A DNA stretch of 33,963 nt, taken from Nitrososphaerota archaeon (lineage in GTDB: Archaea; Thermoproteota; Nitrososphaeria; Nitrososphaerales; Nitrosopumilaceae). The notes under the pieces were generated by a model. That model did no database searches and was not told the origin of the DNA. It saw nothing but the letters and a program-made list of their open reading frames with translations. This document shows positions 1-33,963 of this stretch, piece by piece. The stretch covers positions 1 to 33,963 of the forward strand of contig DAHUYT010000008.1 of NCBI GenBank assembly GCA_027315065.1, read 5' to 3'. Each line of letters begins with the position of its first letter. Position 1 is the first letter of the stretch. Position numbers and translations under genes: made by a program.

Positions 1-226
1 CAGAGATTGAATCGCCGACGTCCCTTCTACTCTGATTATCGGAAAGCCCGTCTCTGCGGCGAAGAAAATATAGGATTGCCACGGTTAAAGTGGAGACGTA
101 TCCTGCAACCTTCTTTTGTCTTACAGAATTTACAAGTTTTAAACTGGGCTCCCAGTTTTTTCGTATCTGCAGAACGTCAAGAAAAACATTTGCGTCAACG
201 AATGCCTTTGGCTTGTCACTTGCCAT
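1..226 (-). CDS. PIN-domain protein, VapC-like (3' end outside window)
   Basis: The minus strand is open from an ATG at 226 to the window edge, giving the first 75 residues. The N-terminus FVDANVFLDVL (residues 9-19) is the first strand and acidic motif of PIN-domain nucleases, with Asp11 at the expected metal-binding position. A second conserved block, VSTLTVAILYFLRRR (44-58), matches the usual ST-T-x-x-E-x-Y-Y-x-x-R region, but the acidic residue normally near position 50-51 is Ala-Ile here. PIN proteins of this type are usually VapC toxins that cut RNA. The start overlaps the end of the upstream gene by 11 nt, so the two are probably translationally coupled, as in vapBC pairs. The family call is fairly safe; activity is uncertain because of the odd second motif and because the last two acidic motifs lie outside the window. 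Confidence 0.7.
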   Translation of the reverse strand, partial: MASDKPKAFVDANVFLDVLQIRKNWEPSLKLVNSVRQKKVAGYVSTLTVAILYFLRRRDGLSDNQSRRDVGDSIS

Positions 227-488
227 AGATCTCAGATACTGCGTGGCGTATTATCTGCTTGTCTTTTGATGGATGATTATATGACATTGTACCAACCAAT
301 CGCAGCAGACTCTTGTCCACATTTAGGCCCGGATATTTCCTTCTTAGCTGTTCTTCCAGCTTCTTTATGCGGTATCTTTCTGGTTTTTCCTTTCTTTCCA
401 TGTAATTTATCTTGTTGTAGAGATCTCTTAGATGATCCATCTCTTTTTCTATCTCCTTTTTGATATGCTGAAGCTCTTCTTTTGCCAT
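216..488 (-). CDS. Small helical protein, possible VapB-like antitoxin
   Basis: This 90-residue protein has a charged, predicted coiled-coil N-terminal half (about residues 3-50, rich in Glu and Lys) and a C-terminal segment beginning LLRLVGTMSYN and ending in EIYGK. Its stop codon lies inside the first codons of the PIN-domain gene (11-nt overlap), the order and overlap typical of an antitoxin followed by its toxin. I do not recognise a known DNA-binding fold, so the antitoxin role is inference from context. It lies in the integrated-element region with the integrase and the Spo11-like gene on the same strand. It could instead be a cargo protein unrelated to toxin neutralisation. Confidence 0.55.
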   Translation of the reverse strand: MAKEELQHIKKEIEKEMDHLRDLYNKINYMERKEKPERYRIKKLEEQLRRKYPGLNVDKSLLRLVGTMSYNHPSKDKQIIRHAVSEIYGK

Positions 489-592
489 GTCTAACAGTTA
501 GGTATTCACATCTCGGGATTTTAAAGATATCAGATTTCCTTTCTACTCAGTTATGACTTGTTATACCTGGACCGTCCTCTGATCTCTCTTGT

Positions 593-1516
593 TCACTTTT
601 TTGCATTCATCGAAGAACCGTCAGAAAGTAATGAGCCAAGCTTCTTTATCAGCGATGTAACCTCCTTACTTTTGAACCTTTTTTGAAGAGATTGTTTCTC
701 TTTTTCTATCTCCTTGAAGGTCTTGTTCCATCTGGATACATCGACATGTACTTTTATGGCATCCCTGATGATATTCTGCAGTTCGTTTGGAGGAAGTGCG
801 TCAAGCTCCCAACACTGGTTGCCATACTGTACAGAATATTCCCTCCACCTGCTGTCGCTCATCTTGGTCGGCATAGGTTCCAGGCCAAACTGCCTCACCT
901 GTGTGTATGTCAACGCTATGCGCTTGACTTTTGCATGCGAGCCATAGCGATACAACCGTGATTGAATATCCTCTGTCATGTTCAGTCCGCTGGGGTCATG
1001 GTCAGAAAAGTGCAGTATCGTTATTGGCCTGTCTCCATACAAAGAGAACCTTTTGTTGATTGCCTCGTATACCTTGGTATAAGAAGAGTAGCCCCTGCTT
1101 GGATATGTTACCACCCTGTATCCGTCGGCAATGCTTGAAAACAGGGTTGCAAGCGCGTCCTTTTCGACCCATACCTCCACGTACTGCGGCTGGTTATCCC
1201 ATATCCTTCTTGTATATTGTTCTGTATCTTCAAGCTCTGAGATCTTGGTCCTGACAAAATCTTGTACCGATGCATAACCGTAATCGCCGCCCATTACCTG
1301 TCTTGCGCGATCCACTATGCTTCTTGCGTCAATGTCTCCCTTCTCCCTGCCTCTTGTTATCATCCTGTCAAAGAGCTTGTAGCTGTTTATGGTATTCTGG
1401 ATAAATCCACTTGATACAAGTCGGTAAAAGATCTGCCTTACGGTAAGAAGCATATTGTATTGTGACATGATATTGTTTGTTGCCCTGACATATTCCCTAT
1501 ACTGCAACGGTATCAT
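593..1516 (-). CDS. Spo11/TopoVI-A-like protein with toprim domain
   Basis: The 307-residue protein has the two hallmarks of the Spo11/topoisomerase VI A family. Near the N-terminus LTVRQIFYRLV (about 24-34) matches the region holding the catalytic tyrosine, here Tyr31. The middle has a toprim-like core: VEVWVEKDAL with Glu118, and ILHFSDHDPSGLNM with Asp172 and Asp174, the D-x-D metal site. The C-terminus is charged and helical (about 255-300). It is shorter than cellular TopoVI-A (about 360-390 residues), and no TopVI-B ATPase gene lies beside it here. Context is an integrated element with integrase and a PIN-type pair. Likely roles are DNA cleavage or nicking during element replication or transfer, or defence by nucleic-acid cutting; these are inference. 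The starting ATG at 1516 sits 5 nt after a perfect 12-bp palindrome that may be its operator. Confidence 0.65.
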   Translation of the reverse strand: MIPLQYREYVRATNNIMSQYNMLLTVRQIFYRLVSSGFIQNTINSYKLFDRMITRGREKGDIDARSIVDRARQVMGGDYGYASVQDFVRTKISELEDTEQYTRRIWDNQPQYVEVWVEKDALATLFSSIADGYRVVTYPSRGYSSYTKVYEAINKRFSLYGDRPITILHFSDHDPSGLNMTEDIQSRLYRYGSHAKVKRIALTYTQVRQFGLEPMPTKMSDSRWREYSVQYGNQCWELDALPPNELQNIIRDAIKVHVDVSRWNKTFKEIEKEKQSLQKRFKSKEVTSLIKKLGSLLSDGSSMNAKK

Positions 1517-1521
1517 TATTG

Positions 1522-1533
1522 GTGACTAGTCAC
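1522..1533. promoter_or_regulatory. Perfect 12-bp palindrome, candidate operator
   Basis: GTGACTAGTCAC reads the same on both strands and ends 5 nt before the start codon of the toprim gene at 1516. A dimeric repressor bound there would block a leaderless or short-leader transcript. The palindrome is seen directly; its regulatory role is inference. Confidence 0.4.
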
Positions 1534-1658
1534 ACAAATCTTTCCGTTTACTGCAAGCTTCGCCGTGGGTAGTATGGCTTGAAACATGACCTTATACGCA
1601 TTTTCTGAGCTTGTACGCTTTTGGGTGAATGGTTTACAGATCGCAAGAAAAACCTACC

Positions 1659-1666
1659 TTTTAAGG
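1659..1666 (+). promoter_or_regulatory. TATA box for the gene at 1686
   Basis: TTTTAAGG is centred about 23 nt before the ATG at 1686, close to the spacing expected for a leaderless archaeal transcript. Confidence 0.4.
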
Positions 1667-1685
1667 AACAAAATAATCAGACTGT

Positions 1686-2045
1686 ATGAAAGACAATCCT
1701 GATAGTAGATTTCTCAAAGAAGAGCTTGCCAGATTGACACAAAGTGGTAGTGGAGACGTACTTGATGTTGTGTGGGTTCCAAGAATTGATTCTTCAAAGG
1801 AAGGCGAGGTAGTTGGCAAGACGATCTTTGTCTACTCGCAAGATCCAAGCCAAGCTATCGAGACACTCAGACACGAGTTTGTGGATTATCTTGTCTGCAA
1901 GGCAGTGGAACCATATCATGATATGGTAAATGCACTGCTTTCTGTACTATCAGAAAGAGCCTACAGAAAAAAGGAGGAGATTGTGGAATCTATTTTGAAG
2001 GTGCTAGAGTGCCCTCTTTCGCACAATGACCTTGCCGTTCTGTAA
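1686..2045 (+). CDS. Unknown protein with HEFxDY metallopeptidase-like motif
   Basis: I do not recognise this 119-residue protein. Its clearest feature is LRHEFVDYLVCKAVEPYHDM (61-80): His63-Glu64 followed by Asp67-Tyr68, resembling the HExxH/HExxD helix of small zinc metallopeptidase-like proteins such as the ImmA/IrrE type, with a further His at 78. The N-terminal third has a strand pattern (VLDVVWVPRI) consistent with a small alpha/beta domain. It runs opposite to the integrase and overlaps its 3' end by 42 nt. It has its own TATA-like box. In mobile elements such proteins often cleave a repressor, but that is inference; it could equally be a catalytically dead relative. Confidence 0.5.
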   Translation: MKDNPDSRFLKEELARLTQSGSGDVLDVVWVPRIDSSKEGEVVGKTIFVYSQDPSQAIETLRHEFVDYLVCKAVEPYHDMVNALLSVLSERAYRKKEEIVESILKVLECPLSHNDLAVL

Positions 2046-3314
2046 CTCTTTTACGATATCCCATCCTTCCTCTACATATCGTACCAGCTCATCTTCTGAC
2101 ACAAGCTTGCCCTCGTATCTTTCCTCCCTTGATTTTACAATTGCGTCCTTTATTGCAAGTATCTCATCGTCAAAACCAAGTGTCTTGCTTTCTCTTTGCT
2201 TTTCTATCTTGATTTTCAACGGATTTATTCCATAGAGTTTTGCCTGTTCGCGCCACATCTCAAGCAGGAGCTCTTTCTTGTCCTTCTCTTGGATCTCTTC
2301 TGTTGACAAAAACTGCTCGCTTTGCTGGAATGTTCTCCTCATGTCTTCAATCATCTCGTCGGAGAGCCTTCCCTTGTTTGTCGTATACCTTGATTCCATA
2401 TCGCCCTTGTGTCCCATAAAGAACTGCCTGTATGCGTGCGCAATCCTTCCGTGACTTTCTGCCAAGAGAAGCTGTGTGTCAAAATATGCCCGAAGGACAT
2501 ATGGCCTTGCCTTTATTACGGCTTTTACTGAATCCCTTATCTCTGATGTGACATTTTTTGTTGTAATAAATTTCGTATCAGATATCTTGTTTCTTCTCAA
2601 CTCGTATCCCTTTTCAAGTGCGATGACTGGAGAACTCGGATCAAGCTTCTCGGCATCTCCAAGCCTCATCTTCAGGTAACCCAAAAGATAGCTGCAGCCC
2701 TGACGAGGAAGAAATGTAAAGTACTTGTGTTTCGCCTTTGAAAGGTTCGGCCTAACTGTTACGATTGCTGGAATCTTGGAAAGGGATACATGTCCATCTT
2801 TTATTTCGAGCCCTTCAATGTCAGACAGGCAAAGGCCGTTGGTTCCCTCATGGTTTCCCAGAACCTGTGGTCTAAGACCTGCAAATGCCATGAGACTGAT
2901 GCTTGTTCTTCCACGTGGACCTGACACATCAAGCATTGCTGCAAGCTCTTCTTTTGTTGGAATCCTCTCGTCTTGTATACTCACTGGAATGCCGGCATTT
3001 GTTATCTTTATCTTTCTTTTTGGCTGGACATAGTTGAATGCAAGCCAGGACCTTATAGCTTTGAGTATGTTGTCAATGTATCCCGGTGCATAATTTTGTG
3101 ATTCAAGCCACGAGACATGATCAAGCAAGATGTTTTCAAGTTCCATGATATTTTTTTGCCCTATGATTACAAGCTCAGCTGCTGTCTTGCCAGTCCTCTC
3201 GCAGAAGAGCTTTAATCTTCGCAGCCTCACCGATGCTGTAAGCTTGCTTCCCCTTGCCATGTTTTCATGCCAGCGTCTTATGTTTTCATCGTTGAGGAGG
3301 CTTGTGGATCTCAT
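2004..3314 (-). CDS. Tyrosine recombinase (integrase) of an integrated element
   Basis: The likely start is the ATG at 3314, giving 436 residues. The frame stays open further upstream, but that stretch is the tRNA-Val gene read as protein, so it is not used. From this start the catalytic set is visible: Arg148 in FAGLRPQVLG, candidate lysines in LSKAKHKY (192-198), YVLR (272-275), His302 in MGHKGD and nucleophile Tyr310 in ESRYTTNKG. An N-terminal SAM-like DNA-binding domain (about 10-105) precedes the catalytic domain, and a helical tail (about 340-436) follows. The gene begins 70 nt after the tRNA 3' end and points away, the usual layout for an element integrated in a tRNA gene, with the rest of the element to the left. 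A degraded relative of its C-terminus occurs at about 11437-11763. Confidence 0.9.
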   Translation of the reverse strand: MRSTSLLNDENIRRWHENMARGSKLTASVRLRRLKLFCERTGKTAAELVIIGQKNIMELENILLDHVSWLESQNYAPGYIDNILKAIRSWLAFNYVQPKRKIKITNAGIPVSIQDERIPTKEELAAMLDVSGPRGRTSISLMAFAGLRPQVLGNHEGTNGLCLSDIEGLEIKDGHVSLSKIPAIVTVRPNLSKAKHKYFTFLPRQGCSYLLGYLKMRLGDAEKLDPSSPVIALEKGYELRRNKISDTKFITTKNVTSEIRDSVKAVIKARPYVLRAYFDTQLLLAESHGRIAHAYRQFFMGHKGDMESRYTTNKGRLSDEMIEDMRRTFQQSEQFLSTEEIQEKDKKELLLEMWREQAKLYGINPLKIKIEKQRESKTLGFDDEILAIKDAIVKSREERYEGKLVSEDELVRYVEEGWDIVKELQNGKVIVRKRAL

Positions 3315-3384
3315 CTGTTCTCGCAAGCAAAGATCTGGATTGCTTTTAAGGGGTTTAGAACGCGGTTCCGGATACTCCAGTAAA

Positions 3385-3458
3385 TGGGTCCACAGGGATT
3401 CGAACCCTGGATCTTCGCCGTGTAAGGGCGACGTCATAACCAACTGGACTATGAACCC
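3385..3458 (-). tRNA. tRNA-Val (anticodon TAC)
   Basis: On the minus strand GGGTTCA at the 5' end pairs with TGGACCC at the 3' end, followed by discriminator A. The anticodon loop CTTACAC carries TAC, and the T-arm contains GGGTTCGAATCCC. No intron is needed and CCA is not encoded. The 3' half is the probable attachment site for the adjacent integrase. A second copy of the 3' end is not present in the 3 kb to the left. Confidence 0.95.
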
Positions 3459-3481
3459 AAGCAAGCTCCAATTTAAAATGC

Positions 3482-3489
3482 ATTTAAAC
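3482..3489 (-). promoter_or_regulatory. TATA box for tRNA-Val
   Basis: GTTTAAAT on the minus strand lies about 27 nt before the tRNA 5' end at 3458, the standard archaeal spacing. A second AT-rich match sits at about 3470-3478. Confidence 0.45.
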
Positions 3490-3544
3490 TTTGAGAATCA
3501 TATGAAAGAAAAATGGAAATCGTTCACAGGATGAGATCTGCAGT

Positions 3545-4558
3545 ATGACAGATTTGGTTTTCTTTACAAGTCCTATAGGATTGGGGCATGCCACAAGGAC
3601 TGTGGCAATTTCACAGTATTTGGACAATACTCAAAAAAAATTCATAAGCGGTATAGGCGCATACAAATTACTTTCTGAATATGGATTTGACACCATAGAT
3701 CTATACAGACCGCCACCCTTTAGAATTGAAAATGGCAAACTTCACAGTCAACTTAGGTGGCTTTTTGATTATCTTGTATACTACAAAGAGTGCAAGAAAA
3801 TATCTACAAAGATAATAGAAAAGGAGATGCCTAGACTTGTAGCAAGCGATGAAGACTTTGCATCACTTGTGATAGCACAGAAACAGAAGACGAAGACAGT
3901 TCTAATCACTGATATTTTGGAGACAAAATTCACAAAAGGGATTGGTGCCATTATGGAAAAAAAGATGAATCAGGTCATGAAGGGTATTATAGAAAAATGT
4001 GATCTTGTGATAGTCCCAGAGAATGGCCAAAACTATAATAACATAGTAAGAGTTGGACCAATAGTTAGGAATACCACCGAGTCCCGTGAGCAACTAAGAA
4101 AAAAATATTCTTTTAACAGAAAAACAATTGTTGTAAGCATAGGTGGAACAGATCTTGGAAAGTTTTTAATTGAAAAGACTGTAGAGGCGTTCGAAAAGAG
4201 CAACTATGATGCAGAACTTGTAATAGTTTCTGGGCCCACTCTTCAAATGAAACAATTGACGCACCGAAATCTTGGATTTGTCAGCAATCTACATGAAATA
4301 ATATATGCTGCAGACTTGATAATATCGCTAGCAGGAAAATCCACCATCGATGAATCAAAGCATTATGGTACACCCGGAATATTTATCCCGATAAAGGGAC
4401 ATTTTGAACAGGAAGAAAATGCAAGAGAGATAGGATATTCTTACGAGGATATTTTCAGATTAGAAGCGCTGATTCTAGAAAAAATGAATGAAAAAAGAAA
4501 CCCTCAATATTTTCAGGGTAGTAAAACTGCTGCAGAATTGATAAGAAAATTTTTTTAA
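3545..4558 (+). CDS. GT28/MurG-like glycosyltransferase
   Basis: The 337-residue protein is a GT-B fold glycosyltransferase of the family-28 (MurG-like) type. The N-terminus VFFTSPIGLGHATRT (5-19) is the glycine-rich loop that opens this family. The second domain begins at IVVSIGGTDLG (about 199-209), and the nucleotide-sugar binding region follows: the ISLAGKSTIDESKHYGTPGI region, then PIKGHFEQEENA, where a His and Glu-Gln match the donor-binding signature. The substrate is not readable; archaeal relatives transfer sugars to lipid or cell-surface acceptors, or act in N-glycan or glycolipid synthesis. The N-terminal domain is rich in Lys and Ile. It stands alone, between tRNA-Val and the aspartate kinase, and marks the return to chromosomal sequence after the integrated element. 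Confidence 0.75.
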   Translation: MTDLVFFTSPIGLGHATRTVAISQYLDNTQKKFISGIGAYKLLSEYGFDTIDLYRPPPFRIENGKLHSQLRWLFDYLVYYKECKKISTKIIEKEMPRLVASDEDFASLVIAQKQKTKTVLITDILETKFTKGIGAIMEKKMNQVMKGIIEKCDLVIVPENGQNYNNIVRVGPIVRNTTESREQLRKKYSFNRKTIVVSIGGTDLGKFLIEKTVEAFEKSNYDAELVIVSGPTLQMKQLTHRNLGFVSNLHEIIYAADLIISLAGKSTIDESKHYGTPGIFIPIKGHFEQEENAREIGYSYEDIFRLEALILEKMNEKRNPQYFQGSKTAAELIRKFF

Positions 4559-4704
4559 TTATTTTTTTGGAAGTCAATACATCCAGTTATTTCTCTGCAA
4601 AATTCCTCATTATGAACTAGCCCCATTTCAGGCAGATACTGAAGTATGTGGTTTGTGTTCTTGTCTTTGAATAGCTCTCCTTGTTCAATGCTCACAACAA
4701 ACAC
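4555..4704 (-). CDS. Possible small unknown protein, GTG start
   Basis: A 50-codon frame opens at GTG 4704 and ends 4 nt inside the end of the glycosyltransferase gene. The composition is protein-like and balanced, with VFVVSIEQGEL at the start, a helix-like EMGLVHNEEFCREI in the middle and two Cys near the end. The frame is open upstream to a TAA about 33 nt earlier without an ATG. No Shine-Dalgarno sequence is visible. Either a small real gene or the residue of one; I do not recognise a family. Confidence 0.35.
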   Translation of the reverse strand: MFVVSIEQGELFKDKNTNHILQYLPEMGLVHNEEFCREITGCIDFQKNN

Positions 4705-4840
4705 CCAATCATGTAAACAATTACCTATTTTTTCCTTTTAAGGTATGCGTACGAATTATTCCTGGTTATAATTAGATCGTCTCATGTATAATGTCGTTCA
4801 CCCAAACTTTATAGAAGGTTCAGATACATGTAATCAAGTT

Positions 4841-6256
4841 TTGCAAAATCTAGTTGTAGCAAAGTTTGGAGGAAGTGCAGTAGGAATTGACGGTGCACTA
4901 ATACCTATAATAATCAATAGAATCAATGAGTTAAAAAAAGACTCCAAAGTGATTGCAGTTTTTTCTGCTCCCCTTACAGCCTATAATGGCAGGCAGAGAT
5001 CATTGACAGATATTACTCTCGAGATTGGTAGAAAGGCAGAGAATGGTCAAGGTGTAGATGTGGAAGAGCTGCGTGAGCCATATCTTAAGATTCTCTCCTT
5101 GGTAGATAGGAACCTCCAAGATGAATGCAAAAAAATAATTGAATCATTTTTAGAGAAAGCGTCTAGATCACTCGAAGAGGCACTGCAAAAAAAGGAATTT
5201 GCAAATGAGATCAGGGCAAGAGTTCTTGCATACTCTGGTGAGATACTAATGTCTAACATTATGAGTTATGTTCTGAAAAGTGCTGGTATAAAATCAGATG
5301 TTGTAAGTTTTGACATGTGGCCCATTGTGACTGATGAGAATATAGAATCAGCCAATTTTCTCGCTACTCAATCATCTGAAAATCTAGAGGGAGTAGAATC
5401 TCTGCTTGAGCGAAATGATGTAATATCCATTGGAGGATTTATTGGAAAGACAACTAGTGGATTGGAAACTACATACGAACGGGGTGGTTCTGATAGGACT
5501 GCCGCCGATCTTGGAATTTTGTTTAGCAAGAAATACAATACCAAGATTGATTTTGAAAAAGATAGCGCCGTATTATCTGCAGATCCACGGATTGTAAAAG
5601 AAGAGCTGGAATACATAACTCATCTCTCATACAACGAGGCACGCATTGCAGGCATGTTTGGAATGAAGATTCTTGATCCTATTGCAATAAAGGAGATAGT
5701 AGAAAATGGGGTAGACATACCAATCATAATAACTGACATGGGTAATCCTAGCAAGATTACGACAATACAAAGAAACCCAGATGATAAAAATGGTCATCCT
5801 CTAAAGATAGTCACAGGAAAGAGAAATTGTGCCATACTTAGAATAGAAAGTGAATCATCCCAGAATCTTTTTAATTCACTCAAAAAAGACAAAAGATACA
5901 GCGAATTTGTGGTATTATCCCCATTTACAAAAGATGACATAGAATTTACCAGAATTCTCTTCCTAGATGGAGACTATGTAAAGCGCAATGAAAGATATAT
6001 CTTGGCTTTTGATCCGTTGGCTTCAATCACCTACAACAGGGGAGTAATAACATTGATTGGCGATGAGATGTGGCGTGTGCAACAAATTGCGTCAAAGGCA
6101 AGCTCAAGGATTGGCGAAGCTGGTCTTAACATTCTAAACATGGACGCCCAAGAAGAGACATCACGTATAATCGTAGTTATAGAAGATAGTGGTGACAACA
6201 TAGAGCGGGCAATCTGTGCTGTTCATGCAGAAAGATCAAAAATAAAATTTTTGTGA
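4841..6256 (+). CDS. lysC: Aspartate kinase
   Basis: Phosphorylates aspartate, the first step towards lysine, threonine and methionine. The N-terminal motif VVAKFGGSAVG is the kinase K-F-G-G signature. The later YERGGSDRTAADLG is the aspartate-binding region (normally GRGGSD), and MKILDPIAIK is also typical. Two ACT regulatory domains fill the C-terminus (roughly the last 140 residues, including LNILNMDAQEETSRIIVVIE), so feedback inhibition by an end product is likely. An ATG at 4784 in the same frame would add 19 residues. I prefer TTG 4841 because family members begin just before the kinase motif and a TATA-like CTTTATAG lies about 30 nt upstream. The length from 4841 (471 residues) fits the family. 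It is not linked here to other lysine or threonine genes. Confidence 0.9.
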   Translation: MQNLVVAKFGGSAVGIDGALIPIIINRINELKKDSKVIAVFSAPLTAYNGRQRSLTDITLEIGRKAENGQGVDVEELREPYLKILSLVDRNLQDECKKIIESFLEKASRSLEEALQKKEFANEIRARVLAYSGEILMSNIMSYVLKSAGIKSDVVSFDMWPIVTDENIESANFLATQSSENLEGVESLLERNDVISIGGFIGKTTSGLETTYERGGSDRTAADLGILFSKKYNTKIDFEKDSAVLSADPRIVKEELEYITHLSYNEARIAGMFGMKILDPIAIKEIVENGVDIPIIITDMGNPSKITTIQRNPDDKNGHPLKIVTGKRNCAILRIESESSQNLFNSLKKDKRYSEFVVLSPFTKDDIEFTRILFLDGDYVKRNERYILAFDPLASITYNRGVITLIGDEMWRVQQIASKASSRIGEAGLNILNMDAQEETSRIIVVIEDSGDNIERAICAVHAERSKIKFL

Positions 6257-6287
6257 TGGTATAAAGAATTGATCAATACAAAAAGTT

Positions 6288-6425
6288 CTACTTTCTTTTC
6301 TTTCTGCGTGCAGCCCTTTGGTCTGCCTTTCGCATGTGCTTACCTTTTTTTCGTGCTACCATATGATGCCTGTGAGATATGATGCGGATATATCTTGTGT
6401 CATTGTGCTGAAATTGAAAACTCAA
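6288..6425 (-). CDS. Very basic 45-residue protein, TTG start
   Basis: The minus strand encodes a 45-residue protein from TTG 6425, with GAGGT as Shine-Dalgarno 7 nt before the start. The C-terminal half from residue 22 is strongly basic (VARKKGKHMRKA then RAARRKKRK), as in small ribosomal or RNA-binding proteins. The N-terminal half carries NDTRYIRIISHRHH. An internal ATG at 6362 could give only the last 24 residues. I do not recognise the family. The high Arg/Lys content and the lack of hydrophobic core suggest a nucleic-acid-associated peptide. The gene is convergent with the aspartate kinase gene, 31 nt from its stop. Confidence 0.5.
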   Translation of the reverse strand: MSFQFQHNDTRYIRIISHRHHMVARKKGKHMRKADQRAARRKKRK

Positions 6426-6569
6426 ACATTCGACCTCTACAAGCCTATACCTGTAGAAGTCAAAGTGGGTTTATTCTTGGGCCTTTTATCTAGAATCAGC
6501 CCGGCGTTACCCAAAACACGCGCTAATGTATAGTATGTAGAAGAAATATTTAGAGTTGATCTATATAGA

Positions 6570-6779
6570 TCATGTATAGGCATTGCCTATAGCCATCAGT
6601 ACAAGAGCCGCTCCGATAAATGCATACCACTTGAAGTTCCTCTTATTCATGAACATGTTCTTTGAAGCCATATCTTCGTCTTTCATTGTGGAGGCACGTG
6701 CCTTTCTCATCTCAAATCCATTTCCAGCCAAGCCAATGATTAGCAAGGCAGCAGCGGCAAATGATACGATGTAGTTCAT
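6570..6779 (-). CDS. Small two-TM membrane protein
   Basis: The start at ATG 6779 is chosen because a TATA-like TTTAAA at 6805-6810 lies about 29 nt upstream, as for a leaderless transcript; the frame is open a further 19 codons upstream but without support. The 69-residue product has a first membrane segment (about 4-18, VSFAAAALLIIGLAG), a charged loop with several Lys, Arg, Asp and Glu (about 23-45), and a second membrane segment (about 51-66, YAFIGAALVLMAIG). Function is unknown. Small two-TM proteins often act as subunits of larger membrane complexes, which is inference only. Confidence 0.6.
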   Translation of the reverse strand: MNYIVSFAAAALLIIGLAGNGFEMRKARASTMKDEDMASKNMFMNKRNFKWYAFIGAALVLMAIGNAYT

Positions 6780-7005
6780 ATTGTAAGAGGGTATTATTAC
6801 TCCATTTAAAGAAAACCAAGATCTCGCAGACCGCACATGAAATCTCGATCAATTCTTAAATGGTTCTACTGCAAACTCGACTGATGGTTTGTGATGTCAT
6901 TTTTGAATCTGCATCTTCCATCTGCTCTGTGGATTAACGGCACTTAAGGTTTACACGTTTTACCTCGTAACTTCATCTGAAAGCCTAATTACGATTGCAG
7001 AACCT

Positions 7006-7014
7006 CTTAAATTA
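7006..7014 (+). promoter_or_regulatory. TATA box for the aminotransferase
   Basis: CTTAAATTA centred at 7010 lies 26 nt before the ATG at 7036, implying a leaderless transcript. Confidence 0.5.
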
Positions 7015-7035
7015 CCAAAACTTTACCCAATTCAT

Positions 7036-7950
7036 ATGAAAGAGCAGGGCAAGATATGGATGAACGGCAAACTTGTTCCGTTCAAGAATGCAAAGGTCCA
7101 TGTTCTTACCCATGCGTTACATTACTCGACTGCCGTCTTTGAGGGAATTAGGTGTTACAAGACAACAAAGGGTCCCGCAATTTTCAGGTTGCAGGAACAT
7201 GTTGACAGACTGTTCAAATCCGCAAAGATATATTCCATGAAAATTCCCTACTCAAAAAAAGAGATCTCAGATAGCATAATCAAGACTGTGTTGGCAAGCA
7301 GGTTAAAAGAGTGCTACATCAGACCCATTGCATACTATAGCTATGGGGTCCTTGGCCTTACACCAACACCCAACAAGATAGATGTAGCAATAGCATGCTG
7401 GGAGTGGAATACTGGCGAGTCAAGTGCTGGAAAGACACATGGTGCAAGATGTAAAGTTTCAAGCTGGCTTAGAATTGATTCCAGGTCACAGCCAATGCAG
7501 GCAAAGGCAGCATCAAACTATGCAAATGCTGCGCTTGCAAGAGTAGAAGCACTAAAAGATGGTTACGATGAGGCAATAATGCTAAATTATCATGGTAAGG
7601 TTTCAGAAGGAAGTGCTGAAAATATTTTCACAGTAAACAAGTGCGAGATAGCTACTCCACCATTGAATGCTGGGATCTTGGATGGGATAACAAGAGACAG
7701 CGTAATCAAGATAGCAAGATCTGAGGGAATCAATATCATTGAAAGAGATATTGACAGGGATGAGCTATATACTACAGATGAAGTTTTTATGACTGGTACT
7801 GCTGCAGAGGTCAAATCTGTTACAGAGATTGACAATATTATTGTTGGAGATGGCAAGCCAGGTGAAATGACGCGTAAGTTGCAGGATGCATTCCATAATG
7901 TGTCCAGAGGTAACAACGAGCAGTTCATAGACTGGCTTACTCCAATCTGA
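7036..7950 (+). CDS. ilvE: Branched-chain amino-acid aminotransferase
   Basis: A fold-type IV PLP enzyme of 304 residues, transferring the amino group between glutamate and the keto acids of leucine, isoleucine and valine. The N-terminal WMNGKLVPF and HVLTHALHYSTAVFEGIRCY (22-41) are family signatures. Lys157 in QAKAASNYANAAL is the PLP-binding lysine, and GKVSEGSAENIFTV plus the TDEVFMTGTAAEV stretch near the C-terminus form the cofactor phosphate site. Length is normal. It is a single gene with its own TATA box and no operon partner. A D-amino-acid or 4-amino-4-deoxychorismate lyase relative is a less likely alternative, because the WMNG and FEGIR motifs favour IlvE. Confidence 0.93.
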   Translation: MKEQGKIWMNGKLVPFKNAKVHVLTHALHYSTAVFEGIRCYKTTKGPAIFRLQEHVDRLFKSAKIYSMKIPYSKKEISDSIIKTVLASRLKECYIRPIAYYSYGVLGLTPTPNKIDVAIACWEWNTGESSAGKTHGARCKVSSWLRIDSRSQPMQAKAASNYANAALARVEALKDGYDEAIMLNYHGKVSEGSAENIFTVNKCEIATPPLNAGILDGITRDSVIKIARSEGINIIERDIDRDELYTTDEVFMTGTAAEVKSVTEIDNIIVGDGKPGEMTRKLQDAFHNVSRGNNEQFIDWLTPI

Positions 7951-8112
7951 GCAAAAATCCTGAAAGATTTGGTCCATTATATTGTACACATGACAATGCT
8001 ATAGATTCTATAATTTCATCAAAATAACATAATCCCAAGTTGAAGGCAGTCAAACCTGTTAAATAATCTAGTATGACCAAAGATTCAATTACGCTACACA
8101 AGATCATAGGTT

Positions 8113-8286
8113 ATGGTGCTCTCAATAGTAGACCAGCACAAGCCCAAATGTTATCTTTGTAGTAATGTGTTTGAAGATGTAGAAGCGTTGAGAAAACACC
8201 GAGATACTGATCATAAGGAATTTGTGGAGTTTCACAAGGACGTAAACGATCATTCTCCTGCTCCAGGAGACGTTACTGTATTTTAG
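8113..8286 (+). CDS. 57-residue C2H2 zinc-finger protein
   Basis: A single classical C2H2 finger is visible: Cys13-x2-Cys16, then His29-x4-His34, within KCYLCSNVFEDVEALRKHRD. Phe20 and Leu26 fall at the two hydrophobic core positions of the fold. A short acidic/His-rich tail follows. The ATG at 8113 is preceded by an in-frame stop 6 nt earlier, so it is the most upstream ATG; GTG 8116 is an alternative. A second small zinc-binding gene starts 8 nt after its stop, so the two probably form one transcript. Single-finger archaeal proteins can bind DNA, RNA or protein; the target is unknown. Confidence 0.65.
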   Translation: MVLSIVDQHKPKCYLCSNVFEDVEALRKHRDTDHKEFVEFHKDVNDHSPAPGDVTVF

Positions 8287-8294
8287 GAAAATAT

Positions 8295-8447
8295 ATGGAC
8301 ACTTACAATTCTGGATTAATTTGCTGGTTTTGTAAAAAAGGTCGTCATAACGAATGCATGAAAAAGATCCCTACAGATGCCAAGTCAGAAGGACCGCATG
8401 ATTGTACCTTTGATACAAAGCTCATAGATTGCCAGTGTTCACATTAG
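8295..8447 (+). CDS. 50-residue Cys/His-rich protein
   Basis: Cys10-x2-Cys13, His18, Cys21, His35-Asp-Cys37 and a terminal Cys46-x-Cys48-x-His50 give up to nine potential zinc ligands in 50 residues. The protein begins with a short hydrophobic stretch (GLICWFC). It follows the C2H2 gene by 8 nt. I do not recognise a family; the ligand spacing suggests one or two zinc sites in a treble-clef or knuckle-like mini-domain. Confidence 0.55.
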   Translation: MDTYNSGLICWFCKKGRHNECMKKIPTDAKSEGPHDCTFDTKLIDCQCSH

Positions 8448-8705
8448 GAAGGTATTAAAAAATCAGCACTTGACTATATTTAATTTCTTGACAAAACTTT
8501 TTTTTGGCAATACATGAAAAATTATCCTAGACATATGTATGCCTCTTTTTTATATTGTCATACATGGGTACTTACGTCGAAGCTTGATATGTCTATAGAG
8601 AATGAAATCTAGAGATTACCTATCTCTTCATTTTTTTATTTTTGCAAAAAAATAATTCCGATTGCAATACAGTTTTTATAAGAGCAAATTATCCATACGT
8701 CTATC
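8448..8705. other. AT-rich gap with TATA box for 8706
   Basis: The gap holds no gene that I can support. TTTTTATAAG at about 8673-8682 is centred roughly 29 nt before the GTG at 8706, consistent with a leaderless mRNA. Confidence 0.4.
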
Positions 8706-9245
8706 GTGAAGATCCTAGTTCTGGTTTTAGTATTAATGATGGCATATGTCATAGGACAATACCAAACCAAAGCGTTTGGGGAAATCTCTACTCTTACACC
8801 GCCTGAACATTCGATTAAAGTAAATGGAACGAGTTTTACAATTCCATATACCATCACGGGAGGAATTGTTACTTTGATTCAGTCTGATACAGACGCAAAA
8901 ACGATAGATGTGAGTGTGCAATCATCAAATGGCGGTAACTTGACAATAACCTTGCCAACAAAACTCATAGATGCATATCAAGATGCATCTCTTGAGCCAG
9001 TATATGCCCATGATGAAAGCAATACCTCTCATTTTGTGGTTATGAGCAAAAATCACGGGATCAAATATACAGAAGTTGACACCTCTGAAAATAGAACGTT
9101 GACTATTCCACTTAGTCTTGGGGCTAGTACAATCGAAATTAAAGGTACATACATGGTTCCAGAGTTTGGATCCATGGTACCCATCATACTAGTGATTGCC
9201 TTCATTTCCATAATTGTGGCATCCAATAGTCGTTCTAAATCATGA
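8706..9245 (+). CDS. Secreted protein with PEFG-CTERM sorting signal
   Basis: The 179-residue protein starts at GTG 8706 with a short hydrophobic signal segment (ILVLVLVLMMAYVIG) and ends with a tripartite sorting signal: VPEFGSM, a hydrophobic helix (about 155-172) and a basic tail with Arg and Lys. PEFG-CTERM is an archaeosortase-type signal known from Thaumarchaeota; the protein is likely processed and anchored at the surface. The body between is beta-rich, with repeated Thr and Ser, and has no recognised catalytic motif. The following gene overlaps the stop by 4 nt (ATGA), so the two are translationally coupled and perhaps work together at the envelope. Confidence 0.75.
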   Translation: MKILVLVLVLMMAYVIGQYQTKAFGEISTLTPPEHSIKVNGTSFTIPYTITGGIVTLIQSDTDAKTIDVSVQSSNGGNLTITLPTKLIDAYQDASLEPVYAHDESNTSHFVVMSKNHGIKYTEVDTSENRTLTIPLSLGASTIEIKGTYMVPEFGSMVPIILVIAFISIIVASNSRSKS

Positions 9246-9676
9246 ATGGAAGAATCCTAATTGCCGTAGGCGCAGTAATTCTAGTTATAATTATTGCAAT
9301 CCCCTATTTTGAGCAAGATGGATCCAAGGTCCCAGTAGACAATTCCACATCCAACATATCCCAATCAACCAACCAAGCTCCAACTACATCCATTACTGTT
9401 AGTACAGACAAATCCTCTTACAGCATGGGTGATGCAATTGTAATCTCAGGTGATGTCAAATCACCCGTTGCTGGCACTACAGTGACGATATTGATTCTTG
9501 ATCCAAATAATTTACTTTTACAAGCTGAACGAATTTCTGTGTCTCCAGATGGTAACTTTCAGACTACAATCATGACCACCCCTTTTATTTGGAAACTCGG
9601 TGGAACATATGCGGTATCAGCACAATACGGTTCATCTAACGTAAAAGCCCAAACAACATTCTACTTTACAGGTTGA
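9242..9676 (+). CDS. Membrane-anchored extracellular Ig-like protein
   Basis: The 144-residue protein has an N-terminal membrane anchor or uncleaved signal (about 4-23), a Ser/Thr/Asn-rich linker with possible glycosylation sites (about 32-52), and one beta-sandwich domain starting at ITVSTDKSSYSMGDAIVISG and ending at FYFTG. This domain type, with its D-K-x-x-Y-x-x-G-D motif, is common in thaumarchaeal surface proteins and resembles macroglobulin-like/Ig-like modules. It overlaps the upstream PEFG-CTERM gene by 4 nt. It converges on the propeller gene with a gap of about 21 nt. Confidence 0.65.
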   Translation: MNGRILIAVGAVILVIIIAIPYFEQDGSKVPVDNSTSNISQSTNQAPTTSITVSTDKSSYSMGDAIVISGDVKSPVAGTTVTILILDPNNLLLQAERISVSPDGNFQTTIMTTPFIWKLGGTYAVSAQYGSSNVKAQTTFYFTG

Positions 9677-9697
9677 GTGTTCAAGTACTGCAAGACC

Positions 9698-11050
9698 CTA
9701 TCTAGACATGCCCCTGAGTCTTGTCCTGTATCTCATAGCCAAGTAAATTCCGGCGCCAACCATTACAAGAAATACTATCACGTCTACAGAAAATCCTTGA
9801 ATAGGTGAGCTTACCATATATGTTGCAGTGGGGCTGTTGGTCCCGTCAGTTACAGTAACTATGTGATTCCCTGATGCAGAATCTGGAACTGGAAATGTCA
9901 CGCCTACAGGAATTTCACCTGATGCAGTTGTTGTAACTGTAGCAGGAGATGTTGTCACGGTAGTACCGTCATACTTTACTGTAATGGAATGGAATGCAAG
10001 AAACGCGGTTCCTGACACTGTGACTGTAGTACCAGTAGGACCAGATGTTGGGTTAACGACAACTGTATTGGTAACATCATTGATTATGGAGATGGTGTTG
10101 GCGTTAGTATTTGCCACAAATATCTCTCCCTTACCAGAGTCATATGCTACCGCAATAGGATTGTTACCAACAGATATCGTTGCAACAAGTGAATTTGTAC
10201 TATCAGATATTACGGAGGTGGTATTGGTATCAAAATTTGCCACAAATATCTCTCCCTTACCAGAGTCATATGCTACCGCAATAGGACTACTGCCAACAGG
10301 TATCGTTGCAACAAGTGAATTTCTACTGTCAGCGATTACGGAGATATTATTATTCAATTCATTTGCCACAAATATCTCTCCCTTACCAGAGTCATATGCT
10401 ACAGCATCAGGACTACCGCCGACGGGTATTGTTGCAACAATTGCATTTGTACTATCAGATATTATGGAAACAGTATTGGCGTTAGTATTTGCCACAAATA
10501 TCTCTCCCTTACCAGAGTCATATGCGACACCTTGAGGATTATTGCCAACAGGTATTGTTGCAACAACTGCGTTTGTACTATCGGAGATTACGGCAATGGT
10601 GTTGGTACCAACACCTGCCACAAATATCTCTCCCTTGCCAGAGTCATATGCAACGGCCGAAGTGCCATTGCCGACAGGTATTGTTGCAACAACTGCGTTT
10701 GTGCTATCGGAGATTGCGGAGACTGTACTGCCACCAAAATTTGCCACAAATATCTCTCCCTTACCAGAGTCATATGCTACAGCATCAGGATTATTGCCTA
10801 CAGATATTGTACCACCAGAAACAACTGCGTTTGTACTATCGGAGATTACAGAGATGGTGCCTGCAATATTATTATTTGCCACAAATATCTCTCCCTTACC
10901 AGAGTCATATGCTACAGCATCAGGACTATTACCAACTAGTATTGTTGCAACAAGTTGCTCTGCGTATGCTGCCTGTGCAAATACACCATAGGTTATAATC
11001 CATAGAAAAACTGCAACATTTAGTCCAAGCCCTAGACTCTGCATATTCAC
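9698..11050 (-). CDS. Surface seven-bladed beta-propeller (YncE/YVTN type)
   Basis: The 450-residue protein has a signal peptide (about 5-30), seven propeller repeats, an IPT/TIG-like domain and a C-terminal membrane helix followed by basic residues. Each repeat carries VAYDSGKGEIFVAN and a second strand of the type VISDSTNAVVATIPVG, matching the YVTN/YncE family of lactonase-like propellers. There are exactly seven copies, enough for one closed propeller. The Ig-like part begins near PTSGPTGTTVTVSG. The C-terminal helix (FSVDVIVFLVMVGAGIYLAM) and Arg-rich tail suggest a membrane anchor. Start is GTG 11050, with an ATG 6 nt inside as alternative. Probably a surface adhesion or binding protein; the ligand is not readable. 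Confidence 0.85.
   Translation of the reverse strand: MNMQSLGLGLNVAVFLWIITYGVFAQAAYAEQLVATILVGNSPDAVAYDSGKGEIFVANNNIAGTISVISDSTNAVVSGGTISVGNNPDAVAYDSGKGEIFVANFGGSTVSAISDSTNAVVATIPVGNGTSAVAYDSGKGEIFVAGVGTNTIAVISDSTNAVVATIPVGNNPQGVAYDSGKGEIFVANTNANTVSIISDSTNAIVATIPVGGSPDAVAYDSGKGEIFVANELNNNISVIADSRNSLVATIPVGSSPIAVAYDSGKGEIFVANFDTNTTSVISDSTNSLVATISVGNNPIAVAYDSGKGEIFVANTNANTISIINDVTNTVVVNPTSGPTGTTVTVSGTAFLAFHSITVKYDGTTVTTSPATVTTTASGEIPVGVTFPVPDSASGNHIVTVTDGTNSPTATYMVSSPIQGFSVDVIVFLVMVGAGIYLAMRYRTRLRGMSR
10113..10918 (-). repeat. Seven near-identical coding repeats, 126-bp period
   Basis: The motif GCCACAAATATCTCTCCC starts (plus strand) at 10113, 10239, 10365, 10491, 10617, 10743 and 10878. Six units are spaced by 126 bp (42 codons) and the last by 135 bp. 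The repeated core is almost unchanged in the DNA, including synonymous positions, which suggests recent duplication or gene conversion. Confidence 0.95.
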
Positions 11051-11189
11051 ACTTTTTACAAAACGCCTATGTTTCTATATGAGTTTATGCCCATTTTCTT
11101 CCAGTTATCTTTTCCGGAAATTATTTCATCCCCTAGTTAGAAGAGTACTCTACCACGGTAATCGCGTATCCAATAGTAGTGGCATACCC

Positions 11190-11492
11190 ATGGTAAAATT
11201 AGATGAGGACAGGATAAGGTGGATTATAAAATGCAAGGAGGAGGGAAAGAAGAACGCCGATATCGCCCGTATCCAGAAGATCTCAATCAGAAGGGTCCAA
11301 CAGATCTATTCTTGGTATCAGAAGAACAAGATGGTTCCCGTTCTTAGAAAACCTGGAAGGCCTACACGACCAGTGACTGAACAGGAAATAAGGGTTGTCA
11401 GGGATGCACACAAAAGATATCGTGCAAATGCATTATACCTTCAGAGATACATCTACAAGATACACGACAAACAAGAGAATGCTTCCAAGTGA
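11190..11492 (+). pseudogene. Transposase N-terminal HTH fragment
   Basis: From ATG 11190 a helix-turn-helix region reads MVKLDEDRIRWIIKCKEEG, then NADIARIQKISIRRVQQIYS, then a GRPTRP hinge and a second helical region (VVRDAHKRYRANALYL). This is the typical N-terminus of an IS481/IS630-like DDE transposase. The conserved continuation and the DDE domain are missing. After about 11437 the next frame carries an integrase C-terminus instead. It is therefore a truncated remnant joined to another gene's end; a small HTH regulator is a weaker alternative. Confidence 0.6.
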
Positions 11493-11763
11493 TCTTATCA
11501 ACGAAATGAAAAATGCTTTCAGGCGAAGTCAGGAATTTCTAGACCTTGAGCTGCAGGCTGGAAAGCAATTGGAAATGCAGAGTCTTGAAACACAAGAAAA
11601 TGCCATGGCAAAAAAATCAACGGTATCACAACAAGTCATTCAGATTGTTGTAAGAGTTGATCAGGTCGAAGAGATGATCGCCCAAGGTTGGCGACTTGTC
11701 GCAACTTTGCCCGGAGAAAAGGCAGTATTTGAGAATTTCGGGACCGGAAAGCGAGATGTGTAA
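11395..11763 (+). pseudogene. Integrase C-terminal remnant
   Basis: The frame contains STRYTTNKRMLPSDLINEM and FRRSQEFL, which align with RYTTNKGRLSDEMIEDM and FQQSEQFL of the intact integrase at 2004-3314, including the nucleophile tyrosine. The end (VEEMIAQGWRLVATLPGEKA) aligns with VRYVEEGWDIVKELQNGKV of the same protein. Only this C-terminal part survives, from about 11437; all upstream catalytic residues are absent, so it cannot recombine DNA. It ends 13 nt before the 3' end of tRNA-Ala, as expected for the scar of an old integration at that tRNA. Confidence 0.65.
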
Positions 11764-11776
11764 CCCTCGTATAAGG

Positions 11777-11849
11777 TGGACCGAGGGGGATTTGAACCCC
11801 CGACATCCGCGTTGCGAACGCGGCATCACTACCACTAGACTACCGGCCC
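11777..11849 (-). tRNA. tRNA-Ala (anticodon CGC)
   Basis: The minus strand begins GGGCCGG and ends TCGGTCC plus discriminator A; these pair with two G-U pairs. The anticodon stem CCGCG/CGCGG encloses the loop TTCGCAA with anticodon CGC. The T-arm is GGGGGTTCAAATCCCCC. CCA is not encoded. Confidence 0.93.
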
Positions 11850-11925
11850 TTTTGTTATCAGAATGGTATCTGCTTTTATTCATTTTTACTCAAAGAATAA
11901 TACTGGGATTTTGGCAAAGTTTTCG

Positions 11926-12384
11926 ATGACTTTTGATGCTATAATACTGAATTCACATGTTGTTCTGCCAAGCGGAATAGTAGATAAAAATATTGTAATG
12001 GATGAAGGGAAAATTGTCAGTCTGACAAATGACACTCCTCAATGTGATACAAAAATTGATGGAAGGGGTCTAGTTGCGTTACCTGGGGTGATTGACCCGC
12101 ACGTGCATTATGGTGTCTATTCGCCAATAGAGCAATCTGCAGTTACTGAATCAAGAGTTGCAGCAGTTGGTGGAGTTACCACAATGATGCGAATGTTGCG
12201 TCTGAGCGGGTCCTACAAAAGAAACCTCGACTCACATCTTACTGAGAGTGCACGGTCACATTATATCGACTATTCAATACATGCATCAATTCTTCAGGAA
12301 AACCAGGTTGAAGAGATGGAATTTTGTACAAAAAAAGGAATCACCTCATTCAAGTTGTATATGAATCTGGGAGGCGAGGTTTAG
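11926..12384 (+). pseudogene. Dihydroorotase-family amidohydrolase, N-terminal part (frameshifted)
   Basis: The frame starts at ATG 11926 and encodes the small beta domain and the first part of the TIM barrel of a cyclic amidohydrolase (dihydroorotase/hydantoinase/allantoinase family). GVIDPHVHYG carries the HxH metal pair, and SFKLYMNLGG carries the lysine that is carboxylated to bridge two metals. A stop TAG follows GGEV. Removing one T from the TTT at 12380-12382 joins this frame directly to the next one without a gap in the family pattern. The whole protein would be about 464 residues. The break may be a real mutation or a sequencing error; all catalytic residues are intact across the two halves. 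Confidence 0.8.
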
Positions 12385-12394
12385 TCATGTTTAT

Positions 12395-13321
12395 GTGGAT
12401 ATGACACCAGGTCACAATCTACTTGTAGAGAAAAAAGTAGAGATCAGTACAAAAATCATCGAACGGGTAATTAATAATGCCTCTTTGCTTGGATGTACAG
12501 TCCTTGTACATGCAGAAGATTACCAGATGTGTTCTTGTGGTATACGTGAAGCAAAGACCAATAACAAGAATGGACTAGGAGCATGGTCAGAAAGCAGGTC
12601 AGTGGAGTCCGAAGTCAAGTCGATAACAACAGTATCTGATATGGCAAGAAAAGCTGGATGCAAACTATACTTTGTACACATTGGATCACAGGCAGCAATG
12701 GATGCAATTTTAAGGGAAAAGAAAAACGGTACTGCAATTTCTGTGGAAACATGTCCTCACTATTTGACACTGTCATACGAATCGCAACAAGGATATCTTG
12801 CAAAAGTAATGCCCCCTATTAGATCAAAAAGCGATACCGCAAGAATATGGCAAGATGTGGAGAACGGTAATATTGACACAATTGGTACCGATCATGTGGC
12901 AAATCGGCTTGACCTTAAGCTTGTAGGTGATACAGTCTGGGATGCATTGGCGGGATTTCCAGGAATGGGAACAATGATGCCAATATTGCTAAGCGAAGGA
13001 GTGAATAAAGGCAGGGTAACTTTGCCGCAATTATCAAATCTTACCAGTCTGAATACCGCAAAAATATTTGGAATGTATCCAAAGAAAGGAATAATCCAAA
13101 AAGGCTCTGACGCTGATATTGTGCTAGTTGACATGAAAGCAGAAAAGAAGGTTAGCGCCGAACTGTTGGGCGGTTACTCTGATTATACCGTATATGATGG
13201 ATGGAGCCTAAAGGGATGGCCTGTGAAAACTCTTGTAAGAGGAACAGTTGTGGCTGAAGATTTTAAAGTGACAGGAAAACCCGGATATGGAAAATTCATC
13301 CAAAGGCCCGTGTCAGCGTAG
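12395..13321 (+). pseudogene. Dihydroorotase-family amidohydrolase, C-terminal part (frameshifted)
   Basis: The second frame carries the rest of the barrel: the HAED metal-binding His, VHIGS, ETCPHY with a further metal His, and IGTDHV with the catalytic Asp. GFPGMGTMMPILLS and KGIIQKGSDADIVLVD are typical C-terminal motifs of the family. Joined with the upstream frame it forms a complete enzyme that would open or close a cyclic amide, in archaea usually in pyrimidine synthesis (PyrC), although hydantoinase or allantoinase activity cannot be excluded. No other pyrimidine gene lies next to it. Its 3' end overlaps the convergent rpiA gene by 9 nt. Confidence 0.8.
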
Positions 13322-13987
13322 TATCTCAAACTTGCCATTTTCTTTTGCCTTGTAAATTACATCTGGTTTTGAAAATATCCCAACCTCGATGACACCTGGA
13401 ATTCCTATTATTGTTGCTGCCAATTCTTTAGGATTGGAAATTATGCCAAACTCACAATCAAGTATTATGTTTCCATTTTCAGTTACATATGGATATCCAC
13501 GCTCCAGCAATCGCATGTGTGGCATGCCTCCATGTTTTCTAATTTGAATTGTGGCCGTGTTTCTTGCAAACTGGTGCACCTCTACTGGTACACTACGGTC
13601 TAGTTGTTTTACAAACTTGGATTCGTCAGCTATAATTACAACTTTTTTTGCCATACTGATCAGTATTTTTTCCCGAAGAAGCGCCCCCCCTCCGCCCTTT
13701 ATCATATTTCCTTTGGCGTCTATTTGGTCAGCTCCGTCAAAAACCAAATCCACATGATCGATCTGATCGGGCTCAATTATTGATATGCCGCCCCTTTCCG
13801 CCTCCATCTTGATTTGCAGCGACGTCGGAATAGCTTTGACAGAAAGGCGATTCTTCTTCAGGTGTACTGATAACGACCTAACAATGGCGGTTGCAGCCCT
13901 GCCGCTGCCAAGACCTATGACATAGTTGTCTTTTACCATTTTTAGCGCTTGGGGCGATAATGCCTTTATGGCATCATCAACTGTCAA
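13313..13987 (-). CDS. rpiA: Ribose-5-phosphate isomerase A
   Basis: Interconverts ribose 5-phosphate and ribulose 5-phosphate. All RpiA signatures are present: GLGSGRAATA (phosphate loop, replacing GSGST), LVFDGADQID with the catalytic Asp region, and KGGGGALLREK with Lys and Glu of the active site. Length (224) is normal. The start is TTG 13987, which directly follows the TAA of the upstream gene, so the two are cotranscribed and probably coupled. It closes the minus-strand run that begins with purU. Confidence 0.93.
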   Translation of the reverse strand: MTVDDAIKALSPQALKMVKDNYVIGLGSGRAATAIVRSLSVHLKKNRLSVKAIPTSLQIKMEAERGGISIIEPDQIDHVDLVFDGADQIDAKGNMIKGGGGALLREKILISMAKKVVIIADESKFVKQLDRSVPVEVHQFARNTATIQIRKHGGMPHMRLLERGYPYVTENGNIILDCEFGIISNPKELAATIIGIPGVIEVGIFSKPDVIYKAKENGKFEILR

Positions 13988-14962
13988 TTATTCAACCTCT
14001 ACTTGTTCTAGTTTGGACAGGGCTTTCATTATTTCGCTTTTTATTTTATCTAAATCCTTGTCATCATCTTCAATTTTTTCTTCTTCTGGTATCTTTATAG
14101 GAGTTGGAAGTTGTACTTTCTTTTCAACCTGTACTGCTATCTCTGGTTTTGGAGTCTCTATTGATATGATCTCTTCTCTTGATGCAAGAGGAGCAGGTTC
14201 TACTGGAACAATTGATTGTGAAATATCATGTATTTCCTTGATGGGCTCTTCAATAATTTTTGCAGGCTCGACGTGGACTTGAGGTGGTCTTATTATTTCA
14301 TCTGGAAATTCTGGCATGGTACTTGGAATCTCTGTCAATGTACTCAGTTCAATTGATCTGCGTCTTACGTGGAAAGGAATCTCAATCGGTGTGGGTGGTA
14401 CGGGAATTTTTTCTTTTAGAGTCTGAGTCTCCGTTCTTTCTTGCTGGTACTTCACTTCTGGTTCAACCTTTTCAATTTGTTGCCTTTCCTGTACTATCTG
14501 CTTTGGTTTTTCCTGTTGCCTGACTTCAGGCTGCACGGTTGTCTGTACATCAGGCCGTACCATGTTTGCTGATATCTTGGAAGAGATTTCGTGTAACCTC
14601 TGGTCCAATTTTGATAGTTTGCTGTCCATCAATGTTGCCAAGCTGTATCCTATGGGGCCAAGATCTGGATACTTACTTGCAGTCTCCAGACTTTCTATCT
14701 TGGCAATTGTAGTTCCAAGTTGATGCTGGTATCTAATGAGCAGTTTATCTCGATGAACCTTTGAAACATTTGATTCTTCATGGTAGAGTCTTGTGATTGT
14801 TTTTGTGAGTATCTCTTTTTCAATTTTCAATGAATGTAATTGATCTTCTGCTGCTGAATTTACTGTAATGGTCTGTTTGTACTTTCGTTTTGGGATTTTA
14901 TCTAAAGCAACTGCAGTACAAGCGCCCGCCAGAGAGCTAAAAACGAGAGCTATTTCTTCCAA
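13988..14962 (-). CDS. Unknown protein with coiled coil and Pro/Glu/Gln-rich tail
   Basis: The 324-residue protein has a weakly hydrophobic N-terminus (about 3-21), a helical coiled-coil region (about 38-130, KIEKEILTKTITRLYHEE and similar), and a long low-complexity region rich in Pro, Val, Glu, Gln and Ile (about 138-300). The C-terminus is again acidic and helical. I do not recognise a family. Start is TTG 14962, 1 nt after the L37e stop, and its stop touches the rpiA start, so it is locked inside a translation-gene operon. The N-terminus may anchor it to the membrane; scaffold or surface attachment are possible roles, but that is inference. Confidence 0.7.
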   Translation of the reverse strand: MEEIALVFSSLAGACTAVALDKIPKRKYKQTITVNSAAEDQLHSLKIEKEILTKTITRLYHEESNVSKVHRDKLLIRYQHQLGTTIAKIESLETASKYPDLGPIGYSLATLMDSKLSKLDQRLHEISSKISANMVRPDVQTTVQPEVRQQEKPKQIVQERQQIEKVEPEVKYQQERTETQTLKEKIPVPPTPIEIPFHVRRRSIELSTLTEIPSTMPEFPDEIIRPPQVHVEPAKIIEEPIKEIHDISQSIVPVEPAPLASREEIISIETPKPEIAVQVEKKVQLPTPIKIPEEEKIEDDDKDLDKIKSEIMKALSKLEQVEVE

Positions 14963-14963
14963 T

Positions 14964-15131
14964 TTATGTATACCATTTGATCCAAGTGTATTTTCTTATT
15001 TTTGCATCTGGATAACCACAGCTTGCGCACCTGTCATGTCTTGCATGAAAAGAATTCTTTCCACATCTTCTGCATCTTACGTGGACATGTTTCTTTGTGT
15101 ATCCTCCCATGGAGGTTGTGCCTTTAGTCAT
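14964..15131 (-). CDS. rpl37e: 50S ribosomal protein L37e
   Basis: The 55-residue product has the L37e zinc ribbon: Cys20-x2-Cys23 in [12 protein letters not shown] and Cys35-x2-Cys38 in [13 protein letters not shown], ending KYTWIKWYT. It begins [18 protein letters not shown], which matches the family. It is 7 nt after the LSm gene, the standard archaeal LSm-L37e pair. It is easily missed because of its size. Confidence 0.95.
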
Positions 15132-15138
15132 TGTACTT

Positions 15139-15369
15139 TCACTTTGGCGGAGGAGATATGATAACCACGTTATCTCCTCTAACTACTATGGTTCCTAGAC
15201 TTTTTGTCTCTCCTTCAGAAGGGATCTCTTCTGAAGAATCAAGTAGCAGGTTCATGTGCTGATCAAAGCCATGTAGGTTCCCTCTTATCACTTTGCCCCC
15301 TTTGAGCTTGATAAGAACAACCTTGTTGAGGCTTTCATCAAGTACTTTTACTGCCATATCTACTGACAT
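15139..15369 (-). CDS. LSm/Sm-like archaeal RNA-binding protein
   Basis: The 76-residue protein has both Sm motifs: Sm1 with [24 protein letters not shown] (an Asp-x-x-x-Asn close) and Sm2 with [16 protein letters not shown] (RGDNV for RG-x-N-V). These proteins form heptameric or hexameric rings that bind U-rich RNA. It sits directly before L37e, a conserved archaeal linkage. ATG at 15369 is the start; the creatininase-family gene ends 37 nt upstream. Confidence 0.95.
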
Positions 15370-15406
15370 TTATTTCACTTATTACCCACTCTATCGAGGG
15401 TATATA

Positions 15407-16141
15407 TTAAAATTTCATTGGTGTAATTTTCGGCTTTCTTCGGTAAGGCAAGTTTGACTCTCTTATGATGGCTGTAATGATCTCGTCTAGGATCTTCCTT
15501 CCATCTCTTGCAGTAGCTCGAGTTGGATCTCCCCAGACGCCATTTCCTGTCGCTGTAATAAAGGACTTGCTTGCTATCTTGCTCAATCTGTGTATCTCCT
15601 TTTTTGACAACCCGTCTTCGACCAATCCTTTTTTTGCCTTGTTCATTTCAACTTGCTTTGATATGGCACGCATAATTGATGTCTCTACAAATCCAGCATG
15701 ATCAAACCTTCTCTTCATAAAATTCCAATAAGAATAGATAAGAATTCTTGGCCTTGGGCCTTGCATTCTGGCAATTTTGGTTGGTATGTCCTTTAGAGCT
15801 TTCTGGTTGCCGTGATGGCCGTTAAGTATTATTATTGTCTTTATCTTATTTTTCAAAAGTGATATGCATATGTCGATTACATACTTTTGTAGTGTACCTG
15901 ATTTTATACTCAAGTTAAAGAAAGGATGATGCTCAAATGATACGCCATATTCAATGGAGGGCAGAAGAAGAAAGCCTGTTTTTTCTGATACCCTTTCTGC
16001 TATGAAAGACACAATGTCAGAATCCGTTGATACTGGTAAGTGCGGTCCATGCTGTTCAGTAGATCCTACTGGTATTATGGCAACAGGCTTCTTTCTTATT
16101 TTTCTGACAATATGCGAATTTGAAAGATTTCTTGCTATCAT
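15407..16141 (-). CDS. Creatininase-family amidohydrolase (ArfB-like)
   Basis: The 244-residue protein has the family signature IPVGSTEQHGPHLPVSTD (23-40), with Glu29, His31 and Asp40 as metal ligands, and ILNGHHGNQKA (105-115) near the active site. Archaeal members include ArfB, the deformylase of riboflavin and F420 synthesis (removing formate from a formamidopyrimidine), which fits an F420-using thaumarchaeon. The start ATG at 16141 overlaps the stop of purU by 4 nt, so the two are translationally coupled. Both would release formate, which supports the deformylase reading. Creatininase or MftE-type peptidase roles are alternatives. Confidence 0.75.
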   Translation of the reverse strand: MIARNLSNSHIVRKIRKKPVAIIPVGSTEQHGPHLPVSTDSDIVSFIAERVSEKTGFLLLPSIEYGVSFEHHPFFNLSIKSGTLQKYVIDICISLLKNKIKTIIILNGHHGNQKALKDIPTKIARMQGPRPRILIYSYWNFMKRRFDHAGFVETSIMRAISKQVEMNKAKKGLVEDGLSKKEIHRLSKIASKSFITATGNGVWGDPTRATARDGRKILDEIITAIIRESNLPYRRKPKITPMKF

Positions 16142-16995
16142 TTAGATCGTCTTGACTTGACATGTACCTTTCCCCAATATACTTCCAGTCTTCCATCCAA
16201 ATGCATCTTTACTGCCTCAAGAAGTGTTTGTGCCTCTAGTTTCTGGCCCTTTCTTTTCAGGGATTCCAGTGTCTCGCTTTCATCAATTGCAAAAGCATCT
16301 TGGAATATTATTGGTCCTTGATCCAAATCTTCAGTCACATAATGTGCAGTACAGCCTACTATCTTTGCACCCCGCTCATATGCCTGAACGTATGCAAAAG
16401 CTCCAGGAAATGCAGGTAGCAGTGAAGGATGTATGTTGATTATTCTATTTGGATATCTCCATACAAAGTTTGGAGAAAGTATCCTCATGTATCTTGCAAG
16501 AACTATCAAGTCAACATCGTATTTCTTTGAAATTGAAATTATCTTTTCTTCTGCACTGTTTTGTTCTTTTTCGTTAACAAGTACGAAGGGAATATTTGCC
16601 TTCTTGGCCAACTTTGATAATGTGTTTTCTGTACCGATAACTACAGCGATCTCGCCTCTTAGCTGGTTTTTTGCTCTGGCACGCAATATTGCTTCTAGGC
16701 AGTGAGACTCTTTTGTTACCAATACTGCAACTCTTTTTCTCTTTGAGGCCTCATAGTGAATATTGACTTCCATTCTCAGACTCTTTGCTAATTTTTCTGC
16801 TTCCTGATTGAATTTTACAATGTCAATTTTTTTGGTAAATGATGCTTCCAAGTACATGCCAAACAAGCTTTTAATCACATTTTGATTTATTTTCTCGATA
16901 TTTCCTCCATTTTGGAAAATAAAATTAGTAAAGCCTGCAACTACTCCCTCATGGTCTTTTCCAACTATTGTAATCTCTACGACTATTTTTTTCAT
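16138..16995 (-). CDS. purU: Formyltetrahydrofolate deformylase
   Basis: The 285-residue protein has an N-terminal ACT domain (about 3-80, with GKDHEGVVAGFTNFIFQNGG) and a C-terminal formyltransferase-fold domain (about 87-275). The catalytic triad is visible: Asn187 and His189 in IINIHPSLLPAFPG, and Asp225 in EDLDQGPI. This architecture is PurU, which hydrolyses 10-formyl-THF to THF and formate; the ACT domain may sense methionine or glycine. GART (PurN) lacks the ACT domain. It opens the minus-strand run; a TATA-like TATTTAAG lies about 35 nt upstream of the ATG. Confidence 0.9.
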   Translation of the reverse strand: MKKIVVEITIVGKDHEGVVAGFTNFIFQNGGNIEKINQNVIKSLFGMYLEASFTKKIDIVKFNQEAEKLAKSLRMEVNIHYEASKRKRVAVLVTKESHCLEAILRARAKNQLRGEIAVVIGTENTLSKLAKKANIPFVLVNEKEQNSAEEKIISISKKYDVDLIVLARYMRILSPNFVWRYPNRIINIHPSLLPAFPGAFAYVQAYERGAKIVGCTAHYVTEDLDQGPIIFQDAFAIDESETLESLKRKGQKLEAQTLLEAVKMHLDGRLEVYWGKVHVKSRRSK

Positions 16996-17147
16996 TTTGA
17001 TGGTATGTATTTCGCGCTTTATTAATGCTTAAATACCCTTTTGAAATATAGTGTATTATCAAATGCTAGTAGAACTAGATATCTCAATTCTGTAATGAGT
17101 GATTGAATGGAAGGAGATTTTTTAATTTTATACTCTGAGGAAAAATA

Positions 17148-17333
17148 ATGGATAGATCAAAAAATTCTAGCAAAAGCCGCGGTAGAGTAAATAGTTATGA
17201 TCATAACAATCCGGTGAAGACCTGTAGGGTTTGTTCTACTATTGGTGATTGGCATTGTTACGAGTGTTCAAATGACTTTTGCAGTATCCATTTTCACGGT
17301 CATAAAGAAATGCAACTTTGCATAATTCATTAA
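17148..17333 (+). CDS. 61-residue HIT-type zinc-finger-like protein
   Basis: Cys26-x2-Cys29, Cys37-x2-Cys40, Cys45, His48, His50, His52, Cys58 and His61 give two interleaved zinc sites, like the HIT or treble-clef zinc fingers of small archaeal proteins. The N-terminus is basic and Ser-rich (about 1-20). The ATG at 17148 has GAGGA about 7 nt upstream and TTTTATAC about 20-25 nt upstream. It lies 3 nt before the 3' end of the convergent tRNA-Leu gene. Its role is unknown. Confidence 0.65.
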   Translation: MDRSKNSSKSRGRVNSYDHNNPVKTCRVCSTIGDWHCYECSNDFCSIHFHGHKEMQLCIIH

Positions 17334-17336
17334 AAA

Positions 17337-17421
17337 TGCGGGAGGTGGGATTTGAACCCACGAACTCCTAAAAGACAGGGTCCTAAGCCCTGCGCCTTTG
17401 ACCAGGCTTGGCAACTCCCGC
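17337..17421 (-). tRNA. tRNA-Leu (anticodon TAG)
   Basis: The minus strand begins GCGGGAG and ends CTCCCGC plus discriminator A. The anticodon loop CTTAGGA has anticodon TAG. A long variable arm follows, as in class II tRNAs, and the T-arm is GTGGGTTCAAATCCCAC. It is divergent from the phosphoglucosamine mutase gene. Confidence 0.95.
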
Positions 17422-17467
17422 ATGCATCATGACTTTTAAGACAAATTTATCTATTGTTGAGGTACTA

Positions 17468-18814
17468 ATGGCAAGATTATTTGGCACTAATGGGATCAGA
17501 GGAGTCTTTGGAGAGAGTCTAACCTTAGACTTTGTATCCGATATTGCATCATCACTTGGAACTTTCTTCAGAAAAGGTCCAATACTTGTTGGATATGATG
17601 GCAGAGAGTCAAGCGTAATAATATCTAAAGTAGTATGTGCGTCTCTTAGCGCGATAGGTATTGATTCTTCTGTATGTGGTCTGGTGCCTACTCCATGTCT
17701 ACAGTTTGCCACCAAAAAACTAGGCTACAGTGGAGGAATAATGATAACTGCTTCACACAACCCGCCAGAGTATAACGGGTTAAAACCTACTGCAAGAGAT
17801 GGTGTTGAGATCTCAAGAGAAGATGAGCTCAAAGTCGAGAATATTTATTTTAAAAAAAGATGGAATACATCAAATAAACCCGGTTTAATTGGAAACGAAA
17901 CCCGATCTATTCGGACATATCTTGATGGAATCAAGTCTCAGGTAAATGTGAAGAAAATAAGATCTAGTAGATTCAAGGTTGCACTTGACTTGGGAAATGG
18001 TGCACAGGCAGTAACAGCTCCTCTTCTTTGTAAAGAGCTTGGGTGTGAGGTAATTACCATAAATGATAACATAGATGGCACATTTTCGGGGCGGGGCTCC
18101 GAGCCAACTCCACAAAACTTGAATAAATTATCCCAGGTCGTGGTAAAATCCAAAGCCGACTTTGGTATCGCATTTGATGGTGATGGTGATAGAAGCATCT
18201 TTTGTGATGATAGAGGAAAGATTCTCACAGGTGACAGATCAGCACTTCTCATATCTAGATTTCTTTTGAATAAATATCCACGATCAAAGGTTGTGACAAC
18301 ACTCAATTCCACTTTGGCAATTGAGACAATTGCAGCGCAAACCAAGTCCCAAGTGTTGAGGACAAGAGTGGGAAGTGTTGAAGTATCGCGTAAAATGGTT
18401 CATGAAAAGGCACTAATAGGATTTGAGGAAAATGGTGGGTTCATGTATGGAAAACATAACCAAGTCAGAGATGGTTCGATGACCCTGGTTTTGGTGCTTG
18501 ATCTATTGTCAAAAACTAACAATGTCCTGTCAGAGGAGATGAACATCTTACCCCTATCGTTTACTACAAAGGGCAAGATAGATTGTTCCATCGATAACTT
18601 TAAAAAAATACTTCAAGACCTGAAAAATGAACCATACAAAAAAGATCTTACTGATGGAATCAAGATTTTTCTTGATAAATCAAGTTGGGTCATGGTCAGG
18701 CTTAGCGGGACTGAACCAATAGCAAGAATATACGCTGAATCTGACACCGAAGATGATTTGGATGAAATTTTTGATAAATACATGTCAAAAATAAAGCAGG
18801 CAGCTGGCAGATAA
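17468..18814 (+). CDS. glmM: Phosphoglucosamine mutase / phosphohexomutase
   Basis: The 448-residue alpha-D-phosphohexomutase starts at ATG 17468, with GAGGT 5 nt upstream as Shine-Dalgarno; an upstream in-frame TTG would run through the tRNA and is rejected. Ser96 in MITASHNPPEYNG is the phosphorylated catalytic serine, DGDGDR is the magnesium loop, GFEENGGF is the sugar-binding loop and VRLSGTEPIARIY is the phosphate-binding loop. MARLFGTNGIRG is typical of archaeal GlmM. It makes glucosamine 1-phosphate for UDP-GlcNAc, used in N-glycans; phosphomannomutase activity is possible. Confidence 0.9.
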   Translation: MARLFGTNGIRGVFGESLTLDFVSDIASSLGTFFRKGPILVGYDGRESSVIISKVVCASLSAIGIDSSVCGLVPTPCLQFATKKLGYSGGIMITASHNPPEYNGLKPTARDGVEISREDELKVENIYFKKRWNTSNKPGLIGNETRSIRTYLDGIKSQVNVKKIRSSRFKVALDLGNGAQAVTAPLLCKELGCEVITINDNIDGTFSGRGSEPTPQNLNKLSQVVVKSKADFGIAFDGDGDRSIFCDDRGKILTGDRSALLISRFLLNKYPRSKVVTTLNSTLAIETIAAQTKSQVLRTRVGSVEVSRKMVHEKALIGFEENGGFMYGKHNQVRDGSMTLVLVLDLLSKTNNVLSEEMNILPLSFTTKGKIDCSIDNFKKILQDLKNEPYKKDLTDGIKIFLDKSSWVMVRLSGTEPIARIYAESDTEDDLDEIFDKYMSKIKQAAGR

Positions 18815-19346
18815 CATTGTTCGGATATAACCTGAATTTGTAATTACGCATATGAATGTCTCCATATGCAATTTTGATGCATACATCGTGGTCTGTCTGT
18901 TGTAGCAAAGAAATGTGATATATGCAAATTCGTGATTAGATCGGAAGTTTTGATTTATTGACTTGTCTACCTTCAACAAATGAGATTATGATATTTGAAA
19001 GAATAAAAAACTGGTAACTATAACATTACTTAGAGTCTTGCAAATTAGTATGATACGTACCAGATGATAGTTACTCTGTATAAAAATACGAAAAATAGTT
19101 ATTTTATACTAGTTTAGCACAAACTCCAAAAAATAAACTGCCAGAACCACAGAAAGGATCTAAGAGAGCACTATGTTGACTTTAATTTTCTGTAACTTCA
19201 AATGAAAATGCGCAGATATTCTTCTACTAATGATTCTTACTAGCACTTATATTCACTTGTAGTGCCATAGGATCAGAATTACTGTCTTTTACCGAGTTAA
19301 AATTATTGAAAACCAAATTAAATTGGAATATTTGGTAACCTTAACA
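18815..19346. other. AT-rich gap with inverted repeats
   Basis: No supported gene. GTAACTAT at 19014-19021 and ATAGTTAC at 19067-19074 form an 8-bp inverted repeat with a 45-nt loop. An AT-rich near-palindrome (TATAAAA ... TTTTATA) follows at about 19079-19109. A short open frame around 18875-18960 has CDICKFVIRSE, a possible fragment of a zinc finger, but no start. Confidence 0.4.
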
Positions 19347-19355
19347 CTTTTAAAA
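19347..19355 (+). promoter_or_regulatory. TATA box of the L7Ae translation operon
   Basis: CTTTTAAAA is centred 26 nt before an ATG at 19377 and about 54 nt before the L7Ae ATG at 19405. The transcript therefore probably starts at or next to 19377, leaving a leader of about 28 nt for L7Ae. Confidence 0.55.
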
Positions 19356-19376
19356 CCAATTGAAAGCACCCAAGGA

Positions 19377-19412
19377 ATGGAAATGATCCCAATGGGTGAT
19401 ACCTATGACTAA
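19377..19412 (+). other. Leaderless 11-codon upstream ORF overlapping L7Ae start
   Basis: An ATG at the predicted transcription start opens a frame of 11 codons ([11 protein letters not shown]) that ends with TAA at 19410-19412, inside the L7Ae start region. The overlap with L7Ae is 8 nt in another frame, and the L7Ae Shine-Dalgarno (GGGTGA, 19394-19399) lies within it. Translating it would clear the leader and end next to the L7Ae start, allowing coupled re-initiation. Its use is inference. Confidence 0.35.
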
Positions 19413-19791
19413 GGCTTATTACGTAAAGTTTCAAGTCCCAGCTGACCTAGTTAGCCCAATCTACGAAGCAGTGAGGGTTGCTCACCAGAGCGGTAAAGTA
19501 AAGAAAGGTACAAACGAAGTCACAAAGGCAATCGAGAGAGGAATAAGTAAACTCGTAGTTATAGCTGAGGATGTAGAACCACCAGAGGTAGTAGCACATC
19601 TGCCAATACTCTGTGAGGAACATAACCTACCGTATAGCTTTGTACCAAGCAGGCAAGAATTGGGCAAGGCATTAGGAATTGATGTCACCTCTGCAGCTGC
19701 CGCGATAATAGATTCAGGAGATGCTCAACATATAGTTGACCAAATTGTGGCATCGCTGGCGCAGATAAAAGGTGGTCAAGCTAGCAAATGA
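19405..19791 (+). CDS. rpl7ae: 50S ribosomal protein L7Ae
   Basis: A kink-turn RNA-binding protein of the ribosome, of C/D and H/ACA RNPs and of RNase [15 protein letters not shown] is the RNA-binding G-x-N-E-x-x-K motif, and [22 protein letters not shown] is also typical. Start ATG 19405 has Shine-Dalgarno GGTGA 5 nt upstream; a GTG 9 nt earlier in frame is less likely. It is the first gene of the operon and its stop overlaps the S28e ATG by 4 nt. Archaeal L7Ae is known to regulate its own mRNA in some species; I saw no clear kink-turn here. Confidence 0.95.
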
Positions 19792-19994
19792 GCACTGAAA
19801 TACCTACTCCAGCCGAAGTAATACAAATTGTTGGCCGAACAGGCATTGCAGGAGAAGTTATACAAGTTAGAGTAAAAATATTGGATGGAAAAGATAAAGG
19901 GAGAATTCTGACAAGAAATGTAAAGGGTTCTGTTAGAATGTCAGACATACTCATGTTACGTGAAACAGAGCGTGAAGCAAGGAAGATAAAGTGA
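19788..19994 (+). CDS. rps28e: 30S ribosomal protein S28e
   Basis: The 68-residue OB-fold protein has the S28e pattern: [24 protein letters not shown], then [31 protein letters not shown] at the end. The length is normal for archaea. The ATGA overlap with L7Ae and the short gap to L24e show cotranslation. Confidence 0.95.
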
Positions 19995-20001
19995 TTAGAA
20001 A

Positions 20002-20205
20002 TTGAGCGTTCTAGTTAAACCATGTAGTTTTTGCAACAGACCTGTAGCAAAGGGATCTGGTACCATGCTTGTAAAAAACGATGGTACCGTATTTTGGTTC
20101 TGTTCTTCTAAATGCAAAAAGAACATGCTTGTCCTCAAGCGTGATCCTAGGAGACTCAAGTGGACAAACAAATACGTCAAAGGTGGAATAAGGGTAAAAA
20201 AATAA
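20002..20205 (+). CDS. rpl24e: 50S ribosomal protein L24e
   Basis: A 67-residue treble-clef zinc protein: [17 protein letters not shown] gives the first CxxC and [11 protein letters not shown] the second CxxxC pair, then the DPRRLKWT motif. The start is TTG 20002; no upstream ATG exists in frame before the S28e stop. It precedes ndk by 1 nt. Confidence 0.95.
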
Positions 20206-20206
20206 A

Positions 20207-20608
20207 ATGACTGAACAGACATTATTTATAGTAAAACCTGACAGTGTAGAAAGAAAAATTGCAGGAAAAATTATCTCAAGATTTGAAAAGAAAGGTTTCA
20301 GCATCGTAAAACTAAAGATGTTTACTTTTACAAAACAGATGGCGGAGGAATTTTACTCAGTCCACCAATCAAAACCATTTTTTGGTGAGCTTGTTTCTTT
20401 CATTACATCAGGAAGAGTTGTTGCAGCAGTGATTGAAGGAAACAATGCTATAGCCACAACAAGACTCATGATAGGCTCTACCAAATCCTTTGAGGCTGCC
20501 CCGGGAACAATTAGGGGTGACTTTGGACTTGGAATATCAGATAACATAATTCATGCCTCCGATTCTAAGGAAAGTTTTGAAAAAGAGGCAGCTGTAATAT
20601 TCAAGTGA
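20207..20608 (+). CDS. ndk: Nucleoside diphosphate kinase
   Basis: Transfers phosphate from ATP to other nucleoside diphosphates through a phosphohistidine. [16 protein letters not shown] is the N-terminal signature and NIIHASDS contains the active-site His116; the [10 protein letters not shown] stretch is also typical. Length (133) is slightly below the usual 140-150. It lies between L24e and aIF5B in the conserved archaeal order. Confidence 0.95.
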
Positions 20609-20614
20609 AAGTGG

Positions 20615-22399
20615 TTGCAAATACGACAGCCAATAGTGGCAGTTCTAGGTCACGTAGACTCTGGTAAGACCTCGTTATTAGACAAGATAAGAGGTACGGG
20701 CGTCCAGGCCCGTGAAGCAGGCGGAATTACGCAACACATAGGAGCTAGTTTTCTTCCTACTGATGCAATAAAGAAAGTATGTGGGCCATTGTTTGCAAAA
20801 ATGGCAGGAGACAACCAAGAAATTCCTGGATTGTTAGTTATTGATACGCCAGGGCATGAAATTTTCACAAACCTGAGGGCACGTGGAGGCTCAGCCGCAG
20901 ACATTGCTATTTTGGTAGTGGATGTAAATCGAGGTTTTCAACCGCAAACCAATGAAAGCTTGAAGATATTGCAGAGCAGAAAGGTTCCATTTGTAATAGC
21001 CCTAAACAAGGTAGATATGGTTTCAGGCTGGAAAAAGAACCCCGCAACACGGTTTATCACTCAATCCATCAAAGAACAAGATCCTTTCGTACAAACTTCA
21101 CTCGATGAGCTTCTGTACAATGTTGTAGGAACATTATCTATACTTGGTTTTAATTCTGAGGCATTTTACAGAGTCAAGGATTTTGCAAAAGAAGTTTCAA
21201 TTGTTCCTGTTAGTGCTAGGTCAGGAGAGGGAATTCCAGAACTGCTAGCAGTTCTTGTAGGTCTTACTCAACAATACCTACAAAAGAAACTTGATCAGGC
21301 AGAGAAACCCACAAGGGGCATAGTTCTTGAAGTAAAAGAAGAGACCGGCCTTGGAGTAACCGCCAATATTATTTTGATTGATGGTAATCTTAAAAAGAGT
21401 GACTCGATAGTTCTTGCCAAAAGAGATTCTGTAGTAATTACAAAACCCAAGGCAATACTTTTACCAAAACCATTAGATGAAATGCGCGATCCAAGAGACA
21501 AATTCAGACCAGTAAACGAAGTCTATGCTGCTGCCGGAATAAAGATTGCGTCACCAGACTTGGAAGGCGTCTTACCTGGAAGCCCCGTTTATGCCTCTGC
21601 CAACGAATCAAAGATTGAAGAATTTAAAAAATTAATCGAGTCTGAAATGAAGTCAGTCTTTGTAAAGACTGACAAAAAGGGCGTGATTCTAAAATGTGAC
21701 ACTATTGGATCCCTTGAAGCTATCACTGACATGTTAAAACGACAAAATGTGCCAGTATCAATGGCTGACATAGGTCCAGTAACTAGGCGTGATGTTGTCG
21801 AGGCTCTTGCTATAAAAGAAAATGACAGGCATCTTGGAATAGTTATTGCATTTAACGTAAAAATTTTACAAGATGCCCAAGAAGAGGCGGAGGCAAACCA
21901 CATTAGAATTTTCCATGATCAAGTCATATACAGCTTGATTGATAATTACACGAACTGGGTTCAAGAGGATACGGCCAATGAAGAAAACGCCATATTTCAG
22001 GAACTGACTCCTATTTGTAAACTGACATTTCTGAAGGGATATATATTTAGAAAAAGCAACCCAGCTGTTTTTGGAGTCAGAGTAGATGTCGGTACACTCA
22101 AACAAAAAATTGCTATAATGAATGCAGATGGAAAAAAAATCGGCCTTGTTCACCAGCTTCAAGACAATGGAAAGAGCATAGATTCTGCCAAGAAAGGCCA
22201 AGAAGTAGCCATATCTATTCAAAATATCACTGTTGGAAGACAGGTTTCGGAAGAAGATGTTTTTTATTCATTGCCTCCATCTAGGGAAGCCAGACTTTTA
22301 CTCAAGCAATTTTCGCACAAGTTGAATCCAGAGGAATTCCAGACCTTGAAGAAAATAATAGAGCTTCAGAGAAAATTAAATTCCGTTTACAGCTACTGA
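20615..22399 (+). CDS. infB: Translation initiation factor aIF5B (IF2)
   Basis: A GTPase that promotes subunit joining and initiator tRNA positioning. The G domain is complete: GHVDSGKTSLLDKI (P-loop), GGITQHIGAS (switch I), DTPGHE (G3), NKVD (G4) and SARSGEG (G5). Domains II, III and IV follow; length (594) is normal for the archaeal protein, which lacks the long N-terminus of the eukaryotic one. Start is TTG 20615, giving QIRQPIVAVLGHVD. It ends the operon and overlaps the convergent thioredoxin gene by 7 nt. Confidence 0.96.
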   Translation: MQIRQPIVAVLGHVDSGKTSLLDKIRGTGVQAREAGGITQHIGASFLPTDAIKKVCGPLFAKMAGDNQEIPGLLVIDTPGHEIFTNLRARGGSAADIAILVVDVNRGFQPQTNESLKILQSRKVPFVIALNKVDMVSGWKKNPATRFITQSIKEQDPFVQTSLDELLYNVVGTLSILGFNSEAFYRVKDFAKEVSIVPVSARSGEGIPELLAVLVGLTQQYLQKKLDQAEKPTRGIVLEVKEETGLGVTANIILIDGNLKKSDSIVLAKRDSVVITKPKAILLPKPLDEMRDPRDKFRPVNEVYAAAGIKIASPDLEGVLPGSPVYASANESKIEEFKKLIESEMKSVFVKTDKKGVILKCDTIGSLEAITDMLKRQNVPVSMADIGPVTRRDVVEALAIKENDRHLGIVIAFNVKILQDAQEEAEANHIRIFHDQVIYSLIDNYTNWVQEDTANEENAIFQELTPICKLTFLKGYIFRKSNPAVFGVRVDVGTLKQKIAIMNADGKKIGLVHQLQDNGKSIDSAKKGQEVAISIQNITVGRQVSEEDVFYSLPPSREARLLLKQFSHKLNPEEFQTLKKIIELQRKLNSVYSY

Positions 22400-22776
22400 G
22401 AATATTTCTGGGCAAGCATGTGGAGGCCAGGCTCACCTACTGCCCCCACTGCTTTATCGACAAGTTTTCCTCCCTTGAAGACCAAGAATGTAGGTATTGC
22501 ATACACTTGGTATCTCTGGGAAATTCCTTGTGCCTCATCCACATTCACGCGAGCAAACTTGATGCCCTTGTATTTTTTTGCCATTCTTGTAAATATGGGC
22601 AACATAAACTGGCAAGGTCCACACCATGTGGCCCAAAAATCAACTATTACTGGAACATCGCTAGCTATTCCATTGTCAAAGCTTGCATCGTTTAATTCTA
22701 AAATCTCCTGTTCCTTGTGGGACGTCATATCGGCTAACTTTTTTTTCATTATTTTTTCTATTTCCTCGTCTACCAA
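22393..22776 (-). CDS. trx: Thioredoxin
   Basis: VDFWATWCGPCQFMLP carries the redox pair Cys52-Gly-Pro-Cys55, and YAIPTFLVFKGG carries the cis-proline. An N-terminal extension (about 1-25, Lys/Glu-rich) precedes the fold. The start TTG 22776 is supported by a TATA-like ATTAAATACT at about 22798-22807, 27 nt upstream; ATG 22749 is an alternative. A cytosolic protein-disulfide reductase; no reductase gene is adjacent. Confidence 0.92.
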   Translation of the reverse strand: MVDEEIEKIMKKKLADMTSHKEQEILELNDASFDNGIASDVPVIVDFWATWCGPCQFMLPIFTRMAKKYKGIKFARVNVDEAQGISQRYQVYAIPTFLVFKGGKLVDKAVGAVGEPGLHMLAQKYSQ

Positions 22777-22815
22777 CTTGATAAAATAAATTTGAATAGT
22801 ATTTAATAATTTGTA

Positions 22816-23232
22816 CTAGAGATCAAGAAGAAATCTCATTACAATCGGTTTTTCCAGTTTTATTTCCATGAGATGATAGGTGGGGGCTTTAATTTCTAAT
22901 TTAAAGTGGTGTTTTTCAAAATCAATCTCTTCTCCATTTATTGTTGCATTTAGAACATATTCTTGTGATTTAGTTATACGAACTTTGAAGCTGGCCCCAA
23001 TAAATCCATCTGTTATTGTAAGTATGATTATCTCCTCAAGCCAGCTATATAACAAGTTGTTTAGATCTCTTGCCTTTATCTCAATTTTTTTTTCCATTTT
23101 TTTTTCAACGGATTTGATATCAAAAATAGTGTTAACCACAGCTATTCCAGCTGTTTCAAAGGCTTCCTCCAATGTTTGTCCAGTTACCTCAATGAATGCA
23201 TCTGTCATGTGCTCTAGATAGTGATATGTCAA
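22816..23232 (-). CDS. Archease
   Basis: The 138-residue protein matches archease: YHYLEHMTDAFIEVTGQTLEEAFETA at the N-terminus, LLYSWLEEII in the middle and a C-terminus ending in RFLLDL. Archease activates the RNA ligase RtcB, used in tRNA splicing and repair; rtcB is not in this window. Start is TTG 23232. It has a short gap of 39 nt to thioredoxin on the same strand. Confidence 0.9.
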   Translation of the reverse strand: MTYHYLEHMTDAFIEVTGQTLEEAFETAGIAVVNTIFDIKSVEKKMEKKIEIKARDLNNLLYSWLEEIIILTITDGFIGASFKVRITKSQEYVLNATINGEEIDFEKHHFKLEIKAPTYHLMEIKLEKPIVMRFLLDL

Positions 23233-23329
23233 GATAGATCTTTGATGGATTTCATTTGTATTATTAGTTTATCACAATTGTAATTTCATAAAATCAGAAG
23301 GTCTAAATGCATTGGAACAAAAGTGAGTC

Positions 23330-24613
23330 TTGAATTTGGACTTACCACGTGGGATGAGAGACATAGAGCCCAGGGAATCGGTCGCAATAGAATATGTTAG
23401 ACAGAAGTTCATGGAAACTGCAAACTTGTTTGGATTTCAATTCATGGAGCCTTCTCCAATAGAACTTGTCTCAGTGATAGAAACAAAGAGCGGACCTTCT
23501 ATAAGAAATGAAATTTACTATTTTACAGACAAGGGAGATAGAGAAATTGCTTTACGTTTTGACTTTACAATAGGTCTCACCAGGTATATGACATCTCAAA
23601 AATCAATGAGGCTTCCTGCAAAGTTTTGTACTTTTGGAGGTGTATGGAGATATGACGAGCCACAGAAAGGACGGTACAGATTCTTCCATCAATGGGATGT
23701 AGAGATATACGGAGAACCTAGTGTAGAATCTGATGCAGAAATAATAGATTTCACCTCCAAGTTTTTTTCAAACCTCAAACTTGAAAATATTGTAATTGAC
23801 ATATGTAATCGAGAATTAGTTGAATCATATGTGAAAAATATCTTCAGGACTGATTTGCCTGATACAATAAGTGATATTCTGAGAGCCATGGATAAGACAC
23901 AAAAGAAGAGAAAACAGGAGATAATTAAGGAATATCAAGAAAAAGGATATTCGATTTCTGACTTGGAACTAGTTTTAGAATTTTCTCAAATTAAGGGGAT
24001 TCCACAAGAAATTGAGAAAATGATCGATACAAGCAAGCTCAAAAACTGGGATAATATGCTGCAACTATTTGAATCATTAAAAAATAGAGGCGTAGAAAAT
24101 GTCAGAGTAAACTTTGGAATTGTGCGAGGGCTTGATTATTACTCTGGAATTGTTTTTGAGGTATTTGACAGCGGCTCAGACTTGGGAGCACTTGTTGGTG
24201 GCGGTCGTTATGACACATTAACAAAAGCATTTGGACGAGACGATATGGGTGCAACTGGTGCTGCAGGTGGCGTGGAACGCATAATAAATTCATTAGAGAA
24301 GCAAGGAATTACAAGTCTATTAAATAATGAAGAACATGTGTGGGTAGCATCTGTCAATGATGAAATGAAGAAAATTGCCATTAGCATTGCATCTGCCCTC
24401 CGGCTCAAAGGTATACCATCTGAGGTGGATTTGGCAGGCAGGTCACTTAGGAAACAAATGGACATGGCATCAAATTCCAAGTACGTGATAATAATAGCTC
24501 CAAAGGAGTATGGTGAAAAATCGGTTCTAGTCCGTAACATGAAGGATGGTTCTGAAAAACAGGTTAAACTTGATTCTCTTCTAAATGAACCGCGATCTAG
24601 TCTTCAACTTTGA
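23330..24613 (+). CDS. hisS: Histidyl-tRNA synthetase
   Basis: A class II aminoacyl-tRNA synthetase of 427 residues. LPRGMRDIEP opens the protein; motif 2 surrounds ALRFDFTIGLTRYM and YDEPQKGRYRFFHQWDVE; the histidine-specific loop FGIVRGLDYYSGIVFEVF and motif 3 GGGRYDTLTKAFGRDDMGATGAAGGVER follow. The C-terminal anticodon-binding domain begins about residue 335. Start is TTG 23330. The 3' end overlaps the convergent aIF6 gene by 17 nt. Confidence 0.96.
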   Translation: MNLDLPRGMRDIEPRESVAIEYVRQKFMETANLFGFQFMEPSPIELVSVIETKSGPSIRNEIYYFTDKGDREIALRFDFTIGLTRYMTSQKSMRLPAKFCTFGGVWRYDEPQKGRYRFFHQWDVEIYGEPSVESDAEIIDFTSKFFSNLKLENIVIDICNRELVESYVKNIFRTDLPDTISDILRAMDKTQKKRKQEIIKEYQEKGYSISDLELVLEFSQIKGIPQEIEKMIDTSKLKNWDNMLQLFESLKNRGVENVRVNFGIVRGLDYYSGIVFEVFDSGSDLGALVGGGRYDTLTKAFGRDDMGATGAAGGVERIINSLEKQGITSLLNNEEHVWVASVNDEMKKIAISIASALRLKGIPSEVDLAGRSLRKQMDMASNSKYVIIIAPKEYGEKSVLVRNMKDGSEKQVKLDSLLNEPRSSLQL

Positions 24614-25268
24614 ATGCCTTTGTAAGCATCACTAGTTCAGGACCGTTTGTAAGTGAACCAACTACCATGGATTTGTTGTTTGCTAGTATTCCTGAAGAGA
24701 CAAAAGGGGATCCACCATTGATGGTGGCAGGTTCAATCTCTACTCCTAGAACTTGGGATATGGTTCTGACATCTTCTTCTTCAGTTGCAGGATGTATGAC
24801 TCCACCGCGGGAATTGGCCTTTGCCATGGCGCCGCTTTGTTGGTATCCTGCAACTTTCTTTCTTATCACCTCTATTCCAAGAACATCTTCAACTTTTTTT
24901 ACATATTCAGATGGAATCAGCGGTGACATTATTCCGCCTTTGTCATTTACGCATATCAGATTGCCTATAGCTGTATGCTTTGTATCAAGTATGTCCACAT
25001 TAAGACCGGTTGATTTTTTTAGATGAACTACCTCTTCCTCAAGAGAATTTCGTGGCAATAATATTCCATTGTTGTTCACCACCATTAGAACTCCAAGAAG
25101 TCTAGTATTAGCTACTGATGTGAAGACATGATCGGTTTTGAGGAATTCGCACAAATTTTCAACTTTTGTTGTAGCAAAACCATTTGGAATAAAGACAAAA
25201 CTGTCATTACATTTTGCATAAATGCCTACATTAGGGCTACGATATACATCATACTTGAAAATTCCCAC
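24597..25268 (-). CDS. eif6: Translation initiation factor aIF6
   Basis: The 223-residue pentein-fold protein binds the large ribosomal subunit and prevents subunit joining. Repeats of the fold are visible, e.g. NVGIYAKCNDSFVFIPNG, VVNNNGILLPRN, VNDKGGIMSPLIP, KANSRGGVIHPATEEED and PFVSSGILANNKSMVVG. The GTG at 25268 is the start. Length is typical. Confidence 0.95.
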   Translation of the reverse strand: MGIFKYDVYRSPNVGIYAKCNDSFVFIPNGFATTKVENLCEFLKTDHVFTSVANTRLLGVLMVVNNNGILLPRNSLEEEVVHLKKSTGLNVDILDTKHTAIGNLICVNDKGGIMSPLIPSEYVKKVEDVLGIEVIRKKVAGYQQSGAMAKANSRGGVIHPATEEEDVRTISQVLGVEIEPATINGGSPFVSSGILANNKSMVVGSLTNGPELVMLTKAFKVED

Positions 25269-25397
25269 TGCTTACAACCAATTTCTGAAAGATATGAATT
25301 TATCTTGTATGAATAACTATCAAGTTATAGGGACCTGAATTCATCATATGACTTATCGCTCTACTTGGTTGTCGTTTGCCAGTGTTCTTGTATACAC

Positions 25398-25405
25398 TTT
25401 AAATA
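25398..25405 (+). promoter_or_regulatory. TATA box of first ferredoxin
   Basis: TTTAAATA is centred 27-28 nt before the ATG at 25429. The same octamer at the same distance precedes the second ferredoxin. Confidence 0.6.
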
Positions 25406-25428
25406 AGTAGAAATATTTCTGCAATACG

Positions 25429-25875
25429 ATGCCAATAGATCCAAATTTTCCTAAGAGCCATAAAGTTGAAAAAAAATTCAAGGATCCATCAAGTGAAAGT
25501 TACTATCTAGTTTGGGGACCTGGACGTCTTGCAGAGGCGGCATCAGATCCAAAAGTCATTACTGATTACAAGGCAATAGGTGAAGAACTCCAACCTATGG
25601 GAGTACATGGAACATACGTCGCAGTAGATTGGGATTCTTGTATAGCTGACGGGATATGTCTATTGAGTTGCCCCGTAAAAGTATTTGAGTGGTACAAAAA
25701 TCCCGGAGAGACAGGCAGAAATGATAGAAGAGACTTTACTGATAAGGCAAGTCCCGTACAGGAAGCTAATTGTATTTGGTGTATGGCATGCGTAGAAGTT
25801 TGTCCGACAAAAGCAATCAAAGTTGATCAGGCAAATCAAGAAATTCACGAAAAAGAGATCGCTAATGTATCTTAG
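25429..25875 (+). CDS. Zinc-type seven-iron ferredoxin, copy 1
   Basis: The 148-residue ferredoxin has Cys71-x5-Cys77-x3-Cys81-Pro (CIADGICLLSCP) and Cys115-x2-Cys118-x2-Cys121-x3-Cys125-Pro ([12 protein letters not shown]). Asp replaces the missing Cys in the first motif, as in [3Fe-4S][4Fe-4S] ferredoxins of Sulfolobus and Thermoplasma, whose CIADG...CP...VFxW and N-terminal DPN motifs it shares. In those proteins an N-terminal extension binds zinc through three His and one Asp. Here His60 in GVHGT is retained, but the two upstream His are absent (YYLVWG). It probably carries electrons for 2-oxoacid oxidoreductases or similar enzymes. The transcript is likely leaderless. Confidence 0.85.
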   Translation: MPIDPNFPKSHKVEKKFKDPSSESYYLVWGPGRLAEAASDPKVITDYKAIGEELQPMGVHGTYVAVDWDSCIADGICLLSCPVKVFEWYKNPGETGRNDRRDFTDKASPVQEANCIWCMACVEVCPTKAIKVDQANQEIHEKEIANVS

Positions 25876-25892
25876 TTCAAGATATGTCTAGG

Positions 25893-26455
<563 letters not shown>

Positions 26456-26573
26456 AATTTTTCGTCTTTTTTATTTTTCTTAACTGTCATGAGATATTGT
26501 ACAAATACTTGTTATTTGCCAAATAGCGGTTATTCTTAAACAAATTTTAACAAGTCTTCTCTGAAAAAGTATT

Positions 26574-26657
26574 GCAGAGGTCGCCTAGCCCGGCATGGCG
26601 TGGGCCTTGAGAGCCTATGTGCGCAAGCACGCGGGGGTTCAAATCCCTCTCTCTGCG
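26574..26657 (+). tRNA. tRNA-Ser (anticodon TGA)
   Basis: GCAGAGG at the 5' end pairs with TCTCTGC at the 3' end, with discriminator G. The anticodon loop CTTGAGA carries TGA, and a long variable arm (about TGTGCGCAAGCACG) marks a class II tRNA. The T-arm is GGGGGTTCAAATCCCTC. CCA is not encoded. Confidence 0.92.
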
Positions 26658-26823
26658 CTTAATTCTGTTATTCACCTCCATGTACAAGAAAATATCTTCG
26701 TTTGACTCGTTTACCCTGGTCTCATATGTCTTTATGCCTAATCTACAACGCGTCACACCAAATGGTTTGCCAGTATGTATGTCATAATATTCATGATGCC
26801 ATGGTGACTGAAAGAGATTCTAG
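26658..26823 (-). other. Coding-like open frame without start
   Basis: The minus strand is open from a stop near 26823 through this gap into the tRNA-Ser gene. The translated part has protein-like composition (EYYDIHTGKPFGVTR, TYETRVNESNEDIF) but no ATG, and it cannot end before the tRNA. It may be the remnant of a gene cut at the tRNA 3' end. I do not recognise a family. Confidence 0.25.
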
Positions 26824-26876
26824 ATTTTTGGTATCTTAAAAAATACACATAACAAACACTTCTGACATCATTCTAA

Positions 26877-27130
26877 AGGAGATAGAGGCATTAATTTTGA
26901 AAAGAAAAAAGATTGAGAGCAATTTTGAATTCCTCCAAGAAAATCTTCTTGATAAAAAGAAGAGTACCATAGACTCAGCAAACTGGGAAGGCTGGAAGCT
27001 TTTAAAAGCTTGGGATGTGATGAGTTAAAAGAGATCATCAGGTATATAGATGAAAAATGTCTGGCTTTGAAAAGACTCGAGCGTGAATTGAAAAAAATAA
27101 CTGCCAGTAGATCTGACCAAATATATAATT
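26877..27130 (+). pseudogene. Possible frameshifted small coiled-coil gene
   Basis: Two overlapping frames look coding. The first runs through LKEIEALILKRKKIESNFEF and ends at 27028; the second, shifted at the A/G-rich tract near 26950-26965, runs through RLEAFKSLGCDELKEIIRYI and LKRLERELKKIT. Joined at the tract they give one charged helical protein of about 80 residues. Neither frame has a good start (TTG only). The second frame then runs antiparallel into the DUF488 gene, so the end is unclear. Function unknown. Confidence 0.3.
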
Positions 27131-27157
27131 CTAAAATAATTTTAGGATTATCGAATT

Positions 27158-27502
27158 CTATTTTTTTAGGATCTCGCTTAGCGCTATCACGTTATTATGC
27201 TGTTCATCTTTTGCAGAGTAGAGAAGCGTAATGGTCTTTTTTTCTTTTTCAATCTTTTTTAGCTCCCCGATAAGTTCAGTTTTTTCTTTTAACTCATTTC
27301 TGTACTTGGACTTGAAACGCTCCCATTTCTTTGGATCGTGTAAGAACCATTTTCGTAATTCGTTAGACGGGGCGATCTCTTTTAACCAAAGATCGATTTT
27401 AGCCTCTTCTTTGGAAACTCCTCTGGGCCATAATCTATCGACAAGAATTCTATACCCGTCCTCTTTGGAGGGCTTTTCGTAGGATCGTTTTATCTTTATC
27501 AT
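27158..27502 (-). CDS. DUF488 family protein (YeaO-like)
   Basis: The 114-residue protein has the DUF488 signature: [54 protein letters not shown] and TLLYSAKD near the end. The family is widespread in bacteria and archaea but its biochemical role is not settled. The ATG at 27502 overlaps the stop of the upstream gene by 4 nt, so the two form a coupled pair. Confidence 0.88.
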
Positions 27503-28086
27503 TGAATCACGGATGATCCAGACGTATCATCTAAGGTTTCGCTGTTATTCAGAATGCTTTTAGATTTTGTCTTTTTGTTGGCATTTTGAGTATGATCGAA
27601 ATTTTCATAAGCATTTTCAGTATCATGTATTGTTTTCACAAATTGTTTATCTTGTTCGTAAATGAACTCAGATCCAGTTGATTGAAGCCTTACATGAACA
27701 CCATACATATCTGCTATATTTTGTGTCCAGGTGGATACATAGTCTCTCCAGATTCCAAAATTCTGCTGGTATTGCGTAGCAGAATAAGAGTAAACAAAGT
27801 CTAGATTTCGTATTGACTGGATTAGGTTTTTTGATAATAGATCTGATTGTTCAGCTGTAGCTTTTTGATAACTCGCAGGAATGTATTTCCAAGCAGTTTT
27901 TCTCTGCATGTCAAGCCATAGTAAAAGAAATTTACGAAATTCTTCAATATTTTTGGAATTTGACTCGGTGCACATATTTCCTAAATGCGATGATATCAGG
28001 CAGGCCTCGTCTAATGTCTCTAAACATCTCTGAGTTAGATTATTGTAATTGATATCAGATTTAGTTTTATCGCCAGTTAACTGCAT
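27499..28086 (-). CDS. Unknown 195-residue helical protein
   Basis: The chosen start is ATG 28086: a TATA-like TAAATA at 28111-28116 lies about 28 nt upstream, giving a leaderless transcript. Upstream in-frame codons to TTG 28149 are less likely. The protein is mainly helical, rich in aromatic residues ([38 protein letters not shown]) and has a Ser/Thr/Asn-rich tail. I do not recognise a family; the aromatic helical pattern faintly recalls PhaE-type PHA synthase subunits, but no phaC is nearby and I would not claim this. It is coupled to the DUF488 gene. Confidence 0.6.
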
Positions 28087-28167
28087 GGTATAACAATCTC
28101 GTTTCAGGCATAAATACATTGACACAGCATTGCAATAAAATGCAATCAAAAGTTTGATCCACCTCTG

Positions 28168-28327
28168 CTATTCCAAATCATCTAACATCTTCAAGCAATA
28201 GTCACATACGGGATATCAATTATATTATCTTCATACTCTGCCTTGCATTTTTTACATGTGTGCTTTGGGCTTTTTCCTATCTAGTTTTTCTAATGATGAT
28301 ATCAACATTCTCTTTCAGATTTACCAT
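28168..28327 (-). pseudogene. Zinc-ribbon gene broken by two frameshifts
   Basis: Read on the minus strand from ATG 28327, the first frame gives about 16 residues (MVNLKENVDIIIRKTR) and stops. A second frame then carries KHTCKKCKAEYEDNIIDIP, with one CxxC, and a third frame carries VCDYCLKMLDDLE and a stop at 28168-28170, with the second CxxC. Put together, the three pieces form a small zinc ribbon of about 50 residues. Two indels are needed, so it is either a decayed gene or poorly determined sequence. The neighbouring 28328-28588 holds no supported gene. Confidence 0.4.
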
Positions 28328-28588
28328 TATGACTGTATTTACCGTTCATTGGTAGGATAAAACTTGGTAAAATTGCCATTTTCAGTTGAACTTACTCTTG
28401 TTATTACTGTGTCATACTTGGACAAGAGAAAGAAAGAGAGGTTGAAGGTAGTCGATGAATCACTGTGTATCTGGCATGTCATTTTGCTGGAACATGTAAG
28501 ACCATGTATGCCCAAAAGGGGCAGATTCAGCAAATGGCAATACAATTGTTACGAGGGTATTTGTTAGGCTTTAACAAATGATATGGAT
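28328..28588. other. Gap without supported gene
   Basis: A 67-codon frame from TTG 28364 exists on the plus strand, but its composition is not convincing and another frame across 28450-28580 looks equally protein-like. No promoter or RNA gene is recognised. Confidence 0.3.
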
Positions 28589-30391
28589 TCAATCTCGTTC
28601 TGATTTCTTCGAGTCTCTGTGAACCTTTCCAAGTTTCTCATGTATTTGATCCCTGAAAATTGTTAATCCTATCCTTTTTGCATATGGCTGCCCCTTTGCA
28701 AATGATTCTGCCATATTTTTCATGAATTTGATGTCAACCTTTGGAGGCATTGGAGGTTCAAACGGATCTACGTATGCTTCTACAATGGTTGGCTTGGTTT
28801 GCGACATGGCCTCATGAATCACATTTTTAACTTCACTTGGTTCTCTTATGGAATAACCTTTTCCACCGCAAGCTTCGGCAAACTTTGCAAAATCAATTGG
28901 AGAAAACTCTATGCCATATTCAGGATTTCCAAGGAATGCCATCTGCTCCCATCTTATCATTCCCAAGATGTCATTTTTTATGATAATTACTTTGATTGGC
29001 AGATTGTATTTCACAGCTGTAGCAAATTCACCCATTAACATGGTAAACCCGCCATCTCCTACAAACGCCACCGACTGCCTATCTGGAAATGCAATCTGTG
29101 CAGCTATTGCATATGGCAACCCGCATGCCATGGTAGCAAGAGTACCTGAAAGCGAAAATTTCATTCCCTTTCTGAGATCGATATGACGTGCAGCCCAGAT
29201 CGTATTGGTTCCACTATCAACTGAAATTATTGCATTGTCAGCCAATTCTTCCGAAACAGCTGTTGCAATTAATTGTGGTTTGATTGGTTTGGCAGTAGGG
29301 TCAGCCGAATGCATTAGTTTGTTCCACTTTTTCATTGCCTCCTGTTTTGATTTGAGAAACTTGTCATCTTTTTGACGTAAAAGTGGTAGAATCTTTGTAA
29401 GGGTTAGTTTTGCATCTCCAACAAGTCCTACCTCAACAGGATAACGCAAGCCAATCCTGTCTGGAAATATGTCGATTTGTATCCCTCTTGCATTTCCAGG
29501 TTTTGGTAGGTATTCGATATATGGAAAAGATGTGCCAATCATTAACAGAGTGTCTGCCTCAGTCATAGCATCACTTGCAGGTTCGGTTCCAAGCAGACCA
29601 AGGCCGCCTATATTGTAAGGATCATCATCAGAAATGACTGCCTTTCCAAGCAATGCCTTTACTACGGGGGCAGCAAGTTTTCTGGCAATTGCTGTTACCT
29701 CATCACCTGCATTTAGAGCTCCCTGCCCTACCAACAAAACTATCTTGTTTCCAGAATTAAGAATTGTCGCTGCCTTTTCAAGCAAGATAGTATCTGGAAT
29801 CCTGTTGATGGTTGTTGGAGAAAGCAGATGTGCGGTGTGACCGCCAACATTGTGTTTTGTGTATTCTCCTTTTAGTTTCCTTTCTTGGGTGTCAATTGGA
29901 ATTGTGATGTGACTTACCCCTCTCAAGGCAAGAGCATTCCTGCATGCAATGTCTATTACAGACTCTGCATGTTCTGGACTGTTTATCATATTATTGTAAA
30001 CTGTGACATCTGAAAACAACTGCAACAGATTGATATCCTGTTGATATTTTGTGCCCATCATATCTGAGTAAGTATTACCAGTTATTGCAATTACTGGTGC
30101 TCCATCTGCTTTGGCGTCGTACAATCCCGTTAAAAGGTGAGTAGCACCTGGTCCAGAGGTTACAACACAGGCACCAAGCTTGCCGGTGTATTTGGCATAT
30201 GCACATGCCATAAAGGCTGCAGACTCTTCGTGCCTGACTAGGATAAACCTGATCTTTTCTTTGCGGCGTCGTAATGCCTCGATTACCCCATTAATACCAT
30301 CACCAGGCAATCCAAAAATCACTTCAACTCCCCATCGAAGCAAACCCTCTACAACAATATCTGCAGTTCGCAGTCCCTCGTATTCATTCAT
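28589..30391 (-). CDS. ThDP-dependent pyruvate oxidase/acetolactate synthase-like enzyme
   Basis: A 600-residue ThDP enzyme with the three usual domains. The Pyr domain starts IVVEGLLRWGVEVIFGLPGDG and has the catalytic Glu in VRHEESAAFMA. The central domain follows (about 190-340). The PP domain has FVGDGGFTMLMGEFATAVKY and KNDILGMI, the GDG...N cofactor motif. The C-terminus (DPFEPPMPPKV) matches the PoxB-like branch more than acetolactate synthase, and no ilvN-like regulatory subunit is adjacent. It could oxidise or decarboxylate pyruvate; quinone-linked PoxB enzymes have a membrane-binding C-terminal helix, and the end here is basic and helical. Single gene, with ATG 30391 as start. Confidence 0.82.
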   Translation of the reverse strand: MNEYEGLRTADIVVEGLLRWGVEVIFGLPGDGINGVIEALRRRKEKIRFILVRHEESAAFMACAYAKYTGKLGACVVTSGPGATHLLTGLYDAKADGAPVIAITGNTYSDMMGTKYQQDINLLQLFSDVTVYNNMINSPEHAESVIDIACRNALALRGVSHITIPIDTQERKLKGEYTKHNVGGHTAHLLSPTTINRIPDTILLEKAATILNSGNKIVLLVGQGALNAGDEVTAIARKLAAPVVKALLGKAVISDDDPYNIGGLGLLGTEPASDAMTEADTLLMIGTSFPYIEYLPKPGNARGIQIDIFPDRIGLRYPVEVGLVGDAKLTLTKILPLLRQKDDKFLKSKQEAMKKWNKLMHSADPTAKPIKPQLIATAVSEELADNAIISVDSGTNTIWAARHIDLRKGMKFSLSGTLATMACGLPYAIAAQIAFPDRQSVAFVGDGGFTMLMGEFATAVKYNLPIKVIIIKNDILGMIRWEQMAFLGNPEYGIEFSPIDFAKFAEACGGKGYSIREPSEVKNVIHEAMSQTKPTIVEAYVDPFEPPMPPKVDIKFMKNMAESFAKGQPYAKRIGLTIFRDQIHEKLGKVHRDSKKSERD

Positions 30392-30785
30392 AAAATAATG
30401 ATTCTGAACTCAGATAAGAATATTTTTTTGATTACCACCATATTCTAGCAGCATATTTTCACGTAAAAAATTAGGATGCCCTAAAACTGTCAGCGTTTAA
30501 ATAAGAAAAACGACCTATTATACCCTGATTTCTAACATGATTCCATAAAATATTGTAAAATGTTTGAGTGAAAGGTGTAAAGGCTCGGTTGTAACTGATG
30601 ATGACAAAACAAACAGAGATGCTCGGGACACTCGCTATCTGGGGAAATGAAACAGGCATTTGACAGGTTTACCCCGTCATACCAGCATTTCATAAAACTG
30701 ATTGACTGAGGGTTGCAAGTTGTATTCTTGAATATTGCAAAACCAAGTCCTGTATTCTTGAGGTTTACAGAGCTACCTCTCTGTA
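30392..30785. other. Gap with possible decayed gene fragments
   Basis: No intact gene. On the plus strand around 30555-30640 one frame reads CKGSVVTDDDK with two nearby Cys, and around 30670-30705 another reads PAFHKTD after a frame carrying TGLP. Both resemble pieces of a TFB transcription factor (zinc ribbon and the conserved T-G-x-P-x-S-L region), but stops and shifts interrupt them. This is a weak resemblance. Confidence 0.25.
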
Positions 30786-31739
30786 TTACTTGCCTATTTT
30801 TCCCAGTTCTGCTAAAAGGGCGGAAAGTTGAATCTCAGGGTTGGCCCCTATTATGAGTCGATAATCATATTTGGCAATCGATTCCAAAATATCTGAAAGA
30901 TGATCCGTCTTTAGTTTGTAACATTCTTCATTAAGATATTTTAGGAAATCCGACTCGGACATTCCATATATCTTGATGAGTTCAACCATCTTGTTTCTTG
31001 CATCTGTCAACTTTCCAGACAGTGCAATCTTTAAGATCTCTCCTACATCACTAATCTTTGCAAGTCCGGCAGATGCCTTTACATTATCTTCATTTACTAT
31101 TCCAAGGCTTGCAGTTGCCTGTAACATATTGATAGAATGTCGCATATCTCCTTCTGAATACAAATATAGTGCTTTCAGACCATCCTTGTTGTACTTGATT
31201 TTTTCTTTTTTACAAATTTCTTCTAGGTATCCTGTTATCTCTTCCTCGGAGATCCTAGTGAATTTGAATACGGCACATCTACTTTGAAGCGGCTCTATAA
31301 TTTTTGATATATTATTTGCAATCATGATAAACCTGCAATGACCTGCTGTGTCTTCTATGATTCTCCTAAGAGCGGTCTGAGCATCAGCAGTCATTTCATC
31401 TGCTTCATCTAGTATGACAAGCTTGAACGGTATTTTGGTGTCTAGTCCTGAGAACCTTGCAAATTTTTTTACTCTGTCTCTTACCATGTTTATTCCTCTT
31501 TCATCTGAAGCGTTCAACTCTAGAGTATATTCTCTCCATGAATTCCCTAGAATTTCTCTTGCAAGACATAGGGAAGTGGTGGTCTTACCAATACCTGCTG
31601 ATCCAGAGAACATCAAATGTGGCATCTCAGATATGTTTTTTAAAAGAGATTTCAGACTGCCTATTATCTCTTTCTGGTTTATTATGGATGATAGTTTCAT
31701 CGGGCGGTATTTTTCAACCCACATGAAGGATTCGGTCAT
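30786..31739 (-). CDS. rfcS: Replication factor C small subunit
   Basis: A clamp-loader AAA+ ATPase of 317 residues. WVEKYRPMKLSSIINQ is the RFC box II start; Walker A is FSGSAGIGKTTT (with Lys52), where the usual G-P-P-G-T is changed to G-S-A-G-I. Walker B is VILDEADEMT, followed by SRCAVFKF (sensor/SRC motif) and a C-terminal collar domain. It loads PCNA with RfcL. Start ATG 31739 has a strong Shine-Dalgarno GGAGG 4 nt upstream. It is convergent with nothing and stands alone here. Confidence 0.94.
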   Translation of the reverse strand: MTESFMWVEKYRPMKLSSIINQKEIIGSLKSLLKNISEMPHLMFSGSAGIGKTTTSLCLAREILGNSWREYTLELNASDERGINMVRDRVKKFARFSGLDTKIPFKLVILDEADEMTADAQTALRRIIEDTAGHCRFIMIANNISKIIEPLQSRCAVFKFTRISEEEITGYLEEICKKEKIKYNKDGLKALYLYSEGDMRHSINMLQATASLGIVNEDNVKASAGLAKISDVGEILKIALSGKLTDARNKMVELIKIYGMSESDFLKYLNEECYKLKTDHLSDILESIAKYDYRLIIGANPEIQLSALLAELGKIGK

Positions 31740-31999
31740 ATGGTCCTCCTCTTTGCCCTACTAATAAAATTTAACAGGCAAAAAAGCGCATACTAACGCT
31801 CGGGCAGGCCATTTGAAGTGACCAGCACATGCCAATATTTTTTATAAAAAAGGGTAATGAATTCTTGTCTTGCTTTTTCCATGGGGTATTTTATAGGTAA
31901 TTCACTTCTATCTTATAGTATCATTGTTGTTTCGTGAGGTAAAACAAGATTGGTTGAGATGTAATAGTGCATTTTGTTAGTAATTACTCAAATGTCCTA
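31740..31999. other. Gap, rfcS leader and AT-rich sequence
   Basis: Contains the rfcS Shine-Dalgarno (31744-31748 on the minus strand) and an AT-rich promoter-like stretch near 31758-31768. A 29-codon frame on the minus strand (31793-31882, starting MEKARQEFITLFYKKYW) cannot be excluded but is unsupported. TATAAAATA at about 31888-31896 is another possible box. Confidence 0.3.
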
Positions 32000-32734
32000 T
32001 TATTGTTGGTGACAGATTGTACTTTTATGACATGACATGTCAGAGATCGGCGTTTCAAAATCAGTAACATGAGCTCCAGTAAGGTTAGCATCATGCATAA
32101 TACTGGACGCAGCATACGCATCTTGAAGGTTAGCTCCTGCTAGGACAGCATTTGACAAATTAGCACCTGCTAGCCATGAATATGACAGGTCGGCATTTTG
32201 AAAATTAGTACCTACAAAAACAGCATTACCTGCCCAGATGTGAGAAAAATTTACACCTGACAGATTAGCACCTGAGAGATTGGCATACATAAACGTGGAA
32301 CCGTCAAACTTGGCGCCGCGAAAATCAGCATTGATAAGGTCTGCACCATAGAAATCCGACCATTGAATATTGGACATCTGTAAATTGGCTCCTGAGAGAT
32401 CTGCATTATTAATATTAGCGTTTTGCATATTTGCCCCTTGAAGGTTAGCGTCTGCTAGGTTTGTACCGTATAATCTCGCACCTACCAGATCAGCTCCTGA
32501 TAGATTAATTCCTGACAGATTCTGAAATGTTAGATCAATCCCATGCAGATTACAATTTGACCAATCACTATTTTGAGATAGTTGACCAGAACATGGTTTG
32601 TAAGTTTGCACTGTGCTTGATTTCATATTGTTGTTTTTCTGTATCAATGCATTTGATACAGGAATGGCTGATACTGCAATAGATGCCATCAAGATTGCTG
32701 TTAATAGTAACACCACGGGTAACTTTAATGACAT
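32000..32734 (-). CDS. Secreted pentapeptide-repeat protein
   Basis: Starting at ATG 32734, the product has a signal peptide (LPVVLLLTAILMASIAVSAIP) and then about 150 residues of tandem pentapeptide repeats of the A(D/N)LxX type, e.g. LSGADLVGARLYGTNLADA, with Asn and Asp in the usual positions. Such repeats fold into a right-handed square beta helix. A Cys pair before the repeats (PCSGQ, SNCNLHG) and another at the end (MSCHKSTICH) may form disulfides outside the cell. An in-frame ATG 48 nt upstream would spoil the signal peptide. Role unknown; cytosolic members protect gyrase, but a secreted one likely acts at the surface. Confidence 0.8.
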   Translation of the reverse strand: MSLKLPVVLLLTAILMASIAVSAIPVSNALIQKNNNMKSSTVQTYKPCSGQLSQNSDWSNCNLHGIDLTFQNLSGINLSGADLVGARLYGTNLADANLQGANMQNANINNADLSGANLQMSNIQWSDFYGADLINADFRGAKFDGSTFMYANLSGANLSGVNFSHIWAGNAVFVGTNFQNADLSYSWLAGANLSNAVLAGANLQDAYAASSIMHDANLTGAHVTDFETPISDMSCHKSTICHQQ

Positions 32735-33047
32735 TATTTCAGTGTGTAACGCACATATAAAAATAACATCTGTCGTTCTCATTGACAGTAGTTCAGAATT
32801 ACTTTTGTATTACGTAGTTGAGACCAGATGTCGTTATAATTTGACATTTAATCGTGTAAGAATTCCAATTTTGATAATAAAATTGTGGTTTGATAAAAAA
32901 CTTCGCATTTATTTAACTGAAGTACTGTTCGTGGGTAATAATAGAATAACTAGCTATTAAGATTAACAAAAAGATATACCATTCTAAGCGATCACCAAAT
33001 GAGTCTTGTATCAAATAGGGCAAATCTATCATGAGAGGAAATAGCAT
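32735..33047. other. Gap with promoters and two mini-ORFs before the replication operon
   Basis: GATATACC at about 32973-32980 is a TATA-like box. An ATG about 23 nt downstream (32999) opens an 11-codon frame ending at 33034, which overlaps by ATGA an 8-codon frame (33031-33057), which in turn overlaps the 31-residue frame at 33048. No other gene is visible. Confidence 0.35.
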
Positions 33048-33143
33048 ATGCGAGTAACTAGATCAAATGATCAGAGTAAATGGTTAATAGAATTGATCGA
33101 TCGATCCCTTAGAGACCTAATGGAGGATCATGAAGTAAATTGA
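33048..33143 (+). CDS. 31-residue mini-protein coupled to GINS
   Basis: From ATG 33048 a 31-residue frame runs, amphipathic and helical in its second half (WLIELIDRSLRDLMED). Its stop TGA overlaps the TTG start of the GINS gene by 4 nt, the overlap pattern of coupled genes. It may be a leader peptide or a tiny partner of the replication complex; no family is recognised. Confidence 0.4.
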   Translation: MRVTRSNDQSKWLIELIDRSLRDLMEDHEVN

Positions 33144-33655
33144 ACATCTCAGAACTAATCCAGATGCATAGTATAGGATATAGACTACAGGATGTCAAAG
33201 TCAGCTTTGGATATGATCTCAAGATAGACGCACCAGAAGTATCCATTGATGCTAAACATGGTGAAATTTTGAGTACGCCAAGATGGGTAGCTGAAGTGTT
33301 ATCGTCAGAAAAACTTGCTGAAGTGCAGGATACTGATATGGTAGTAGCTTTGAAGCAAGCTATCGTAAAAGAAAATGTACAGGGTGATTTTGATCTTTCT
33401 ACCCTCGAACCAGAATTTTACATAAAAATGAATTTATTCATGCAAAGACTACCCCAGCAAGACCGTGATAAAATAGAAAGTATGTTAAATTCACTTATTC
33501 GTAAAAGACAAGGGAAGATAATTAGATTGGCAGATTCATCCAAGATGGCTACTGAATTAGCAAAGAAACTGACAGTCGAAGAGCGAGCTCTATTTGATTA
33601 TATTCACGATAACAGTGCAGAATTTAAAAAACAAGTCATAGGTGATAAAAAGTGA
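33140..33655 (+). CDS. GINS complex subunit, BA-type (Gins23-like)
   Basis: The 171-residue protein has a short beta domain first (KVSFGYDLKID, GEILSTPRWVAEVLSS), then a helical domain with LEPEFYIKMNLFMQRLP, LIRKRQGKIIRLAD and KLTVEERALFDYI. This B-then-A order and the P-x-W and R-x-x-K-I-x-x-L-A motifs match archaeal Gins23/Psf2-3. GINS activates the MCM helicase together with GAN/Cdc45, and MCM follows directly with overlapping stop and start, supporting the call. Start is TTG 33140. Confidence 0.75.
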   Translation: MNISELIQMHSIGYRLQDVKVSFGYDLKIDAPEVSIDAKHGEILSTPRWVAEVLSSEKLAEVQDTDMVVALKQAIVKENVQGDFDLSTLEPEFYIKMNLFMQRLPQQDRDKIESMLNSLIRKRQGKIIRLADSSKMATELAKKLTVEERALFDYIHDNSAEFKKQVIGDKK

Positions 33656-33963
33656 CCATGCAGTCTGAATCTATCTCATCGAGCAAGCTTCAGGATCAGG
33701 TAAGGGAATTCCTAAGTCAATTCAAGGATAAATCCAATTCATACAAGTATGTTGACGAAATTGATCAGATGATGTCAAAGAAAATCCAATACATTGTGGT
33801 AGATTACAATGATCTGGTATCATACCAAGAAATTGAATCTGTTTTCAATGTTGAACCAGATGAAATTCTTCACGCCTTTAGCGGAGCAATCAAAGATATT
33901 CTCAAGGAAAGATTTCCACAATATGCGGAAAAAATCCGTCACGATATCAGAGTAAGGATCTCA
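33652..33963 (+). CDS. mcm: MCM replicative helicase (N-terminal part, cut by window end)
   Basis: The frame runs from GTG 33652 (or ATG 33658) to the window end. The N-terminal domain of MCM is recognisable: IQYIVVDYNDLVSYQEIESVFNVEPDEILHAF, then KERFPQYAEKIRHDIRVRI. The AAA+ ATPase part is outside the window. The start overlaps the GINS stop by 4 nt. Its place after GINS is a known archaeal arrangement. Confidence 0.85.
   Translation, partial: MTMQSESISSSKLQDQVREFLSQFKDKSNSYKYVDEIDQMMSKKIQYIVVDYNDLVSYQEIESVFNVEPDEILHAFSGAIKDILKERFPQYAEKIRHDIRVRIS

What the first reader, a model, noticed from the sequence alone, without database searches (positions are those of the whole stretch)
1..3458. 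Small integrated element at tRNA-Val with Spo11-like, PIN and HEFxDY genes
An intact tyrosine integrase abuts the 3' end of tRNA-Val and points away from it. Behind it are a Spo11/TopoVI-A-like toprim protein, an overlapping small protein/PIN pair and a protein with an HEFxDY motif. The combination looks like cargo or maintenance genes of a plasmid- or virus-like element. The region also appears richer in G+C than 3545-6256. This is the most likely place for an undescribed system in the window.
Basis: partly seen in the sequence, partly recalled or inferred. Interest (0 to 1): 0.62.

Follow-up and report, generated by a model that had tools for sequence, protein, structure and literature searches.

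The report
Archaeal integrative element at a tRNA
The first 3.4 kb of this window is one end of a mobile DNA element that inserts itself into tRNA genes of ammonia-oxidiser-type archaea; it belongs to a newly recognised small family that carries a DNA-cutting topoisomerase relative, maintenance genes and an unknown partner protein of its integration enzyme.

Summary
Window 1-3397 is the tRNA-proximal end of an integrative element, cut by the contig start at window base 1. It carries an intact tyrosine integrase, a Spo11/TopoVI-A-like protein (the known 'Topo Mini-A' family), a small-protein/PIN pair and a HEFxDY protein.

Mini-A occurs in only 4 of 37 same-genus genomes, in up to four copies (nine in all). 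In all nine an integrase gene lies directly upstream, from three unrelated families. Three complete sister copies (11.3-15.4 kb) lie at tRNA 3' ends between short direct repeats. For two of them, element-free genomes show the tRNA next to the host DNA that follows the far repeat.

The sister copies share a core: Int, Mini-A, a slot with toxin-like genes, an AbrB-like protein, an actin-like protein and a small AbrB protein. Target tRNAs appear to change by replacing att plus the 5' part of int.

The HEFxDY protein is a new family. In 8 genomes of the phylum it is encoded tail-to-tail with an integrase. Its weak structure model matches minimal metallopeptidases, but HExxH is lost. I infer that it controls the integrase.

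The window copy's far att site is not assembled. The element is a new family of a known kind (thaumarchaeal cryptic integrated elements).

The parts
1..3397 (.). tRNA-proximal end of an integrative element; truncated at window base 1, which is the start of contig C85
3385..3458 (-). tRNA-Val(TAC) gene, integration target
   Evidence: Rfam RF00005, 66.8 bits; syntenic with the glycosyltransferase at 3545 in 14 of 15 same-genus loci scanned
3385..3397 (.). inferred attachment site (tRNA 3' end, TGGGTCCACAGGG); length inferred from the 11-13 bp repeats of sister elements; distal copy not assembled
   Evidence: relatives diverge just 3' of the tRNA
2004..3314 (-). tyrosine integrase (436 aa), intact, ATG at 3314; C-terminal part about 95% identical to the integrase of a sister element at another tRNA, N-terminal part 55-60%
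1686..2045 (+). HEFxDY protein (119 aa), tail-to-tail and overlapping the integrase 3' end by 42 nt; family found beside integrases in other archaea; predicted alpha-beta-beta-beta-alpha core resembling minigluzincins, HExxH not conserved
593..1516 (-). Topo Mini-A (Spo11/TopoVI-A-like, 307 aa): candidate catalytic Tyr31 (RQxFY), toprim Glu118 and DxD 172/174 all present
216..488 (-). small coiled-coil-like protein (90 aa), possible antitoxin of the PIN protein; 81-94% identical pair in two sister copies
2..226 (-). PIN-domain protein, 3' part missing at the contig start

Best explanation
It is the integrase end of a chromosomally integrated mobile element of an archaeon of the order Nitrososphaerales. 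Shown for sister copies: the element sits between the 3' end of a tRNA gene and its downstream neighbour, with a short repeat of the tRNA end on the far side, so the tRNA stays whole and int stays intact. Inferred: the integrase can excise the circle again. Shown: the core behind int is conserved (Mini-A under strong purifying selection, then a slot that holds PIN+small protein, PemK/MazF or GNAT genes, then an AbrB-like protein, an actin-like protein and a small AbrB-like protein), whereas the far arm with secreted proteins and TATA-binding proteins varies. Inferred: Mini-A serves the DNA topology, replication or resolution of the excised circle; the slot and the actin-like/AbrB genes keep the element in its host (addiction and partition). 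Shown: in two pairs of copies the att-proximal part of int and the target tRNA differ while the rest of int and Mini-A match; inferred: homologous exchange between resident copies re-targets the element. The HEFxDY protein, encoded tail-to-tail with its integrase type across the phylum, most likely controls integration or excision, as a degenerate minigluzincin rather than an active protease.
For: Patchy, multicopy distribution of Mini-A. Integrase directly upstream in 9 of 9 same-genus copies, from three families. att repeats at tRNA 3' ends of three copies: 13 bp/13.9 kb, 11 bp/15.4 kb, 12 bp/11.3 kb. Empty sites: tRNA-Leu(GAG) sits beside the host DNA beyond the far repeat in 9 of 9 other genomes, tRNA-Ser(GCT) in 7 of 9. 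tRNA-Val locus empty in G013/G015 and occupied by different integrases in others. Mini-A omega 0.05-0.13; fold matched only by Topo VI A chains with E<=0.001. Mosaic int: dS saturated in residues 1-120 against 0.26 in 361-420. Actin-like protein: PF06723 at 7.9e-11 and MreB chains in the PDB. HEFxDY/integrase tail-to-tail pairs in 8 genomes.
Against: The far att site of this copy is not in the assembly, and neither the AbrB-like nor the actin-like gene was found in the window's own genome, so its core is inferred from sisters. No replication initiator was recognised in the complete copies. G000 contig C86, which should border the other side, carries pst and ars genes with no att repeat. Mobility, excision, toxin activity and HEFxDY function are untested. 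The HEFxDY model is weak (mean pLDDT 61.6; best Foldseek E 0.037).
Confidence: 0.82

Rival explanations
1. It is a provirus: Mini-A is mostly a virus gene and the large secreted proteins of the far arm could be structural proteins of an unknown archaeal virus.
For: The distant relative in G060 lies among PriX-like primase and DNA polymerase genes.
Against: Listing the genes of the three complete sister elements showed no recognisable capsid, terminase or portal gene (not every ORF was scanned against a library); they carry an actin-like gene, AbrB-like genes and toxin-like genes, which fits plasmid-type maintenance.
Confidence: 0.1
2. It is a degenerate genomic island: the integrase once brought it in, but it is now fixed.
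For: The far att site of this copy is not found, and the neighbouring contig carries pst/ars cargo and a truncated host gene. G014 keeps only the att arm at the same tRNA. One sister copy has a transposase gene and a split actin-like gene.
Against: Int, HEF and Mini-A of the window are intact, and Mini-A is under strong purifying selection between copies. Copies differ in presence and target between close species.
Confidence: 0.15
3. The set is an anti-virus (abortive infection) cassette riding in an island: a toprim DNA-cutting protein with a PIN toxin.
For: Toprim nuclease-like and PIN proteins are common in defence (general knowledge); the slot beside Mini-A holds toxin-like genes (PIN, PemK, GNAT).
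Against: No PADLOC-DB model matches any of the proteins. Mini-A follows the integrase, not the PIN pair: other copies have PemK, GNAT or none in the slot.
Confidence: 0.06
4. The HEFxDY protein is a minigluzincin protease that clears covalent Mini-A/integrase-DNA intermediates (Wss1/SPRTN-like) or cuts a repressor (ImmA-like) to start excision.
For: Top Foldseek hits are M. jannaschii selecase/jannalysin, then PprI; a DPC-repair protease is further down. Wss1/Spartan are called minigluzincins (PMC4559962). One relative (G060), next to Mini-A, keeps HEFFH.
Against: The second His is Asp or Glu in nearly all members and the catalytic Glu is Gly in two. The family goes with integrases, not with Mini-A. 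Hits are weak (E 0.037 and up).
Confidence: 0.2

Closest known systems
Cryptic integrated elements (CIE) of Thaumarchaeota (Krupovic et al. 2019, PMC6563490)
   Same: Integrase-carrying, mostly under 20 kb, often inserted at tRNA 3' ends with short att sites (as short as 8 bp, most under 26 bp), no capsid or conjugation genes recognised
   Different: That paper's main text mentions no Spo11/Mini-A, actin/ParM/MreB, AbrB or PIN gene and states that CIE share no signature gene; here a Mini-A/actin-like/AbrB core defines a family
Topo Mini-A, type IIB topoisomerase A-like family (Takahashi et al. 2020 as cited in PMC8185306)
   Same: Sequence family, catalytic Tyr and toprim residues, carriage by mobile elements
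   Different: Here it is tied to an integrase in nine of nine same-genus copies; PMC8185306 states that no archaeal Mini-A had been characterised
Archaeal suicidal (SSV1/pTN3/pT26-2) integrases (PMC8371274)
   Same: Tyrosine recombinases that target tRNA genes, with specificity switches by recombination between integrated copies
   Different: Here the att site lies about 70 nt upstream of int, the gene stays intact, and the window integrase hits no relevant Pfam or NCBIfam model
Minigluzincins (jannalysin/selecase) and the M78 proteases PprI/ImmA
   Same: Predicted core alpha-beta-beta-beta-alpha with the HE motif in the second main helix
   Different: HExxH is HExxD in the window and degenerate in the family
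VapBC-type PIN toxin-antitoxin pairs
   Same: Small gene overlapping a PIN gene in one operon
   Different: The small protein has no recognised antitoxin DNA-binding domain

Membership tests
Tyrosine recombinase/integrase | R-K-[HxxR]-H-Y catalytic residues and Xer-like catalytic domain | tested here: met
   R, K, R, H and Y invariant in the alignment (HxxR reads YxxR in the window protein); profile match to Xer-type integrases 99.1-99.4%
Suicidal (SSV-type) integrase | attP inside int, gene split on integration | tested here: not met
   int intact, att about 70 nt upstream of its ATG
Thaumarchaeal cryptic integrated element | integrase gene beside the target | tested here: met
Thaumarchaeal cryptic integrated element | short direct repeat (att) of the target at both ends | tested here: inconclusive
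   not found for this copy because the contig ends; found for three sister copies
Thaumarchaeal cryptic integrated element | variable presence at the site among relatives | tested here: met
Thaumarchaeal cryptic integrated element | no virion or conjugation genes | tested here: inconclusive
   none noticed in the gene lists of three complete sisters; not every ORF was scanned; window copy incomplete
Topo Mini-A | TopoVI-A-like fold with catalytic Tyr and toprim E/DxD | tested here: met
   Tyr31, D172 and D174 invariant, E118 in at least 90% of 42 sequences; AF2 mean pLDDT 87.6, only Topo VI A chains at E<=0.001
Topo Mini-A | no cognate B (GHKL ATPase) subunit nearby | tested here: inconclusive
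   none recognised among the element genes that were scanned; not all ORFs scanned
Topo Mini-A | DNA cleavage or strand passage activity | not testable with these tools
   needs biochemistry
Minigluzincin metallopeptidase (HEFxDY protein) | HExxH zinc motif | tested here: not met
   HEFVD in the window; D/E at the second His position in nearly all members
Minigluzincin metallopeptidase (HEFxDY protein) | minimal zincin fold | tested here: inconclusive
   best Foldseek hits selecase/jannalysin, prob 0.82-0.95 but E 0.037-0.084, on a weak model
VapBC-type TA pair | PIN toxin with overlapping antitoxin gene | tested here: inconclusive
   PIN confirmed in a sister copy, overlap confirmed; antitoxin identity and toxicity untested
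Actin-like (ParM/Alp) partition system | actin-fold ATPase gene on the element | tested here: inconclusive
   present in sister copies; absent from the assembled part of this copy
Known anti-phage defence system | match to a PADLOC-DB model | tested here: not met
   no hits

The most novel reading that the evidence does not exclude
Mini-A acts as a Spo11-like break maker without a B subunit: its double-strand breaks drive homologous exchange between resident copies, which swaps the att site plus the 5' part of int and so moves the family to new tRNA targets, with the HEFxDY protein as a new type of archaeal integrase control factor.
Probability: 0.1. Interest if true: 0.85.

Novelty: new variant of a known kind. 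Interest (0 to 1): 0.5.

Why it matters
It gives a delimited family of integrative elements in ammonia-oxidiser-type archaea, whose mobile elements are mostly unclassified, with empty and filled sites in close relatives. It ties a Mini-A topoisomerase, uncharacterised in archaea, to integrases in a compact 5-6 kb core that can be tested in vitro. It also names a small protein family encoded tail-to-tail with archaeal tyrosine integrases, for which directionality factors are essentially unknown (PMC8371274: characterised archaeal integrases work without one).

Tried and rejected
The att repeat was sought in the whole assembly and in contig C86: nothing convincing; TGGGTCCAC inside pstS (L084:11800) lies in the conserved ETGSTLL codons and is taken as chance. 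The ORF read through the tRNA (TTG at 3464) was rejected as the integrase start in favour of the ATG at 3314. A conserved partner gene upstream of Mini-A across 152 loci: none common. HEFxDY as a plain zincin protease: rejected because the motif is not kept. HEFxDY relatives in phage and plasmid records: no match; one viral contig only. PDB sequence hits of the integrase profile to TAL effectors (33-37 residues) were ignored as chance. The first automatic label of one target tRNA (tRNA-His in G019) is probably tRNA-Lys(CTT) with an intron (reading). The integrase was not found in viral contigs.
Full report
What is there. Window base 1 is base 1 of contig C85 of a 1.74 Mb genome in 86 contigs. 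On the - strand, reading away from tRNA-Val(TAC) (3385-3458), come a tyrosine integrase (2004-3314), a 307-aa Spo11/TopoVI-A-like protein (593-1516), a 90-aa coiled-coil-like protein (216-488) and a PIN protein cut by the contig start (2-226); the HEFxDY gene lies on the + strand (1686-2045) and overlaps the 3' end of int by 42 nt. G+C is 0.425-0.446 in this stretch against 0.353-0.373 at 3.5-6 kb.

The Spo11-like protein is Topo Mini-A. It matches phrog_6247 'DNA topoisomerase' at 2.6e-70, and its homologues in an archaeal plasmid record are annotated Topo Mini-A. In 42 aligned homologues Arg27, Gln28 and Tyr31 (candidate catalytic Tyr) and Asp172/Asp174 are invariant and Glu118 is nearly so. 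The AF2 model (mean pLDDT 87.6) has only Topo VI A chains as PDB matches at E<=0.001. Reviews place Mini-A mainly in mobile elements and note that no archaeal one has been characterised (PMC8185306).

The element family. In 61 genomes Mini-A occurs in the window's genome, in three others of the same genus (one copy in G005, four each in G019 and G030 as counted by matches; one G019 gene is hit in two pieces) and, more distantly, in two of other families. Counting genes, the same-genus copies are: window, G005, three in G019 and four in G030, nine in all. They are 88-96% identical to the window's. All nine have an integrase gene directly upstream on the same strand, from three families (window type in G000 and one G019 copy; a zinc-ribbon type in two G030 copies, G005 and two short G019 contigs; an XerC-like type in two G030 copies). 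In the window the HEFxDY gene lies between int and Mini-A on the other strand. Behind Mini-A is a slot that holds the PIN pair (G000, G005, one G019 contig), a PemK-like toxin (PF02452, 5e-12) or a GNAT protein, then an AbrB-like ~317-aa protein (weak PF04014 hits), an actin-like protein (PF06723, 8e-11) and, on the other strand, a small AbrB-like protein.

Boundaries. Three G030 copies end in exact repeats of the tRNA 3' end: TAGGCGCCGGGAG (C33:56705/70621, 13.9 kb), TGCGGGAGAAG (C33:156728/172134, 15.4 kb) and CTCCCCGCGCTT (C87:81490/92813, 11.3 kb). Repeats this short are not significant alone (my estimate is about 0.1 to 1 chance hits each), but for the second and third the host DNA just beyond the far repeat lies, in other genomes of the genus, next to the same tRNA gene: tRNA-Leu(GAG) in 9 of 9 and tRNA-Ser(GCT) in 7 of 9 genomes, with host homology stopping 63 bp from the repeat in the second. 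So integration between tRNA and neighbour is shown for two copies. The first copy was not checked this way.

The window's own copy. In relatives tRNA-Val is syntenic with the glycosyltransferase gene at 3545. In G013 and G015 its other side abuts a radical-SAM gene (empty site); G002 has the window's integrase type there; G005 and G022 have other integrases; G014 keeps only the att-side arm. The radical-SAM gene of G000 is on contig C86. Synteny with the nearest relative G018 breaks at about C86:42574 inside a secreted-protein gene, after which C86 carries aquaporin, ArsC- and ArsM-like, PhoU and pst genes to its end (gene names by eye). No repeat of the tRNA-Val end is found elsewhere in the assembly, and the AbrB-like and actin-like genes are not in it. 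The gap between C86 and C85 therefore probably hides the rest of the core and the far att; whether pst/ars is cargo of this element is open.

Mosaic structure. Mini-A pairs show omega 0.05-0.13, i.e. a protein kept functional. Between the window and the G019 copy at another tRNA, identity is 62-68% over the first ~800 nt from the tRNA and 88-96% from ~1000 nt through int, HEF and Mini-A, apart from one 80% block in the intergenic stretch. Synonymous divergence is saturated in int residues 1-120, above 1 up to residue 360 and 0.26 in 361-420, which selection on the protein alone does not explain. The two G030 copies at different tRNA-Ser genes show a similar but noisier step. I infer exchange by homologous recombination that replaces att plus the 5' part of int and thereby the target.

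The HEFxDY family. It matches in 17 of 398 genomes of the phylum. In eight loci, the window's included, a tyrosine integrase lies tail-to-tail (seven of them between an overlap of 75 nt and a gap of 60 nt, one at 432 nt). Invariant columns include L10, L14, W30, P32, G40, H63, Y93 and E97. The model (mean pLDDT 61.6, best part 70-84) is alpha-beta-beta-beta-alpha, and the top PDB hits are selecase/jannalysin minigluzincins and PprI, at weak E-values. The HExxH motif is not kept. It is therefore most likely a degenerate zincin-like protein working with the integrase. This is inference; the review of archaeal integrases names no general directionality factor (PMC8371274).

How it compares. It fits the thaumarchaeal cryptic integrated elements (size, tRNA 3' end, short att; PMC6563490), but that paper's main text describes no Mini-A or actin-like core. 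Relatives' record titles read 'Thaumarchaeota archaeon isolate REEA14/REEA70/REEA19'; genus identity was not established.

Noticed in passing
G000 contig C86:42574-54009 (L084:6574-18009): Island with aquaporin-, ArsC-like and truncated ArsM-like genes, PhoU and a pst phosphate transporter operon, next to a truncated secreted-protein gene, at the other side of the tRNA-Val locus (gene names by eye).
   Followed up: partly
L030:10290-10375 (G019:C133): A tRNA-like gene with a long variable arm but anticodon GAA inside a sister element, 50 bp behind Mini-A (Rfam tRNA 43 bits): possibly an element-borne unusual tRNA.
   Followed up: partly
L035:12570-16259 (G060:C62): A distant Mini-A next to a HEFFHY protein, a PriX-like primase gene and a DNA polymerase gene: a virus- or plasmid-like replication block in another family of the order.
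   Followed up: partly
L025:6871-7431 and L026:1472-2029: Two sister elements encode their own TATA-binding protein (PF00352, 8e-55 and 3.5e-56).
   Followed up: partly
L026:3111-4241 and L026:6831-7690: One sister element carries an IS240-type transposase gene and a split actin-like gene.
   Followed up: partly
L259:1531-1719 (G003:C87): A HEFxDY remnant directly beside the radical-SAM gene that flanks tRNA-Val in relatives, followed by an ATPase-like gene: trace of another occupant of this hotspot.
   Followed up: no
G000:C12 (L033:12912-13931) and C41 (L034:4919-5218): Two further relatives (45-48%) of the window integrase in the same genome, near tRNA-Lys(TTT) and tRNA-Val(GAC); the second is a short match.
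   Followed up: partly
L027:11490-11560 (G030:C95): A sister element whose integrase side has no tRNA; only ATGCGG of the expected att is kept, so it sits at a secondary site or a rearranged end.
   Followed up: no
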